From the NCBI GenBank assembly GCA_025964685.1, contig JAOPYG010000004.1, positions 1 to 59,672 on the forward strand: a stretch of 59,672 nucleotides of DNA, written 5' to 3'. This DNA is from Actinoallomurus sp. (GTDB taxonomy: Bacteria > Actinomycetota > Actinomycetes > Streptosporangiales > Streptosporangiaceae). Under the pieces are notes generated by a model. It was not told where the DNA came from, made no database searches, and saw only the letters and a program-made list of their open reading frames with translations. The position numbers and the translations under genes are program-made. Of the stretch, positions 1-59,672 are shown one piece after another (positions within the stretch are counted from its first letter, which is position 1; each line of letters starts with the position of its first letter).

Positions 1-435
1 GTCGCGATCGAGAACTGGCAGCACGACTTCAACATCGGCGCGGTGGTGCGCAACGCCAACGCCTTCCTCGCCGCCGAGGTGCACATCGTCGGCCGCCGCC
101 GCTGGAACCGCCGCGGCGCGATGGTCACCGACCGCTACCAGCACGTACGCCACCATCCGGAGACGGGCGACCTGGTGAAGTGGTGCCGCGAACGCGACCT
201 GCCGATCGTCGGCATCGACAACCTGCCCGGCTCACGGCCCATCCAGAGCGCCGACCTGCCGCGCGCCTGCCTGATGCTGTTCGGCCAGGAGGGCCCGGGC
301 CTGTCGGAGGAGGGCCGCGCCGCCGCCGACGTCGTCCTGCACATCCCGCAGTACGGCTCGACCCGCTCCATCAACGCCGGCGTGGCCAGCGGCGTGGCGA
401 TGTACGAATGGGTGCGCCGCCACGCCGGTCCCTAG
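1..435 (+). CDS. TrmH/SpoU-family RNA methyltransferase, C-terminal part
   Basis: The gene enters from outside the window in frame 1, so its true start is not visible. The visible 144 residues match the SPOUT (TrmH/SpoU) fold: an early NIGAVVRNANA segment (motif 1), a LFGQEGPGLS segment (motif 2) and a C-terminal IPQYGSTRSINAGVASGVA segment (motif 3), which form the knotted S-adenosylmethionine site. Family members methylate a ribose 2'-OH in tRNA or rRNA in the cytoplasm. The exact RNA target cannot be read from this fragment. The protein ends with a TAG stop and nothing is obviously coupled to it downstream. Confidence 0.9.
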   Translation, partial: VAIENWQHDFNIGAVVRNANAFLAAEVHIVGRRRWNRRGAMVTDRYQHVRHHPETGDLVKWCRERDLPIVGIDNLPGSRPIQSADLPRACLMLFGQEGPGLSEEGRAAADVVLHIPQYGSTRSINAGVASGVAMYEWVRRHAGP

Positions 436-473
436 GGGGGCCCGGCTGCGGGATTCCCGCCGATGGCGGCCAA

Positions 474-554
474 GCGGTGGGTGGCGGGCTGGAAGTCCTT
501 GTTCTGGACGACGACGGCCGGATCGAGACCGACCACATGTACCCCGGAGGCTGA
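474..554 (+). pseudogene. Possible C-terminal remnant of an NTF2/SnoaL-like protein
   Basis: This short open stretch ends in a TGA and encodes a tail (GLEVLVLDDDGRIETDHMY) that looks like the last strands of SnoaL/NTF2-like cone-fold proteins, where an LDDDGRI segment is common. No matching N-terminal part or start codon lies upstream, because the preceding sequence is the end of the methyltransferase gene. It is best read as a leftover of a deleted gene next to the XRE regulator. It could also be chance coding-like sequence. Confidence 0.3.
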
Positions 555-564
555 CGGCCCGTCC

Positions 565-1308
565 TCAAGCGGGGAAGGCCGTGAGTCGCAGTGCTTCGGC
601 GGTTGCCTGGTCCGCTGGGAGGAATGCCTCCAGCTTCATCTCGGCGAGTGTGACGTCGACGGCGGTGGCGAACGTCGTCACGGTCGTCATGAGATGCAGC
701 TGCCCGCGCGAGGTTCGAAGCCGGAGCGGCACCGCGAAGCCCAGATGGTCGGAGGACGGCTCCAGCTCAGGGAGGTACTCCGTGAGTTCGGCGTGCAACT
801 CCTCCAGGTGGCCGATGCGCTCCAGGATGTGGCGTGCCCATTCGGCGAAGTTGAGGATGCGCGGTGCCATGCCGTCGGGATGGAGCGCGAGGCGGTAGAC
901 GTTCGTCCCTGGGCCGACCAGCCCGGGGGCCGCGCCTTCGGTGATCACCTCGAACGCCTCGTTGGCGGCGACCAGGTTCCCCTTCCGGTCGACGACGAGT
1001 GCCGGGTAGGGGAGATGACCGGTGAGGATGTGGTCGATCGCGGTCCGCACCGGGGCGAGGACCGGGCCGTCGAGGGGGCTCTCCGGGTAGGCGGGTGCGT
1101 ATCCGGCTGCTAGTAGCAGCTCGTTGCGCTCCCGCAGGGGCAGTTCGAGTGACTCGGCCAGGCGGATGACCATGTTCCGGCCCGGAGCGGATCGGCCCGA
1201 CTCGATGAAGCTGAGGTGTCGCTGGGAGGTCCCGGCACGCACGGCGAGGTCGAGCTGGCTGAGATGGCGGTGCCTACGGCGTTCGCGCAGCGCGTGAGGA
1301 AAGTTCAC
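565..1308 (-). CDS. XRE-family regulator with MmyB-like ligand domain
   Basis: This is a 247-residue DNA-binding regulator. Residues about 1-60 form a lambda-repressor-type helix-turn-helix (ALRERRRHRHLSQLDLA followed by GTSQRHLSFIESGRS). Residues about 95-240 match the PAS-like MmyB ligand-binding domain, including the typical LVVDRKGNLVAANEAF stretch. Proteins of this architecture usually sit divergently from an oxidoreductase and control it. Here the divergent neighbour is the luciferase-like gene starting near 1380. The intergenic space is short and contains a small inverted repeat. The start was taken at the first methionine, directly before the HTH. Confidence 0.88.
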   Translation of the reverse strand: MNFPHALRERRRHRHLSQLDLAVRAGTSQRHLSFIESGRSAPGRNMVIRLAESLELPLRERNELLLAAGYAPAYPESPLDGPVLAPVRTAIDHILTGHLPYPALVVDRKGNLVAANEAFEVITEGAAPGLVGPGTNVYRLALHPDGMAPRILNFAEWARHILERIGHLEELHAELTEYLPELEPSSDHLGFAVPLRLRTSRGQLHLMTTVTTFATAVDVTLAEMKLEAFLPADQATAEALRLTAFPA

Positions 1309-1343
1309 GGGCCAAGTTGTACCCGGGCGGCGGAATTCCGGCC

Positions 1344-1359
1344 ATTCCTCCCAGGGAAT
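1344..1359. promoter_or_regulatory. Inverted repeat ATTCC-N6-GGAAT in divergent promoter
   Basis: A perfect 5-bp inverted repeat with a 6-bp spacer lies between the XRE regulator and the luciferase-like oxidoreductase. An overlapping GGAATTCC palindrome sits just to the left. The position suits an operator for the divergent regulator. This is inference from position and symmetry only. Confidence 0.35.
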
Positions 1360-1379
1360 TGTGGACGTTCACGCTGCCG

Positions 1380-2333
1380 ATGAGCATGGGCGGCATGGAC
1401 ATCGGTGTGCTTCTCCCGACCGGCAAGGCCCAGTGGGGCGCGGACGGCGACCCTCGAGAGCTGGTCGCCTTCGCCGTCCGGGCCGAGGAGTTGGGTTTCT
1501 CCTCGGTCTTCGTCAACGACTCCTTGATCAGCCCGCGGATCGAGGCGCTCACCATGCTGGCCGCGATCGCCCCGGCGACCGATCGGATGACGTTGGGCAC
1601 CGGCGCGCTCCTGCCGTTCCTGCGCCGGCCGATCCAGGTCGCCCAGTCCCTGGCCTCAATCGATCTGCTGTCAGGTGGCCGGCTCGCCGTCGCGGTCGGG
1701 GCAGGCTACCCGGGCCGCTTCGGACGGCCGTTCTACACGCTGTCCGAGGTGCCGTGGCAGCGCCGTTTCACGCGCCTGGACGAGACCGTCGCGCTGTGGC
1801 GTCAGCTGTGGAGCGGCGCCACGTGCTTCCACGGCGAGATCCTGAACTTCGACGACATCCCGCCCGCGCTCCGGCCTTTCCGCGAGGGCGGCCCGCCCAT
1901 CTGGCTCGGCGGCGCGACCCCGGCCGCGCTCGCCCGCGCCGCACGGCTCTACGACGGCTGGCTGCCCTACCCGCCCGACCCCGCCGACTACGAGTCCGGT
2001 CTGCTGGACGTGCGGAAGGCCGCGGCAGAGGCCGGGCGTTCCCCGGACGACATCACCCCCGCGCTGTTCGTGTCCGCACGGATCGACAGCAGTATCGAGA
2101 GCGGCCGCCGGGCACTCGACGACTACGCCAATGCCGGCTACGGCATGCCGCTGGAGGAACTGGAGAAGATCCAGGCGGTCGTCACCGGCACCGCCGAAGA
2201 CGTCGCCGCAGGCCTCGGCCGCTACGTCGCCGCCGGGGCACGCCACCTCGTCATCCGCCTCGGCGCCCTCGACCTCCACTCACAGCGCGATCAACTCGAA
2301 CGGATCGCCACCCTGATCCCCGTTCTCCGCTGA
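1380..2333 (+). CDS. LLM-class (luciferase-like) flavin/F420-dependent oxidoreductase
   Basis: This is a single-domain bacterial luciferase-like monooxygenase of about 317 residues. The N-terminus (MDIGVLLPTGKAQWG), the GTGALLPFLRRPIQVAQSLASID region and the GRLAVAVGAGY strand are characteristic of the TIM-barrel family. Actinobacterial members mostly use coenzyme F420 rather than FMN, and the substrate cannot be told from sequence. The frame is open up to 1317, but homology begins around residue MDIG. In-frame ATGs lie at 1380, 1386 and 1395, and the first was taken. It is divergent from the XRE regulator and converges on the ABC exporter gene. Confidence 0.88.
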   Translation: MSMGGMDIGVLLPTGKAQWGADGDPRELVAFAVRAEELGFSSVFVNDSLISPRIEALTMLAAIAPATDRMTLGTGALLPFLRRPIQVAQSLASIDLLSGGRLAVAVGAGYPGRFGRPFYTLSEVPWQRRFTRLDETVALWRQLWSGATCFHGEILNFDDIPPALRPFREGGPPIWLGGATPAALARAARLYDGWLPYPPDPADYESGLLDVRKAAAEAGRSPDDITPALFVSARIDSSIESGRRALDDYANAGYGMPLEELEKIQAVVTGTAEDVAAGLGRYVAAGARHLVIRLGALDLHSQRDQLERIATLIPVLR

Positions 2334-2355
2334 AACCAAGCCGGCGGGACGCGGC

Positions 2356-4365
2356 CTAACCGCGGCTGTCGAGGCGGTACGCGCGGGCCTGCAGGCCGTA
2401 CAGCTCGCCGAACACCCCGCCGGCCGCCAGCAGCTCCGCCGGTGGCCCCTGCTCGACCAACCTCCCCCGGTCCAGGACGTACACCTGGTCGGCGTGGCGG
2501 ACGCTGGCGAGCCGGTGGGTGATGAGCAGCACCGTACGCCCGTCGGCGTGGGCCCGGATGCGCTCGAAGAGGGCGTGCTCGGCGCGGGCGTCGAGGGCCG
2601 CGGTGGGCTCGTCGCAGATCAGCAGCGGGGCGTCGCGGTAGAAGCCGCGCGCGACTGCGATGCGCTGCCACTGGCCCCCGGACAGCTCGTGCCCGTCCTT
2701 GAACCGGCGGTCCAGCAGCGTGTCGTACCCGTGCGGCAGCGCCGAGACCACCTCATCGGCCCCGGCGGCGGTCGCCGCCTCGGCGATCGACTCCTCGTGC
2801 GGCTCGCGGCCCATCGCGATGTTGTGCCGCGCCGTCATCGGCCAGTGTGTGTAGTGCTGCGGGATCATCGCGACGTTCTGTCGCAGGCGGTCGAGGTCGA
2901 CGTCGCGCAGGCAGGTGTCGTCCCAGCGCACCTCGCCCTGGTCCGGGGTGTAGAGCCCGGCGAGGATCTTGGCGAGTGTGGTCTTGCCGGAGCCGTTCTC
3001 CCCGACGAGTGCCACGACCTGGCCGGCGTGGATCTTCACGGACACGTCGCGCAGCGCGGGCCGGTCGGCGCCCGGGTAGGTGAAGCCGACGTTGTCCGCG
3101 GTGATCACCTCGAAGCCGTCCGGCACCGGCCGGTCGCGCACCGTGGGGATCCGGCGCTCGGCGTCGGCGCAGAAGTCCAGGTAGTCGGAGAAGTACAGGC
3201 CGGACTCGTAACAGCGGTTGACCGCGAACAGCAGCGCCGCCAGGGAGCTCTGCCCGGTGCGGATGGCGAGTACGGCGGTGCCTGCCACCGCGAGCGGCAC
3301 GGCCCCGAGCGCGAGCAGCACGCCGAGCGCGACGTACACCGCGCCGGTCGCGACGCCGCCGGCGATGTCGCCCAGGATCCGCACGGCCGTCTGCCGCCGG
3401 GCGAGGTCGATGTGGATGTCGCGTTCGCGGACCGAGAGCCGGTCGTGCTCGCGGGCGAGGAACGGGCGCATGGTGAACGCGCGGATCTCGGCAGCCGAGT
3501 CACGGTCGGCCATCAGGTCGGCCAGGATCCACTTGCGCCGCCGTACGGCAGACAGCACGAAGATGGCGAGGTACCGCATCCGGGCCGCGCGCGCCGCCGC
3601 CCAGCCGTCCGGCACCGCCGTGATCAGCAGCAACGGCAGCAGCACCGGGTGGAGCACGCCGAGCGCCCCGGCGGCGGCCATCAGCCCGATCACCCCGGTG
3701 AGGACGTCGATCGTCGCCTCGACCACCGGCGCCGCCTCCATGAGGCCGCGGTCGCGGGCGCGATGCATCGCGTCGTGGAACTCGGTGTCGTCGAAACACG
3801 GCAGCTCGACCCGCGTGGTCAGGTCGAACAGGCGTTTCTCCACGAGGTGGTCCACCCGGGGTTTCAGGCGTGCCTGGGCCCAGCCGGCGCCCGCCTGGAG
3901 TCCGGCGCGCAGTGCGGTCGCGCCCGCGACGAGCACGAGTGACGGCAGCGCCGCGCGTACGCGGTCCGGGGTCGCGCCGCCGGAGAACAGCGCCCGAAGC
4001 ACTCCCGTGGTCGCGAGCAGGCCGTAGGCGGTGAAGACACCGGCGAGCAGGTGGAGGCTGACGGTCGTGATCGTGTCGGCGGGGCTGGCCCGCCACGCCA
4101 GCCGGGCGGCCGCGCCGATCAGCGCGGGCAGACGGCGGGTCATGCCGCCCAGGCCGGCCGAGGCCAGTGCCGCGAGGTGGGTATGCCAGGGCGGCAGGTT
4201 CATCTCCGCCGCGTGCTCCGCCGGATCCGGGAGGCCGGTCCTCCTGCTGAACAGACGCCGCATCGCGCGTTCCACCGGCGGACGTCCCGGGCCGTCCTGG
4301 TCCGGGGTGAAGCGTCGCGGACGACTGGGCGGCCGGTCTCGTGGCCGCCGGCGGCGCATCGTCAC
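2356..4365 (-). CDS. ABC exporter, fused permease and ATPase
   Basis: This is a half-transporter of the ABC exporter class. A basic, proline-rich N-terminal extension (about 35 residues) precedes a membrane domain with several hydrophobic helices (about residues 90-420). The nucleotide-binding domain (about 440-655) has Walker A GENGSGKT, signature LSGGQWQRIAVAR and Walker B LLICDEPTAALD, followed by the H-loop ITHRLAS. It would act as a dimer in the cytoplasmic membrane; the substrate is unknown. The GTG at 4363-4365 lies inside a perfect CGTCACGTGACG palindrome and has no good ribosome-binding site. Start sites at MRRLF or the following MNLPP are plausible alternatives. A TetR gene lies upstream on the same strand and may regulate it. 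Confidence 0.88.
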   Translation of the reverse strand: MTMRRRRPRDRPPSRPRRFTPDQDGPGRPPVERAMRRLFSRRTGLPDPAEHAAEMNLPPWHTHLAALASAGLGGMTRRLPALIGAAARLAWRASPADTITTVSLHLLAGVFTAYGLLATTGVLRALFSGGATPDRVRAALPSLVLVAGATALRAGLQAGAGWAQARLKPRVDHLVEKRLFDLTTRVELPCFDDTEFHDAMHRARDRGLMEAAPVVEATIDVLTGVIGLMAAAGALGVLHPVLLPLLLITAVPDGWAAARAARMRYLAIFVLSAVRRRKWILADLMADRDSAAEIRAFTMRPFLAREHDRLSVRERDIHIDLARRQTAVRILGDIAGGVATGAVYVALGVLLALGAVPLAVAGTAVLAIRTGQSSLAALLFAVNRCYESGLYFSDYLDFCADAERRIPTVRDRPVPDGFEVITADNVGFTYPGADRPALRDVSVKIHAGQVVALVGENGSGKTTLAKILAGLYTPDQGEVRWDDTCLRDVDLDRLRQNVAMIPQHYTHWPMTARHNIAMGREPHEESIAEAATAAGADEVVSALPHGYDTLLDRRFKDGHELSGGQWQRIAVARGFYRDAPLLICDEPTAALDARAEHALFERIRAHADGRTVLLITHRLASVRHADQVYVLDRGRLVEQGPPAELLAAGGVFGELYGLQARAYRLDSRG

Positions 4366-4486
4366 GTGACGTCGAACAGGCGGGACGCGTCGATCACCAT
4401 GGCTGCATCATTCCCCGCCACGGAAGAGAACATATCGTGATCATGAGACAACTTGGAGTAGCCGGACATTCGGCCACCGGCGACGG

Positions 4487-5080
4487 TCAGGCTCGGAGCG
4501 AGCTCAGTCCGTTCCAGGTGATGTCCATCATCTGGCGTGCGGTGTCCTCGACGGTGACCCCGGGGTTGCGCATGCGCCACAGCGCCAGCCGCTCGGACGC
4601 GCCGACGATGATCTCGGCGTACGCCTCCAGGTCGCGCCGCGGCCGGTCCGGTACGAGTGACGCCATCTGCGCGGCGATCAGGTCGGTCTGCTGCCGGCGC
4701 GTGGCCTCGATCTCCTCGGCGGCGCCGCCGAGGAGGAGCGGCTCCTGCAACAGCACGAGCCAGGCGCGGCGGTGCGCCTCGATGAACTGGAAATAGGCGA
4801 GATAGCCGCGGTACAGCATGTCCTCGGCCGATCCGCCCTCGGCCGCTGCACGCTCCGTGACCTCGCGCAGCTCGCCGCGCGCCCGGGCGATCGTGGCGAG
4901 CAGCAGCCCCTCCTTGCTGCCGAAGTAGTCGTACAGCATCGGCTTGGAGACCCCGACGCGCGCCGCGATCTCCTCCATGGAGACCGCGGCGTAGCCCTGT
5001 TCGGCGAAGACCTCCTCGGCGACGTCGAGCGTCTGCCGCTCGCGCTCAGCACGAGGCATCCTCCGGCGCCTGTTCTCCAC
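4487..5080 (-). CDS. TetR-family repressor
   Basis: This 197-residue regulator has an N-terminal TetR helix-turn-helix (residues about 12-60, with the typical EEIAARVGVSKPMLYDYF segment and then GSKEGLL) and a helical C-terminal effector domain. It is divergent from the flavin monooxygenase at 5161 and upstream of the ABC exporter on the same strand. The intergenic region is packed with palindromes built from TTACC/GGTAA half-sites. The most likely role is control of the monooxygenase and of itself. The effector is unknown. Confidence 0.92.
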   Translation of the reverse strand: MENRRRRMPRAERERQTLDVAEEVFAEQGYAAVSMEEIAARVGVSKPMLYDYFGSKEGLLLATIARARGELREVTERAAAEGGSAEDMLYRGYLAYFQFIEAHRRAWLVLLQEPLLLGGAAEEIEATRRQQTDLIAAQMASLVPDRPRRDLEAYAEIIVGASERLALWRMRNPGVTVEDTARQMMDITWNGLSSLRA

Positions 5081-5102
5081 GTGTGAACCTTATCTCACTC
5101 CC

Positions 5103-5141
5103 TACCGACGGTAACTTACCGTTGGTAACCTACCGGGGGTA
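5103..5141. promoter_or_regulatory. Nested palindromes, probable TetR operators
   Basis: Five overlapping perfect inverted repeats sit end to end between the divergent TetR and monooxygenase genes: TACCG-A-CGGTA, GGTAA-C-TTACC, TTACC-GTT-GGTAA, GGTA-ACC-TACC and TACC-GGG-GGTA. The repeated GGTA/TACC half-site at a regular pitch suggests cooperative binding of more than one dimer. Assignment to the adjacent TetR is inference. Confidence 0.7.
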
Positions 5142-5160
5142 GGCAACAGAGGGAGGCCAC

Positions 5161-6609
5161 GTGAAACTCGCGATCATCGGCTCGGGCTTCGCCGGGATCG
5201 GCATGGCGATCCAGCTCAAGAAGGCCGGCTTCGACGACTTCGTGATCCTGGAGAAGGACGATGACCTCGGCGGCACATGGCGCGACAACCGGTATCCCGG
5301 CTGCGCCTGCGATGTGCCTTCCCCCATGTACTCCTTCTCATATGAGCTGAACCCGGGCTGGTCACGGTTGTTCGCCCCGCAGGAGGAGATCCTGGCCTAC
5401 CTGCGGCGCTGCGCCGACAAGCACCGGATAGGGCCGCACATCCGCTACGGCAGCACCGTCGACCTGCTCGAATGGGACGACGACGCCCGGCACTGGCGCG
5501 TGTCCCTCACCGACGGTGAGGTCCTCACCGCGAAGGCGGTCGTGTCGGGCATCGGCGCGCTGCACGTCCCCTCCGTGCCGTCCATCCCGGGCGCAGACCG
5601 CTTCGGGGGGACCACGTTCCACTCCGCGCAGTGGGACCACTCATGCGACCTGACCGGCAAGCGGGTCGCGGTCATCGGCACCGGCGCGTCGGCCATCCAG
5701 TTCGTGCCCAAGCTCGCCGAGAAGGCGGCGAGCCTGCGCGTCTTCCAGCGCACGCCCCCGTGGATCCAGCCGAAGCCCGACTTCGTCCTGCCCCGCTGGG
5801 CGCGGGCCGTGCTCCGGCATGTCCCCGGCGCGCAGCGCGTGTTCCGCAACGCGATCTACTGGGTGCTGGAGACCCGTGCGACCGGGTTCACGATCAACCC
5901 GAAACTGATGGCCCCGCAGGAGAAGGTCGCCCGCATGCATCTCGCGCGCCAGATCCGCGACCCCGAGCTGCGGGCGAAGGTCACCCCGGACTACACCATC
6001 GGCTGCAAGCGCATCCTGCTGTCCTCGGACTACTATCCGGCGCTGGCCGAGCCGCACGTCGACGTGGTCACCGAGGGCATCGCCGAGATCACCGAGACCG
6101 GCCTGGTGACCGCCGACGGCACGGCGCACGACGTCGACGTCATCATCTACGGCACCGGCTTCAAGGTCACCGACGCGCTCGCCGAACAGCACATCGTCGG
6201 CCGCGGCGGCCAGAAGATCCAGGATGCCTGGGCGGACGGCATCGAGGCGCACCACGGCACCACGATCGCCGGCTTCCCCAACCTGTTCATGCTGCTCGGC
6301 CCCAACACCGGCCTGGGCCACAACTCGGTCGTCTTCATGATCGAATCCCAGGTGCAGCACGTCATGAGCTGCCTGCGGCTGCTCCGGGAGGAGAAGGCAG
6401 AGGCGATCGAGGTGCGCCCTGGCGCGCAGCGTCGGTACAACGACCACCTCCAGCGCCGGCTGGGCAAGGCGGTCTGGAACGAGGGCGGCTGCAAGAGCTG
6501 GTACCTGGACGAGAACGGCGTCAACCGCACCCTCTGGCCCGGTTTCACCTTCGAGTTCTGGGCTCGCACCCGCCGTGCCCGCCGCCGCGACTACGACCTG
6601 TCCCGCTGA
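5161..6609 (+). CDS. Flavin-containing (Baeyer-Villiger type) monooxygenase
   Basis: This 482-residue class B flavoprotein has an N-terminal FAD-binding GSGFAG at residues 7-12 and a second Rossmann motif GTGASA for NADPH near residue 175. A stretch around residues 149-161 (FGGTTFHSAQWDH) fits the Baeyer-Villiger fingerprint FxGxxxHxxxW. Such enzymes insert one oxygen atom next to a ketone or oxidise soft heteroatoms. The GTG start has a good GGGAGG site 4-9 bases upstream. The gene is divergent from the TetR repressor, with strong operator-like repeats between them, so induction by its substrate is likely. The substrate cannot be inferred. Confidence 0.9.
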   Translation: MKLAIIGSGFAGIGMAIQLKKAGFDDFVILEKDDDLGGTWRDNRYPGCACDVPSPMYSFSYELNPGWSRLFAPQEEILAYLRRCADKHRIGPHIRYGSTVDLLEWDDDARHWRVSLTDGEVLTAKAVVSGIGALHVPSVPSIPGADRFGGTTFHSAQWDHSCDLTGKRVAVIGTGASAIQFVPKLAEKAASLRVFQRTPPWIQPKPDFVLPRWARAVLRHVPGAQRVFRNAIYWVLETRATGFTINPKLMAPQEKVARMHLARQIRDPELRAKVTPDYTIGCKRILLSSDYYPALAEPHVDVVTEGIAEITETGLVTADGTAHDVDVIIYGTGFKVTDALAEQHIVGRGGQKIQDAWADGIEAHHGTTIAGFPNLFMLLGPNTGLGHNSVVFMIESQVQHVMSCLRLLREEKAEAIEVRPGAQRRYNDHLQRRLGKAVWNEGGCKSWYLDENGVNRTLWPGFTFEFWARTRRARRRDYDLSR

Positions 6610-6631
6610 CCGACCGACCAGCGCGGCGCAA

Positions 6632-6650
6632 CGCCCCGCGCGGGGGGGCG
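6632..6650. terminator. GC hairpin between convergent genes
   Basis: CGCCCC pairs with GGGGCG across a GC loop in the 90-bp gap between the convergent monooxygenase and hrpA genes. An alternative register gives the perfect palindrome CCCCGCGCGGGG. There is no U-tract, as is usual for actinomycete terminators. It may serve both directions. Confidence 0.45.
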
Positions 6651-6699
6651 GGCGTCGTCTGGGCGCCGCGCAGCCGGACAGGGATTCGTCAGACACGCC

Positions 6700-9600
6700 C
6701 TAGTCCAGGGCTTTCAGGATGCGCTTCTCCGAGACCGGATACGCGGTGCCGAGCTGCTGGGCGAAGAAGCTGACCCGCAGCTCTTCGATCATCCACCGCA
6801 CCTCGCGGATCTTCGGCTCGCCCGGCCGGGCGTCGCGCGTCCGCACGTACCTGGCCTCGACCTGCTGGATCTGTTGCATCCGCTCGCGGTCGCGGTACGG
6901 GTCCTCGGGCAGGCGTTCCAGCCGGCGTTCGATCGCGCGCAGGTAGCGCAGGACGTCCGGCAGGCGTCGCGCGCCCGCGGCGGTGACGAAGCCGGGGAAG
7001 ACCAGCCGGGACAGCTGGGCGCGTACGTCGGCCAGGGCGGGCACCAGGATCGGGCTGTTCGTGCTCTTCAGCCGGGCCTCGACCTCGTGGGCGGCGGCCA
7101 GGACGCGCTGCGCGTGCGCGAAGACGACCGCGGTCGTGTCGCTCAGCTCCGCGCGTACGTGATCCTTCAGCCGCAGGAACCCCGCCTCGTCCCACGCCGG
7201 GCCGCCGGCCTCGGTGATCAGTTTGTCCGCGGCGCAGGCGACACAGTCCTCGAGCAGGGCGGTGACGCTGCCGTGCGGGGTGCCGCTCAGGACGAGCTTG
7301 GCCTGGTTGCTCAGCTTCGACTGGAGGAACTTCACCGGCGAGGGGGAGCCCAGCAGGACGAGCCGCCGGGTGCCGCGCCACATCGAGCGCTGCTGCTCGG
7401 CCTCGGTGGCGTACGTACGCACGGCGACACTGTCACCCTCGTCGGACAGGGCCGGATACGCCTTGACCCGGCCCTGCTCGTGCACGCGTGGCAGCGTGCC
7501 GAAGTCCCAGGTGAGCACCCCCTGGCGTTCGATCGCGTCCGAGGCGCGCGCCAGGGTGGCCGACACCTTGGGCGCGAGCCGCCGCTTCAACTCGGCGAGG
7601 TCCTTGCCCTCGGCCAGGGTGCGCTTGCGGTCCACCACCCGATAGGTGATCTTCAGATGGTCCGGGACACGGCTCAGGTCCCACGCCTCGCGGGGGACGT
7701 CCACGCCGGTCATCGCCCGCAGCTCGCGTTCGAGGGAGTCCAGCAGCGGTCCCGAGTCGGGCGTGATCCGCGCCAGCACCCGGCGGGCCACGTCGGGGGC
7801 GGGCACGAAGTTGACCCGCAGGCGCTTGGGCAGTGACCGGATCAGCTCGGTGACGAGGTCCTCGCGCAGACCCGGGATCTGCCAGTCGAAGCCCGCGGAG
7901 CCGACCTGGTTGAGCACCGGCAGCGGAATCTGCACGGTCACGCCGTCGGCGTCGGTGCCGGGCTCGAACTGGTACGACAGGCGCAGCCGCTGATCCTCGA
8001 CCTGCCACGCGTCGGGGTAGTCGGCCTGGCGCACCTCGCCCGCGGCATCGTTGACCAGCATCGACGTGGAGAACGTCAGCAGGTCCGGAGTGTCGCGCCG
8101 TGCCTTCTTCCACCACGAGTCGAAGTGCCGGGCCGACACCGCCTCGGCCGGGAGCCGCTCGTCGTAGAACTCGAAGAGGGACTCGTCGTCCACCACGATG
8201 TCGCGGCGCCGGGCGCGGTGCTCCAGCTCCTCGGCCTCCTCGAGGAGCCGCCGGTTGTCCTGCAGGAAGCGGTGATGGGAGTCCCAGTCGCCCTCGACCA
8301 GGGCATTGCGGATGAACAGGTCCCGGCACAGCTCCGGGTCGATCCTGGCGTAGTTCACCTTGCGCTCCGCCACGATCGGCACGCCGTACAGCGTGACCTT
8401 CTCGTACGCCATCACGGCGCCCTGGTTCTTCTCCCAGTGCGGCTCGCTGTAGGTGCGCTTGACCAGGTGCCCGGCGAGCGGCTCCACCCACTCGGGCTCG
8501 ATCCTGGCGGCGAGACGGGCCCAGAGCCGCGAGGTCTCCACCAGCTCGGCCGCCATCACCCAGCGCGGCGGCTTCTTGGCCAGCGCCGACCCGGGGAAGA
8601 TGGCGAACCGGGCGCTGCGGGCGCCGTCGTACTCGCGCGGTCCGCGCCGGCCGTCCTTCTCTTTCTTGGTCTCATCCATCAGGCCGATGTGCGACAGCAG
8701 GCCCGCCAGCAGGGAGATGTGCACGCGCTGGGGGTCGGCCGGCGTGGTGTTCAGCGTCACGCCGAGGTCCTTGCCGACCTGCCGGAGCTGACCGTAGATG
8801 TCCTGCCACTCGCGGACGCGCAGGTAGTGCAGGTACTCCTTTTTGCACAGCCGGCGGAACTGGTTGCCCGACAGCTCCTTCTGCCGCTCCTGCAGGTACT
8901 CCCACAGGTTGAGATAGGCCAGGAAGTCGGACTCCTTGTCGGCGAAGCGGGCGTGCTGCTCGTCCGCCGCCTGGCGTTTCTCGGCGGGGCGTTCGCGCGG
9001 GTCCTGGATCGACAGCGCGGCGACGATGATCATGACCTCGCGGGCGCAGCCGTTCCGGTCGGCCTCCAGCACCATGCGGGCGAGCCGCGGGTCGACCGGC
9101 AGCTGGGCCAGCTTGCGGCCCAGCGGCGTGAGCCGGTCCTGGTCGAGGGCGCCCAGCTCCTGGAGGAGGTTCACGCCGTCCTTGACGTTGCGCCGGTCAG
9201 GCGGGTCGATGAACGGGAAGTCCAGGATGTCGCCCAGGCCCAGGTCGGTCATCTGCAGGATGACCGAGGCCAGGTTGGTACGCAGGATCTCCGCGTCGGT
9301 GAACTCCGGCCGCCCGAGGAAGTCCTCCTCGGAGTAGAGCCGGATGCACAAGCCGTCCGAGAGCCGGCCGCAGCGGCCCTTGCGCTGGTTGGCCGACGCC
9401 TGGGAGACGGCTTCGATCGGCAGCCGCTGCACCTTGGTCCGGTGGCTGTAACGCGAGACGCGGGCCATGCCCGGGTCGATGACGTACTTGATGCCCGGCA
9501 CGGTCAGCGAGGTCTCGGCCACGTTGGTGGCGAGAACGATGCGACGGCCCCGATGGGCCTGGAACACCCGGTGCTGCTCGGCCGCGGACAGCCGGGCGTA

Positions 9601-10542
9601 CAGAGGCAGCACCTCGGTGTTCCGCAGCTTCTGCTTCTCCAGGGCGTCCGCGGTGTCGCGGATCTCGCGTTCGCCGGACAGGAAGACCAGCACGTCGCCG
9701 GGCGGTTCGAGGGCCAGTTCGCCCACGGCGTCCACGATGGCCTGCGTCTGGTCGTCGTCCTCGTCGATCGGGCGGTAGCGCACCTCCACCGGGTACGTAC
9801 GGCCCGACACCTCGATGATCGGGGCGTCGGCGAAGTGCCGGGAGAAGCGCTCCGGGTCGATGGTCGCGGAGGTGATGATGACCTTGAGATCCGGCCGCCG
9901 GGGCAGCATGCGCTTGAGGTAGCCGAGGATGAAGTCGACGTTGAGACTGCGCTCGTGGGCCTCGTCGATGATCAGCGTGTCGTAGCGCCGCAGCATCCGG
10001 TCGCGGGAGAGCTCGTTCAGCAGGATGCCGTCGGTCATGACCTTGACCAGCGTGCGGTCGCCGGAGTGGTCGGTGAAGCGCACCTGGTAGCCGACGGCCT
10101 CGCCCAGCGGCGTCTTCAGCTCCTCGGCGATCCGCTCGGCGACCGTACGGGCGGCCAGCCGGCGTGGCTGGGTGTGCCCGATCAGCCCCTTGACGCCCAG
10201 GCCCAGCTCGAGGCAGATCTTGGGCAGCTGCGTGGTCTTGCCGGATCCGGTCTCACCGGCGACGATCACCACCTGGTTCTTCGCGATGGCGTCGCGGATC
10301 TCGTCCTTGCGCCGGCTGACCGGCAGCGCCTCGGGATAGGTGACGTCCGGCATCGCCTCGCGGCGCAGCGCGACGCGGCGTTCGGCGGCCTCGATGTCGC
10401 CGGTGACCTGGGCGAGGACGTTCTCACGCGCGGCGGCATCGCCTACGCCGCGAATGCCGTCGAGCCGGCGGCGCAACCGGTGCTGGTCGCGCAGCATCAG
10501 CTCGGGCAGGCGTGATCGCACGTCAGAAAGCGAAGATCCCAT
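6700..10542 (-). CDS. hrpA: ATP-dependent RNA helicase HrpA
   Basis: This is a 1280-residue DEAH-box helicase. Walker A GETGSGKT lies at about residues 96-103, the DEAH box in IIDEAHERS, motif III SAT (ITSATID), and motif VI QRKGRCGR. The helicase-associated domain and the long DUF3418-type C-terminus of HrpA follow, and the length is normal for the family. HrpA unwinds RNA and in E. coli rescues stalled ribosomes and processes fimbrial mRNA; the role in actinomycetes is not settled. The same frame stays open to 11259, but that upstream part is the shadow of the CDF gene. The ATG at 10540-10542 directly precedes the conserved N-terminus. Confidence 0.95.
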   Translation of the reverse strand: MGSSLSDVRSRLPELMLRDQHRLRRRLDGIRGVGDAAARENVLAQVTGDIEAAERRVALRREAMPDVTYPEALPVSRRKDEIRDAIAKNQVVIVAGETGSGKTTQLPKICLELGLGVKGLIGHTQPRRLAARTVAERIAEELKTPLGEAVGYQVRFTDHSGDRTLVKVMTDGILLNELSRDRMLRRYDTLIIDEAHERSLNVDFILGYLKRMLPRRPDLKVIITSATIDPERFSRHFADAPIIEVSGRTYPVEVRYRPIDEDDDQTQAIVDAVGELALEPPGDVLVFLSGEREIRDTADALEKQKLRNTEVLPLYARLSAAEQHRVFQAHRGRRIVLATNVAETSLTVPGIKYVIDPGMARVSRYSHRTKVQRLPIEAVSQASANQRKGRCGRLSDGLCIRLYSEEDFLGRPEFTDAEILRTNLASVILQMTDLGLGDILDFPFIDPPDRRNVKDGVNLLQELGALDQDRLTPLGRKLAQLPVDPRLARMVLEADRNGCAREVMIIVAALSIQDPRERPAEKRQAADEQHARFADKESDFLAYLNLWEYLQERQKELSGNQFRRLCKKEYLHYLRVREWQDIYGQLRQVGKDLGVTLNTTPADPQRVHISLLAGLLSHIGLMDETKKEKDGRRGPREYDGARSARFAIFPGSALAKKPPRWVMAAELVETSRLWARLAARIEPEWVEPLAGHLVKRTYSEPHWEKNQGAVMAYEKVTLYGVPIVAERKVNYARIDPELCRDLFIRNALVEGDWDSHHRFLQDNRRLLEEAEELEHRARRRDIVVDDESLFEFYDERLPAEAVSARHFDSWWKKARRDTPDLLTFSTSMLVNDAAGEVRQADYPDAWQVEDQRLRLSYQFEPGTDADGVTVQIPLPVLNQVGSAGFDWQIPGLREDLVTELIRSLPKRLRVNFVPAPDVARRVLARITPDSGPLLDSLERELRAMTGVDVPREAWDLSRVPDHLKITYRVVDRKRTLAEGKDLAELKRRLAPKVSATLARASDAIERQGVLTWDFGTLPRVHEQGRVKAYPALSDEGDSVAVRTYATEAEQQRSMWRGTRRLVLLGSPSPVKFLQSKLSNQAKLVLSGTPHGSVTALLEDCVACAADKLITEAGGPAWDEAGFLRLKDHVRAELSDTTAVVFAHAQRVLAAAHEVEARLKSTNSPILVPALADVRAQLSRLVFPGFVTAAGARRLPDVLRYLRAIERRLERLPEDPYRDRERMQQIQQVEARYVRTRDARPGEPKIREVRWMIEELRVSFFAQQLGTAYPVSEKRILKALD

Positions 10543-10625
10543 TACAACCGGACAGGATAGGCAAGCGACCGGACCACCCGGTGCAACGGACCACCACGGT
10601 GCCGCACGAAGCGGTGTCCCGCCAC

Positions 10626-11594
10626 TCAATTTCCCCGGTGGGTCGGCCCGTGCGGATCGCCGCAGTGCCGCTCGATGGTCAGGAGCCGCTGGGAGGCGTG
10701 GTCGACCTGAAGGGTCGTGTGGGTGATCTGGTAGTCGTGTTCCAGGACGTGTTCGAGGTCGGCGCGTACGCCGTGGCAGTCCTCGCCGACCGCGACGAGC
10801 ACGTGCGCCGACGCCGCCGGCATGCCGGAGGTGATCTGCCAGATGTGCAGGTCGTGCACCTCGACGACGTGCGGCCGGTCCGCCAGGGCGCGCCCGATCA
10901 GGTCGGGTTGCAGTCCGGAGGGCGCGGCCTCCAGGAAGATCCGCCCGGAGTCGCGGACGAGACCGGCGCCGGCCTTCAGCATCAGCGCGACCACGATCAG
11001 CGAGGCGATCGCGTCCGCCCGGGTGAAGCCGGTGAGGACCACGATGAGGCCGGCGATGGCGGTGGCGACGAAGGCGTACAGGTCGGTCACGATGTGCTGG
11101 AAGACACCCTCGACGTTGAGGCTGCCGCGGTTCGCCCGGCCGATCAGCCAGCTCGCGGCCAGGTTGATCGCGATCCCGGCCAGGGCCGTGACGAGCACCA
11201 GGCCGCCGGTCACCTCGGGCGGGTGGATCAGGCGCCGGACCGCCTCGAAGGTCAGCCACGCCGAGAGCAGCAGCAAGGTGATGCCGTTGGCCTGCGCGGA
11301 AAGGATCTCCGCCCGGTTGAGTCCGTAGGTGTAGCCGCCCCGGGGCGGCCTGGCGGCCAGGCGCATCGCCACCAGCGCCAGCCCGATGGAGGCGGCGTCG
11401 GTGAGCATGTGCCCGGCATCGGAGATCAGCGCGAGGGAGTTCGCCAGCACCCCGACGACGACCTCGCCGGCCATGAACACCAGGATCAGCGCGAGCGCCC
11501 CCGTGAGCAGGCGCTTGTCGGAGTCCGCGCTCACTCCGTGCGTGTGCCCGCGACCGCCGTTGTGTGCGCCGTGCTGATCGTGGCCGCGGGTCAC
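10626..11594 (-). CDS. Cation diffusion facilitator (CzcD/ZitB-like) metal exporter
   Basis: This 322-residue CDF transporter has a histidine-rich N-terminus (HDQHGAH, then GHTHG), six hydrophobic segments, and the two HxxxD metal sites, SDAGHMLTD in TM2 and HIVTD in TM5. The cytoplasmic C-terminal ferredoxin-like domain contains VHDLHIWQI. Members export Zn(II), Cd(II), Co(II) or Fe(II) in exchange for protons. No metal regulator is adjacent. The gene lies between hrpA (same strand) and the divergent pca operon, and appears functionally separate from both. Confidence 0.93.
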   Translation of the reverse strand: MTRGHDQHGAHNGGRGHTHGVSADSDKRLLTGALALILVFMAGEVVVGVLANSLALISDAGHMLTDAASIGLALVAMRLAARPPRGGYTYGLNRAEILSAQANGITLLLLSAWLTFEAVRRLIHPPEVTGGLVLVTALAGIAINLAASWLIGRANRGSLNVEGVFQHIVTDLYAFVATAIAGLIVVLTGFTRADAIASLIVVALMLKAGAGLVRDSGRIFLEAAPSGLQPDLIGRALADRPHVVEVHDLHIWQITSGMPAASAHVLVAVGEDCHGVRADLEHVLEHDYQITHTTLQVDHASQRLLTIERHCGDPHGPTHRGN

Positions 11595-11729
11595 GGCGTC
11601 GGCCAGGTGTACCCGTGCATCCGGTGCTCCTCCCCGTCCTGCCTCCGTTTCGACGTTACCAATGGCACGTGTAATCGCCAGCGCCTCGCGACGCTGTTCC
11701 CCGCGGACCCGAGTAAACGATCACCTCAT

Positions 11730-11744
11730 TTCCGCTCACCGGAA
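11730..11744. promoter_or_regulatory. Palindrome TTCCG-N5-CGGAA upstream of pcaI, probable IclR operator
   Basis: A perfect 5-bp inverted repeat with a 5-bp spacer ends 43 bp before the pcaI start. The same architecture, TTCCA-N5-TGGAA, recurs upstream of pobA at 17661. IclR-family proteins bind such TTCC/GGAA dyads (the E. coli IclR site is of this type). The IclR gene inside the cluster is the natural candidate, which is inference. Confidence 0.6.
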
Positions 11745-11787
11745 GAACCATCACAGGCGTTCGGGGCATGTTGGCAGTGTGGGCACC

Positions 11788-12537
11788 ATGGACAAGGTGA
11801 TGGCCTCCGCGACGGAGGCGGTCGCGGACATCGGCGACGGCGCCTCGATCGCCGTCGGCGGGTTCGGGCTGTGCGGGGTGCCGTTCACACTCATCGACGC
11901 CGTGTACGCCGCGGGCTCCTCCGAGCTGTCGATCGTCTCGAACAACTGCGGAACGATCGGTCTCGGCCTCGGACGGCTGCTCGACGCCGGCCGGATCGCC
12001 CGCGCGAGAGGCTCCTACGTCGGTGAGAACAAGGAGCTGGCCCGCCGCTACCTGAGCGGGGAGATCGAGCTGGAGCTGATGCCGCAGGGCACATTGTCGG
12101 AGAAGCTGCGCGCGGGCGGCTGTGGCATCCCCGCCTTCTTCACGCCGGCGGGCGTCGGCACGCTCGTGGCCGAGGGCGGCCTGCCGTGGCGGTACGCACC
12201 GGACGGCGGTGTGGCGGTGGCCTCGCCGCCCAAGGAGGTACGCGAGTTCGACGGCCAGGAGTACGTCCTGGAGGAGAGCATCACCACCGACTTCGCCCTG
12301 GTCCGCGCGGTCCGCGGCGACCGGCACGGCAACCTGGTCTTCGACAAGTCGGCGCGCAACTTCAACCCGCTCTGCGCGATGGCCGCCCGCACCGCGGTCG
12401 CCGAGGTCGAGGAGCTCGTCGACGCCCTCGACCCGGACGAGGTGCACCTGCCCGGCATCTTCGTCCAGCGCGTGGTCGCCCTCACCCCCGAGCAGGCCGC
12501 CGACAAACCGATCGAGAAGCGGACGGTGACCTCATGA
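11788..12537 (+). CDS. pcaI: 3-oxoadipate CoA-transferase subunit A
   Basis: This 249-residue alpha subunit of a family I CoA-transferase has the glycine-rich GGFGLCGVP motif near the N-terminus and the conserved [10 protein letters not shown] segment. With PcaJ it transfers CoA from succinyl-CoA to 3-oxoadipate in the cytoplasm. ATG 11788 was chosen over the upstream open frame because homology begins at MDKV. The stop overlaps the pcaJ start (ATGA). Its setting at the head of pcaHGBDC makes the 3-oxoadipate assignment far more likely than acetoacetate transfer. Confidence 0.93.
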
Positions 12538-13181
12538 GCTGGTCCAGGGATGAGATCGCGGCGCGGGCGGCGGAAGAGCTGTCCGACGGGATGTACGTGA
12601 ACCTGGGGATCGGGCTGCCGACGCTGATCCCGGGGTACCTGCCGGCCGGCATCGACGTCGTCGTCCACTCCGAGAACGGCCTGCTCGGCGTCGGGCCCTA
12701 TCCCACGGAGGACGCGGTCGACCCCGACCTGATCAACGCGGGCAAGGAGACGGTGACCGTACGGCCCGGGGCGTCCTACTTCGACTCCGCGCTGTCGTTC
12801 GGCATGATCCGCGGTGGTCACGTGGACGTCGCCGTACTCGGCGCGATGCAGGTCTCGGCCCGCGGTGACCTGGCCAACTGGGCGGTCCCCGGCAAGATGA
12901 TCAAGGGCATGGGCGGCGCGATGGACCTCGTGCACGGCGCGCGCAAGGTGATCGTCGTGATGGGGCACAACGCCAAGGACGGCAGCTCCAAGATCGTCGA
13001 CGAGTGCACGCTGCCGCTGACCGGCGCGGCCTGCGTCCAGCGGATCATCACCGACCTGGGAGTGCTCGACGTCACCGCCGACGGCCTGGTCCTCGTCGAG
13101 ACCGCGCCGGGCGTGAGCGAGCAGGAGATCCGCGAGCGCACCGACCCGCCGATCGGTGCCCGCCGGGCGGAGACGCCGTGA
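12534..13181 (+). CDS. pcaJ: 3-oxoadipate CoA-transferase subunit B
   Basis: This 215-residue beta subunit partners PcaI. The catalytic glutamate that forms the CoA thioester lies in SENGLLG (Glu47). The following GVGPYP and the [14 protein letters not shown] segment are family hallmarks. The ATG overlaps the pcaI stop by four bases, implying translational coupling and equimolar subunits. The stop overlaps a 25-codon mini-ORF in the same GTGA fashion. Confidence 0.94.
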
Positions 13182-13252
13182 ACGACGCGAAAGACGCGAA
13201 AGACGACGACAGCAGGCTCCCGGTCACCGAGCCGACGAAGGAGTGTTCGTGA
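13178..13252 (+). CDS. 24-residue mini-ORF coupling pcaJ to pcaH
   Basis: A GTG-started frame fills the gap between pcaJ and pcaH exactly. Its GTG overlaps the pcaJ TGA (GTGA), and its own TGA overlaps the pcaH GTG (GTGA). It has its own GGAG site five bases before the GTG. The peptide is acidic and lysine-rich with a repeated DAK unit ([10 protein letters not shown]) and ends with a cysteine near the C-terminus; no known domain is visible. It could be a real peptide, or a device that keeps ribosomes running from pcaJ into pcaH. It may also be chance. Confidence 0.4.
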
Positions 13253-13920
13253 GCGATCCGCATCCGCCGTACCTCTACCCGCCGTACCGGAGCACGCCCC
13301 TGCGGGCCCCGTCTCAGCCGCTGGTGGTGCCCAAGTACGGGCCGGACGCCATTGAGCTGTCCAGCCCGGTCTTCGGCCACGCCGAGCTCGGTCTGCTCGA
13401 CAACGACCTGACCAAGCAGCACGCCGGCGAACCTCTCGGCGAACGCATCGTCGTCACCGGCCGTGTACTCGACTCCGGCGGGCGCCCGGTGCCGAACACC
13501 CTCGTGGAGATCTGGCAGACCAACGCCGCCGGCCGCTACATCCATCTGCGCGACCAGCATCCGGCGCCGCTCGACCCGAACTTCACCGGTGCCGGCCGCT
13601 GCCTCACCGACGCGGACGGGCGGTACCGCTTCGTCACCATAAAGCCGGGCGCCTACCCCTGGCGCAACCACCACAACGCCTGGCGGCCCGCGCACATCCA
13701 CATCTCGGTGTTCGGCACGGCGTTATCCCAGCGGCTGGTGACCCAGATGTACTTCCCGGGCGACCCGCTGTTCGCCTACGACCCGATCTTCGGGTCGATC
13801 CCGGGCGAGAAGGCCAGAGAGCGTCTCGTCGCCCGGTTCGACATGGACACGACCGTGCCGGAGTGGGCCCTCGCCTACCAGTGGGACATCGTCCTCGGCG
13901 CGACCCCGGTGGAGGACTGA
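13249..13920 (+). CDS. pcaH: Protocatechuate 3,4-dioxygenase beta subunit
   Basis: This 223-residue intradiol dioxygenase subunit carries the non-haem Fe(III) site. The four ligands of the Pseudomonas enzyme are all conserved: tyrosine in GRYIH, tyrosine in GAYPWRN, and both histidines in PAHIH. The enzyme cleaves protocatechuate between its hydroxyls to 3-carboxy-cis,cis-muconate. The GTG at 13249 follows a clean GAAGGAG site. A second GTG six bases earlier is too close to that site. The stop overlaps pcaG as TGATG. Confidence 0.96.
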   Translation: MSDPHPPYLYPPYRSTPLRAPSQPLVVPKYGPDAIELSSPVFGHAELGLLDNDLTKQHAGEPLGERIVVTGRVLDSGGRPVPNTLVEIWQTNAAGRYIHLRDQHPAPLDPNFTGAGRCLTDADGRYRFVTIKPGAYPWRNHHNAWRPAHIHISVFGTALSQRLVTQMYFPGDPLFAYDPIFGSIPGEKARERLVARFDMDTTVPEWALAYQWDIVLGATPVED

Positions 13921-14480
13921 TGACCCAGCCCACCCCCGCTCAGCCCATGCCCGCTCAGCCCACGCCCTCGCAGACGGTGGGTCCGTTCTTCGGCTACGCC
14001 CTCCCGTACGCCGACGGCTCCCGTGTCGTGCCCGAATGGCACCCGGACGCCATCCGGATCCACGGCCGGGTGCTGGACGCGGAGGGCGAACCCCTGCCCG
14101 ACGCACTGGTGGAGATCTGGCAGACCGGCCCCGACGGCCAGGTGGCCGCCTCGTACGGGGCGTTCAGCCGGGACGGACATGACTTCACCGGATTCGGCCG
14201 CTGCGCCACGGACGCCGCCGGGCACTACTGGTTCTCGACGGTGAAGCCCGGCGGGGCCGCCCCGCACATCGCGGTGATCGTGTTCGCGCGCGGCCTGCTC
14301 AGGTCGCTCGCCACGCGGATCTACTTCCCCGGTGAGCCGGGGAACGCCGCGGACCCGGTGCTGTCCGACGTGCCCGCGGACCGGCGTGACACGCTCGTCG
14401 CGGTGCGGGAAGGCGACCGGTCCTACGGCTTCGACGTGCATCTGCAGGGCGAACAGGAGACGGTCTTCTTTGGTGTCTGA
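13920..14480 (+). CDS. pcaG: Protocatechuate 3,4-dioxygenase alpha subunit
   Basis: This 186-residue partner of PcaH has the same intradiol fold (GRVLDAEGEPLPDALVEIWQ) but, as expected for alpha chains, lacks the iron ligands; the HIAVIVFARG strand replaces the histidine motif. The N-terminus has a short Gln/Pro-rich repeat (QPTPAQPMPAQPTPSQ). The start overlaps the pcaH stop by one base. The stop lies inside the start region of pcaB. Confidence 0.95.
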   Translation: MTQPTPAQPMPAQPTPSQTVGPFFGYALPYADGSRVVPEWHPDAIRIHGRVLDAEGEPLPDALVEIWQTGPDGQVAASYGAFSRDGHDFTGFGRCATDAAGHYWFSTVKPGGAAPHIAVIVFARGLLRSLATRIYFPGEPGNAADPVLSDVPADRRDTLVAVREGDRSYGFDVHLQGEQETVFFGV

Positions 14481-15711
14481 CCTGCTGTCACCGGTCGCCG
14501 CGGGCACCGCCGCCGAGGAGGCCACCTCGGGCGAGGCGTGGCTGCGCGCCCTGGTGGACGCCGAGGCCGCGCTGGCCCGCGCCCAGGCGCGCCTCGGCAT
14601 GGTGCCGGGCGGGGTCGCCGATGCCATCGCCGGCGCTCACGTCGACCTGGCGGACCTGGCCGTACGGGCGCGGGGCGCGGGCAATCCGGTCGTCCCGCTG
14701 GTCGCCGACCTGCGGAAGGTCGCGGGCGAGCACGTCCACCGGGGCGCCACGAGCCAGGACATCATGGACACCGCCGCGATGCTGGTCGCCGATCGCACCC
14801 GGCGGATCATCCTGGCCGACCTCGCCCGCACGCTGGACGGCCTGGCCGGGCTGGCCCGGCGCCACCGCGAGACGCCGATGGCCGGGCGCACCTTCGGCCA
14901 GCAGGCCGTGCCGACGACGTTCGGGCTGCGTGCGGCCGGCTGGCTGACCGCCGTCGCGCAGGCCCGTGACGCGCTCGCGGGGGTTCGCCTCCCGGCCCAG
15001 CTCGGCGGGGCGGCCGGCACGCTCGCGGCGTTCGGCGGCACGCGCCTGCTGCCGGTGTTCGCCGAGGAGACCGGCCTGGCCGAGGCCGTGCTGCCCTGGC
15101 ACACGCTGCGCGCTCCGGTCGCCGAGCTCGGCGCCGCGCTGGCCCTCGTCACCGGTGCCCTCGGCAAGTTCGCCACGGACGTGGTGGTGCTGGCCCAGAC
15201 CGAGCTCGGCGAGGTCGTCGAGCCGGCCGCGCCGGGGCGTGGCGGCTCGTCGGCGATGCCGCACAAGCGCAACCCCGTGCTCGCCACCATGATCCGCTCG
15301 GCCGCGTTGCGCGTGCCGGCGTACGCGCAGATCCTGTTCCAGTCGCAGGCCGCGGGGCTGGAGCGGCCCGCGGGGGAGTGGCACGCGGAGTGGCTACCGC
15401 TGAACGACTCCCTCCGGCTGACCGGCGGCGCGGCCGAGACCGCCGCCGAGCTCGCGGGCGGGCTGGAGGTCCACCCGGACCGCATGCGCGAGAATCTCCG
15501 TGACGAGCTGCTGTCCGAACACGTCGCCGCCGCGCTGGCCGAACACTCCGGCCGCGAGGACGCCGGCAAGGCGGTCGCCGCGGCTCTGCGCGAAGGACGC
15601 CCGCTGAGCGACCTCGTGCCGGGCGGCGTGGACCCGGCGGACGTCGTCGGCTGCGCCCCCGAGCTCGTCGACCGCGCCCTCGCGGCGTACGAGGGAAGGG
15701 AGACGGGATGA
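14473..15711 (+). CDS. pcaB: 3-carboxy-cis,cis-muconate cycloisomerase
   Basis: This 412-residue member of the fumarase/aspartase superfamily has the signature GSSAMPHKRNP near residue 258 and the N-terminal GATSQDIMDT segment. It closes 3-carboxymuconate to 4-carboxymuconolactone. The GTG at 14473 lies within the end of pcaG, eight bases before its last base; a TTG three bases upstream is an alternative. The C-terminus overlaps pcaD by four bases (ATGA). The length is somewhat shorter than many PcaB proteins of about 450 residues, but all core motifs are present. Confidence 0.94.
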   Translation: MSDLLSPVAAGTAAEEATSGEAWLRALVDAEAALARAQARLGMVPGGVADAIAGAHVDLADLAVRARGAGNPVVPLVADLRKVAGEHVHRGATSQDIMDTAAMLVADRTRRIILADLARTLDGLAGLARRHRETPMAGRTFGQQAVPTTFGLRAAGWLTAVAQARDALAGVRLPAQLGGAAGTLAAFGGTRLLPVFAEETGLAEAVLPWHTLRAPVAELGAALALVTGALGKFATDVVVLAQTELGEVVEPAAPGRGGSSAMPHKRNPVLATMIRSAALRVPAYAQILFQSQAAGLERPAGEWHAEWLPLNDSLRLTGGAAETAAELAGGLEVHPDRMRENLRDELLSEHVAAALAEHSGREDAGKAVAAALREGRPLSDLVPGGVDPADVVGCAPELVDRALAAYEGRETG

Positions 15712-16454
15712 CGCGGCTGCACCACCGCCTCGACGGGCCCGGCGACGCGCCGGTGCTCGTGCTCGGTCCCTCGATCGGCACCACCATGGACCTGTGGGAA
15801 CCTCAGCTGCCGGCCCTCACCGCCGCCTGGCGGGTGCTCCGGTACGACCTCCCCGGCCACGGCGGCTCCGAGGTCCTCCACGGCACCATCGGCGACATCG
15901 CGGATGCCGTCGCCGCAACCCTCGACGCGCTCGGCCTGGACACGGTGGCCTACGGCGGAGTCTCGCTCGGCGGCGCGATCGGCACCACGCTGGCGATCGA
16001 GCATCCGGCCCGGATCACGAGCCTGATCCTGTGCTGCACGTCGGCGCGTTTCGGCGAGCCGTCCGGCTGGCACGAGCGGGCCGCGAAGGTGCGCGCCGGC
16101 GGACTGCAGCCTCTCGCCGACATGCTCGTCGGACGGTGGTTCACGCCCGGCCACACCGACACGCGAGGCGCGCGGGCGATGCTCTCCCAGGTGGATCCGG
16201 AAGGGTACGCCGCGTGCTGTGAGGCGCTCGCCACCTTCGACGTACGCGACCGGCTCGGAGAGGTGCGCGCGCCCACTCTGGTCATCGCGGGCGCGGAGGA
16301 CATCGCCACCCCGCTCGACCACGCCGACGCCCTCGCCCAGGGCATCCCCGGCGCGGAACTGGTCGTCGTGCCCGGCGCCGCCCATCTCGCCAACCTCCAA
16401 CGACCGGAACCGGTGACGAACGCGATGCTCCGTCACCTCGAAAGGACATCATGA
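15708..16454 (+). CDS. pcaD: 3-oxoadipate enol-lactonase
   Basis: This 248-residue alpha/beta hydrolase has a nucleophile elbow GGVSLGG near residue 85, an acid in IAGAEDIATP and a histidine in GAAHLAN. PcaD hydrolyses 3-oxoadipate enol-lactone to 3-oxoadipate. In Streptomyces this function is often fused to the decarboxylase as PcaL. Here it is a separate gene, coupled by ATGA overlaps on both sides. A ribosome-binding site GAAGGGAG lies upstream. Confidence 0.93.
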   Translation: MTRLHHRLDGPGDAPVLVLGPSIGTTMDLWEPQLPALTAAWRVLRYDLPGHGGSEVLHGTIGDIADAVAATLDALGLDTVAYGGVSLGGAIGTTLAIEHPARITSLILCCTSARFGEPSGWHERAAKVRAGGLQPLADMLVGRWFTPGHTDTRGARAMLSQVDPEGYAACCEALATFDVRDRLGEVRAPTLVIAGAEDIATPLDHADALAQGIPGAELVVVPGAAHLANLQRPEPVTNAMLRHLERTS

Positions 16455-16822
16455 GCGATGGAATGAGGGTCCGCCGTGAGGTGCTCGGCGACGCGCACGT
16501 CGACCGGGCGGAGGAACGCACGACCGACTTCACCGCCGACTTCCAGGACTTCATCACGCGCTACGCCTGGGGCGAGATCTGGACCAGGCCACTGCTGGAC
16601 CGGCGCACCCGCAGCTGCATCACCCTGACCGCGCTGGTCGCCGGCGGTCACCTGGACGAGCTGGCCCTGCACGTACGCGCCGCGGTGCGCAACGGTCTCA
16701 GCGCCGACGAGATCAAAGAGGTGCTACTGCAGAGCGCGGTGTACTGCGGTGTCCCCGCCGCCAACTCCGCCTTCGCGGTCGCCCAGCGGGTCCTGATCGA
16801 GGACGGCGTGGTCACGGACTGA
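16451..16822 (+). CDS. pcaC: 4-carboxymuconolactone decarboxylase
   Basis: This 123-residue helical protein of the CMD/AhpD-like family decarboxylates 4-carboxymuconolactone to the enol-lactone. The N-terminal RREVLGDAHVDRA segment and the C-terminal EIKEVLLQSAVYCGVPAAN stretch are diagnostic. The start overlaps the pcaD stop (ATGA). It is the last of the seven tightly packed pca genes, and the next gene follows after 83 bp. Confidence 0.95.
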   Translation: MSDGMRVRREVLGDAHVDRAEERTTDFTADFQDFITRYAWGEIWTRPLLDRRTRSCITLTALVAGGHLDELALHVRAAVRNGLSADEIKEVLLQSAVYCGVPAANSAFAVAQRVLIEDGVVTD

Positions 16823-16905
16823 CCTGACCGCTCCGTCCCGCACGGCCCGCCATCCACGGAACCGCCGCGCCGCCTTATTGTTGGTGCCCAGGTCGGGAGG
16901 CGGGC

Positions 16906-17688
16906 ATGGCGAGCGCGGACAGGCCGCCGAGTGTGGCGGGCAAGGTGATGGCGATCCTGGAGGCGTTCGCGCCCGGGGGCGTCCGCCTCACTCTCACCGA
17001 GGTCTGCCGGCGCGCGGGCCTGCCGCTCGCCACCGGCCACCGGCTCGTCGGAGAGCTGACCGGAGGCGGATTCCTCGAACGCATGCCGGACGGGTCGTAC
17101 CGGGTGGGGATGCGCCTGTGGCGGATCGGCGCCCAGGCGTCGGCCGCGACCGCCCTGCGCGAGCTGGCGCTGCCGCACATGGAGGACCTCTATGAGGTGA
17201 CCCATGAGAACGTCCAGCTCGCCGTGGTCAGCGACCACAAGGCGCTCTACCTCGAACGCCTGCGCGGTCCGCGGTCCGTGCCGATCGTGACCCGGGTGGC
17301 CGCCGAGCTTCCGCTGCACGCGACCGGAGTGGGCCGGGTGCTGCTCGCCTTCGCCTCCGAGGAGTTCGTGGCCGAGGTGCTCGCGGAGGGCCTGAGGCCG
17401 CACACCCCGCACACCATCACCGATCCGGCGCGGCTGCGCGCCTGCCTGGCCGACGTGCGCCGGACCGGGTACGCGGTGACCGTCGAGGAGATGACCCTCG
17501 GCTCCTGCTCGGTGGCCGCGCCGGTGCGCGACGCGAGCGGTGACGTTCTGGCCGCGATGTCGCTGGTCACCCGGCGGCAGGGTGCGGATCTGCGCCGGCT
17601 CGTGCCGGCCGTCCTGTCGGCCGCGCGTGCGTTGTCGCACGACGTTGTCACCCATGGTGGTTCCACTGAATGGAAGGACCTCGCCTGA
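16906..17688 (+). CDS. IclR-family regulator (PcaR/PobR type)
   Basis: This 260-residue regulator has an N-terminal winged helix (about residues 8-75, LTLTEVCRRAGLPLATGHRLV) and the IclR effector domain (about 85-250). It sits between pcaC and pobA on the same strand, preceded by a GGAGGCGGG site. It probably senses protocatechuate or 4-hydroxybenzoate and binds the TTCCR-N5-YGGAA sites before pcaI and pobA. The second site lies inside its own 3' end. Which of PcaR or PobR it corresponds to cannot be decided. Confidence 0.9.
   Translation: MASADRPPSVAGKVMAILEAFAPGGVRLTLTEVCRRAGLPLATGHRLVGELTGGGFLERMPDGSYRVGMRLWRIGAQASAATALRELALPHMEDLYEVTHENVQLAVVSDHKALYLERLRGPRSVPIVTRVAAELPLHATGVGRVLLAFASEEFVAEVLAEGLRPHTPHTITDPARLRACLADVRRTGYAVTVEEMTLGSCSVAAPVRDASGDVLAAMSLVTRRQGADLRRLVPAVLSAARALSHDVVTHGGSTEWKDLA
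17661..17675. promoter_or_regulatory. Palindrome TTCCA-N5-TGGAA upstream of pobA
   Basis: A perfect 5-bp dyad with 5-bp spacer is embedded in the last codons of the IclR gene, 63 bp before pobA. It has the same form as the pcaI upstream site at 11730. The pair suggests one regulator for both transcription units. Confidence 0.6.
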
Positions 17689-17738
17689 CGCGCGTGATCG
17701 GAGCAGCAAGATCTAACGCGACAGTGAAGGTGGGATGG

Positions 17739-18902
17739 ATGCGCACCAAGGTCGCGATTTCCGGAGCCGGGCCCGCCGGCCTGCTGCTCTCCCAGCTGCT
17801 GCATCTACGCGGCATCGACTCGGTCGTCCTGGAGAGCCGGGACCGCGCGTACGTCGAGAAGCGGCAGCGGGCCGGGATGCTGGAGCAGGGCACGGTGGAG
17901 GTGCTGCGGCGCAGCGGCGTGGGCGCCCGCCTCGACCGTGAGGGCCTCACCCACCACGGCCTGGAGCTGCGGTTCGGCGGCGTCGCGCACCGCATCGCGC
18001 TGACCGAGCTGACCGCCGGGCACACGGTCACGATCTACGCGCAGACCGAGATCGTGAAGGACCTGATCGACGCGCGGCTGGAGGCCGGCGGCGACATCCG
18101 CTTCGGCGCCGAGGTGCTGAGCGTCGACCCGGGTGCGCCGTCGCTGACGTACCGGCAGGACGGCCAGACCCACACCCTCGACTGCGACTTCGTCGCGGGG
18201 TGCGACGGATTCCACGGGGTCAGCCGGACGGCCGTGCCGGGACTGCGGACGTACGAGCGCGAGTACCCGTTCGGCTGGCTGGGCGTGCTGGCCGAGGTAC
18301 CCCCGTCCACCGAAGAGCTGATCTACGCCTACAGCGAGCGCGGCTTCGCCCTGCACAGCCTGCGCTCGCCGCGGGTCAGCCGCCTGTACCTCCAGGTCGA
18401 CCCCGACGAGGACATCGACGACTGGCCCGACGACCGGATCTGGTCCGAGCTGCGGGCGCGCTTCGCGACGCATGACGGCTGGCAGCTGCGCGACGGGCCG
18501 ATCCTGGAGAAGGCCATCACCCCGATGCGCAGCTTCGTGGCCGAGCCGATGCGTCACGACCGGCTGTTCCTCGCCGGGGACGCCGCGCACATCGTGCCGC
18601 CGACCGGCGCCAAGGGCCTCAACCTCGCGATCTCCGACGTCACCGTGCTCGCCGACGCGCTGGACGCCTGGTACGACTCCGGCTCCGAAGAGCTGATCGA
18701 CGCCTACTCCGCCACCTGCCTCAAACGGGTCTGGCGGGCGCAGCACTTCGCGTCCTGGATGACCACGCTGTTGCACCGGGACCCCACGCAGGACTCCTTC
18801 GGGCATCGTCAGCAGCTGGCCCACCTGGAGTACCTGGCCGCCTCGACGGCCGCCGCGACCACCCTGGCGGAGAACTACGTGGGCGTCGCACCCACGCTCT
18901 GA
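17739..18902 (+). CDS. pobA: 4-hydroxybenzoate 3-monooxygenase
   Basis: This 387-residue class A flavoprotein hydroxylase has an N-terminal FAD motif GAGPAG (residues 9-14) and the GD motif with FAD-contacting residues LFLAGDAAHIVPPTGAKG near residues 280-297. The conserved RQRAGMLEQGTVEVL segment near residue 45 is typical of PobA. It uses NADPH and O2 to make protocatechuate from 4-hydroxybenzoate, feeding PcaHG. ATG 17739 has a GAAGGTGGG site. The longer frame back to 17670 has none and lies inside the IclR gene. Confidence 0.95.
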   Translation: MRTKVAISGAGPAGLLLSQLLHLRGIDSVVLESRDRAYVEKRQRAGMLEQGTVEVLRRSGVGARLDREGLTHHGLELRFGGVAHRIALTELTAGHTVTIYAQTEIVKDLIDARLEAGGDIRFGAEVLSVDPGAPSLTYRQDGQTHTLDCDFVAGCDGFHGVSRTAVPGLRTYEREYPFGWLGVLAEVPPSTEELIYAYSERGFALHSLRSPRVSRLYLQVDPDEDIDDWPDDRIWSELRARFATHDGWQLRDGPILEKAITPMRSFVAEPMRHDRLFLAGDAAHIVPPTGAKGLNLAISDVTVLADALDAWYDSGSEELIDAYSATCLKRVWRAQHFASWMTTLLHRDPTQDSFGHRQQLAHLEYLAASTAAATTLAENYVGVAPTL

Positions 18903-18969
18903 GACGCCGCCGCCCGCGCGCTGAGAAACCGCGTTGTGCGGCGCACGGCGCCGACCTACCGTCGGATCC

Positions 18970-19605
18970 GTGATCTCACTCTCCCAGGCCCTGGCATTCG
19001 GGCTCGCCTCACTGGTCATCATCGTGATCCCGGGCCCGAGCGTGCTGTTCGTCGTGGGCCGGGCGCTGGCGTACGGCCGCCGGACCGCGCTCGTCTCCGT
19101 CGTGGGCAACGAGCTCGGCGCACTGGTCGTGGTCTGCGCCGTCGCGTTCGGCGTCGGCGCGGTGGTCGAGCGCTCGGTGGTGGTCTTCACGGCCATCAAG
19201 CTGTGCGGCGCGGCATACCTGATCTTCCTGGGCGTCCGCGCGCTGATGCGGGGCCGCGCTCACGCCGGCCAGGCCGATGTCCCGGCCGAGCGCGGCGGCT
19301 GGCGCGCGGGGTTCGACGGATTCCTGGTCGGCGTCGCCAACCCCAAGACGGTGGTGTTCTTCGCCGCCGTCCTGCCGCAGTTCGTCGACCGTCACCGCGG
19401 TGGTGTGCCCGCGCAGATGCTCGTGCTCGGGCTGATCTTCGTCCTGATCGCGCTGGTCTGCGATTCGACCTGGAGCCTCGTCGCCAGCGGGGCGCGCGCC
19501 TGGTTCGGGCGCTCGCCGCGGCGGCTGCGGCTGGTCGGGGGAACGGGCGGCCTCGCCATGATCGGCCTGGGCATCGGCGTCGCCGTCACGGGCCGCCGGG
19601 ACTGA
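18970..19605 (+). CDS. LysE/RhtB-family exporter
   Basis: This 211-residue integral membrane protein has about six hydrophobic helices. The N-terminal IPGPSVLFVVGRAL motif and the GVANPKTVVFFAAVLPQFVD motif define the LysE superfamily, which exports amino acids and related small metabolites. The start is GTG 18970. Its position 67 bp after pobA allows readthrough, but the product's substrate and a link to aromatic catabolism are unknown. Confidence 0.9.
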   Translation: MISLSQALAFGLASLVIIVIPGPSVLFVVGRALAYGRRTALVSVVGNELGALVVVCAVAFGVGAVVERSVVVFTAIKLCGAAYLIFLGVRALMRGRAHAGQADVPAERGGWRAGFDGFLVGVANPKTVVFFAAVLPQFVDRHRGGVPAQMLVLGLIFVLIALVCDSTWSLVASGARAWFGRSPRRLRLVGGTGGLAMIGLGIGVAVTGRRD

Positions 19606-19614
19606 CCGGCGGCG

Positions 19615-20463
19615 TCAGCCGAAGATGCCGTCAGGTGGTCGCGGTGACGGCCGGGCGGTCGCGTCGGTGACCGGCGCCGCCCCGGACGCGAACCTCGTCA
19701 GCTCTTCACCGTGCACCACCCGCCCGGGGAAGGGGTCACCCGCGGCCTTGCGGGTCAGCTCCGCCACCGGCGGTGCCGTATGCCCGGCGACCAGGACGAG
19801 GTTGCCGAACCTTCGTCCCCGCAGAACGGCCGGGTCGGCGAGGAGGCAGGCCTCGGGCAGCACGGTGAGCAGGGTCGCGACCTGCGCGCGGGCGAACGAC
19901 AGCGGGGCGCCGTCGGCCAGGTTCACCGCGAAGAACCCGCCGGCGCGCAGCGTGCGCGCGATGTCGGTGAAGAACTCCGCCGACGTCAGGTGCGCGGGGG
20001 AGCGGCCTCCGGCGTAGACGTCGCCGACGACCAGGTCGAAGGAGTCCTCGGGCGCCCGCGCGAGGACCTCACGCGCGTCACCGGTGCGGATCCGGATCCG
20101 TGCGCCGCGTTCCAGCGGGAGCCGGCGGCGTACGAGGTCGACGAGCGCGGCGTCGATCTCCACCACCTGCTGCGCGGACCGCGGCCGGGTGGCCGCGACA
20201 TAGCGCGCGAGCGTCAGAGCCCCGCCGCCGAGATGCAGCACCCGCAGCGGCCGTCCCGGCGGTGCCGCCAGGTCGACGACGTGGCCGAGCCGGCGGACGT
20301 ACTCGAAGTCCAGGTACGCCGGGTCGTCGAGGTCGACGTGGGACTGCGGCGTGCCGTTCACGATGAGCGTCCACGAGCGTGCGCGATCGGGATCCGGCAC
20401 GAGCTCGGCGACGCCCGAGTCGATCTCCTCCTCGATGCGGAGGTGGCGTTGTCGGTGGGCCAT
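19615..20463 (-). CDS. Spermidine-synthase-like methyltransferase-fold protein
   Basis: This protein of about 282 residues has the spermidine synthase Rossmann core: VLHLGGGALTLARYV, an acidic strand end VVEIDAALV, GDAREVL, and the FDLVVGDVYAG motif. The aminopropyl-acceptor residues are not obvious. Many actinobacterial relatives of this length do not make polyamines and are of unknown function. ATG 20463 was chosen over a GTG six codons upstream (20481); neither has a strong ribosome-binding site. It converges on the LysE gene with a 9-bp gap. Confidence 0.82.
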   Translation of the reverse strand: MAHRQRHLRIEEEIDSGVAELVPDPDRARSWTLIVNGTPQSHVDLDDPAYLDFEYVRRLGHVVDLAAPPGRPLRVLHLGGGALTLARYVAATRPRSAQQVVEIDAALVDLVRRRLPLERGARIRIRTGDAREVLARAPEDSFDLVVGDVYAGGRSPAHLTSAEFFTDIARTLRAGGFFAVNLADGAPLSFARAQVATLLTVLPEACLLADPAVLRGRRFGNLVLVAGHTAPPVAELTRKAAGDPFPGRVVHGEELTRFASGAAPVTDATARPSPRPPDGIFG

Positions 20464-20547
20464 CGGTCCAGTATCGAGCACTGATGGCCTGGTGAGGGAG
20501 TTGTCACACTCCGGAACGGATTGAGTGCAGTGACGGCAGGCGTATAG

Positions 20548-20561
20548 TTAGTTAGCACTAA
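20548..20561. promoter_or_regulatory. Palindrome TTAGT-N4-ACTAA before MFS operon
   Basis: A perfect AT-rich dyad lies 38 bp before the MFS start in an otherwise GC-rich context. MarR proteins typically bind such sites, and a marR gene is the second gene of this operon. The link is inference. TATAGT just before it may be a -10 element, which would place the dyad at the transcription start. Confidence 0.55.
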
Positions 20562-20599
20562 GCAACATTTGTACGAGCAGAGCAGGAGTCCCGCCCCCC

Positions 20600-22948
20600 A
20601 TGACGACGCCCGCCCAGACGCACAGACGAGCGGAGGCGCGGCCACTCGGGTCGCACTACAAGTGGATCGCTCTGTCGAACACCACGCTCGGCGTCCTGAT
20701 GGTGACGATCAACCAGTCGATCGTCCTGATCGCCCTGCCGAACATTTTTGACGGAATCGGGCTCAATCCCCTCGATTCCGGTAACACGAGTTACCTGCTG
20801 TGGATGATGATGGGCTTCATGGTCGTCACCGCCGTCCTGGTGGTGGCGTTCGGCAAGCTCGGCGACATGTACGGCAGGGTCCGCATGTACAACCTAGGCT
20901 TCGCGGTCTTCACCGTCTGTTCCATCCTGCTGTCGGTCAGCTGGATGCACGGTCCATCGGCGGCGCTGTGGCTGATCGGCTGGCGCATCGTCCAGGGCGT
21001 CGGCGGCGCCCTACTGTTCGCCAACTCGACCGCGATCATCACCGACGCCTTCCCCGCCACGCGGCGTGGCACGGCCCTGGGCATCAACGCGATCGCCGCG
21101 ATCGCCGGGTCGTTCATCGGCCTGATCCTCGGCGGCGTGCTGGGCCCGGTGAACTGGCACTACATCTTCCTCGTCTCCGTACCGGTCGGCGTCTTCGGCA
21201 CGTTCTGGGCGTACATCAAGCTGCACGACACGGGCGTCCGGCGTAAGGCCAAGATCGACTGGTGGGGCAACCTGACCTTCGCGGTGGGCCTCATCGCCGT
21301 GCTCGTCGGCATCACGTACGGCATCCAGCCCTACGGCGGTCACACGATGGGCTGGACCAACCCCTGGGTGCTGTCCGCGCTCATCGGCGGCGTCGCCATC
21401 CTGCTCATCTTCCTGCTCATCGAGAGCAAGATCAAAGATCCGCTCTTCAAGCTGTCGCTGTTCCGTGACCGCACCTTCGCCGCCGGTAACCTCGCCAGCC
21501 TGCTGACCGCGCTCGGGCGTGGTGGCCTGCAGTTCATGCTGATCATCTGGCTGCAGGGCATCTGGCTGCCGCAGCACGGCTACAGCTTCGAGGACACCCC
21601 GCTGTGGGCGGGCATCTACATGATCCCGCTGACCGTCGGTTTCCTGTTCTCGGCGCCGCTGTCCGGCATGCTGTCGGACAAGATCGGCGTGCGGTTCTTC
21701 ACCGTCGGCGGCACGCTCATCACCGCGGCGAGCTTCGCCCTGATGCTCGCCATCCCGGTGAACTTCACCTACTGGGTGTTCGCCATCCTGCTCGTCATCA
21801 ACGGCATCGGCTCCGGCATGTTCGCCTCGCCGAACCGTGCGGAGATCATGAATTCGGTCCCCGCCGACCAGCGCGGCGTCGGCGCCGGGATGAACGCGAC
21901 GTTCATGAACGCCTCGATGGTGCTGTCCATCGGCATCTTCTTCAGCCTGATGGTGGTGGGGCTGTCGCACAGCCTGCCGTCGACGATGCACGACGGCCTG
22001 GTCGCGCAGGGTGTCTCGGACCAGGCGGCGCTGACCGTCTCCCACCTGCCGCCGATCGCGGTGCTGTTCGCCGCCTTCCTGGGCTACAACCCCATGCAGC
22101 AGCTGCTCGGCTCGCAGCTGGACAAGCTCCCGGCCGACCATGCCTCCTACCTGACCGGCCGGAGTTTCTTCCCGCACCTGATCACCGAGCCGTTCCACCA
22201 GGGGCTGACGATCGCGTTCGTGTTCGCCATCGTGGCGTGCGTGGTGGCCGCGATCGCCTCGATGCTCACCAAGCGGCAGAAGTCCGCCCAGCACGAGTCG
22301 GTCGGCTCGGAGCTGGCGGGCGTCAGCGGTGAGGCCGGCGGCGGGATGAGCGAGCTGACCCAGCCGGTGATGTCCCCGAACGGCTCGGGTCCCTCGCCGA
22401 CCGAGGCATTCGTGCACGAGGGCACCGGAAGCCCCGGATCGCACGGGGTGGAGGGCTTCGTCCACGACGGCGCCGGAAACCCCGTCGCCTTCGCGGCGAT
22501 CACCATCGCCGGTCCCGACGGGCGTCAGCTCGGGCGCACCAACACCGGCCAGGACGGCCGGTACAGCTTCCAGGCCCCTCCCGGCGACTATCTGGTCATC
22601 ACGACCGCCCCCGGGTGGGCGCCGCAGGCGGCCACGGTGCTGGTCGGCGCGTCCGGCGCGGTGCAGGACTTCGCCCTCGCCGGCGACAACTCCGGCCCGA
22701 CCGGTGAGATGCGCGGAATTGTCCGCTCGCCGGAGGGCAGCCCGCTCGGCGGTATCACGACGACGGTCACCGACGAGATCGGGGAAGTCATCGCCACCAC
22801 GACCAGCGGGTACGACGGGTCGTACCACATCACCGGGCTGGCGGACGGGCACTACACCGTCGTCGCGGCCGGGCATCGGCCGGCCACGGTCGCCGTCCGC
22901 ATCGGGTCCGGTCAGGCCGCCACCGTGCGCGTGGCGCTGGGCGAATGA
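20600..22948 (+). CDS. DHA2-type MFS transporter with two C-terminal carboxypeptidase-regulatory-like modules
   Basis: The first 560 or so residues form a 14-helix drug:H+ antiporter of the EmrB/QacA kind, with FGKLGDMYGRVRMYN (motif A) and the GSFIGLILGGVLGPVNW segment (motif C region). After a linker rich in Ser, Gly and Pro, two beta-sandwich repeats follow (about 617-695 and 700-782). Each has the pattern DGxYxF...PpGxYxxxxxAPG, like carboxypeptidase regulatory or transthyretin-like domains. Fusing such modules to an MFS pump is unusual, and the same module occurs alone or fused in two downstream genes. The ATGA overlap with marR implies coupled translation. The substrate is unknown. Confidence 0.9.
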   Translation: MTTPAQTHRRAEARPLGSHYKWIALSNTTLGVLMVTINQSIVLIALPNIFDGIGLNPLDSGNTSYLLWMMMGFMVVTAVLVVAFGKLGDMYGRVRMYNLGFAVFTVCSILLSVSWMHGPSAALWLIGWRIVQGVGGALLFANSTAIITDAFPATRRGTALGINAIAAIAGSFIGLILGGVLGPVNWHYIFLVSVPVGVFGTFWAYIKLHDTGVRRKAKIDWWGNLTFAVGLIAVLVGITYGIQPYGGHTMGWTNPWVLSALIGGVAILLIFLLIESKIKDPLFKLSLFRDRTFAAGNLASLLTALGRGGLQFMLIIWLQGIWLPQHGYSFEDTPLWAGIYMIPLTVGFLFSAPLSGMLSDKIGVRFFTVGGTLITAASFALMLAIPVNFTYWVFAILLVINGIGSGMFASPNRAEIMNSVPADQRGVGAGMNATFMNASMVLSIGIFFSLMVVGLSHSLPSTMHDGLVAQGVSDQAALTVSHLPPIAVLFAAFLGYNPMQQLLGSQLDKLPADHASYLTGRSFFPHLITEPFHQGLTIAFVFAIVACVVAAIASMLTKRQKSAQHESVGSELAGVSGEAGGGMSELTQPVMSPNGSGPSPTEAFVHEGTGSPGSHGVEGFVHDGAGNPVAFAAITIAGPDGRQLGRTNTGQDGRYSFQAPPGDYLVITTAPGWAPQAATVLVGASGAVQDFALAGDNSGPTGEMRGIVRSPEGSPLGGITTTVTDEIGEVIATTTSGYDGSYHITGLADGHYTVVAAGHRPATVAVRIGSGQAATVRVALGE

Positions 22949-23379
22949 ACGCCGGTCCGGGGCCGGCGGCGACGGCCGGGCGGCTCAGGCTCGCCATGGC
23001 CGAACTCACCCGCCGGCTCCGCAAGGACTGGCCGGGCGAGCTGACCCCGAGCCGGCTTACCGCACTGGCGACCATCGCGCGCGGCGAGCCGCTCGCGGTG
23101 GGGGAGCTGGCCAAGCGGATGGCGGTCAGCACTCCCACCGTGTCGCACATCGTCGACGCGCTGGACAAGCAGGGGCTCATCGCCCGGCAGCCCGACCCGC
23201 ACGACCGGCGCGTCTGCCGCCTCACCACGAGCGAGGCCGGTGTCGAGCTGCTGGAGGAGCTCGGCAGGCGCACCACCGGCATCCTCACGGACAGGATCGA
23301 TCGGCTGCCGCCGGCCCAGCAGACCGCCCTCGAAGCGGCACTGCCCGCTCTCGAGGCCCTCGCGGCAGCCCCGGAATAA
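22945..23379 (+). CDS. MarR-family regulator
   Basis: This is a 144-residue winged-helix repressor. The recognition region (VGELAKRMAVSTPTVSHIVD) and the wing with DPHDRRVCRL are standard for MarR. Its start overlaps the stop of the MFS pump, so pump and regulator are made together. It probably represses the operon through the dyad at 20548. Ligand unknown. Confidence 0.93.
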   Translation: MNAGPGPAATAGRLRLAMAELTRRLRKDWPGELTPSRLTALATIARGEPLAVGELAKRMAVSTPTVSHIVDALDKQGLIARQPDPHDRRVCRLTTSEAGVELLEELGRRTTGILTDRIDRLPPAQQTALEAALPALEALAAAPE

Positions 23380-23403
23380 GCCACAAACGGAGGAAGAGTA
23401 TCC

Positions 23404-24180
23404 ATGGTTGAGAACACGGCGCTCCGGGAGACGCTCACCGTCTTCGGCACCGTCCGGCGCACTGAGGGCCCGCCGGTATCGGGGGCGGTGGTCACCCTGG
23501 CCGACATGGCCGGTCGCAAGATCGGCTCGACGTACACCGGCCCGGACGGCGAATACCGTCTCGACGTCGCCAACGGCGGCACCTACCTGATCATCGCGTC
23601 GGCGCAGGGCCACGAGCCGATCGCCTCGCTCGTGGCGGTGGGCGATGAGACCGTACGGCACGACATGACCGTCGCCGGGGTCGGCGGGATGACCGGCACC
23701 GTCCGGCTGTCCGGCACCGGCACCCCCGTGCCCGACGCCACGATCACCGTCACCGACGTCCAGGGCGAGGTCGTCGGCAGTGCGCGCACCGGCCCGGAGG
23801 GCGGCTTCTCCTTCATCAGCCTGCCCGAGGGCATGTACACGCTGGTGGTCTCCGCCCCCTCCCACCAGCCGGCCGCCGCGGCGGTGACCATCCGCCAGGG
23901 CGCCCAGGCGCGGCAGGACCTGGTCCTGGCCGCACGCGGCTCTCTGCGCGGTGAGGTCTGGACGCACGATCGGCCCTACGAGAACGCACGGGTCACCCTG
24001 ATGAACGAAGCAGGAAAGATCGTCGCGACTACGATGAGCGACGCCGGTGGTTCGTTCGCGTTCGAGGACCTCGGGCTCGGAAACTACACGCTCGTCGCCG
24101 CCGGCCACGGACCGGCCGCTGTATCCGTCGAGGTCAAGGACGGCCGCGCCGCCGACGCCGACATCACCCTGACCTCCTGA
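23404..24180 (+). CDS. Protein of three carboxypeptidase-regulatory-like beta-sandwich repeats
   Basis: This 258-residue protein consists almost entirely of three tandem modules (about residues 8-85, 90-170 and 175-258). Each has a core of the form V(T)DxxGxxVgxxxTgpdGxfxFxxLpxGxYTLVvsAxxHxP. No signal peptide or enzymatic motif is visible. The modules are the same type as the tail of the MFS pump and the head of the YceI protein in this operon. The likely role is binding or scaffolding, perhaps with the pump tail in the cytoplasm. GGAGGAAGAG precedes the start. Function not known. Confidence 0.8.
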   Translation: MVENTALRETLTVFGTVRRTEGPPVSGAVVTLADMAGRKIGSTYTGPDGEYRLDVANGGTYLIIASAQGHEPIASLVAVGDETVRHDMTVAGVGGMTGTVRLSGTGTPVPDATITVTDVQGEVVGSARTGPEGGFSFISLPEGMYTLVVSAPSHQPAAAAVTIRQGAQARQDLVLAARGSLRGEVWTHDRPYENARVTLMNEAGKIVATTMSDAGGSFAFEDLGLGNYTLVAAGHGPAAVSVEVKDGRAADADITLTS

Positions 24181-24193
24181 AAGGGGCCCTTTC

Positions 24194-24994
24194 GTGAATC
24201 CCACAGTGACGGTCCGGGTGATCGCGCCCGGCGGCTGGCCGGTCGAGCACGCGGTCCTGACCCTCACCGACATCGGCGGCCAGCAGATCGGCCGTACGAC
24301 GGTCGACTCGGCCGGTCGTGCCGCCATCCCCGAGGTGGCCCCAGGCAGCTACACCCTCATCGTCGCCGCCCCCGGTCACCAGCCGGTCGCCCGCAGCGCC
24401 GTCGTCGGCGCCGCGGGCCTCGACCTGGGCGAGATCGAGCTCACCTCCACCGGCGAGCTGGAGTTGCCCCAGCCGGGTGTCTGGGACGTCGACCCGGTGC
24501 ACTCCTCGGTCCGCATCCGGGCCCGTCACCTCGGCCTGTCGAGCGTGCACGGCCGGATCGCGGACTTCAGCGGCTCCGTCGTGGTCACCGACCCGGTGGA
24601 GAACTCCGTCGTCGAGGTCACCCTGCAGGCCGGCAGCGTGGACAGCGGCAACAGCGACCGCGACGCCCACCTGCGCAGCCAGGACTTCCTGCACACCGAT
24701 GCGTTCCCGGAGATGACCTTCCGGAGCAAGGGCCTGCGGCCGGTCGCGGGCGACCGCTGGGCGATGGACAGCGAGCTCACGATCCGTGGGGTGACCCGCC
24801 AGATCGTGCTCGAGCTGACCTTCCTCGGCGTCGGACCGGATCCGTGGGGCGGCGTACGCGCGGCCTTCCACGCGGTCACCGAGCTGCGGCGCGAGGACTT
24901 CGCCATCGACTGGAACCAGGCGGTGCGAGTCGGCATCGGCGTGGTCGGCGGCATCCTCCAGGTCGAACTGGACATCGAGATCGTACGGCGCTGA
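24194..24994 (+). CDS. YceI-family lipid-binding protein with N-terminal beta-sandwich module
   Basis: Residues 1-85 are one more copy of the carboxypeptidase-regulatory-like module (LTLTDIGGQQIGRTTV, then PGSYTLIVAAPGHQP). Residues about 92-266 are a YceI lipocalin-like domain (WDVDPVHSSVRIRARHLGLS, FPEMTFRSKG, LTIRGVTR), which binds isoprenoid-like lipids in characterised members. There is no signal peptide. The GTG start follows AAAGGGG with 14 bp between genes, so it belongs to the MFS operon. A pump plus a soluble lipid binder suggests handling of a hydrophobic compound, which is inference. Confidence 0.88.
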   Translation: MNPTVTVRVIAPGGWPVEHAVLTLTDIGGQQIGRTTVDSAGRAAIPEVAPGSYTLIVAAPGHQPVARSAVVGAAGLDLGEIELTSTGELELPQPGVWDVDPVHSSVRIRARHLGLSSVHGRIADFSGSVVVTDPVENSVVEVTLQAGSVDSGNSDRDAHLRSQDFLHTDAFPEMTFRSKGLRPVAGDRWAMDSELTIRGVTRQIVLELTFLGVGPDPWGGVRAAFHAVTELRREDFAIDWNQAVRVGIGVVGGILQVELDIEIVRR

Positions 24995-25000
24995 CCCCTT

Positions 25001-25019
25001 GTACTACCGACCGTAGTAC
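25001..25019. promoter_or_regulatory. Palindrome GTACTAC-N5-GTAGTAC
   Basis: A perfect 7-bp inverted repeat with 5-bp spacer starts six bases after the YceI stop and lies 45 bp before the next gene. Its moderate GC content argues for an operator rather than a terminator. The regulator is unknown. The core resembles BlaI-type TACTAC/GTAGTA half-sites, and BlaI-like genes lie about 5 kb downstream. Confidence 0.5.
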
Positions 25020-25063
25020 TGTCTCGTGCGGTAACGGTCGAGGCCCGAGGGGAAGGCTGACGC

Positions 25064-25418
25064 GTGGTCGACACGCTGGCGGTGTCACTGATCATCGGCA
25101 TGCTGGCGCTCGCCGGCCTGGCCCTGGTGATCACCGCCCTGGACCGCCAGGTCGGCAGGCTGCTGCTGGCCGCGCTCGCCGCCGGTGAGCTCGGGCTGCT
25201 CGTGCAGGTCGTGTGGGCGGTCGTACGCCTCGTGGGCGGCGGCCGCCCGGTCGGCGGCATGGCCGTCTTCATCGGCTACCTCGCCGGGTCGCTCGTCATC
25301 CTTCCGATCGCCGCCGCCTGGGGCCTGGGGGAGCGCACCCGCTGGGGCCCGGGGGTCGTGGCGGCCGGTTTCCTGGTCATGGCGGTGCTCATCGTCCGGA
25401 TGCAGCAGGTGTGGCATG
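25064..25418 (+). CDS. Small integral membrane protein whose frame has no stop of its own
   Basis: About 118 codons encode four hydrophobic helices (SLIIGMLALAGLALVITAL, LLLAALAAGELGLLVQVVW, and two more) ending near QQVWHGG. Actinobacteria often carry such a protein next to the following membrane gene. Here the reading frame does not close. It runs on past the start of the next gene, through that gene out of frame, and finally into the GNAT frame at 25850. The end given is where recognisable membrane sequence stops. Either the stop codon was lost or a long fusion is made. Confidence 0.55.
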
Positions 25419-25853
25419 GCGGAACAGGCGCCGGAGACCTCCCGCGAGACCCACGGGCGGCGCAGCGGCCCCGGCCGGGTGCTCATCGCCGTCTACGGCG
25501 TGTTCGCGCTCGCCGCCGGTGCGCGCGCCGGCGTGCAGATCGCCACCCGGTTCCACGAGGCGCCGGTGGCCTACCTGCTGTCGGCGTTCGCGGCGGCCGT
25601 CTACATCGTGGCGACGGTGACGCTCGCGCGGTCCGGACGCACCTCTCACCGCATCGCCGTCACCTCCTGCACGATCGAGCTGCTCGGCGTGCTCGCCGTC
25701 GGCACGTACAGCCTCACCGACCGCGCGGCCTTCCCCGACGCCACGGTGTGGTCCTCCTACGGCAGCGGGTACGGCTTCGTCCCGCTCGTCCTGCCGGTCC
25801 TCGGCCTGCTCTGGCTGCGGCGCAACCGGCCCACGGCCGCGGACTGGCTGTGA
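25416..25853 (+). CDS. Conserved four-helix membrane protein of unknown function
   Basis: This 145-residue protein has a short polar N-terminus, then four hydrophobic segments (RVLIAVYGVFALAAGARAGVQ, PVAYLLSAFAAAVYIVATVTL and two more). The conserved-looking motifs AGVQIATRFHEAP and YGSGYGFVPLVLPVLGL are seen in paired small membrane proteins of actinomycetes. It starts inside the preceding frame at ATG 25416. Its stop overlaps the GTG of the acetyltransferase (GTGA). Function unknown. Confidence 0.7.
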   Translation: MAEQAPETSRETHGRRSGPGRVLIAVYGVFALAAGARAGVQIATRFHEAPVAYLLSAFAAAVYIVATVTLARSGRTSHRIAVTSCTIELLGVLAVGTYSLTDRAAFPDATVWSSYGSGYGFVPLVLPVLGLLWLRRNRPTAADWL

Positions 25854-26353
25854 GCGCGGCCGTGATCCGCCGGGCTGAGACCGCGGACGCGCCCGCACTG
25901 GCGGTGCTCCGCTGGCGATTCAAGGTGGAGGAAGAGGAGGAGTGCGTCGGGATCCCTCAGGCTGAGAGGGAGTTCAGCGCCGAATTCGCCCGTTGGCTGC
26001 GCAGCGGGATGGCCGGGCCGTGGCGGGTCTGGCTCGCGGAAGCGGATGGCGATGCTTGTGGGCACGTGTTCCTGTGCCTCGTGGAGAAAGTCCCCAGTCC
26101 CCACCCACACGCCAAGGTGCTGGGCTATGTGACGAACTTCTACGTGACCCCGGAGCAGCGTGACCACGGCCTCGGCAGAGCCCTTCTCGACGAGGTGACC
26201 CGCTATGCGCGCGACCATCGCCTCGACACCCTGGTCGTGTGGCCGTCCGAGCGGAGAGCGTCGCTGTACCGGCGCTGCGGCTTCGACGGACCCGGGCGAA
26301 CTCCTCGAACTGCCCGTGGCACCCGGCTGAGAAGGCTCCCCGCCATGCCCTAG
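25850..26353 (+). CDS. GNAT-family N-acetyltransferase
   Basis: This 167-residue protein has GNAT motif A: YVTNFYVTPEQRDHGLGRAL with the acetyl-CoA pyrophosphate loop (Q/R-x-x-G-x-G/A as QRDHGLGRA), and a motif B end LYRRCGF. It acetylates an unknown amine substrate in the cytoplasm. The GTG overlaps the stop of the preceding membrane protein by four bases. The same frame is open upstream to 25064, but the upstream part is other genes. Confidence 0.85.
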   Translation: MSAAVIRRAETADAPALAVLRWRFKVEEEEECVGIPQAEREFSAEFARWLRSGMAGPWRVWLAEADGDACGHVFLCLVEKVPSPHPHAKVLGYVTNFYVTPEQRDHGLGRALLDEVTRYARDHRLDTLVVWPSERRASLYRRCGFDGPGRTPRTARGTRLRRLPAMP

Positions 26354-26500
26354 GAGGCGGCCGCCACGCGTCCGCCCCACCGGCGCAGTCAACCATGCCG
26401 CTCTCCGGCGCCCACCCGGCGGGCCGAGCCTCTGGGGTGGCGCGGGCGGCCGGGTTAGGATTCGGCCGAAACGGTCCACCGACGACGAGGTCAGGTCCCG

Positions 26501-28531
26501 ATGGCTCCACTGTCCAGTTATGTCTCCGGCGCCTGGCATGTCCCGCCGGACGAAGGCGCGCCGTTGTACGACGCGGTGACGGGGGTGGAGATCGCCCGGA
26601 TATCGTCCGCCGGCGTGGACTTCGGCGCCGCCCTCGACCACGGCAGGCGGGTCGGCGGCCCGGTGCTGCGCGACCTGACCTTCCACCAGCGTGCCGCCCT
26701 GCTGAAGACCCTGGCGTCGGAGCTGCGCGGCCACCGCGACGAGCTGTACGACCTGTCGCTGCGCACAGGGGCCACGCTCGGCGACGCCAAGTTCGACGTC
26801 GACGGCGGCATCGGCGTGCTGTTCGCCTACTCCAGCAAGGGGCGCCGTGAGCTGCCCGACGACACGGTGTACGTCGAGGGCGGCCTGGAGCCGCTCAGCA
26901 AGAGCGGCGGTTTCGTCGGCCAGCACGTCTGCACGCCGTTGCACGGTGTCGCGGTGCAGATCAACGCGTTCAACTTCCCGGTCTGGGGGCCGCTGGAGAA
27001 GTTCGCCCCGGCGTTCCTCGCCGGCGTGCCCAGCCTGGTCAAGCCGGCCGGCCAGACCGCCTATCTCACCGCCCGGCTGGTGGAGCTGATCATCGAGTCC
27101 GGGCTGCTGCCGGAGGGCTCTCTTCAGCTCGTCTGCGGCGACGCGGGCGATCTGCTCGACCACCTCACCGAGCAGGACCTGGTGGGCTTCACCGGCTCGG
27201 CCGCCACCGCGGCTCTGCTGCGCGCGCACCCCGTGGTGGTCCGGCGATCGGTCCGCTTCAACGCCGAGGCCGACTCGCTCAACTGCTCGATCCTCGGCCC
27301 GGACGTACGCCCCGGCGACGCGGAGTTCGACGTCTTCGTCGGGCAGCTCGTCACCGAGATGACGGTCAAGGCCGGCCAGAAGTGCACCGCGATCCGGCGG
27401 GCGATCGTCCCCGCGCAGATCATCGACGACGTCGAGCAGGCCGTCGCCGCCCGCCTGTCCGAGGTCACCGTCGGCAACCCGGCCGACCCGAGCGTACGGA
27501 TGGGCGCGCTGGCCGGCCTCGCGCAGCGCGAGGAGGTACGCCGCGCGCTCAAGGCACTGTCGGCGGGCGCGCGCACGGTATACGGCGACCCGGAGCACGT
27601 CGAGGTCGTCGACGCCGATCCCGAACGCGGTGCGTTCCTGTCCCCGATCCTGTTGCGCGCCGACGATGCCGACCGCGGCGAGCCGCACGAGGTGGAGGCG
27701 TTCGGGCCGGTCAGCACCCTGCTTCCGTACACCTCAGCCGACCGGGCGGTCGAGCTGGCGGCGCGTGGCCGGGGCAGCCTGGCCGGCTCGGTCGTCACCG
27801 CCGACCCGGGCTTCGCCCGCGACGTCGTCCTGGGGGTCGCGCCCTGGCACGGCCGGCTGCTCGTGCTCGACGCGGAGACCGCGCGGGAGTCCACCGGACA
27901 TGGGTCGCCGCTGCCGGCCCTGGTGCACGGCGGTCCGGGCCGCGCGGGCGGCGGCGAGGAGCTGGGCGGCATCCGCGGGGTCCTGCACCACATGCAGCGC
28001 ACGGCCGTACAGGCGAGTCCGCGTTTGCTCACCGCTCTCACCGGCCGCTGGACGCCCGGCGCCGAGCGTGCCACCGGGGGCGTCCACCCGTTCCGCAAGC
28101 ATCTCGGCGAGCTCAGGGTGGGCGACACCGTCGTGGCCGGGCCGCGCGCCGTCACGTTGGCCGACATCGAGCACTTCGCGGAGTTCACCGGCGACACGTT
28201 CTACGCGCACACCGATGATGAGGCGGCGCGGGCCAACCCGTTCTTCGAGGGCCGCGTGGCGCATGGATACCTGGTCCTGTCGCTGGCCGCCGGGCTGTTC
28301 GTCGACCCGGCCCCCGGCCCGGTCCTGGCCAACTACGGGCTGGAGGACCTCCGCTTCCTCACCCCCGTGTATCCCGGGGACGAGCTGACCGTGACGCTCA
28401 CCGCCAAGCGGATCGAGCCTCGGCAGGGAGCCGACTACGGCGAGGTCCGGTGGGACGCCGACGTTACCAAGCAGGACGGCTCGTCGGTGGCGAAGTACGA
28501 CGTGCTGACGCTCGTCGCGAAGGGGCAGTGA
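26501..28531 (+). CDS. paaZ: Bifunctional oxepin-CoA hydrolase/semialdehyde dehydrogenase PaaZ
   Basis: This 676-residue fusion has an N-terminal aldehyde dehydrogenase domain (about 1-520) and a C-terminal MaoC-like hot-dog hydratase (about 540-676). The catalytic residues fall exactly at the E. coli PaaZ numbers: Glu256 in FNAEADSLN and Cys295 in GQKCTAIRR. The hydratase Asp/His pair is in TGDTFYAHTD. PaaZ opens the oxepin-CoA ring in phenylacetate catabolism and oxidises the aldehyde. No other paa gene is in the window. GAGGTCAGG precedes the start. Confidence 0.94.
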   Translation: MAPLSSYVSGAWHVPPDEGAPLYDAVTGVEIARISSAGVDFGAALDHGRRVGGPVLRDLTFHQRAALLKTLASELRGHRDELYDLSLRTGATLGDAKFDVDGGIGVLFAYSSKGRRELPDDTVYVEGGLEPLSKSGGFVGQHVCTPLHGVAVQINAFNFPVWGPLEKFAPAFLAGVPSLVKPAGQTAYLTARLVELIIESGLLPEGSLQLVCGDAGDLLDHLTEQDLVGFTGSAATAALLRAHPVVVRRSVRFNAEADSLNCSILGPDVRPGDAEFDVFVGQLVTEMTVKAGQKCTAIRRAIVPAQIIDDVEQAVAARLSEVTVGNPADPSVRMGALAGLAQREEVRRALKALSAGARTVYGDPEHVEVVDADPERGAFLSPILLRADDADRGEPHEVEAFGPVSTLLPYTSADRAVELAARGRGSLAGSVVTADPGFARDVVLGVAPWHGRLLVLDAETARESTGHGSPLPALVHGGPGRAGGGEELGGIRGVLHHMQRTAVQASPRLLTALTGRWTPGAERATGGVHPFRKHLGELRVGDTVVAGPRAVTLADIEHFAEFTGDTFYAHTDDEAARANPFFEGRVAHGYLVLSLAAGLFVDPAPGPVLANYGLEDLRFLTPVYPGDELTVTLTAKRIEPRQGADYGEVRWDADVTKQDGSSVAKYDVLTLVAKGQ

Positions 28532-28534
28532 GGC

Positions 28535-29650
28535 TCAGAGGCCGCCGCGGCGGCGCAGCCACCGGGTGCTCATGACGCCCGCCGGCACCGGGGCCCAGAA
28601 GGTCATGACGCGGAACAGGAGCACGCCGGTGGCGGCCTGCGCGGCGGGGATGTGCACGCTCGCCAGCGCGGCGATGAGCGCGGCCTCGGTGGAGCCCACG
28701 CCCGCGGGCATGGGGACGGCCGAGCCCGCGGTGGCGCCGAGGAGATAAAGGGCGATCAGCGAGCCGACGGACCCGGTCGGGACACCGGGAACGGCCATCA
28801 CGCTCATCGCGAAGGCCAGCGCCAGGGCCAGATCGGCGGCGGTCGCCGCGGCCACCAGCGCCAGCAGGCAGCGCGGCCGGCGCAGCAGGTGCCGCAGCGA
28901 CTGCGCGACGCCGACGAGCGCCGCGCGCACGCGCGCCTGCCGGCCCCGCCAGTGCACCGCGACCACGACGAGCACCGTCACCGCGACCGCCAGGAAGATC
29001 GCCGCCGGGACCAGCATCCCGGAGTGGCGCGCCGCGAGCCGGCTCACGTCGCCGACAGGCCGGAGCGCCTTGCCCAGGCCACTCCACAGCGCGATGGCGA
29101 GCGCGACGAGCGCCAGCTTGGTCAGCGCCCGGACCAGGCTGACGACGGCGACGGTGGTGGTCGCGGCGCAGGCGGGCACGCCGCGGCGGGTGAGGTAGCG
29201 GCAGGTGACGGCGGCGGTGCCGAGCCCGGCGGGAGCCAGGCGGTTGGCCGCCGCACCGGCGAACTGCGCGGTCGTGATCTCCCAGATGCTGAGACGCCCA
29301 CTCGGTACGGTCTCCGTGGCCTCGCCGTGGGCCGGCGGAGCGGATGCGCCCGACGCCGTGGCCCGTACGCCGAGAGCCGAGGTCAGATAGTGCAGCGCCG
29401 TCAAAGCCGCGATCACCGGTACGAGCCCCCACCGGATGCGGGCGGCCCCGTCGGACAGCCAGCCCGCGCCGTCCCAAAGACCACCGGCGACGTCCACGAG
29501 GCCCACCAAGGTGAGCCCGGCGGCCAGCGCGGCCGCGAGCAGCGCCGCGATGATCCACGCACGGACCGGGATGCGCGCCGTAAGGGAGCCACCGGCCTGA
29601 ACCGTCACGAGTTCGGGCGGCGGCTGCCGGACGAGGGCGCTTCGATTCAT
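28535..29650 (-). CDS. Flippase-like/lysylphosphatidylglycerol-synthase-TM-type membrane protein
   Basis: This 371-residue protein has about eight hydrophobic helices and the family hallmarks: TAQFAGAAANRLAPAGLGTAAV in the middle and the late PMPAGVGSTEAALIAAL. The family (UPF0104, the membrane part of MprF-like proteins) is tied to lipid flipping or aminoacyl-lipid handling. This member lacks the synthase domain. It converges on paaZ with a 3-bp gap. A BlaI-like dyad lies far upstream at 29989. Confidence 0.85.
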   Translation of the reverse strand: MNRSALVRQPPPELVTVQAGGSLTARIPVRAWIIAALLAAALAAGLTLVGLVDVAGGLWDGAGWLSDGAARIRWGLVPVIAALTALHYLTSALGVRATASGASAPPAHGEATETVPSGRLSIWEITTAQFAGAAANRLAPAGLGTAAVTCRYLTRRGVPACAATTTVAVVSLVRALTKLALVALAIALWSGLGKALRPVGDVSRLAARHSGMLVPAAIFLAVAVTVLVVVAVHWRGRQARVRAALVGVAQSLRHLLRRPRCLLALVAAATAADLALALAFAMSVMAVPGVPTGSVGSLIALYLLGATAGSAVPMPAGVGSTEAALIAALASVHIPAAQAATGVLLFRVMTFWAPVPAGVMSTRWLRRRGGL

Positions 29651-29988
29651 GAACTCAATGTCCCCTTAGCGGATCGACACCGATGAAACACGAGATGAAG
29701 AACGGCTCTCATGGCCGGTCGTCTCCGGGCGGAGAGGCGTCAATGCCTGCCGGTGCTGCGGTCCACGCTGTCGCGGGCATCGGGCGAGACGGCGGTGTCC
29801 GTGCCGACGGGCCGTTCGGTGGCCTGCGGGCCGGTGCCGGTCGCCGGGTGCGGGCGGGTGCCGGCCGTACGGCCACTGCGGACTCCGTCGCGGGTCGACG
29901 ACGATCTCGTGACGCTTGTCGCGACCGTCGGCGCGCACCGCAGGAATCGCACGTGTCCGTCCACCACTCCCGTGTCTCGCGACTGGGC

Positions 29989-30004
29989 TACTACCCAGAT
30001 AGTA
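29989..30004. promoter_or_regulatory. TACTA-N6-TAGTA dyad, BlaI/MecI-like operator
   Basis: A perfect 5-bp inverted repeat with total length 16 bp is close to the TACTACAnnTGTAGTA operator type of BlaI/MecI/CopY repressors. It lies next to two genes for such repressors. It would control transcription towards the flippase-like gene. Confidence 0.55.
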
Positions 30005-30043
30005 CAGGTGTGCTGGTGGGGTCGTGCCGATAAGGGACCCGCG

Positions 30044-30069
30044 CGAGGCCGCCGCGCCCGGCGGCCTCG
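30044..30069. terminator. 10-bp-stem hairpin after the BlaI-like gene
   Basis: CGAGGCCGCC and GGCGGCCTCG form a perfect 10-bp stem with a 6-base loop. It begins 10 bases past the stop of the minus-strand BlaI-like gene. There is no U-tract. Confidence 0.75.
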
Positions 30070-30078
30070 GCCGTGCCG

Positions 30079-30453
30079 TCAGGGCGTGTCGAGGTCGTGG
30101 AGGAGGCGCAGCAGCAGGCGTTCGTCCTCTGGGGGGAGATCGGCGATGAAGCGGGTCAGCACGGCCGCGTGGTCGCGGCGGCGGTGGAGCAGGGCGTTCA
30201 TGGCGGCGGCCGTGTGGCCGGCCTCGTCGACGCTCGACGAGTAGACGTAGCCGCGCCCCTCACGGCTGCGTGTGGCCATGCCCTTGCGGTGCAGCCGGGC
30301 GAGTGTGGTCATCACCGTGGTGTACGCCAGCACTCCGCCCAGCGAGGCCTGCACCTCGGCCGGGCTCATCGGCTGCTCGCCCCGCCACAGCGCGGCGAGG
30401 ATCTCGTCTTCGAGCATGCCGGCAGGCCGTCGCCGCTCATCAGGCGAGTTCGT
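30079..30453 (-). CDS. BlaI/MecI/CopY-family repressor 1
   Basis: This regulator of about 124 residues has a penicillinase-repressor winged helix: EDEILAALWRGEQPMSPAEVQ, then YTTVMTTLARLHRKGMATRSREGRGYVY. A C-terminal dimerisation segment ends in LPPEDERLLLRLLHDL. Family members bind TACA/TGTA dyads and are usually inactivated by a neighbouring BlaR1/M56 membrane protease, which is absent here. The start was put at a GTG with GGAG eight bases upstream; an ATG at 30486 is an alternative. It is divergent from a second, related repressor. Confidence 0.9.
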   Translation of the reverse strand, partial: TNSPDERRRPAGMLEDEILAALWRGEQPMSPAEVQASLGGVLAYTTVMTTLARLHRKGMATRSREGRGYVYSSSVDEAGHTAAAMNALLHRRRDHAAVLTRFIADLPPEDERLLLRLLHDLDTP

Positions 30454-30577
30454 CACCACATCTGCTCCGAGGGAAGAAGGCACCATCTCGATGGTAGGGC
30501 TAGGCCCATGCCCGGTTTCAGGCGGTGTGCGTAGATTGGCCGGCAGCTGCTGTCGCGTGGTCGAGAGTCGGTGAATC

Positions 30578-30592
30578 GGGGCGAATCGCCCC
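30578..30592. promoter_or_regulatory. GGGGCG-N3-CGCCCC palindrome between divergent repressors
   Basis: A perfect 6-bp dyad lies 36 bp before the start of repressor 2 in the divergent intergenic region. It could be an operator or an RNA hairpin. An ACCAT-N4-ATGGT dyad sits at 30482-30495. Confidence 0.35.
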
Positions 30593-30627
30593 CGCAGATG
30601 CGGACGTATCACCGGTAAAGTGACGTC

Positions 30628-30984
30628 ATGGCCGGAGTACGGCGAGGTGCCGGGCAGCTCGAGGCGGAGGTCCTCGACGCGCTGTGGGCGACCGACCGGC
30701 CTCTGACCCCGTCGGAGATCCAGGCGCGGATCGGCGGCGGGCTGGCGTACAACACGGTGCACACCATCCTGAAACGCCTGTGGGACAAAGGCCAGGTGAT
30801 CCGCGACGCCGAGGGCCGGCGTGGCGCCTACCTGCCTGCCAAGGACGCCCCCGAGCACGCCGCGCAGATCATGCACGACGCCATGCGGGGAGAACCGGAC
30901 CACGCGGCGGTGCTGCGACGCTTCATCACGGGACTCGGCCCGGACGAGGAAGAGATGCTGCGCCGGCTACTCGACGCCGGCTGA
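30628..30984 (+). CDS. BlaI/MecI/CopY-family repressor 2
   Basis: This 118-residue paralogue of the divergent gene has LEAEVLDALWATDRPLTPSEI, then YNTVHTILKRLWDKGQVIRDAEG, and a C-terminal EPDHAAVLRRFITGLGPDEEE segment that closely parallels repressor 1. Again no BlaR1/M56 gene is next to it. The two could be cross-acting or respond to different signals. A GAGCCC/GGGCTC hairpin follows the stop. Confidence 0.92.
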   Translation: MAGVRRGAGQLEAEVLDALWATDRPLTPSEIQARIGGGLAYNTVHTILKRLWDKGQVIRDAEGRRGAYLPAKDAPEHAAQIMHDAMRGEPDHAAVLRRFITGLGPDEEEMLRRLLDAG

Positions 30985-30995
30985 TCGGCGCCCCA

Positions 30996-31014
30996 GAGCC
31001 CACCGTGCGGGCTC
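30996..31014 (+). terminator. GAGCCC-N7-GGGCTC hairpin
   Basis: A perfect 6-bp stem lies 12 bases after the stop of repressor 2. It is followed by short GCGGGCTCACCG direct repeats that extend the GC-rich tract. Confidence 0.55.
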
Positions 31015-31272
31015 AAGTGCGGGCTCACCGCGCGGGCTCACCGCGCCGAGGCCCACCACCGTGCACCCTTCGCGCCGCGGGCACCCCTGCGGCGCCCCCT
31101 GCGCTTGTCCCACCACCGCGCTTGTCCCGCTGACCCGGCCACTGAGCGGACCGCGAATTTCCCAGCGACGCCATGGGCGACGCAGGCGGGCGCGGCGCCG
31201 TCAGCCCGCATTCTCGGCCCGCGACTGCGTCCGGACCGGCGCGGCCGCCGCGTCGGCGAACGCGGTCGGTCG

Positions 31273-32745
31273 TCAGGTGCGTGGTGCCGCCGGTGGGTGT
31301 GGTGGCAGGTAGACACGCCACTCGCGGCCCGTGGGTGTGGTGAAGGTGTAGCGGAGCCAGCCGCGCGTGTAGCGCGGGCGTGGGTTGTCGTACTCCACGA
31401 CCGCAAGGTGGGTCGTGCTCGCCTGGCTCAACAGGCCTGCCCGGTCGGTGGAGGCGTCGTTGCCGGCGACCTGCATGGACCGGCAGCCGGCGTAGAACGC
31501 GAGTACTGGTGCCTGCTCGCCGGCCAGCGTGCAGGGGGTGCGGACGCCGAGCCAGCGCAGCCGGCCGGTGATCGCGCCATAGTCCTGCCGGGCCCGGTGC
31601 TGGCTTCTGACCATGTGGCCGAGCACCACCTGCTGGCCCGCCACCTGCACCACCAGGCAGCCGGCGACGAGGCCCGCCGTCGCGAGCCGCCACCGCCCCC
31701 GGCCGAGCGTCGCGGCGCCGCGTACGAGCTCGGCCATCGGGATGGCCAGCAGCGCGTAGGCCGGGATGAGGAAGCGCGGCGCGGCGTATCCCACGAGCAG
31801 CAGGTACGACGCGCCGAGGACCGCGCCGCACACCGTGGGCAGCGCCACGAGCCGCAGGCGGCCGCCGCGTGCCGCGAGTACGAGCCCGCCTGCGGCCAGC
31901 GCCGGGACCAGCGGCCACCAGGCGGCGAGCGGTTGGACGTGCCAGCTCGTGCCGCCGCATGGTCGGCACAGGAGGCGGTCGTTCAGCGCGTGCAGCTCCA
32001 TCCGGATGCCCTCGGGGTGCCAGCCCAGGCCGCCCTCGCTGCGGCTCGCCGTGTGCAGCCGCGAGAGCGGACCGCCGAACCGGACGTACGCCTCCACGAT
32101 CCACTGGGCGGCGCCGGCCAGTGACCCGCCCACGACGGCGGCAAGCGCGACGAGCCGCCGCCGTCCGGCGAAGGCCACCGCGCCGAGCAGCGGGAGCGCG
32201 AGCCACGCCGCGTCACCGGGACGCATGAGCGCCACGAACGCCACGCTGAGTGCCAGCCACAGTGGCGCGAGCCGGTGAGTCCCGCGGATCGTGTGGACCA
32301 GCCAGCCGGTGGCCGCGACCGCGCCGTAAGCGACGTAGAGGTTGGGCATCACCTCGTTGCCGTAGAACTGCACCGTCCACAGGCAGGCGAGGAGCAGCGC
32401 GGCCAGCGCGACCGTGACCGGCCGCAGGAGGCGGGTCCACGGCCAGTACGCGATGACCAGACCGACGGAGGAGAGCACCGTCATGTACACGCGCAGTGAC
32501 GCGACGGAGGAGGTCACCGCGACGAGCGGGGCGGCCAGCAGGGTGACCCCGCGCGCCCGTGGCGCGCTGAAGAACGCCGTGGGAACGTGCGGGCTGACCT
32601 GGCTGACGTACACGGTCTCGTCCCAGCCGAGGCTCATCCGCGTCGTGACGGCGACGAGCTGGACGGCGGCGTACAGCACCGCCACCAGGACCAGGGGCGT
32701 ACAGGGGTGGGTGAGACACCTGCTTGACCGGTCGCGGAGGTTCAC
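31273..32745 (-). CDS. Polytopic GT-C-like glycosyltransferase
   Basis: This membrane protein of about 490 residues has roughly ten hydrophobic helices and a soluble C-terminal tail. An acidic motif early in the first external loop (MSLGWDETVYVSQVSPH) is typical of GT-C enzymes that use polyprenyl-phosphate sugars. The substrate is unknown; related actinobacterial proteins act in cell-wall glycan or glycolipid assembly. The start is uncertain. A GTG at 32745 lies inside a perfect 25-bp palindrome, while the open frame extends to a TTG at 32793. The overlapping operator suggests tight repression at initiation. Confidence 0.75.
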   Translation of the reverse strand: MNLRDRSSRCLTHPCTPLVLVAVLYAAVQLVAVTTRMSLGWDETVYVSQVSPHVPTAFFSAPRARGVTLLAAPLVAVTSSVASLRVYMTVLSSVGLVIAYWPWTRLLRPVTVALAALLLACLWTVQFYGNEVMPNLYVAYGAVAATGWLVHTIRGTHRLAPLWLALSVAFVALMRPGDAAWLALPLLGAVAFAGRRRLVALAAVVGGSLAGAAQWIVEAYVRFGGPLSRLHTASRSEGGLGWHPEGIRMELHALNDRLLCRPCGGTSWHVQPLAAWWPLVPALAAGGLVLAARGGRLRLVALPTVCGAVLGASYLLLVGYAAPRFLIPAYALLAIPMAELVRGAATLGRGRWRLATAGLVAGCLVVQVAGQQVVLGHMVRSQHRARQDYGAITGRLRWLGVRTPCTLAGEQAPVLAFYAGCRSMQVAGNDASTDRAGLLSQASTTHLAVVEYDNPRPRYTRGWLRYTFTTPTGREWRVYLPPHPPAAPRT

Positions 32746-32765
32746 CCTACAGATTGTAGGGTGAA
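32741..32765. promoter_or_regulatory. 25-bp palindrome with 11-bp arms over the GT-C start
   Basis: TTCACCCTACA and TGTAGGGTGAA flank a GAT spacer: a perfect 11-bp inverted repeat. Its centre, TACA-N3-TGTA, resembles BlaI/MecI half-sites. It overlaps the likely GTG start of the GT-C gene and lies 122 bp before the divergent PAP2-like gene. Either of the two BlaI-like repressors 2 kb away could bind it, which is inference. Confidence 0.7.
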
Positions 32766-32886
32766 GACCATTTTCGCGTCTGGAGAAGGTCAAGACGCGG
32801 CGCTAACCTCGCGCTGACCAAGCGGTCGCTACAGTGTCCCCGGAGATCATCAGGGCCCGTCACGACGGGCGACGAGACAGGAACCC

Positions 32887-33429
32887 ATGCTCAGCGATCA
32901 TCTGACCGCCGCCCACTGGCCGCACACGGCGGCCGTGGCGTGCACGCGCGTGGAACCGGTGCTCTTCGCGGCGCTGCTCTGCTGGGCATGGTGGGCGGCG
33001 CGCCGGCAGTCCGCGGCCGTCATGGCGGCCGCGCTCTGGGCTCCGATCGGCGTCGTCGCCGCCGTGGCGGTGAACGAACCGATCGAGCAGATGCCCACCG
33101 TCCGGTGGACGGCGTTCCACGGGTTGGTCGTGCACTCCTCGGACCTGCCGGCACCGAGCGATCGCGTGGCGATGGCGGCGGCCACGGCGGCCGGGCTGTT
33201 CCTGGCGGGCCGCCGGTTCGGCTTCGCGGCGTGCGGCGGCTGGCTCGTGATGTCGCTGTCCCTCTTGGTCGCCGGGGCCAAGCCGGACGACATCGCCGGC
33301 GGTACGGTCGTCGGCGTCACGGTGACGCTGATCGGGTTCGTGCTGCTCGAGGGTCCGCTCCGGCACGCCGTGGCCCGGCTCCGTCGTACGCGCCTGCGCT
33401 CGTTCACCGGCGAGGGAAAGACTTCCTGA
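32887..33429 (+). CDS. PAP2-superfamily-like membrane protein with degenerate active site
   Basis: This 180-residue protein has five or so hydrophobic segments arranged as in PAP2 lipid phosphatases. The PSGH/PSDH motif has become PSDRVAMAAATAAG, and the last motif (usually SRxYxGxHYPxD) has become LLVAGAKPDDIAGG, so both catalytic histidines appear replaced. It is probably not an active undecaprenyl-pyrophosphate-type phosphatase, but may bind lipid or regulate. It is divergent from the GT-C gene and convergent with the next membrane gene. Confidence 0.65.
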   Translation: MLSDHLTAAHWPHTAAVACTRVEPVLFAALLCWAWWAARRQSAAVMAAALWAPIGVVAAVAVNEPIEQMPTVRWTAFHGLVVHSSDLPAPSDRVAMAAATAAGLFLAGRRFGFAACGGWLVMSLSLLVAGAKPDDIAGGTVVGVTVTLIGFVLLEGPLRHAVARLRRTRLRSFTGEGKTS

Positions 33430-33431
33430 CC

Positions 33432-35039
33432 TCAGCAGGGCGTTCCGCGGGGGAGCTGGTAGCTGCCCCCGAGGCGATAACGGCCGGGGGTGGGAGCGTA
33501 CAGGCGCGTCCAGTCACCGGCCTGCGCCACGCACCCCGGGCTGCCGCCGCGGACGCTCAGCCACGGTGACCAGGGCACTCGCACCAGCACCCAGCCGCTC
33601 CTGGGGACGTTGATGTCGAGTTCTCCGTCGTCCGCGCGGGCGACCGTGGCGGGCGGCTGGGTGAGGGGCTCGGGGTCGGTGAGCTCGTACAGGTGCCAGT
33701 GCGCGTCATGCCAGATCTGGCGCAGCCACGGCTGCCCGGCCGTGACGATCTGGGCCTCCTCCATGCCCTGCCAGTCCGGCGTGGAGTCCGACATCACGAC
33801 GTACCGGACGGCCCAGCGCTGGAGCCAGGTGTGGTACGTGGCGGGAGTGAGGCTTCCGTCGTAGAAGACCGGGTTCCGGTCGACGTCGGCCTGCCGGTTC
33901 CAGCCGCGCGCGAGGTTCACCACGGGGGCGAACTCCGATGACTCCAGATGGGTGCGCTCGGGTACCACCTCGACCCGGCCGCGGTCGGCGCCGACGTTGC
34001 GCAGCTGGGCGAGCACGCCGGTCGTGTGGCCGTCGGGGGACCCGGTGTTGACCACGTCGAACACCGGCCGGATGACCTGGGAGATGACCGTGGCCGCGAA
34101 CGCCAGGTACAGGATGAAGGTCTTGCGCTCCATCGCCGCGGCCAGCATGACCGCGCCGCCGAACAGCAGGGCGAGGCGGTCGACGTTGCTGCCGACCTGC
34201 GAGGGGATGAGCCAGGTGAGGATGGTCCCGACCGCGTACACGACGGCGCCCGCGCGTACATTGCGCCAGTTCTTCGGGGCGTACAACGCGAGCGCGACGG
34301 CGCTGGCGACGGGGGCCGCGACCAGGAACCACGGGAACGGCTGCACTCCCTTGAACGGGAACAGCACCGCGGACAGCCCCACGACGAACGGCGGACCGGC
34401 CGCCAGCGCGGATGCCGGGCGGTGCCGCCGGGTGAAGAACAGCGCGGCGGCGGCCACCTCGAGGAACAGCCCGGCCACCGGACTCGCCAGTGTGGCTAGG
34501 ACGCCGAGCGCGACGACCGCGGCGGCCCGCGGCGCGCGCGGACCACGTGCCGTGAACACCACCGCGATCGCGGCCAGGCCGAAGAACACGCCCAGCGCGA
34601 ACGTCACCCGCCCCGATACCGCGTTGCACGAGAGCGAGAAGGCGCCCCAGAGCGCGGGCGGGAGCGGGCGGCGGATCCCCGAGCGCATGAGGATCAGCGC
34701 GAAGAGGCCGGTCGACAGGGTGCCCGCGAGCACCCCGGTGGTCCGCACGCCCAGCAGGGCCATCAGGTACGGGGAGATCACGCTGTACGAGGCGGGGTGC
34801 ATCCCGCCGTACCACGCGAAGTCGTAGGCCGATCCCGGGTGCCGCATGGCGAATTCCGCCCAGGCGCTCTGCGCGGCGAGGTCGCCACCGCCGCGCGCGA
34901 GGAACACCGCCCACAGCACATGGAGGATTCCGGCAATACTCGTAGCGGCCACGACGGGATGCAGCAGCCACCGCCGGTGGCGTACCGGTCGTGCCCGTAG
35001 CGCGTCGGCAGGGCGTGGCGCCTCGAGTGTGGCGGTCAC
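33432..35039 (-). CDS. Large polytopic membrane protein, GT-C-like
   Basis: This 535-residue protein has about ten hydrophobic helices in the first 350 residues and a soluble C-terminal domain with conserved-looking aromatic motifs (WAVRYVVMSDSTPDWQ, WHLYELTDPEP). The loop after helix 1 has acidic and aromatic residues (AYDFAWYGGMHPASYSVISP). The architecture resembles actinobacterial arabinosyl/mannosyltransferase-like proteins, but no catalytic motif can be pinned down. It converges on the PAP2-like gene with a 2-bp gap. Confidence 0.7.
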   Translation of the reverse strand: MTATLEAPRPADALRARPVRHRRWLLHPVVAATSIAGILHVLWAVFLARGGGDLAAQSAWAEFAMRHPGSAYDFAWYGGMHPASYSVISPYLMALLGVRTTGVLAGTLSTGLFALILMRSGIRRPLPPALWGAFSLSCNAVSGRVTFALGVFFGLAAIAVVFTARGPRAPRAAAVVALGVLATLASPVAGLFLEVAAAALFFTRRHRPASALAAGPPFVVGLSAVLFPFKGVQPFPWFLVAAPVASAVALALYAPKNWRNVRAGAVVYAVGTILTWLIPSQVGSNVDRLALLFGGAVMLAAAMERKTFILYLAFAATVISQVIRPVFDVVNTGSPDGHTTGVLAQLRNVGADRGRVEVVPERTHLESSEFAPVVNLARGWNRQADVDRNPVFYDGSLTPATYHTWLQRWAVRYVVMSDSTPDWQGMEEAQIVTAGQPWLRQIWHDAHWHLYELTDPEPLTQPPATVARADDGELDINVPRSGWVLVRVPWSPWLSVRGGSPGCVAQAGDWTRLYAPTPGRYRLGGSYQLPRGTPC

Positions 35040-35461
35040 GATCCGGCCGCGCTCTCCGCAAGCCCGTGGGACGGGTGGGGAGCGGGGGACATTCGGCCAA
35101 TGATCAACGATCGTGGCCCAGAGGGCAAATCAAGCGAGTTGTGAAATCGGCTACATCACGCTTACCGCGGAATGGAGCATTCCGTTCTACCGCCGTACGG
35201 GTGCTGTCGCGATCTTGGTACCAGGGCAACGTAATGCCCAAGGGAGTGCCAAGTGAACGTCAAGCCGGTCCGGCGGCGGTCTCCGGCCGAGCCGGGCGGT
35301 TCAGGGGAGATGCCCAGGGTGATTGGCGGTACTTACATACTTTTCGAAGCATTGCCGCGTTTACACGCGAGGCCCTACGCTTTACCGCGGTCCAGGATGC
35401 GCTCAACACGATGAGCCGCTCGCATGGACCTCGCGGGGCAAGCGACGGGAAAGGCGATTTC
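35040..35461. other. Upstream region of the FHA-ABC gene
   Basis: This 420-bp stretch is less GC-rich than its surroundings, especially 35130-35400. A frame runs through it into the FHA gene, but its product has no similarity I recognise, and conserved FHA sequence starts at 35462. A plausible promoter is TTGCCG (35352) and TACGCT (35376) with an 18-bp spacer. Confidence 0.5.
35352..35381 (+). promoter_or_regulatory. Candidate housekeeping promoter for FHA-ABC gene
   Basis: TTGCCG at 35352 and TACGCT at 35376 are separated by 18 bp and resemble the actinomycete principal-sigma consensus. The untranslated leader would be about 75 bases. Confidence 0.35.
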
Positions 35462-38080
35462 GTGACTCAGCTTGTCGTGGAGAGCAACGGCGTTTCGGTG
35501 GCTCTTGATCCACGACGTTCGTACCACGTGGGCCGAGACCCGGGGTCGGACATCGTCGTCGCGGTCGACGGTGTCTCGCGGTCCCACGCGGTGCTGCGCT
35601 TCGAGGGCGGCCAGTGGATCCTCGAGGACGTCGGCAGTGCGAACGGCACGTACGACGGCGGCCGCCGGGTCCGGCGGGTCGTCGTGGCGCCCGGAAGCCA
35701 GCTACGGCTCGGCCACCCCGAGCAGGGCGTGCCGGTCGCGTTCCGCGCCGGCCCACCGGCGGCGGCCCCTCCGCAGGCTGTGCCCCCCACGCGGCCGGGC
35801 GCGGAGCCGGCGGCTCCTGTGTTCCCCGGCCCGGCACAGCCGTCCGCGCCCGAGAGGTTCCAGCAGCCTCCGCAGCAGCCCGGCCCGGCCGGTCGTCCCG
35901 TGGCGCCGCCGATGCCCGGGCGGCCCCTCTACGGTCCTGGCGCGTACCAGGCGCCGCCCGGTCAGGGCGATGGCACCGGCGCGATGCCCCCGTACCAGCC
36001 GCCGCCCACACAGGACGGTGCCATGGGCCGGCCCCCCAACACGCCGGTCGGCTACCAGCAGACGCACGGCACGATGCCGCCCGCGCACATGAAGACCACG
36101 AGCGGTCAGCACCGCGAGCCCGCCAAGGTCCGGAACCTCGAGGGCGCGCAGGTCCTGCGCATCGGCCGCGCCCCCGAGAACGACATGGTCATCACCGACC
36201 TCCGGGTCTCGCGCCAGCACGCGGAGCTGCGCTCGTCCGGCGGGACGTACGAGATCATCGACGTCGGCAGCCGCAGTGGCACGTACGTCAACGGCCAGCG
36301 CGTCCAGCGTGCGCGGATCGGCCCCAACGACATCATCGGCATCGGCCCCTCGACGTTCCATCTCGTCGGCGACGTCCTGTCGGAGTACGTCGACACGGGC
36401 GCGGTCAGCCTCAGCGCGCACGACCTCACGGTCACCGTCGACAAGGGCAAGGTGCTGCTGGACCATGTGTCGTTCCCGCTCAGCGAGAAGTGTCTCGTCG
36501 CTGTCATCGGCCCCAGCGGATCGGGCAAGTCGACCCTGCTGCGCGCGCTGACCGGGCTCCGCCCGGCCGACCAGGGCACGGTGTCCTACGACGGCCGTGA
36601 CCTCTACCGCGACTACGCCGAACTCCGCTCGCGCATCGGGCTCGTGCCCCAGGACGACATCCTGCACACGCAGCTCACCGTACGCCGCGCGCTCATCTAC
36701 GCCGCCGAGCTGCGCTTCCCCGACGACACCCGCCAGCACGAGCGCAAGGCCCGCGTCGACGAGGTGCTGCAGGAGCTCGGCCTCGACCATCGGAAGAAGA
36801 ACAAGGTCTCGGCGCTGTCCGGCGGCCAGCGCAAGCGCGTGAGCGTCGCCCTCGAACTGCTGACCAAGCCGTCGCTGCTCTTCCTCGACGAACCGACCTC
36901 CGGCCTCGACCCCGGCCTGGACAAGTCGGTGATGCAGATGCTGCGTGGCCTCGCCGACGACGGCCGTACGGTCGCGGTGGTCACGCACAGCGTCGCGAAC
37001 CTCGACATCTGCGACCGGCTCCTCGTGATGGCCCCGGGCGGGCGCATCGCGTACTTCGGCCCGCCTCGCGAAGCGTTGCCGTTCCTCGGCTTCGACGACT
37101 GGGCGGACGTCTTCCAGGCGTTCGACGACCCGGCCATCGACTGGGGCCGGCGTTACCTCCAGTCGCCAGCCCACCAGAAGTACGTCGCCGCCGAGCTCGT
37201 CCAGCCGGCCGCCCCGGCCGGCCCGGTGACCTTCGCGCCGCCGCCCAAGCCACAGAGCTGGCCCGAGCAGCTGAGCACGCTCATCCGCCGCTACGTCCGC
37301 GGCATCGTCGCCGACCCGATGTTCCTCGGCATCACGGTGGCGCTGCCCATCATCATGGGCCTGCTCGCCCGCGTCGTCCCGACCGGCGACCTGGTGAACT
37401 CCCCGCCGGGCGGCAACGGCAGCGCGGCGAACCTCCTGCTCATCCTGTGCATCGGCGGCTGCCTGACCGGCGCCGCCAACGCGGTACGCGAACTGGTCAA
37501 GGAAAGAGCGATCTACCAGCGAGAACGCGCGGTCGGCCTATCCAGATCCGCGTACCTGGCCTCGAAGCTGCTCGTCCTCGGCCTGATCACGATCGGCCAG
37601 GGCGTCGTCCTCACCCTTGTCGGCATGTTCGGCGTCGCGACGAAGGACAAGGGCGTCATCACCACCCCGCTGGTGGAACTCGTGCTCGCCGTCGCACTCC
37701 TGTCCTTCACCGCGATGGCGCTCGGCCTGCTCATCTCCGCGCTCGTGAAGACCAGCGAGATGACGATGCCGCTCCTCGTCCTCTCCACGCTGATCCAGGT
37801 CGTGTTCTGTGGCGCCCTCGTGCACCTGGACGGCAAGCCGGTGCTGGAACAACTCTCCTGGCTGGTCCCGGCCCGCTGGGCCCTGGCCGCGATGGCGGCC
37901 ACACTGAACGTCGGACAGCTCATCCCGCACTTCAAGGACCCGCCGGACCCGCTGTGGAAGCAGCAGTTCAGCACGTGGCTTCTGGACATGGGCGCGATGG
38001 TCCTGCTGGTCGTGGCCCTGATCTTCTTCGTGGAGCGAATGATCCGCCGCCAGGAACCTGAGGTAATGCGCAAGAAGTAA
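35462..38080 (+). CDS. FHA-domain ABC transporter (Rv1747-like)
   Basis: This 872-residue protein has two FHA phosphothreonine-binding domains: residues about 20-85 (VGRDPGSDI, VSRSHAVL, GSANGTY) and about 228-300 (IGRAPENDM, VSRQHAEL, GSRSGTYVNG). They are joined by a long Pro/Gly/Gln-rich linker. An ABC ATPase follows (Walker A GPSGSGKST near 350, signature LSGGQRKRVS, Walker B LLFLDEPTSGLDP near 471), then an ABC-2 membrane domain (about 600-870). Mycobacterial Rv1747 has this layout, is phosphorylated by Ser/Thr kinase PknF and exports cell-envelope lipids. Export of an envelope component under kinase control is likely here. The GTG start follows GGGAAAGG. Confidence 0.93.
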   Translation: MTQLVVESNGVSVALDPRRSYHVGRDPGSDIVVAVDGVSRSHAVLRFEGGQWILEDVGSANGTYDGGRRVRRVVVAPGSQLRLGHPEQGVPVAFRAGPPAAAPPQAVPPTRPGAEPAAPVFPGPAQPSAPERFQQPPQQPGPAGRPVAPPMPGRPLYGPGAYQAPPGQGDGTGAMPPYQPPPTQDGAMGRPPNTPVGYQQTHGTMPPAHMKTTSGQHREPAKVRNLEGAQVLRIGRAPENDMVITDLRVSRQHAELRSSGGTYEIIDVGSRSGTYVNGQRVQRARIGPNDIIGIGPSTFHLVGDVLSEYVDTGAVSLSAHDLTVTVDKGKVLLDHVSFPLSEKCLVAVIGPSGSGKSTLLRALTGLRPADQGTVSYDGRDLYRDYAELRSRIGLVPQDDILHTQLTVRRALIYAAELRFPDDTRQHERKARVDEVLQELGLDHRKKNKVSALSGGQRKRVSVALELLTKPSLLFLDEPTSGLDPGLDKSVMQMLRGLADDGRTVAVVTHSVANLDICDRLLVMAPGGRIAYFGPPREALPFLGFDDWADVFQAFDDPAIDWGRRYLQSPAHQKYVAAELVQPAAPAGPVTFAPPPKPQSWPEQLSTLIRRYVRGIVADPMFLGITVALPIIMGLLARVVPTGDLVNSPPGGNGSAANLLLILCIGGCLTGAANAVRELVKERAIYQRERAVGLSRSAYLASKLLVLGLITIGQGVVLTLVGMFGVATKDKGVITTPLVELVLAVALLSFTAMALGLLISALVKTSEMTMPLLVLSTLIQVVFCGALVHLDGKPVLEQLSWLVPARWALAAMAATLNVGQLIPHFKDPPDPLWKQQFSTWLLDMGAMVLLVVALIFFVERMIRRQEPEVMRKK

Positions 38081-38396
38081 CCCTGCGCATGTGCTCCCCG
38101 GGACGGGGCAGCAGCCGACCCCGTCGGCGCCCCGTCCGTGCCGTGAGTGGTTCCAGGCCGCGTGGTTCCGGTCGAGACGGCTACATCCACCGAGCCCGAT
38201 GGTGCCCGTGCGTTGCGGACGATTCGCCAGGCCGCGATGGCCCGCGACCGCGGTTATCCACAGGTACGCACGGGGCATCGACGTGCCGGTCCTGCGCCGC
38301 CCATCATGACGGGCATGCCCGACGGCGGTCCCGCGCCTTCACCGGAGCGAGCGGGCGCCGCCGCCGGGTCCCACCGTCCGTCGAAAGGGGCTTGAA
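38081..38396. other. 316-bp gap after FHA-ABC gene
   Basis: A weak CCCCG-GGA-CGGGG hairpin at 38096-38108 may end the FHA-ABC transcript. No credible gene is visible in the rest. The last bases hold the ribosome-binding site (GAAAGGGG) of the small membrane peptide. Confidence 0.45.
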
Positions 38397-38504
38397 ATGC
38401 ACGGGGGACTTCCCTTCATCGGGTTCAGCACCATCGTCTACGGCGTCGTCGGGCTCGCCGTCGCCGCCGGTGGCGCGGTCACGCGGTTGAGGAGGCACAA
38501 GTGA
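38397..38504 (+). CDS. 35-residue single-helix membrane peptide
   Basis: An ATG with an AAAGGGG site six bases upstream opens a 35-codon frame. Its product is one hydrophobic helix (FSTIVYGVVGLAVAAGGAV) followed by a basic end (TRLRRHK), a typical N-out/C-in tail-anchored micro-protein. Its stop overlaps the GTG of the glycosyltransferase gene (GTGA), so the two are translationally coupled. A role as helper or membrane partner of the GT2 synthase is inference; I know no named family for it. Confidence 0.65.
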   Translation: MHGGLPFIGFSTIVYGVVGLAVAAGGAVTRLRRHK

Positions 38505-39574
38505 CGGCCACCCTGACCGTGATCGTCCCTGCTCACAACGAGGAGCAGGGGCTGCCCGCGACCTTGGAGGCCCTGCACCGGCAGACGGTCCCGCCCGAGG
38601 AGATCATCGTCGTGGACGACGGCTCGACCGACCGCACCGGCGAGGTCGCGGCGTCGTACGGCGCGACCGTGCTGAGACCGCCGCGAAACCTCGGCAGCAA
38701 GGCCAGAGCGCAGAACCACGCCCTGCCGCACTGCCAGACCGACCTGGTGCTCGCGGTCGACGCGGACACGGTGCTCGCGCCCGACTACGTCGAAAAGATC
38801 AAGCCGGCCTTCGACGATCCCGAGGTCGTCGTGGCGGCCGGCAACGTCCAGACCCGCTTCACCCGCACCGCCTGGGAGCGTGGTCGCTCGATCGAATATC
38901 TCTTCGGCTTCCACTGGCACCGGCCCATCCAGAACGGCACCAACAGCCCGGTGGTGTGCTCAGGCTGCTGTTCGGCGTTCCGCCGCGAGACGTTGTCGGC
39001 CTTCGGCGGATTCCCCGAACGCACCATCGTCGAGGACATGGACTTCACCTGGTCGATGCAGATCGCGGGCCGACGCGCCGTCTACGTCGGAGAAGCCGTG
39101 GCATGGGCCGCCGATCCGGAGACGCTGACCTACCTCCGCAAGCAGGTGTGGCGCTGGATGGCCGGCTTCTTCCAGAACGTCCGCCTCCATCTGGGCGCGC
39201 TCGTCCGGCGAAAACCGATGCTGGCGGTCTGGATCATCCTGGCGCTGGTGGAAATCATGACCGCGCCTCTGTGGTGGGCGACCCCGTTCGTGCTCACCTT
39301 GGGCATGCACCGATCGGTGGCCGCGACCATGACGTTCTGGCTCGGCTCCGAGCTGGTGTTCACGGTGCCCCCACTGGTCTACGCCGCCCGAAGACGCAGG
39401 CTCCCGGTGCTCCACGTCCTGGCCAACATCCCGTTCGTCTACCTGACCAAGGCGGTGAACATCTACTACGCCTGGAAGGCCCTGGTGGTCGAACTGATCC
39501 TCGTCCCCCTCCGCCTGTCCCAAGGCCTGATCACGTACGAGAAAGGCCGAGCCTGCACACCCGGGAGCACATAG
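38501..39574 (+). CDS. Processive-type family 2 glycosyltransferase
   Basis: This 357-residue membrane synthase has a GT-A nucleotide-sugar domain (PAHNEE, VVDDGSTDRT, the DxD as DAD in LAVDADTVL), the ED motif VEDMDFT and the QxxRW motif as KQVWRWMAG. Three or four C-terminal helices follow. This set is that of cellulose/hyaluronan/poly-GlcNAc synthase-like enzymes that polymerise and export a glycan. The product is unknown. GTG 38501 overlaps the stop of the small membrane peptide gene. Confidence 0.92.
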   Translation: MTATLTVIVPAHNEEQGLPATLEALHRQTVPPEEIIVVDDGSTDRTGEVAASYGATVLRPPRNLGSKARAQNHALPHCQTDLVLAVDADTVLAPDYVEKIKPAFDDPEVVVAAGNVQTRFTRTAWERGRSIEYLFGFHWHRPIQNGTNSPVVCSGCCSAFRRETLSAFGGFPERTIVEDMDFTWSMQIAGRRAVYVGEAVAWAADPETLTYLRKQVWRWMAGFFQNVRLHLGALVRRKPMLAVWIILALVEIMTAPLWWATPFVLTLGMHRSVAATMTFWLGSELVFTVPPLVYAARRRRLPVLHVLANIPFVYLTKAVNIYYAWKALVVELILVPLRLSQGLITYEKGRACTPGST

Positions 39575-39732
39575 GAGGCCAACCGCGTCCGTGGCGCGGC
39601 GTCCGCTCACCGGCCAGAAACCGCACGGGCGGCTCGTGCTTCGACGCCCTTGGTCGGCCAGGAGCATCAGACGCCCGCCATCAGCCTGGCAAGCCACCGG
39701 CGTCGGCCACGGGACGCGGGCGACGCGGATCA

Positions 39733-40344
39733 CTACTCGGCGACCGGATGTCCTGTCCTGTTGACGAGGTGCGGCCGATGGACGTACCCCACTCGCCGTA
39801 CGGTCACCAGCTGGTACCCCCAGCGGCCGAGTTTGCGGCGAAGCCGATGGACGTGGACGTCGACGGTTCTGGTGGTGGCGTCCACGGCCGGCCAAAGTGC
39901 CTGCATGAGCTGGGTCCGGCTGAACACGGTCCAGGGGTGCGCGGTCAGATGACCGAGCAACTCGAACTCCTGGAACGTGAGGCCCACCTCGCGCCCGTCC
40001 ACCCGGACGCGCCGAGACGGGCGATCGACCCACAGTCCGTTCGGCGTTCGTGAGACGGGACCGGCCGTCTCTGCTTCGAGTGCCAGTGACTTTGGGCGGG
40101 AGACGGTTCTGACGGCGGGGGCCGCCACCGGGTGATTCGCCTGTTCCCGAGTGGAGGGCCTTCGTCCTGCCTCGGGGCCGGGCGCATCAATGGCATTCGT
40201 CTTCGGGGCGGTGGTCGAGGCTCTCAGTAATGTGCGACCGTTCCGGTCGGCCAGATCGGGCAACTGGGTGTGCGGTTCGGCCGCGCTGGTGAGGCGGCCG
40301 TCCGGCTCGGCCACGTCGGGTAGGGGACTGTCCGGCTCGGCCAC
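39733..40344 (-). CDS. OmpR-type winged-helix protein without receiver domain
   Basis: Residues about 100-200 form a Trans_reg_C winged helix (LTFQEFELLGHLTAHPWTVFSRTQLMQALW, then RTVDVHVHRLRRKLG and VRRVGYV). The N-terminal 100 residues are not a receiver domain but low-complexity sequence beginning with four decapeptide repeats of the type LPDVAEPDGR. DNA binding is near certain; phosphorylation control is not possible in the usual way. The GTG start lies inside the DNA tandem repeat and has no clear ribosome-binding site. The open frame continues 33 codons upstream without any standard start codon. Confidence 0.8.
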   Translation of the reverse strand: MAEPDSPLPDVAEPDGRLTSAAEPHTQLPDLADRNGRTLLRASTTAPKTNAIDAPGPEAGRRPSTREQANHPVAAPAVRTVSRPKSLALEAETAGPVSRTPNGLWVDRPSRRVRVDGREVGLTFQEFELLGHLTAHPWTVFSRTQLMQALWPAVDATTRTVDVHVHRLRRKLGRWGYQLVTVRRVGYVHRPHLVNRTGHPVAE

Positions 40345-40360
40345 GTCGGGTAGGGGGTCG
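40301..40360. repeat. 30-bp tandem repeat, two good copies plus decayed units
   Basis: Two 30-bp units starting TCCGGCTCGGCCACGTCGGG lie head to tail. Degenerate units can be followed leftwards to about 40230 and one to the right. On the minus strand they encode the decapeptide repeats at the start of the winged-helix protein. The repeat length is a multiple of three, so copy-number change would keep the frame. Confidence 0.75.
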
Positions 40361-40443
40361 TCAAGGTCAGCGACCTTGGGTGAGTGAGTGTCCCGGCCGG
40401 TCGGGGTGGGTGGACGGTGGGAAAGCGGGTTCCGGGGGTGATG

Positions 40444-41241
40444 TTAAGTAGAGTTCCGAGTCAGTTCCTCGGTGAGTGCAGGCCACACCACCGGGTCGTG
40501 GCCGGGGACGAGCCGGTAGCCGCGTTCGGCCGCGAGGTGTTTCAGGCGGCGGATCGGTTCGACCGTTTCCTCCGGGGCCACGTTGATCGTGCTCCCGATC
40601 GGACGTTCATGTTCGATGTTCTCGGTGAGGTCGGCGGCGTCGAAGGCGAACACGAACCCGCCGCCCTCCGCTAGGTCGACCACGAAACTCTGATGCCCCG
40701 GCGTGTGCCCCGCGGTCAGTACGGCGGTGACGCCGGGCGCGATCTCCACGTCGCCCTCCGCCTGCCGCCAGTCCATCCTGGGATCATCGAAGTCGACGCG
40801 GTAGATGGAGTGACCTTCCGGCTCCGGGTGGCCGGACAGCCCGTACGCGAGCTCCGCGCTCTGTACGTGTACGGGCACCCGGCCGGCGAAGTGCTTCAGT
40901 CCGCCCGCGTGATCGGAGTGGAGGTGGCTCACGGCGACCGCGTGGATGTCGGCGAGATCGATTCCGACTCCGTCGAGCGCCTCTTCGAGTGGCTCACCCG
41001 GGCCGGGGAGCACCGGGCGGTACAACGGATCGGGATAGAACCGCCGCCGCAGCGCCGGGTCGCGGATCAGCGCCGTGTTGAAGCCCGTGTCGAGCAGCAG
41101 CCACCCGCCGTCGCACTCCAGCAGTACACCGGGCACGGGCTCCCGCAACCGCTGGTCCGTGGGTGCCCCGTGCACCGAGACCGACTTGGGCAGTTCCTCC
41201 CACCCGAGCGTCAACAGCACGATCCGCCGCACACCGCTCAC
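40444..41241 (-). CDS. Metallo-beta-lactamase-fold hydrolase, AHL-lactonase-like
   Basis: This 265-residue MBL-fold enzyme has the zinc motif HLHSDHAGG, a following TAGHTPGHQS, the metal-bridging aspartate in FAFDAADL and a final histidine in VPGHDP. The order and spacing resemble N-acyl-homoserine-lactone lactonases and related quorum-quenching enzymes, but the substrate is not proven. GTG 41241 is preceded by GGGAGTGAG. The frame extends upstream to 41328 without homology. It follows the ureohydrolase gene on the same strand. Confidence 0.82.
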   Translation of the reverse strand: MSGVRRIVLLTLGWEELPKSVSVHGAPTDQRLREPVPGVLLECDGGWLLLDTGFNTALIRDPALRRRFYPDPLYRPVLPGPGEPLEEALDGVGIDLADIHAVAVSHLHSDHAGGLKHFAGRVPVHVQSAELAYGLSGHPEPEGHSIYRVDFDDPRMDWRQAEGDVEIAPGVTAVLTAGHTPGHQSFVVDLAEGGGFVFAFDAADLTENIEHERPIGSTINVAPEETVEPIRRLKHLAAERGYRLVPGHDPVVWPALTEELTRNST

Positions 41242-41372
41242 GGTCGACTCACTCCCAGGCCGAGCAAGGAGATTCCGCCGCGGCCCGCTCCAGTCGAGCC
41301 AGGCCTGGGCACGTCTTGCCGGCCGCACGTCATGGTGCCGGTCAGGGGCGGAACGCTTCGTCGCAGCATTGG

Positions 41373-42461
41373 TCAGGCGTCCGTCGGTGGGGGCTGGGTG
41401 CGGAACGTGCGGCTTGTTCCCGTGCCGGCTGAGCGCGGGTCGACGTAGTCCGGCTCGGTCAGGCCGAGCCGGCGCATGGCCGTGCCCGTGATCGCCTCCA
41501 TCACCGCGCGCCGCGCCAACAGGGCCGTGATGTCAGGACCCACGTCGTACGGTGGGCTCACCTCGACCACGTCCATGCCGACCATGCCGACCTCCGCGGC
41601 GAGCCGCCGCACCGCCCACAGCACCTCGGCGCTGGTCAGCCCCCCAGGTTCGGGGGTGCCGGTCCCCGGTGCGTACGCGGGGTCGGCGACGTCGACGTCC
41701 AGGGAGATGTAGAGGTGGTCGGCGGTGTCGAGTGCCTCGTCGACGGCCCGTTCCAGCACCGCGGCGAAGCCGTCCTTGTGGATCTCGGCCATGAAGTGGG
41801 TGCGCAGCTCGTGCTCTTCCATCCATTCTAGGACGGGAGGTTCGGGCCAGTAGCCGCGCAGGCCGACCTGGACGAAGTTGCGTCCCGGAACGGCTCCGCT
41901 CTCGATCAGCCGCCGCATCGGCGTGCCGTGGCCGTACAGCGAGCCCTGCATGTCCGGGGCGGTGTCCGCGTGCGCGTCGAAGTGGACGATGCCGACCTTG
42001 CCGTGGCCGTACGCGTCGGCGACCGCCGTGGCCGACGGCCATGTGATGCCGTGGTCGCCGCCGAGGATGATGGGAATCGCGCCGCCGGTCAGAATCTCGC
42101 CGACGAATGTCCGGATGTTGTCGTAGGTGCCCTCGGCGTTGCCGATGAGCACCTCCGCGTCGCCGTAGTCGGCCAGCGTGAGGTGGTCCAGCGGGTTCAC
42201 CCGGACGCCCAGGTGGCTGATGTACCGAGCCCCGGCGATGTAGTCGCCCTGCCGGATGGCCCGGGGGCCGAGGTGGGTGCCGGTGAAGCCGCTGGCCGTG
42301 CCGTCCCAGGGTGCCCCGCCGACGGCGATGTCGATGCCGCCGGCGCGCAGGTCCGCCGGTGTGAGGCACACCGGGGCCTTCATGAAGGTCTGGATGCCAC
42401 TCCAGTCCATCTCCGTGCCCCGGTTGACGTGCATGGGCCCTGGTCGCCGCGGCTCGTTCAC
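41373..42461 (-). CDS. Agmatinase/guanidinobutyrase-type ureohydrolase
   Basis: This 362-residue arginase-superfamily enzyme has the binuclear Mn motifs GGDHGITWP, HFDAHADT and SLDVDVADPAYAPGTGTPEPGG. It hydrolyses a guanidino group to release urea. Agmatine, guanidinobutyrate and guanidinopropionate are all possible, and sequence alone does not decide. The GTG lies immediately after the stop of the ROK kinase gene, so the two form an operon. Confidence 0.9.
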   Translation of the reverse strand: MNEPRRPGPMHVNRGTEMDWSGIQTFMKAPVCLTPADLRAGGIDIAVGGAPWDGTASGFTGTHLGPRAIRQGDYIAGARYISHLGVRVNPLDHLTLADYGDAEVLIGNAEGTYDNIRTFVGEILTGGAIPIILGGDHGITWPSATAVADAYGHGKVGIVHFDAHADTAPDMQGSLYGHGTPMRRLIESGAVPGRNFVQVGLRGYWPEPPVLEWMEEHELRTHFMAEIHKDGFAAVLERAVDEALDTADHLYISLDVDVADPAYAPGTGTPEPGGLTSAEVLWAVRRLAAEVGMVGMDVVEVSPPYDVGPDITALLARRAVMEAITGTAMRRLGLTEPDYVDPRSAGTGTSRTFRTQPPPTDA

Positions 42462-43478
42462 CTAGACGGCCGACACGTCGCGGGCGGCGATGGCGGCGCC
42501 CCTCGCCCCGGCCATGTCCAGGTCGGGCACCAGCGCGAACGACGCGACGCGCTGCTGTTCCTCGCGCAGCACGGTGTTCTCGCGGACCTTGTCGAGGAAC
42601 CATTCGCGGAACTTCGGGCCGGTCTCGACGACGCCGCCGCCGACGAAGTACGCGCTCGGGTCGGTGAAGTTGGCCGCGACGGTGAAGAGCCGTCCGAGTG
42701 CCATCGCCTGCTGCTCGAAGATCTTCAGTGCCATCGGGTCGCCGTCCTCGCCGCGGGCGCGTACGAGCTTGGCGGCCTCCAGGATCGGCACGGAGCTCAG
42801 CTCGTGTCCTCCGAACCTGGTCAGCCAGTACGGCAGGAGGTTCGCCGCGATGCCGGTCAGGGACGCGATGCTCTCGGCGTCGCCGCCGAAGCCGCAGTTG
42901 CACAGCGGCATCGGCTGGTCGGTCTCCAGGAGGCCCTGCGTCGGGATGTGGACGTGGCCGAGCTCGCCCGCCATGCCGGCGGCGCCGCGTACGACCTGGC
43001 CGCCCTCGATGACGCCGCCGCCCAGGCCGGTACCGACGATGGCGGAGATCGAGGAATGCCGGGAGGCGTCCGACCCGAAGTGCGCGTGGTGGGCGTACAG
43101 CGCGGCCGCGTTGCCGTCGTTGTTGTAGACGACGGGCAGCCCGAGCCGGTCTTCCAGCGCGGTGCGGACGTCAAAGCCCCACCAGGCGGGCTGCGGGAAG
43201 TTCGTGGCCCCCTTGGAGGAGATCACGCCGTCGGCGCTCGCCGGGCCAGGGGTGTCCAGCCCGACTGCGCGTACGCGTGCCCGCTCGACGCCGGTCAGGG
43301 CCAGGATGCCGTCGAGCGCCTCGGCAAGGGCGCCGACCGCGATCTCCGGGCCCTCGGTGACGCGACTGGGGATCTCAACCAGCCGGTCCACGAGGAACTT
43401 CCCCGAGGAGTCCAGCACCGTCGCGTTGTTGCAGGTGCCACCGTTGTCCAGGCCGACGACTACCCACGTGTCCGGCAT
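42462..43478 (-). CDS. ROK-family sugar kinase with altered zinc motif
   Basis: This 338-residue kinase has the phosphate-1 motif GLDNGGTCNNATV, the ROK signature region SAIVGTGLGGGVIEGGQVVRG and GELGHVHI. The zinc motif, normally CxCGxxGC, reads CNCGFGGD, so the third cysteine is aspartate. Substrate residues N-D in YNNDGNAA are present. ROK enzymes phosphorylate glucose, N-acetylglucosamine or related sugars. An atypical substrate or non-zinc fold is possible. It heads the operon with the ureohydrolase. Confidence 0.88.
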   Translation of the reverse strand: MPDTWVVVGLDNGGTCNNATVLDSSGKFLVDRLVEIPSRVTEGPEIAVGALAEALDGILALTGVERARVRAVGLDTPGPASADGVISSKGATNFPQPAWWGFDVRTALEDRLGLPVVYNNDGNAAALYAHHAHFGSDASRHSSISAIVGTGLGGGVIEGGQVVRGAAGMAGELGHVHIPTQGLLETDQPMPLCNCGFGGDAESIASLTGIAANLLPYWLTRFGGHELSSVPILEAAKLVRARGEDGDPMALKIFEQQAMALGRLFTVAANFTDPSAYFVGGGVVETGPKFREWFLDKVRENTVLREEQQRVASFALVPDLDMAGARGAAIAARDVSAV

Positions 43479-43858
43479 TCTTCACTCCTTATCCAAGCTC
43501 CCGATCGTTCACCGCCGGAAGCTGCCCGCCTCGTCGTACCACGCCTAGCGCTTGAGGGCGACGCCTCGCCACCTCCGCGTGTCCAGATCGCCGATCGGCG
43601 AGGCGCGGTCGGACGGGCGCTGGTGCACGAGCAGTGGGAGAGCCGCGCCGTACGGAACGCCGTTCCGCGAGCGGAGGCCCGGGATCGGTGCGGCCGCCGC
43701 ACTGCCCGTACGTTCCGCCACGCTGCCCCTCCCCAGGATGTCCGGAGTGTCCGGCAGCTCATCTTAGAGAGCCGTACGCCATGGCGGCACGGTGACGGGG
43801 CACCCAATACCGCCGCAATACGGGTAATTGAATCTTCAATAGAACTACACTCGGATAC
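43479..43858. other. 380-bp divergent promoter region with several dyads
   Basis: The stretch lies between the ROK kinase and MarR genes. It contains the 12-bp palindrome CGCCGATCGGCG (43589), a 9-bp repeat CGCCTCGCC/GGCGAGGCG (43562 and 43597), CGGAAC-GCC-GTTCCG (43653-43667), and the MarR-type dyad at 43827. I see no gene in it. Confidence 0.5.
43827..43840. promoter_or_regulatory. ATTGAA-TC-TTCAAT dyad, probable MarR operator
   Basis: A perfect AT-rich 6-bp dyad lies 18 bp before the marR start. MarR proteins commonly bind such sites and repress themselves. Confidence 0.65.
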
Positions 43859-44311
43859 GTGACCGAGACACGATGGCTGAACGCCGATGAGCAGCGCACG
43901 TGGCGCGCGTATCTGAACTCCCATCGGCTGGTGCTCGACGCGATCGACGCGCAGCTGCGCCGCGACTCCGGCATGCCGCAGGCGTACTACGAGATCCTCG
44001 TCCAGCTGTCGGAGGCGCCCGAGCGCACGCTGCGCATGGCCGAGCTCGCCGACGCCACATGCGTCTCGGCGAGCCGCCTCTCCCATGCCGTCACGCGCCT
44101 GCAGGAACGCGGCTGGGTGCGCCGGGAGGACTGCCCCACCGACCGCCGCGGCCAGTTCGCCGTGCTCACCGACGAGGGGTACGCCGTGCTCGCCGCGGCG
44201 GCGCCCGGTCACGTCGGGGCCGTACGCGGCGCCATCTTCGACGCGCTCGACGCCGAGCAGGTGCGCCGGCTCGACGAGATCAGCCAGACCCTCGCCCGCC
44301 GGCTCACCTGA
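43859..44311 (+). CDS. MarR-family regulator
   Basis: This 150-residue protein has the MarR winged helix (MAELADATCVSASRLSHAVTRLQERG, and the wing around DCPTDRRGQFAVLT). It starts with GTG 18 bp after an AT-rich dyad, which suggests autorepression. It is divergent from the ROK/ureohydrolase operon and converges on the GH2 gene with a 3-bp gap. Ligand unknown. Confidence 0.92.
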   Translation: MTETRWLNADEQRTWRAYLNSHRLVLDAIDAQLRRDSGMPQAYYEILVQLSEAPERTLRMAELADATCVSASRLSHAVTRLQERGWVRREDCPTDRRGQFAVLTDEGYAVLAAAAPGHVGAVRGAIFDALDAEQVRRLDEISQTLARRLT

Positions 44312-44314
44312 GCC

Positions 44315-47113
44315 TCAGCCGGCCGCGATGGTCGGGCCGGCCAGGTTGCGGCCGCTGAGACTCACGACGGGGTGCGCCCCACGCAGGTCGGAGGCGCGAT
44401 AGCGTGCGGTCAGGGTCTGGCTCTGGCCCGGCCACAGCGTCACGTAGTTGTCGCTCCACGTGATCGGCACCACCTGGTCATCACCGCCCGACGGACGTCC
44501 ACCGGCGGCCCCCCGCCGTACGTCGGCGCGGGTGAAGACCGTCGGCGCCGAGCCCGTGTTGCGCAGCGTGACCGTGGTGACGTCATCGCCGCCCTCGCGG
44601 CGGGTCGACGCCGACGCCCGTACGGTCGCGGCGGGCAGGCTCTGCAGGCCGGTCAGGTCCGCGTACCCGTCCGGCTGGAAGACCGCACCGCTGCCCTGGC
44701 CGATCGTCTTGGACCAGTCGACCGCGTCCGGCTTGGTGGAGAGCCAGTACACGTTCCGGCTCACCGTGCCCCCGTCGCGGCGGGTGAGCGTGAGCTCGAG
44801 GAAGTACGTGCGGGAGGTGCCGTCGGGCACCTTCGGGCTCAGCACCGTCTGCACGTCCTGAGACGCCAGCCCGCTGACGGCCACCCGGCGGTTGTCCCTG
44901 ACCGTGCCGTTCAGGTCGATGACCCGTGCGGCCGCGGTCAGGCCGTCCTGGCGGGTGCGGGTCAGATTGGCGACCTTCACCGACCCGTCGGCGTAGTCGT
45001 ACATGATGTGCACCGGCTCACCGGCCTTGAGCGCGCCGAAGTACACGCCGGGCTGGTCGAAGTCGTAGTTGTAGAGGTTCCAGTGCAGCGAGGGCCACGC
45101 TTTGTTCAGCATCCAGTAGATGACGCCGGGGCTGGGATTGGCCGGGTCCTTCGACCGGCCGATGTAGGCCTCGAACTGCGCGCGGGTGACCTCGTACCCG
45201 CCCATCTGGGCGATCCGCTGGTACGACGCCATGTCGGTCCAGTGTCCGTACCGGTTCCACAGCGGGGTGTTGTACTGCCCCATCCGCGCGGTCTTCGTAT
45301 AGCTGTTGTAGGTCGGGTAGACGTGGAACAGGTCGGGCCCGGTGCCCGGCCCCTTCGTCGTCGACAGGTCCCAGATCCTCTGCTGCTCGGCCGGCGTCAG
45401 GAACCGGTTCAGCGAGTCCTGCGTCGGCACCGTGTTGCCCGCGCTGGTCTCGGTGTCGTACGCCCAGGCGCTGCCCGCGTTGGTGAAGGTCTGGTCGCTG
45501 CCCGCGGTCTCGGGGCCGTTCGCCCACCAGTAGCCCGGCGGCACGTAGTTGTACGGGCCCTCCTTCGCGCCGGAGGGGCCGAGCTTGGGCGAGGACTTGT
45601 ACTCCGCGGCGGCCACCTGCGGCGTCTGCCAGTCCGCCGCCGCGAACGCGGACAGGTAGATCGCCTCCTTGGTCGCGTCGGGTGCCTCGTCGCTGCCCTG
45701 GAAGTAGGTGAAGACGCTCGGGTGGTCGCGCAGCCACTGCGCGACGCGCGTGGCCTGGTTCGCCGCGTTGGCCTTCAGCGCCTCGGGCCACTTCGCGATC
45801 GGGTCCTCCCACCGGTCGCAGCACTGCCAGCCGGTCATCGCGAGGATGCCCGCGCGGTCCATCTGGGCGAACATGTCATCCGGCGGCAGGTTGCCCTCGA
45901 ACCGCAGAGTGTTCAGGCCGAGGTTCTTCACGTACGCGAGCTGGTCGTGGATGTTCTGCGGGGAGTACCGCATGAACATGTCCGGTGACCATCCACCTCC
46001 GCGGATCACCAGCGGCACGCCGTTGATCTCGAACTTCCGGTAGCCCGAGGGCGCGTGCGTCCTGCCCGGTACGACCGGTGTGAGGGAGGAGGTCACCGTG
46101 CGGATGCCGAAGTCCTCGGCGTACTGGTCGGACTCCTGGCCGCCGGCCCGTACGCTCGCGGCCAGGTGGTAGAGCGGCTGCCCGCCGAGTTGGTACGGCC
46201 ACCACACCGCCGGGTGCGAGAGGTGCAACTGCCGGTGATCGGCGGGGGACAGGGTGACCGTACGCGTCGATTTCGCGGGCACGTCCGCCGAGGCGGTCAC
46301 GTCCACCCGGGTCGCGCCGTGCGTGACGGTCGCCCGCAGCGAGGCACGCTGCGGCGTGCCGGTGTCGTTGCGCAGGTCCGCCTTGACGGTGAGGTCGGAG
46401 CTGCTCAGGTCCTTGGCGTTCTGCTGGCCGACGTGCACGTTCCGCAGGGACACCGGGCCGGCCTGGGCGAGCTGCGGCGGGAACCGCAGGCCCGTGCTCT
46501 GGTCGGGCGCGTGCGGGTTCCAGTCGAGCTGGCTGTCACTGAGGTAGGTCTTCGGGTCGTTCTTGGCGACGTCGAGCGCGATCGCGTTGGCGCCGTCGTG
46601 GACGTACGGCGTGATGTCGTACTCGAACCGGGAGTAGGCGCCCTGGAGCTGCGAACGGTCGGCCACCTTGGTGCCGTTGACCCACAGGTCCGCGGTGCCC
46701 AGGAGGCCGTTCATGATCAGGTACGTGCGGCCGCCGCGTCTCGGGTGGACGGTCAGCTGGTCGCGGTACCACCAGTTCACGTCGAACTGCGCGGTCGGCA
46801 CGGCCTTCAGCCGGTCGGAGTAGAACACATTCGGGTAGCGGCCGTTCTCCACCAGGCCGGCCATCAGCGTCTCGGGCTGGGAGATGGGCAGCCAGCCGGT
46901 CGCGGAGTAGTCCGGGCGGGAGATCTGCGCTCCGGAGCCACCGGCGACGGCCGAGGACTGGATGCGCCAGCCGGCGGTGAGTGGCGAGGAGCCTGACCTG
47001 GCCGCTACGGCCGCGGCGGGAGGCGGCGATGCCGTGGCGACCTCGGAGGGTGTCACGGCCGCAGCGGTGATGACCGCTGCGAGCGCCACCATGATCAAAG
47101 GTGATCTGACCAT
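44315..47113 (-). CDS. Secreted GH2 enzyme, exo-beta-D-glucosaminidase-like
   Basis: This 932-residue protein has an N-terminal signal peptide (SPLIMVALAAVITAAAVT, cleavage near ATAS) and the GH2 layout: sugar-binding, immunoglobulin-like and TIM-barrel domains. The barrel carries YFQGSDEAPD and TETSAGN, matching the acid and nucleophile regions of CsxA-type exo-beta-D-glucosaminidase, which trims GlcN from chitosan ends. Related GH2 mannosidases are an alternative. ATG 47113 has GGGGAGGT ten bases upstream. Secreted GlcN release would fit a nearby ROK kinase, but that link is speculative. Confidence 0.85.
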   Translation of the reverse strand: MVRSPLIMVALAAVITAAAVTPSEVATASPPPAAAVAARSGSSPLTAGWRIQSSAVAGGSGAQISRPDYSATGWLPISQPETLMAGLVENGRYPNVFYSDRLKAVPTAQFDVNWWYRDQLTVHPRRGGRTYLIMNGLLGTADLWVNGTKVADRSQLQGAYSRFEYDITPYVHDGANAIALDVAKNDPKTYLSDSQLDWNPHAPDQSTGLRFPPQLAQAGPVSLRNVHVGQQNAKDLSSSDLTVKADLRNDTGTPQRASLRATVTHGATRVDVTASADVPAKSTRTVTLSPADHRQLHLSHPAVWWPYQLGGQPLYHLAASVRAGGQESDQYAEDFGIRTVTSSLTPVVPGRTHAPSGYRKFEINGVPLVIRGGGWSPDMFMRYSPQNIHDQLAYVKNLGLNTLRFEGNLPPDDMFAQMDRAGILAMTGWQCCDRWEDPIAKWPEALKANAANQATRVAQWLRDHPSVFTYFQGSDEAPDATKEAIYLSAFAAADWQTPQVAAAEYKSSPKLGPSGAKEGPYNYVPPGYWWANGPETAGSDQTFTNAGSAWAYDTETSAGNTVPTQDSLNRFLTPAEQQRIWDLSTTKGPGTGPDLFHVYPTYNSYTKTARMGQYNTPLWNRYGHWTDMASYQRIAQMGGYEVTRAQFEAYIGRSKDPANPSPGVIYWMLNKAWPSLHWNLYNYDFDQPGVYFGALKAGEPVHIMYDYADGSVKVANLTRTRQDGLTAAARVIDLNGTVRDNRRVAVSGLASQDVQTVLSPKVPDGTSRTYFLELTLTRRDGGTVSRNVYWLSTKPDAVDWSKTIGQGSGAVFQPDGYADLTGLQSLPAATVRASASTRREGGDDVTTVTLRNTGSAPTVFTRADVRRGAAGGRPSGGDDQVVPITWSDNYVTLWPGQSQTLTARYRASDLRGAHPVVSLSGRNLAGPTIAAG

Positions 47114-47187
47114 AGACAACCGTACCTCCCCATACCGGACGCACCCCGTAACTGCCCTCCGGCCGGTGATTACCAACCTCCTTAACA

Positions 47188-47205
47188 ATGTCCGGAACAG
47201 GACAT
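47188..47205. promoter_or_regulatory. ATGTCC-N6-GGACAT dyad upstream of GH2 gene
   Basis: A perfect 6-bp dyad lies 75 bp before the GH2 start, in a locally less GC-rich stretch that also holds TTAACAATG. It is a candidate operator for a sugar-responsive regulator. Confidence 0.4.
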
Positions 47206-47248
47206 GCGGACGGCCATTGACAGGCTCGCCGCTTCACTGCACCGACCG

Positions 47249-48187
47249 CTATTGAGGTGGCGGCGCCGGGTCCTCAGATCGTGCGGGAGGGACGCTCGGG
47301 GGACCGGTGAGATGGGCTTCGGCGGACTTGTGGAAGGCCGCGACGAGGCGGCTGTGGTCGCCGGCGCGGGTCGCCAGCACGACGTGGCTCGGGTCGACGC
47401 CTTCGAGGGGGACGGTGGTGAGGTCGGGGCGGAGGCCGCGAGGGACGCCGGCCGGGACGATCGCCACGGCCTGCCCGGCGGCGATGAGTTCGAGTTTGTC
47501 CTCGACGGCCGCCACGAGGGGTCCGTCGGGTGCCGGCCTTCCGTCGGGTCGGGGGTCGATGCGCCAGAAGGCGTTCCAGGCCGGGTCGGGAACCCGGGGG
47601 AGGGGTTCGTCGGCGATGTCGTCGAGGGTGACCGATTCCTTGCCGGCCAGCCGGTGGTCGAGGGGCACCAGCAGCACCCGGGGTTCGTCGTAGAGGATCG
47701 TCACGTGCAGCCGGTCGGTCGGGAACGGCAACCGGGTCACCACCGCGTCCACGCGGTGGTCGAGCAGAGCCGCGCGTGGTTCGTCCCAGGGGAGACGCAG
47801 GGCTTGGACGTCGGCATCGGGATGCCGGTGGCGCAGGTCGCGTACGGCCGAGGTGACGATGAGGTTCGCGGTGTAGCCGATGGTGATCCGGCTGGGCTGG
47901 GCGGCGGCACGGGTGTAGGCGGCGGCCTGGGTGGCCGATCGCAGCAGGGCCTTGGCGCGCGGCAGGAAGACCTCCCCGGCCTCGGTGAGCCGGCTGCCCT
48001 GCGGGGTGCGGTCCAGCAGGCGGGCGCCCAGTTGCTGTTCGAGACGGCGGATCTGCCGGCTCAGGGACGGCTGCGCGAGATGGAGGGCGGCGGCGGCGCG
48101 GCCGAAGTGCCGGTGGTCGGCGACGACGGTGAAGTACCGCACCAACCGCAGATCCAGGTCGATCGGAGGCAGGGGCGCGTCGGGCAT
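47249..48187 (-). CDS. LysR-family regulator
   Basis: This 312-residue protein has a LysR winged helix at residues about 12-70 (FTVVADHRHFGRAAAALHLAQ, PSLSRQIRRLEQQLGARLL) and a periplasmic-binding-like effector domain to about 295. The C-terminus is Pro/Ser-rich. It is divergent from the epimerase-like gene at 48367, the classic arrangement for LysR control of a neighbouring enzyme. The co-inducer is unknown. Confidence 0.93.
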   Translation of the reverse strand: MPDAPLPPIDLDLRLVRYFTVVADHRHFGRAAAALHLAQPSLSRQIRRLEQQLGARLLDRTPQGSRLTEAGEVFLPRAKALLRSATQAAAYTRAAAQPSRITIGYTANLIVTSAVRDLRHRHPDADVQALRLPWDEPRAALLDHRVDAVVTRLPFPTDRLHVTILYDEPRVLLVPLDHRLAGKESVTLDDIADEPLPRVPDPAWNAFWRIDPRPDGRPAPDGPLVAAVEDKLELIAAGQAVAIVPAGVPRGLRPDLTTVPLEGVDPSHVVLATRAGDHSRLVAAFHKSAEAHLTGPPSVPPARSEDPAPPPQ

Positions 48188-48366
48188 ACCCAGATTGTAA
48201 CCACGTGGCTCTCGGCTGACCTCTGGGCGATGCGGTGACCTGCGGTGATGTTCGATGTGTATTGCGATGCAGAACAGGCCTTGGACCCAAGCTACGAACC
48301 GCTCCTAGCGTGAAGGACCAGCCCGGCTGGTGCCGGGCCGACTCGGACGAGCCAAGGGGTTTCACT

Positions 48367-49272
48367 GTGCGTGTTTTTGTTACGGGCGCGACGGGATATA
48401 TCGGGTCCGCGGTGGTCCGCGAACTCCTCGAAGCAGGGCATCAGGTCGTCGGCCTCGCCCGATCGGACACGGCCGCCGCGGCATTGTCAGCGGCCGGCGT
48501 GGACGCGCACCGCGGCGATCTGGAAGACCTCGACAGCTTGCGCGCCGGCGCCGTTGCGGCGGACGGCGTGATATTCGCCGCGAACAAGCACGTCTCCGAA
48601 ACCACCGACTCGACGGTGCGCGCGAAGGTCGAGCTGAACGCGGTCGAGGCGATCGGGTCGGAGTTGGAAGGAACCGGCAAACCCTTCGCGGTCACCTCGG
48701 GAGTCATCGGTCGCACGCCGGGACGCCTGCTCACCGAAGAGACCCCCGACGATCCCAACACGATCACAGCCCTGCGGCTCCCCGTTGAGAAGTCCGTCAT
48801 CGCGATGGGCGAGCGCGGCGTGCGTTCATCGTCCATACGGCTGGCGCCGACCGTGCACGGTCACGGGGACACGCGCGGATTCATCTCGGCCCTGATCGGC
48901 ATCGCTCGCGCGACGGGCGGTTCCGCCTTCGTCGGCGACGGATCGAACCGATGGCCGTCGGTACATCGCCGTGACGCGGCGGCCCTGTACCGGCTGGCCG
49001 TGGAATCCGCCCCGGCCGGTACGCGACTGCACGCGGTCGCCGAGGAGGGGGTGCCGTTCCGGGACATCGCAGAGGCCATCGGCCGCCAGTTGAAGCTCCC
49101 AGCCGTGAGCGTGACGGCCGAGGAGGCAAGCCGGCACTTCAGCTTTCTCGCCCCGTTCGTCTCCATCGACAACCCGACGTCGAACGCACTGACCCGGGAA
49201 CGGCTGGGATGGAAGCCGGAGGCCCCTGCACTGATCCCGGATCTCGACGAAGGCCATTACTTCAATGACTAG
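48367..49272 (+). CDS. NAD(P)-dependent epimerase/dehydratase-like SDR
   Basis: This 301-residue extended/atypical SDR has the nucleotide motif GATGYIGSAV at residues 8-17. The active-site tyrosine motif YxxxK is not visible; LRLPVEKSVIAMGERG occupies that place, as in atypical NmrA-like members. It may be a reductase or a redox sensor. The GTG start follows AAGGGG. It lies 23 bp before the luciferase-like gene, so the two are probably co-transcribed and LysR-controlled. Confidence 0.85.
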   Translation: MRVFVTGATGYIGSAVVRELLEAGHQVVGLARSDTAAAALSAAGVDAHRGDLEDLDSLRAGAVAADGVIFAANKHVSETTDSTVRAKVELNAVEAIGSELEGTGKPFAVTSGVIGRTPGRLLTEETPDDPNTITALRLPVEKSVIAMGERGVRSSSIRLAPTVHGHGDTRGFISALIGIARATGGSAFVGDGSNRWPSVHRRDAAALYRLAVESAPAGTRLHAVAEEGVPFRDIAEAIGRQLKLPAVSVTAEEASRHFSFLAPFVSIDNPTSNALTRERLGWKPEAPALIPDLDEGHYFND

Positions 49273-49294
49273 AGCACTCCCGGGAAGGATCTCC

Positions 49295-50218
49295 ATGGGC
49301 ACCACCACCGTCGACGCGGCCCGTCGGGCATTGGGGCGGGTCGGCGTGTTCCTGCCCGTCTCGACCACCAACGCGCCATCCGCCGACCTGCAGCGCGAGG
49401 CCGCCGGCCGGCTGGAACGCGCCGGCTACCGCGCTGCCTGGACCAATGAGGTCGTCGGCGGCAAGGACGCCTTCGTGCAACTGGCCGTGCTGCTGGCCGC
49501 CACGGAGCGGATGGTGTTCGGCACCGGCATCGCCAACATCTGGGCCAGGCAACCGCAGACCGCACACGGCGCGGCGGCACTGCTGGCCCAGGCCTATCCC
49601 GGCCGGTTCGTGCTCGGCCTGGGGGTCGGCTACCCACAGCAAGCGGCCGGCACCGGCCGGGAGTTCGGCAGCCCGCTGGCCACGTTGCGCGACTACCTGG
49701 ACCGGATGGCCGCCCCGACACAACCGCCCGCGCCCGACGTGGCCTATCCCCGCATCACCGCCGCCAACGGCCCGAAGATGCTTGAGCTGGCCGGCGAGAT
49801 CGCCGACGGGGCGATCCCCGTCATGGTGCCCCCCGAGTTCACCGCGCAGGCCAGGCAGGTGCTCGGCCCGGACAAGCTCCTGGTCATCGGGCTGGCCGTG
49901 GTCGCGGACACCGACCGCGACCGGGCGAAGGCGATCGCTCGGGACACGGTGTCGGGCCTGCTCGCCCGGCCGGGCTGGTCGTACGGGGCCGGCATGGCCC
50001 GGCTGGGTTACTCCGACGAGGAGATCGCCGGGGTGAGTGACCGGCTGGTGGACGCGATCGTCGCCTACGGCGACCCGGCCGCGATCGCGGCCAAGGCACG
50101 CGAGCACGTGGCTGCCGGCGCGGATCACGTGACGGTCATGCTGCAGACCGGCGGCGGCTTCACGGGCGGCGTGGACCAACTCGAACAACTCGCCCCGGCG
50201 CTGGTCGAGGTCGCCTGA
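49295..50218 (+). CDS. LLM-class F420-dependent oxidoreductase
   Basis: This 307-residue luciferase-like protein resembles the TIGR03620-type actinobacterial F420 family. It has an N-terminal GRVGVFLPVSTTNA, GTGIANIWARQPQT and GRFVLGLGVGYP. ATG 49295 has GGGAAGGA eight bases upstream. It follows the epimerase-like gene closely. Substrate unknown. Confidence 0.9.
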   Translation: MGTTTVDAARRALGRVGVFLPVSTTNAPSADLQREAAGRLERAGYRAAWTNEVVGGKDAFVQLAVLLAATERMVFGTGIANIWARQPQTAHGAAALLAQAYPGRFVLGLGVGYPQQAAGTGREFGSPLATLRDYLDRMAAPTQPPAPDVAYPRITAANGPKMLELAGEIADGAIPVMVPPEFTAQARQVLGPDKLLVIGLAVVADTDRDRAKAIARDTVSGLLARPGWSYGAGMARLGYSDEEIAGVSDRLVDAIVAYGDPAAIAAKAREHVAAGADHVTVMLQTGGGFTGGVDQLEQLAPALVEVA

Positions 50219-50296
50219 TAGCGCGACAAGGAAACGAACGCCGAGGTGACCATAGTGTGTCTTGCCGCCGCGGCGGCCGCGTCGCACGATCGGGGC

Positions 50297-50374
50297 ATGA
50301 TGCGCAATTGCTCGTGTGGACACGGGTCGAGCTGTTCCTGCCCGAAGGGCTGCTCCTGCGGGTGCAACGGCTGA
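50297..50374 (+). CDS. Candidate mini-metallothionein (25 residues, 7 cysteines)
   Basis: A 26-codon frame (ATGATG start) encodes a peptide with seven cysteines arranged CxC-x5-CxC-x3-CxCxC, with the remaining residues mostly Ser and Gly, plus one His and one Lys. From memory, the Neurospora crassa copper metallothionein is also about 25 residues with seven cysteines spaced CxC-x5-CxC-x3-CxC-xx-C, so the first six match exactly. A GGGG lies just before the start. A longer frame from GTG 50246 (42 residues) is an alternative. It sits beside a MarR gene and a Cu/Zn-type efflux permease. Expression and metal binding are untested inference. Confidence 0.55.
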   Translation: MMRNCSCGHGSSCSCPKGCSCGCNG

Positions 50375-50395
50375 CCCTCAGGCCGGTGCGTCCGG

Positions 50396-50875
50396 TCAGT
50401 CCTCGTAGTCCGTGGCGCCCAGCCGGTTGAAGCGGGCGAGCATGTCGGCCAGCAGCCGTACGTCGGCGACGGGCCACGTGCCGAGGAGCCCGTGCCAGCG
50501 CTCCCGGCGTGCGCTCCGCGCGCTCTCCAGGCGGCGCCGTCCCTCTTCGGTGAGGACGAGGATGTGGGCGCGGCCGTCGGCCGGGTCGGGCTCACGTTCG
50601 ATCAGGCCCAGGTCGGCGAGCACCTTGAGCTGACGGCTGATCGTGGCCTTGCCGAGCCGGAAGTGCCCGGCGAGGTCGCTGGCGCGCGCCCGTGAGTGGT
50701 CGTGGATTCCGGTGAGCAGGCCGTACGCCTCGGGGTCCAGGTCCGGATGGACCTGGCGGCCCATGTCGGCGGACATCGCACGGGCGCGGCGTAGGAGCGT
50801 ACCGAGTTCGCGTTCGATCTCGTCGAACGCGTGGTCGTCGGTGACGCGCGGCTGGGTCGCTTGTGCTTCTGTCAT
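50396..50875 (-). CDS. MarR-family regulator next to metal permease
   Basis: This 159-residue protein has a MarR winged helix (ASDLAGHFRLGKATISRQLK, wing DPADGRAHILVL). It lies 65 bp downstream of the permease on the same strand and converges on the seven-cysteine peptide gene. No cysteine-rich metal site is visible in it, so it may respond to something other than metal. A GGT-TGCTAG-ACC-like imperfect dyad lies in its upstream gap. Confidence 0.92.
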   Translation of the reverse strand: MTEAQATQPRVTDDHAFDEIERELGTLLRRARAMSADMGRQVHPDLDPEAYGLLTGIHDHSRARASDLAGHFRLGKATISRQLKVLADLGLIEREPDPADGRAHILVLTEEGRRRLESARSARRERWHGLLGTWPVADVRLLADMLARFNRLGATDYED

Positions 50876-50940
50876 CTCCGGCTGTTTCGCGGTGACGAAC
50901 TTTCTACACTTGGGTCTAGCAACCTAGCGTTTTTGTCGAC

Positions 50941-52104
50941 CTAGGGCGACCCGTGATGCGCGGTGTCGTCGCCCTCTGGTGAGCCGCCCATCATCTTGAG
51001 CATCGGGATGCCGCCCGTACGGACGAAGCGGACCAGCAGCACGGCCGCGAGGAGCAGGAAGGCGAGGTTGAGCCAGGTCGTGTAGTTCCACGCGATGTGC
51101 TCCTCCATCACCGTCGCCCGGCGCTCCCGCGGAATGAGCCCGGCGACACCGAAGATCAGCTCCACCAGGTAGCCCGCGATGACCATGGCGGCGTAGAACA
51201 CGCCGGTGATGAACAGGGCCATCCGCAGGCCGTAGTACTTCCGGTAGATGTTGATGATCGGCAGAATGATCAGATCGCCGAAGATGAAGGCGATCACGCC
51301 GCCGAAGCTGATGCCGCCGTTCCACAGCACCGCGGCCAGCGGCACGTTGCCGATCGAGCAGACGAAGCTGACCACGGCGACCAGCGGACCGACGAGCGGA
51401 CCCCACAGCGCGGCGGCGAGCGGATGCCCGGTCAGGAAGAAGTGCCGCCAGAACGAGTCCGGAACCCAGGCGGCGACCGCCCCGGCGATGAGCAGCCCGA
51501 CGATCAGGTCCCGCAGGATGGCCGCCCACTCCATGACGAAAACGTGCGAGACGGCGGTGAACGCCTCGCCCGACAACAACCTCCGCCAGAACGATCCTTG
51601 CCGCTGGACGGCCATGTCCATCGCCGCGTGCCCCTCCATCGACCCGGCGATCCCGCGCTCGGCCTGTGCCCGTGCGTCCCGCAGCAGCCGCTCACGCAGG
51701 AACAGCCGGAACGCCAGCGCGACCACCACGATCATGATCGGGCCGCCGACGAACTCGGCCGCGGTGAACTGCCAGCCCATCAGCAGGGTCAGTACGATGC
51801 CGAGCTCGATCACCAGGTTGGTGGACGCGATCTCGAAGGCCATCGCCGCCGTGAAGCTCGCGCCCTTGCGGAACAGCGACCGGGCCAGCGCGACGGCGGC
51901 GTACGAGCAGGACGAGGACGCGATGCCCATCCCGGTCGCGATCAGCAGCGTGCGGGGCCGGTCGTCCCCGAGAAGCCGGACGATCGTCGACCTGCGTACG
52001 ACGGCCTGCACGACCGCCGACAGGAAGAACCCGAGGATCAAAGCCCACAGGATCTCCCAGGTCATCGACCCGGCAATCGCCAGGGCATGCCCGATCGCGC
52101 TCAT
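50941..52104 (-). CDS. Permease of the SO_0444/DUF318 Cu/Zn-efflux type
   Basis: This 387-residue protein has about eight to ten hydrophobic helices in two halves. Each half has a conserved cysteine motif: GIASSSCSYAAVALARSLF and VVSFVCSIGNVPLAAVLW. The family (YraQ-like, SO_0444) is linked to copper/zinc or arsenic-type efflux. A His/Met-containing loop (MEGHAAMDMAV) lies in the middle and the tail ends in HHGSP. The start has GGAAGG eight bases upstream. A CsoR-like palindrome lies 44 bp before it, so copper control is likely. Confidence 0.87.
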   Translation of the reverse strand: MSAIGHALAIAGSMTWEILWALILGFFLSAVVQAVVRRSTIVRLLGDDRPRTLLIATGMGIASSSCSYAAVALARSLFRKGASFTAAMAFEIASTNLVIELGIVLTLLMGWQFTAAEFVGGPIMIVVVALAFRLFLRERLLRDARAQAERGIAGSMEGHAAMDMAVQRQGSFWRRLLSGEAFTAVSHVFVMEWAAILRDLIVGLLIAGAVAAWVPDSFWRHFFLTGHPLAAALWGPLVGPLVAVVSFVCSIGNVPLAAVLWNGGISFGGVIAFIFGDLIILPIINIYRKYYGLRMALFITGVFYAAMVIAGYLVELIFGVAGLIPRERRATVMEEHIAWNYTTWLNLAFLLLAAVLLVRFVRTGGIPMLKMMGGSPEGDDTAHHGSP

Positions 52105-52147
52105 CTGCGCACCTTCCTGGACGAGGACGGATCACAGCGCATGCTAG

Positions 52148-52162
52148 TACCCCCTGGGGGTA
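52148..52162. promoter_or_regulatory. TACCCCC-T-GGGGGTA dyad, CsoR-type operator
   Basis: A perfect 7-bp dyad of a C-tract and G-tract flanked by TA matches the class of pseudo-palindromic operators bound by CsoR/RcnR repressors, which sense Cu(I) or related signals. It lies 44 bp upstream of the permease start. No csoR gene is in the window, so the repressor would be encoded elsewhere. Confidence 0.65.
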
Positions 52163-52450
52163 TATGTCGATATCTGTGGGTGAGGGGTGGCCGTGGCGAC
52201 CGGTCTGTGCCCGGATGCCCGGGAACTCGCGTCGGTGGCCCTTGCGCGCGCTGGACCCGGTGGGTGGTCCGGGCGACATGCCGTGGCGTCGGGCGGCGGT
52301 GGGTATAGCGCGTGCGGGAACCGTGGGCCGGTGCGGGCTGGTCGAACGGTCGGCGGCTCTTGCGTGTGCGGGAACCCGGGGGTGGACCTGCTGTGGCTGT
52401 TGGCTCATGGACGATCGGCGGCGCTTGCCGCCTCTGCCCAGAACGCCGTG

Positions 52451-52483
52451 GTGGGCGATCGGGAGCACGTCCCGATCGCCCAC
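52451..52483. repeat. Perfect 14-bp-stem hairpin, 5-base loop
   Basis: GTGGGCGATCGGGA pairs with TCCCGATCGCCCAC around GCACG. There is no gene end nearby to terminate. A second hairpin of equal stem length follows 55 bp later, and a 6-bp GGCGGC/GCCGCC hairpin precedes it at 52417-52432. Confidence 0.75.
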
Positions 52484-52538
52484 GGGAACTGCCATCTCCC
52501 TCGCGAGCCGGTCGTACGGTCCCGTCGGCAAGGGCGGT

Positions 52539-52575
52539 CGGCGCCGCATCCCCGCGCCACCGGGATGCGGCGCCG
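52539..52575. repeat. Perfect 14-bp-stem hairpin, 9-base loop
   Basis: CGGCGCCGCATCCC pairs with GGGATGCGGCGCCG. The sequence is unrelated to the preceding hairpin, so this is not a simple repeat copy. Together they suggest a structured RNA, a paired terminator, or a protein-bound DNA element. Which one cannot be told. Confidence 0.75.
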
Positions 52576-52938
52576 TACCCATCCTTCCGCGATCGCGCCC
52601 CACTTGGCGCGAGTATCTAAGACCGAGTTATCCGGCTGGCGATAAATGCGCCATCGCATTCCGAATCGACCGCAAGATAACACAATGTGCGATCTCTTCT
52701 ACTCTGCGCTGGCGCAGCATGCGTCGTCAAGGCGCCGAAGAGTAAACAACTCCACCCATTACGCCACAATAAATCTTCCATTTTCGCCGGAAATGACCGT
52801 GCTCGGCGAACAGGCGGGTGACAGGGGGAGATGGGGCTTTAAGCCCTGTTCGGAGGGGTGGTGGCGGCTAGTACTTCAGTGACACTTCGCGATCTTGGTG
52901 GTCTGGCTGCATGAGGACGGCCACCGCGTGATCATCGA

Positions 52939-53838
52939 GTGTTCGTGAAGACATCTGAAGATCGCGTGGTGGCCGCTGGCGACAGCGTAGTCGCCCGCCG
53001 GCGGCGGGCGGAGTTCGATGCGTTGATGGGTCGGATCGCGGGCCGGTTCGGGCGGATGGAGCCGCGGCGTACGGCACGGGCGTATGTGACCGGGTTGTTG
53101 TCGGGTATCGAGCGCGTATTGGCCGTCGCCGGCAACCGCAGGGTCGGCTCCAACGGCGCCTGGGTGCCGGTCGCCGACATCACCGGTGCCACCGCGCCCC
53201 GGCTCTGGCACCACTACGGCTCCGGACCCGGCGCCAAAGGACCCCGCCACCACGACTGGGCCTGGACCCCGATCGACCCACACACCGACGGGCACCGATG
53301 GCCGCTGATCCGACGCAACCCCAAAACCGGGGAACTGGCCTACTACCGCTGCGACGGCCCACACCCCGTCCCACTGCTCACCTTGGTGCGCACCGCCGGG
53401 ATCCGCTGGAGCATCGAAGAGGCATTCCCGACCGGCAAAGGCCAGGTCGGCCTGGACCACTACCAGGTACGCACCTGGACCGGCTGGCACCGCCACATCA
53501 CCCTCGCGATGCTCGCCCTGGCCTTCCTCGCCACCACCAGCCCACCGGCCACCCCACAACAAATCGCCCTGACCATGCCCGAGATCCGACGCCTGCTCGC
53601 GGTGCCTGCCGGTGCCTTTGGCAGGGCGGGCCGACCTCGGCGGTGGGTCCGGCCTCATCGGCCTCAGGGATGCGTCGAACCGCTCGGGGGCGACATCCAG
53701 ATCACGAGCCTCCGGGTCAGGGGCACGTCACTGCTGATCAGGATTCCAACACACAGCGAGACCAATGGACGGGAGGGCGCCCAGGCGAGTGTCAACCGTA
53801 CGTCGTTTTGGATGATCAGCCGCCCAGACATTCCGTAA
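52939..53838 (+). pseudogene. Decayed IS701-family transposase with internal deletion
   Basis: The first 50 or so codons (RRAEFDALMGRIAGRFGRM, then EPRRTARAYVTGLLS) match the N-terminus of IS701-family transposases. The frame then jumps to the C-terminal third (WPLIRRNPKTGELAYYRC, GIRWSIEEAF, GLDHYQVRTWTGWHRHITLAML). The central 200-250 residues holding the first catalytic aspartates are missing, and the normal C-terminal end is replaced after EIRRLLA. The frame has stayed open, but the protein cannot be an active DDE transposase. It marks an old insertion between the metal locus and the conservon. Confidence 0.8.
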
Positions 53839-54046
53839 GAATGTCGGTCAATGTCGGACAACATAGCCGACGTGACTGGTCCAGGTCTAGGATTCCCATC
53901 CTACGGGCGGCCGGTCCGTTTCGAGTCGATCGATATCACGGGTGATGGCACATGGTGCAGCGGAAAGCGCCGGTTATGCGGTTCACGGAGCGCGCGATGA
54001 CGAACGCACCGTCGTACGCGCCGTCCGGGGCCGAGAAGAGCGGCTT

Positions 54047-55273
54047 GTGAGCGCGCCGGAGATCGAAGGCGCGCATTCCGGCGCGGTGCCACTGTACGGG
54101 CAGCGCTTTGCCGAGGATACCGAGGAACTGTTCCGGGAAATGCGGCGCGACCACGGACCGGTCGTACCGGTCCTGCTCGAAGGCGGCGACCCCGCATGGC
54201 TGGTCATCGGCTACCGCGAGGCGCATCGCGTCCTCACCGACGGCCAGCTGTTCGCCCGCGACCCGTACCGCTGCCACGGCCCGGACTACGTGCCACCACA
54301 GGCCGTGGGTCACGTGCCCGGCATGCTGATGTTCCTGGACGGGCAGGTGCACGCGCGTCGCGTCGGCGCGGTCGCCGCCGCGCTCGCCGAGGTGGACCAG
54401 TTCGGGCTGCGGACCGACTGCGAACGGTTCGCCGACCGGCTGATCGACGCGTTCGCCACCGCCGGCGAGGTCGAGCTCATTGAGCAGTACGCGTACCGGA
54501 TACCGGTACTCGTCGTGGGCGGCATGCTCGGGCTGCCCGACTCCCAGCTGATGGCCGTCGCCCAGGACATGAAGACGATGAGCGACGGCCGTAAGGAGGC
54601 CATCGACGCGTGGGGCCGGTTCATCGCGACGATGACGCGTCTCATCGAGATCAAACGCGCGCGGCCGGGACGGGACGTCATGTCCCGCCTGCTCGGGTAC
54701 GCGACCGGCGTCACCGACGACGAGCTCATCCAGGACATCCTCGTCGTGATCTCCGGCAGCCAGGAGAACACCGCCAACTGGATCGGCAACACGCTGCGGC
54801 TCATGCTGACCGACGACCGCTTCGCGCTGACCCTCTCGGGCGGCCGCCGCAGCGTCGGCCAGGCGCTGAACGAGGTGCTGTGGGAGGACACGCCGGTGAA
54901 GGCCACCCCGGGCCGCTGGGCCACGGGGGACACCGAGCTCGGCGGCCGGACCATCCGCGCCGGTGACGTAATACTCGTCGGACTTGCCGGCGCCAACGCC
55001 GACCCGCGGGTACGGCCCGCCGTCCACGGCGACTCGGGCGGAAATCACGCCCACCTCGCGTTCGGCAGCGGCGACCACGGATGTCCGTACCCGGCGCCGG
55101 AGCTCGCCGAGGTCATGGCGCAGACGGCCATCGAGGTGCTGCTCGACCGCCTCCCGGACGTGCGGCTCGCGATTCCGGAGGACGAACTCGAGTGGCGGCC
55201 GGCCGTGCACGTCCGTGGCCTGTCAGCCCTGCCGGTGCGCTTCACGCCCGCGTACGTCGTCGAGGGCGGCTGA
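54047..55273 (+). CDS. Conservon cytochrome P450, CYP157-like
   Basis: This is a 408-residue P450. The haem-ligand loop is FGSGDHGCPYPAPELA with Cys346. The I-helix reads ISGSQENTANWIGNTLRLML. The K-helix ExxR motif is absent: NEVLWEDTP stands in its place, as known for the CYP157 family, whose members lie in conservons and lack ExxR. The GTG at 54047 follows GAGAAGAG and gives a normal length; the frame is open to 53942. In Streptomyces conservons this gene (cvnE) usually follows cvnD; here it is convergent to it. Substrate unknown. Confidence 0.87.
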   Translation: MSAPEIEGAHSGAVPLYGQRFAEDTEELFREMRRDHGPVVPVLLEGGDPAWLVIGYREAHRVLTDGQLFARDPYRCHGPDYVPPQAVGHVPGMLMFLDGQVHARRVGAVAAALAEVDQFGLRTDCERFADRLIDAFATAGEVELIEQYAYRIPVLVVGGMLGLPDSQLMAVAQDMKTMSDGRKEAIDAWGRFIATMTRLIEIKRARPGRDVMSRLLGYATGVTDDELIQDILVVISGSQENTANWIGNTLRLMLTDDRFALTLSGGRRSVGQALNEVLWEDTPVKATPGRWATGDTELGGRTIRAGDVILVGLAGANADPRVRPAVHGDSGGNHAHLAFGSGDHGCPYPAPELAEVMAQTAIEVLLDRLPDVRLAIPEDELEWRPAVHVRGLSALPVRFTPAYVVEGG

Positions 55274-55592
55274 CCGGCACGACGACGGGACAGTTCCGGG
55301 CCGGGAGGATCGTCCGGGCCGGGTCGCGCCTGCTTCTCCTGGACGAGCCGCCGCATACGTCGCCCTCGAGCAGGACCGGCGCCACCTGCCCGCGCTTGCG
55401 CCCGATCTCCCGGTAGATCGCGGCCGGATCGTTCTGGAACCGCGGCCCCTACAGCCGCACCACGTCATCGTCGGCGGCCGGATCGGCGCTCGGCGCGCCG
55501 GAGCGTTCAGGCATGTCATCGACCGTTCGTCATCACCTGTGGTGACCGCTTGGGCCGGCCGTATGCCGGGGAGAGTGCGGCCGGCGACGTGG
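55274..55592. other. 319-bp gap between P450 and cvnD
   Basis: No credible gene. It contains one copy of the 26-bp repeat shared with the cvnA upstream region (55519-55544), within which TCACC-TGT-GGTGA is a perfect dyad. The rest is GC-rich without a clear terminator. Confidence 0.5.
55519..55544 (+). repeat. 26-bp repeat flanking the cvn genes, copy 1
   Basis: This copy differs at two positions from the one at 58856-58881. Both share TTCGTCATCACCTGTG preceded by TCGACC, and weaker similarity (CGTTC..CATGT) continues about 25 bp upstream. Confidence 0.7.
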
Positions 55593-56201
55593 TCACCGCG
55601 CGCCTTCGAGCGCGGTGGACAGTCTGTAGAGGTGGTTCACGAGCGCGATCAGCACGGCCTTGCTGGACTCGCGTTCGCGGGCGTCACAGTCGATCAGCGG
55701 CACGTCGTCGGACAGGTCGAGCGCCTTCCGCAGGTCCTCCAGCTCGGGCATCGGACCGCCGAAGTGATTGCGGGCCACGATGAACGGCATGCCGTGGTGC
55801 TCCAGACGGTCGATGGCGTACCAGGAGTCCTGCACCCGGCGGGTGTCCACGAGCACCACCGCGCCGAGGCTGCCGGAGAACAGCCGGTCCCACAGGAACC
55901 AGAACCGCTGCTGTCCGGGAGCGCCGAAGAGGTAGAGGACCATCTCGTCGTTCAGGCTGATGCGCCCGAAGTCGAAGGCGACGGTGGTCGTCGTCTTGCC
56001 CTCAGCGCCGCCCGCGTCATCGATGCCGACGCCCGCTCGCGTCATCGTCTCCTCGGTACTCAGTGGCCGGATCTCGCTGACCGAGCGGACCATCGTCGTC
56101 TTTCCCACGCCGAACCCGCCGACGATCACGATTTTCAGGCCGTCGCTGGCGGTGCTCCGCAGCGGCGTACGCTCGGCCTCGTCAGAGCTTCTCAAGTCCA
56201 A
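55593..56201 (-). CDS. cvnD: Conservon GTPase CvnD
   Basis: This 202-residue small Ras/MglA-like GTPase has Walker A GGFGVGKTT at about residues 28-36, switch-region GAPGQQRFWFLWD (the DxxG equivalent is GAPG) and VLVDTRRVQDSW. Conservon GTPases work with the roadblock protein and the sensor-like ATPase at the membrane, in a scheme compared to eukaryotic G-protein signalling. The TTG start lies 20 bp inside the end of cvnC. Transcription runs cvnA to cvnD. Confidence 0.92.
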   Translation of the reverse strand: MDLRSSDEAERTPLRSTASDGLKIVIVGGFGVGKTTMVRSVSEIRPLSTEETMTRAGVGIDDAGGAEGKTTTTVAFDFGRISLNDEMVLYLFGAPGQQRFWFLWDRLFSGSLGAVVLVDTRRVQDSWYAIDRLEHHGMPFIVARNHFGGPMPELEDLRKALDLSDDVPLIDCDARERESSKAVLIALVNHLYRLSTALEGAR

Positions 56202-56541
56202 GGAGCACCTGCTTCAAGGTCGCGGGATCGGGGAGTTTGTCCTTGACGGGAGCGGTGGACGGATGCCGCGCGGTGATCCGGCCGGTGTCGAGCAGGTCGC
56301 ACAGCAGGATGTTCACCACGCTCACCGGCATCCCGAGCTCCGCGGAGATCTCCACCACCGCCGTCGGGTTGTGGCACATTCGCAGGATCTTGACGTGCTC
56401 GGACTGCATGCCCGGCGAGGGGTCGCACTCACTGACGATCAGGGAGACGAGGTCGATCGAACTCTCGTCCACCCTGCTGCGCCCACCTGTGACGATGTAC
56501 AGACGGTCCGGGTCCTCTTTGTCGACTGGCCGTGACATCAT
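56182..56541 (-). CDS. cvnC: Conservon DUF742 protein CvnC
   Basis: This 119-residue DUF742 protein has a winged-helix-like core (EHVKILRMCHNPTAVVEISAELGMPVSVVNILLCDLLD), always found between the roadblock and GTPase genes of conservons. It starts with two adjacent ATGs, the second overlapping the cvnB stop, and its end overlaps cvnD by 20 bp. It probably bridges the other components; its biochemistry is not well defined. Confidence 0.93.
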   Translation of the reverse strand: MMSRPVDKEDPDRLYIVTGGRSRVDESSIDLVSLIVSECDPSPGMQSEHVKILRMCHNPTAVVEISAELGMPVSVVNILLCDLLDTGRITARHPSTAPVKDKLPDPATLKQVLLGLEKL

Positions 56542-56957
56542 CGCGCGCCGGTGTCCTGCTTGGTCTCCCGCGGCTGAGCCATCAGGTACTCCCCGAGTTG
56601 TTCGACCAGTTCGTGCATGTTGTGCCCGATGATGCCGACATCGGCCTCGTCGGAGGCCACGACGGCGAGGTGGGCGCCTTCGCCGGCCTCCACGATGAAC
56701 AGCAGGCCACCGTGGAACTCCGTCATGGACTGCCGGAGTCCTCCGGTACCGTCCCCGAACTCCGCGGACGCGCCATAGGAGAGGCTCTGGATTCCGGAGG
56801 CGATGGCGGCGAGTTGGTCGGCCTTGTCGATGTTCAGCCCGTGCGTGTGACAGAGCTTGAGTCCGTCCTTCGACAGCACCAGGGCGTGCCGGGTCTCGGG
56901 CGTCCTCTCGAGGAGGTTCTGCAGCAGCCAGTCGAGGTCACGGTCTGTGGTCTTCAT
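56538..56957 (-). CDS. cvnB: Conservon roadblock/LC7 protein CvnB
   Basis: This 139-residue roadblock/LC7-fold protein (DLDWLLQNLLERTPETRHALVLSKDGL, MTEFHGGLLFIVEAGEGAHLAVVAS) is likely the GTPase-activating or scaffolding partner of CvnD, as with MglB. It overlaps cvnC by four bases and lies 99 bp downstream of cvnA. Confidence 0.94.
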   Translation of the reverse strand: MKTTDRDLDWLLQNLLERTPETRHALVLSKDGLKLCHTHGLNIDKADQLAAIASGIQSLSYGASAEFGDGTGGLRQSMTEFHGGLLFIVEAGEGAHLAVVASDEADVGIIGHNMHELVEQLGEYLMAQPRETKQDTGAR

Positions 56958-57056
56958 CGGGTTCTCGGGGCGATCGTCCGGGTATCGCCCGGAGGCTCGG
57001 CCCCTGCCTCCAATCTCTTGTTCGTCAGTACGTCCTGGCAGGGATAACCGAGGTCA

Positions 57057-58535
57057 TCAGGCATCGTCGGGTGCCGGTGCGGGCGCCCCGCCGCCCGTAC
57101 CGCCGCGGCGGCCGGCCTCACGGAATGCTCGGAACCGCTCGGCCGGGTCGGTCGCGGGCTTGGCGGGCGCCGCAGGCTCGGCGGCGGTCTCGGGCACGCT
57201 CCGCGGTGCCGCCGCCAGCGTCTCGCCCCGGCGGCGCCTCGGCAGCCCAGCGATCATCTCTCCCGTACCGGTGAGGTCGTCGGCCTCCTTGTCCGCCAAC
57301 GGATCGGCGTCCCCCCGTACGGAGCCCGGCTCAGACGCCGCCGGGCCCACCGGCGTGGCGTCCGGGGTCGCGAGCGCGCCATCCGCCGTCTCGGCTGAGG
57401 ACCGCTCCTCCGTGGCCGGCCCGGCCACGGCGCGGGAGACGGCAGGCCTGCCCTGTGTGATCAGTTGCCGCGGAATCATGACCACGACGCCGGTGCCTCC
57501 TCGTGAGGACGGCCGGAACGAGACGGTCATCCCGTGCTTGCGGGCCAGGCAGCCGACCACCGCCAGGCCGAGCCTCGTGCCGGACAGCGTGGTCAGGTCG
57601 AGCGTCTCGGATGACACCGTGCGCTCGGCGCGCTCCAGCGCCGAGGGACTCATCGTCAGCCCGCCGTCCTCGATCGTGACGACGACGCCCGCGTTGACCT
57701 CTTCCACATACACGTACACGTCCTCAGAGGGAGGCGAGAAGCTGGTCGCGTTGTCCATCAACTCGGCGAGCGCGTGCATCACGCCCTCTGCGGCGTATCC
57801 GGCGACCGCGACCGTACTGGTGGAGTGAATTCGCACCCGCTGGTAGGCGCTGATCCGGCCGACCGCGCCGCGCAGGATGCTCTCCATCACGATCGGCTTG
57901 GTCCAGCGCCGGCCGGAGCGGGCTCCGGTCAGCACGGCGATACTGTCGGCCAGGCGGCCGGCCTGGGCGGTGCTGTGGTCGAGTTTCAGCAGGTCGCCGA
58001 GGACCTCCTCGTCGTGCCGGTTCTCCATCTCGCGCAGGTCGGCGAGCATGCTGGTGGCCAGTGCCTGTACGCGGCCGGCCGCGTTCGCGCAGGCCGACAT
58101 TGCGGCCGCTCGCATCCGCTCCCCTCTACCGACCTCGGCGACCAAGGTCTGCAGGATGCGCGACTGGGGGGCGGAGTCCGGCTGCTCGACCTCGGCCAGC
58201 GCTGTGTCCCCCGACGCTCCGGCGCGCAGCCGCTTCACGACCGCGGGCAACGTGGCATCGGCCAGCCGTAGGAGTTCTGCCTCCGTCGTCGTAACGCGCT
58301 CGCGTAGCTGACGAGCGGACTCGAAGCCGTAGGCGCCGACCGCGACGGCGGCGCAGACGACGAGCGCCGCGACGCCGACACAGGCGGCCACGAGTCCGCG
58401 CTCCGACGCGGGCACGGCGACCGTCGTGCCGAGCCAGGCGATGCCTGTGACGATCACCGTCGCCAGCAGGATGAGCAGGGCTCGGTCCATGGCCGGGCGG
58501 TCCGCTCGCCGGCGGACTGAAGGTTGTGCTGACAT
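57057..58535 (-). CDS. cvnA: Conservon sensor-like histidine-kinase protein CvnA
   Basis: This 492-residue protein has two N-terminal membrane helices (ALLILLATVIVTGIAWLG and GLVAACVGVAALVVCAAVAVG). A helical region follows, then a GHKL ATPase domain with N-box ELMDNATSFSPP, G1 box VTIEDGGLTMS and G2 region LSGTRLGLAVVGCLARKHG. The phospho-acceptor H-box is not canonical (LLKLDHSTAQAGRLADS holds a candidate histidine). The acidic/Pro-rich tail of about 130 residues is low complexity. It is the first gene of the cvnABCD operon. Confidence 0.92.
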   Translation of the reverse strand: MSAQPSVRRRADRPAMDRALLILLATVIVTGIAWLGTTVAVPASERGLVAACVGVAALVVCAAVAVGAYGFESARQLRERVTTTEAELLRLADATLPAVVKRLRAGASGDTALAEVEQPDSAPQSRILQTLVAEVGRGERMRAAAMSACANAAGRVQALATSMLADLREMENRHDEEVLGDLLKLDHSTAQAGRLADSIAVLTGARSGRRWTKPIVMESILRGAVGRISAYQRVRIHSTSTVAVAGYAAEGVMHALAELMDNATSFSPPSEDVYVYVEEVNAGVVVTIEDGGLTMSPSALERAERTVSSETLDLTTLSGTRLGLAVVGCLARKHGMTVSFRPSSRGGTGVVVMIPRQLITQGRPAVSRAVAGPATEERSSAETADGALATPDATPVGPAASEPGSVRGDADPLADKEADDLTGTGEMIAGLPRRRRGETLAAAPRSVPETAAEPAAPAKPATDPAERFRAFREAGRRGGTGGGAPAPAPDDA

Positions 58536-58855
58536 CGATCAGGTCCTCATCGGCGGTCGGGTACGGGGGTGTGCGCCGCGCGGGCTCTGGTGCGTTCCAG
58601 GCGGCGGAACGCGGCCGGCTCGCGCGATGGTCGGTGGGGCGGCGAACACGATTCGCGCGCACCGTGACCAGACGCGGTGATCTCCAAATATCGGCGTGCG
58701 GCAATTCTTGGCTTTTTCGGCTTCATTTCCCGTCACGCTGATGAAGGCTCACCGCGGCTCAATACGCATCTCCGTGCGTCGGCCGGCGATGCGGATATGG
58801 ACGTCCCGGAGAATGGAAGGGTCGTTGCTCTTCAACGTTCGCAGACATGTTGTTC

Positions 58856-58881
58856 TCGACCATTCGTCATCACCTGTGATG
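58856..58881 (+). repeat. 26-bp repeat flanking the cvn genes, copy 2
   Basis: 24 of 26 bases are identical to 55519-55544, in the same orientation. This copy contains a perfect CATCAC-CT-GTGATG dyad. It lies 321 bp upstream of cvnA. Confidence 0.7.
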
Positions 58882-59301
58882 CTCGTTCGCCAAAGACAGC
58901 GGCCGCCTGCCTGTAAAACGGGCATCCTAGACCTCTGTCTGTCGCACCGGCGAGCCTTCCACGGATTGACCTTTGTTCTGACGGAAAGTCTGATGGCCGG
59001 CGCTGTAGACGTCAATGCGCTGAGCGCGTACCGATCAGGCCGGCTTCGCGCTGCGAAACGAGCGCCGGTGGCTGTCAGGCGGAACCCCGACGATCCGTTT
59101 GAACTGGCGCCGAAGTGTCGTGGCGGTACCCATGCCGGTAGCGATCGGCTCGGGCCGTCGGCCTGTCCGGGCGGCTGTGCCGGCCGTGCGCTGGGCGCGC
59201 GTGGCAGGTTGGCGGATTCCGGGTGCCGGGGGCGGCGGCTGGGAGCGGGGCGTTCCGGAGGTCAGGGGTCGGCACGCTAGGGGACGTTCCTCGGACCTGG
59301 T

Positions 59302-59317
59302 GGTTTGTTGACAAACC
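59302..59317. promoter_or_regulatory. GGTTTGT-TG-ACAAACC dyad, GntR-like operator
   Basis: A perfect 7-bp dyad about 107 bp upstream of gntP resembles TTGT/ACAA sites of FadR-subfamily GntR repressors, which often control gluconate transport. The repressor gene is not in the window. Confidence 0.55.
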
Positions 59318-59424
59318 GGTCAGGATGTAGCTCATGATCGCTGGCCGGGCACCCCCGTGATCGTCACCTGTCCGAAGGATGACCCCCCGCCCCCTGAAAG
59401 CCTCAAGACAGGAAGAGAGCCCTC

Positions 59425-59672
59425 ATGTCCCCGCTCGCAAGCGGCGTAGTGGCCGCCTCCTCTTGGAGCGGTCACGACACGCGCCTGATCGTGGCCGCGA
59501 TCATTGGTGTCGCCGTCATCGTCGTTCTGATCACTCAGTTGAAGGTCCATCCGTTCCTGGCGCTGGCGCTGGGTTCGGGAACGCTCGGTGCCGTCGCCGG
59601 CATGTCGCTCGAAAAGATGATCACCAGCTTCAGCACCGGTCTCGGTACGGTGGTCGCCAGTGTCGGTGTGCT
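59425..59672 (+). CDS. Gluconate:H+ symporter GntP family, N-terminal part
   Basis: The visible 82 residues begin with a short polar leader, then helix LIVAAIIGVAVIVVLITQLK and VHPFLALALGSGTLGAVAGM, followed by EKMITSFSTGLGTVVASVGV. This order matches the start of GntP/GntT gluconate permeases. GGAAGAGAG precedes the ATG. The gene runs off the window, so length and later motifs cannot be checked. Confidence 0.85.
   Translation, partial: MSPLASGVVAASSWSGHDTRLIVAAIIGVAVIVVLITQLKVHPFLALALGSGTLGAVAGMSLEKMITSFSTGLGTVVASVGV

Follow-up and report, generated by a model that had tools for sequence, protein, structure and literature searches.

Metallothioneins of bacteria are described as rare, and the mycobacterial copper metallothionein MymT, a 4.9-kDa protein, came to light as an ORF that had not been annotated (PMC7558416). 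In fungi, the family 8 metallothioneins have the pattern X2-[CXC]-X5-[CXC]-X3-[CXC]-X2-C-X3 (PMC4755600). The locus described here, found in the window (the whole stretch of 59,672 nucleotides of Actinoallomurus DNA that was analysed), invites comparison with both of these and with the zinc metallothioneins SmtA/BmtA. Its small ORF (Table 1) translates into MMRNCSCGHGSSCSCPKGCSCGCNG followed by a stop, and the translation bears out the original prediction of a 25-residue frame with seven Cys in the order CxC-x5-CxC-x3-CxCxC. The peptide contains no Phe, Tyr or Trp and its Cys stand in CxC groups; a CxC-dense arrangement and the absence of aromatic residues are typical of metallothioneins, a class whose members hold multiple d10 metal ions in clusters of thiolates. 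The remaining residues had been called Ser/Gly-type filler only, which was slightly off, since a His and an Asn are conserved and Pro and Lys are often present as well.

In size and Cys arrangement the peptide resembles the Cu-thioneins of Neurospora crassa and Agaricus bisporus, which are likewise Gly/Ser-rich and carry seven Cys, the first six identically spaced. The claim of the same size, Cys count and first six spacings thus stands for the Cys number and for the first six Cys, with 25 residues against 26, and fails at the last spacing (2,6,2,4,2,2 in the window peptide against 2,6,2,4,2,3 in Neurospora). This last gap is a single residue (x1) in the window and in 20 of 20 strong matches, whereas it is x2 in fungal family 8, whose pattern the peptide therefore does not fit, and the actinomycete peptide has in addition its conserved His and Asn. 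The local score against the Neurospora metallothionein was reached by 5 of 5000 shuffles of the full composition, whereas with the Cys positions fixed it was reached by 1398 of 5000 and 7319 of 20000 shuffles of the non-Cys residues. Because the similarity vanishes once the Cys positions are held, the likeness lies in the Cys spacing, and convergence on a CxC scaffold is the simpler reading. Homology with the Neurospora protein was rejected, as nothing beyond the Cys spacing rose over the shuffles. The name "fungal-type" is accordingly dropped: besides the different last spacing and the extra conserved His, the residues between the Cys are no closer to Neurospora than shuffled ones.

MymT, whose hallmarks are up-regulation and a requirement for copper resistance, shares with the peptide that it is a small, Cys-rich, actinobacterial protein and, as had been stated, it is longer (4.9 kDa against 25 residues; PMC7558416), about twice the size, in a comparison made by size alone. 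SmtA and BmtA are also bacterial and combine Cys with His. The window peptide differs from them in that neither its 25-aa reading nor a 42-aa one matches any Pfam or NCBIfam family at E ≤ 1, a search in which HMMER filters can drop such short queries, and the zinc-finger fold of SmtA probably needs more than 25 residues. The peptide also matched no PHROGs family at the limit used, and its profile gave no match in a PDB profile search, which is perhaps too insensitive for so short a profile. No prior description of the peptide family appeared in titles and abstract openings among the matches listed, a set that does not cover subscription papers.

Table 1. Features of the peptide locus and its surroundings in the window.
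Feature	Position	Strand	Basis and remarks
Conserved block, promoter region plus ORF	50242..50376	+	Pairwise blastn blocks of 133-142 bp; orientation kept where flanks are inverted
Upstream element GGTGACCATAGT	50245..50256	+	By eye; retained in some Actinoallomurus; may be a regulator site
Putative -35 element TTGCCG	50262..50267	+	By eye from upstream regions; 17-nt spacer to putative -10
Putative -10 element CACGAT	50285..50290	+	By eye; weak, not TANNNT; 6 nt before ATG
Micro-metallothionein-like ORF (MMRNCSCGHGSSCSCPKGCSCGCNG)	50297..50374	+	25 codons plus stop; translation, relatives, codon-position bias, sharp conservation edges
MarR-family regulator, neighbour	50396..50875	-	Pfam MarR; outside the unit; near the peptide in 3/8 Actinoallomurus loci
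ArsP_1 (PF03773) permease, neighbour	50941..52104	-	Pfam, 267.6 bits; outside the unit
Perfect palindrome TACCCCCTGGGGGTA	52148..52162	.	Upstream of permease; CsoR-family-like; assigned to permease

The peptide proved to be conserved well beyond the window. A single-sequence search gave a strong match in 8 of 8 genomes of the window's genus (its own genome counted), and all seven Cys are kept in the 20 distinct strong matches (20/20) that this and a family-level search produced together, so that the conservation in close relatives on which the original prediction was to be judged held up. A larger set of 61 distinct loci was selected by a pattern in which the Cys and CGHG columns are prescribed, so invariance in those columns is by construction; the penultimate Asn, in a column that the pattern leaves free, is nevertheless found at 61/61 loci. 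Three loci missed by the pattern, and absent from the 61-locus counts, also keep all seven Cys: in L079 the first loop is one residue shorter, in L094 Arg replaces Gly and in L095 GHS replaces GHG. Peptide length across the 61 loci is 26 residues in 39, 24 in 12, 25 in eight and 29 in two.

Differences among the 61 loci are biased by codon position, at 0.135, 0.094 and 0.292 per site for positions 1, 2 and 3. Codon differences were synonymous in 9397 cases and of other kinds in 4010, where 21.8% of the possible single changes would be synonymous, an excess that is inflated by the relatedness of the loci and by the selection pattern. Conservation is also sharply bounded: within genera, identity is 0.79-0.95 inside the ORF and falls to 0.35-0.37 over the 20 nt that directly follow the stop. 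Across the 40 loci of the Actinomadura group, the ORF has an identity of 0.91-0.95 and the 40 nt leading up to the ATG one of 0.62-0.70; the 20 nt past the stop are at 0.37, and the stretch between -200 and -120 is at 0.29-0.31, with comparable profiles in Actinoallomurus (8 loci; ORF 0.79-0.91) and Nocardiopsis (6 loci; ORF 0.89-0.93). The ATG is kept across loci and an in-frame stop lies within 15 codons upstream in 43 of the 61; for these reasons a GTG start at 50246 was rejected, which would give a 42-aa frame that is open in the window itself. As a side observation, codons 2, 4 and 8 from the first Cys are recurrently AGT (39/61), GGA (43/61) and GGA (31/61), at Actinomadura-group loci; such codons, unusual by eye in GC-rich DNA, may reflect a signal at the nucleotide level or shared ancestry.

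At the family level, 17 of 150 genomes were strongly matched by a single-sequence search, five of them from the window's genus. Within the genus Actinomadura/Spirillospora (which includes Spirillospora albida), 63 of 65 genomes have a match, one apiece; the assemblies of the two exceptions consist of about 1050 and 600 contigs. When a 15-row alignment (A1) served as query, an order-level search reached 93 of 297 genomes at E ≤ 0.1, of which 81 were at E ≤ 7e-6 and 12 weak. Samples of the class and of the phylum gave 4/394 (one weak) and 13/396 (strong in the window's own genome only). We took the weak matches as chance, namely those in 12 of the 13 phylum-sample genomes, 1 of the 4 class-sample genomes and 12 of the 93 order-level genomes and six weak rows of the genus search; Cys-dense frames were sought in 17 weak-match loci and none was convincing. 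In the class and phylum samples the peptide family is nearly confined to the group described above. A scan of 84,980 species genomes, run with narrow peptide patterns that distant forms would escape, returned 51 loci, mostly from records named Actinomadura, along with Actinoallomurus, Spirillospora, three Nocardiopsis, two Nonomuraea, two Streptosporangiales MAGs and Pseudonocardia acaciae. Searching plasmid and phage collections with short peptides by tblastn returned nothing, a weak negative because the low-complexity filter may mask such queries.

From 42 upstream regions the arrangement CATAGACC-18-TACKTT-6-ATG was obtained, which suggests the promoter of a leaderless mRNA in the Actinomadura group. 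A TANNNT box with its last base at -7 is present in 40/40 loci of that group (related sequences, which are not independent) and in 0/21 others, all 8 Actinoallomurus included, against 1 of 1220 control positions; in Actinoallomurus the place of TACKTT is taken by CACGAT. The leaderless reading is weakened by a Shine-Dalgarno-like 4-mer within -18 to -4, which 16 of the 40 Actinomadura-group loci carry (control, 65/1098 positions). Nocardiopsis has TTGAC together with a Shine-Dalgarno-like site in 6/6 loci. The window copy shows no evident Shine-Dalgarno, and the loose pattern occurs in one of the eight Actinoallomurus loci; with a non-consensus box as well, a leaderless start in the window is possible, with the box weak, but a guess. 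The promoter element GGYCATAGACCG was considered as the mark of a regulon and rejected: of the 8 genomes searched, 3 carry it at the peptide locus, 2 carry it at another place and 3 lack it, so that no regulon emerged. Neither a strict CsoR-like box, TACCC-N(2-6)-GGGTA, within 150 bp, nor a Zur-like box was found in any of the 61 peptide promoters (0/61 for each), which makes the gene look unlike an inducible detoxification gene.

In Actinoallomurus, the peptide behaves as a unit of promoter and ORF. When L028 is compared with L029, and the window with L028 or L031, a block of 133-142 bp, running from about 55 nt before the ATG to +80, aligns one way and the conserved flanks align the other. 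Between L032 and L033 a 134-bp block stands isolated between collinear flanks, and in the pairs window/L029 and L029/L030 it extends into one flank. In the comparison of L028 with L029, where the block is inverted relative to the flanks, the permease and MarR genes are on one side and an AfsR-like regulator (named by eye) is on the other.

The neighbourhood bears directly on the proposal that the peptide and the gene next to it form a compact detoxification module, in which the peptide would buffer Cu(I) for the adjacent permease and both would be under a CsoR-type repressor. The permease was detected near the peptide at 5 of the 8 Actinoallomurus loci; both relative orientations occur, and in one case it is at a contig edge 5.2 kb off. 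Upstream of the permease there is the palindrome TACCCCCTGGGGGTA, which we take to be CsoR-family-like from its motif and which is seen at 4/4 loci with a readable permease start (window, L028, L029, L030), two of them imperfect. In addition, a looser CCCC-N(0-4)-GGGG is found within 120 bp of three of the 61 peptide starts (L056, L064, L088). The CsoR-like operator of the original prediction is a palindrome that belongs to the permease, and it has no strict equivalent at the 61 peptide promoters. Likewise, the supposed Cu/Zn-efflux-type permease is instead a PF03773 protein that scores 64.6 bits on the SO_0444 Cu/Zn equivalog model, far under the cut-off of 300. Linkage to it is limited to 5 of the 61 loci, all in Actinoallomurus: with neighbour genes called by a simple script, the permease cluster and the MarR gene were detected at 0/53 other loci, 46 of which are flanked by 3 kb or more of sequence on either side, and the neighbours of the peptide in Actinomadura, named by eye, include no metal genes. 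The peptide block is, moreover, inverted relative to the permease between species. The window's genome has two CsoR-family genes, one of them on another contig at L148 (G000:C18:2142-5757), where a 303-aa ORF on the opposite strand separates it from a P1B-type ATPase that has an HMA domain; L148 is likely the conventional copper system of this genome. With neither a strict operator at the peptide promoter nor a conserved transporter linkage, we regard the copper module as very unlikely. Two further observations were made by eye on neighbouring genes. Near the permease, an ORF at 52939-53838 of the window resembles part of a transposase. In Nocardiopsis, a COG0523-like GTPase gene lies upstream, about 1-4 kb from the peptide, in L041, L043 and L045, as does one for an S18-type ribosomal protein in L041 and L045; genes of both kinds are often zinc-regulated, a possible hint at zinc in some Nocardiopsis.

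Two other explanations concern the peptide itself. The ORF is very short, and longer ORFs called mechanically overlap it on each strand, so it could be suspected of having arisen by chance, or as a side effect of coding on another strand, and of being no gene; yet the conservation, the codon-position bias and the sharp edges all fall on this one frame. Its Cys pattern is also improbable by chance: about 9e-5 occurrences are expected in the 7.6-Mb genome on both strands (from an independent TGY frequency of 0.0247), and order-2 Markov sequence amounting to 7.16 million strand-bases gave 0 matches. Six Cys within 20 open residues occur at a single other place in the six frames of the window (29745-29748). 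We consider a chance origin extremely improbable, and the frame almost certainly a real gene. Cys-rich peptides can also have redox or regulatory roles, and the peptide could be a thiol micropeptide for redox or signalling (a partner of a regulator, or a buffer of persulfides or oxidants) and not a metal store. The absence of a metal operator at the 61 peptide promoters would agree with such a role, as would the C-terminal Asn (61/61) and the Gly-His-Gly, which are perhaps beyond the needs of a plain metal sponge, but the density of CxC and the lack of aromatic residues are typical of metallothioneins. A redox role seems unlikely to us, if less so than the copper module.

Our preferred reading is a minimal bacterial metallothionein with its own promoter, which would buffer a thiophilic metal independently of the neighbouring genes; we give it a probability of about 75%. 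We hypothesise that the frame encodes a peptide of 24-29 residues (61 loci) that would be transcribed from its own promoter and translated from a leaderless mRNA in the Actinomadura group, possibly likewise in Actinoallomurus, and from a Shine-Dalgarno site in Nocardiopsis. The seven thiolates, probably joined by the conserved His, would enclose soft metal ions in a small cytosolic cluster, and buffering of the metal would be a housekeeping function, apart from the neighbouring genes. Counting against this model, the TANNNT box is missing from 21 of the 61 loci, among them all those of Actinoallomurus. From its residues, the peptide probably binds metal ions; Cu(I) and Zn(II) come out nearly level as candidates, Cu(I) being slightly favoured. 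Cu(I) is suggested by the CxC density and by the first six Cys, which share the spacing of the Neurospora Cu-thionein; in favour of Zn(II), His is common in bacterial metallothioneins.

A parallel to the peptide was met in uncultured viruses. Scanning viral contigs with A1 led to three AT-rich contigs in which EDCSCGHGSxCxCGPxCGCGCNxVNE stands inside larger proteins of 455 aa (L150:1948-3315), 216 aa (L151:2470-3120) and 309 aa (L152:127-1056). A second scan, with the three viral sequences, gave 24 loci (L153-L176), with the first three contigs among them and some mutually near-identical. The spacing of the seven Cys is the same throughout the 24, as is CGH (23 as GHG, one as GHD), and the DCGCGHG forms (L153, L166, L169, L171, L172), which the DCSCGHG pattern could not reach, still keep CGHG. 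The viral module, DCxCGHGxxCxCGPxCxCGCN, therefore agrees with the peptide in the spacing of seven Cys, in CGH and in CN, and differs in being embedded in larger proteins with acidic flanks. The window peptide shares 7-8 of 13 non-Cys residues with L150-L152, and its non-Cys score against the three sequences is reached by 28-72 of 20000 shuffles, a figure that is biased, as these rows were found by patterns demanding such residues. The three module proteins have no Pfam match; in PHROGs they match either weakly or to families without a known function, the best match being that of L152 to phrog_24078 (E 1.7e-8, unknown function), and L150 matches a tail tape-measure PHROG family (E 2.7e-4). Two whole viral proteins had no relative in the phage collection. 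The similarity between viral module and actinomycete peptide could be due to homology or to convergence. As a tentative proposal, to which we give somewhat less than even odds, CxCGHG-x2-CxC-x3-CxCGCN may be an undescribed metal-cluster module of seven Cys and one His in about 20 residues, present as a free micro-gene in actinomycetes and built into proteins of uncultured viruses.

If this proposal is true, CxCGHG-x2-CxC-x3-CxCGCN would rank with the smallest metallothioneins that bacterial genes encode, and would be a fold-on-metal unit shared by cells and viruses. For chemistry, the peptide would offer a very small natural metal-cluster peptide in which the choice of Cu(I) against Zn(II) and the part of a single His could be addressed. 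At the level of the genome, it is a case of a micro-gene that retains its own promoter amid rearranged surroundings. This micro-metallothionein-like gene was probably overlooked for its size, and a metallothionein of 24-29 residues that is nearly universal in both Actinomadura and Actinoallomurus would point to small size as the reason why genes of this kind escape notice.
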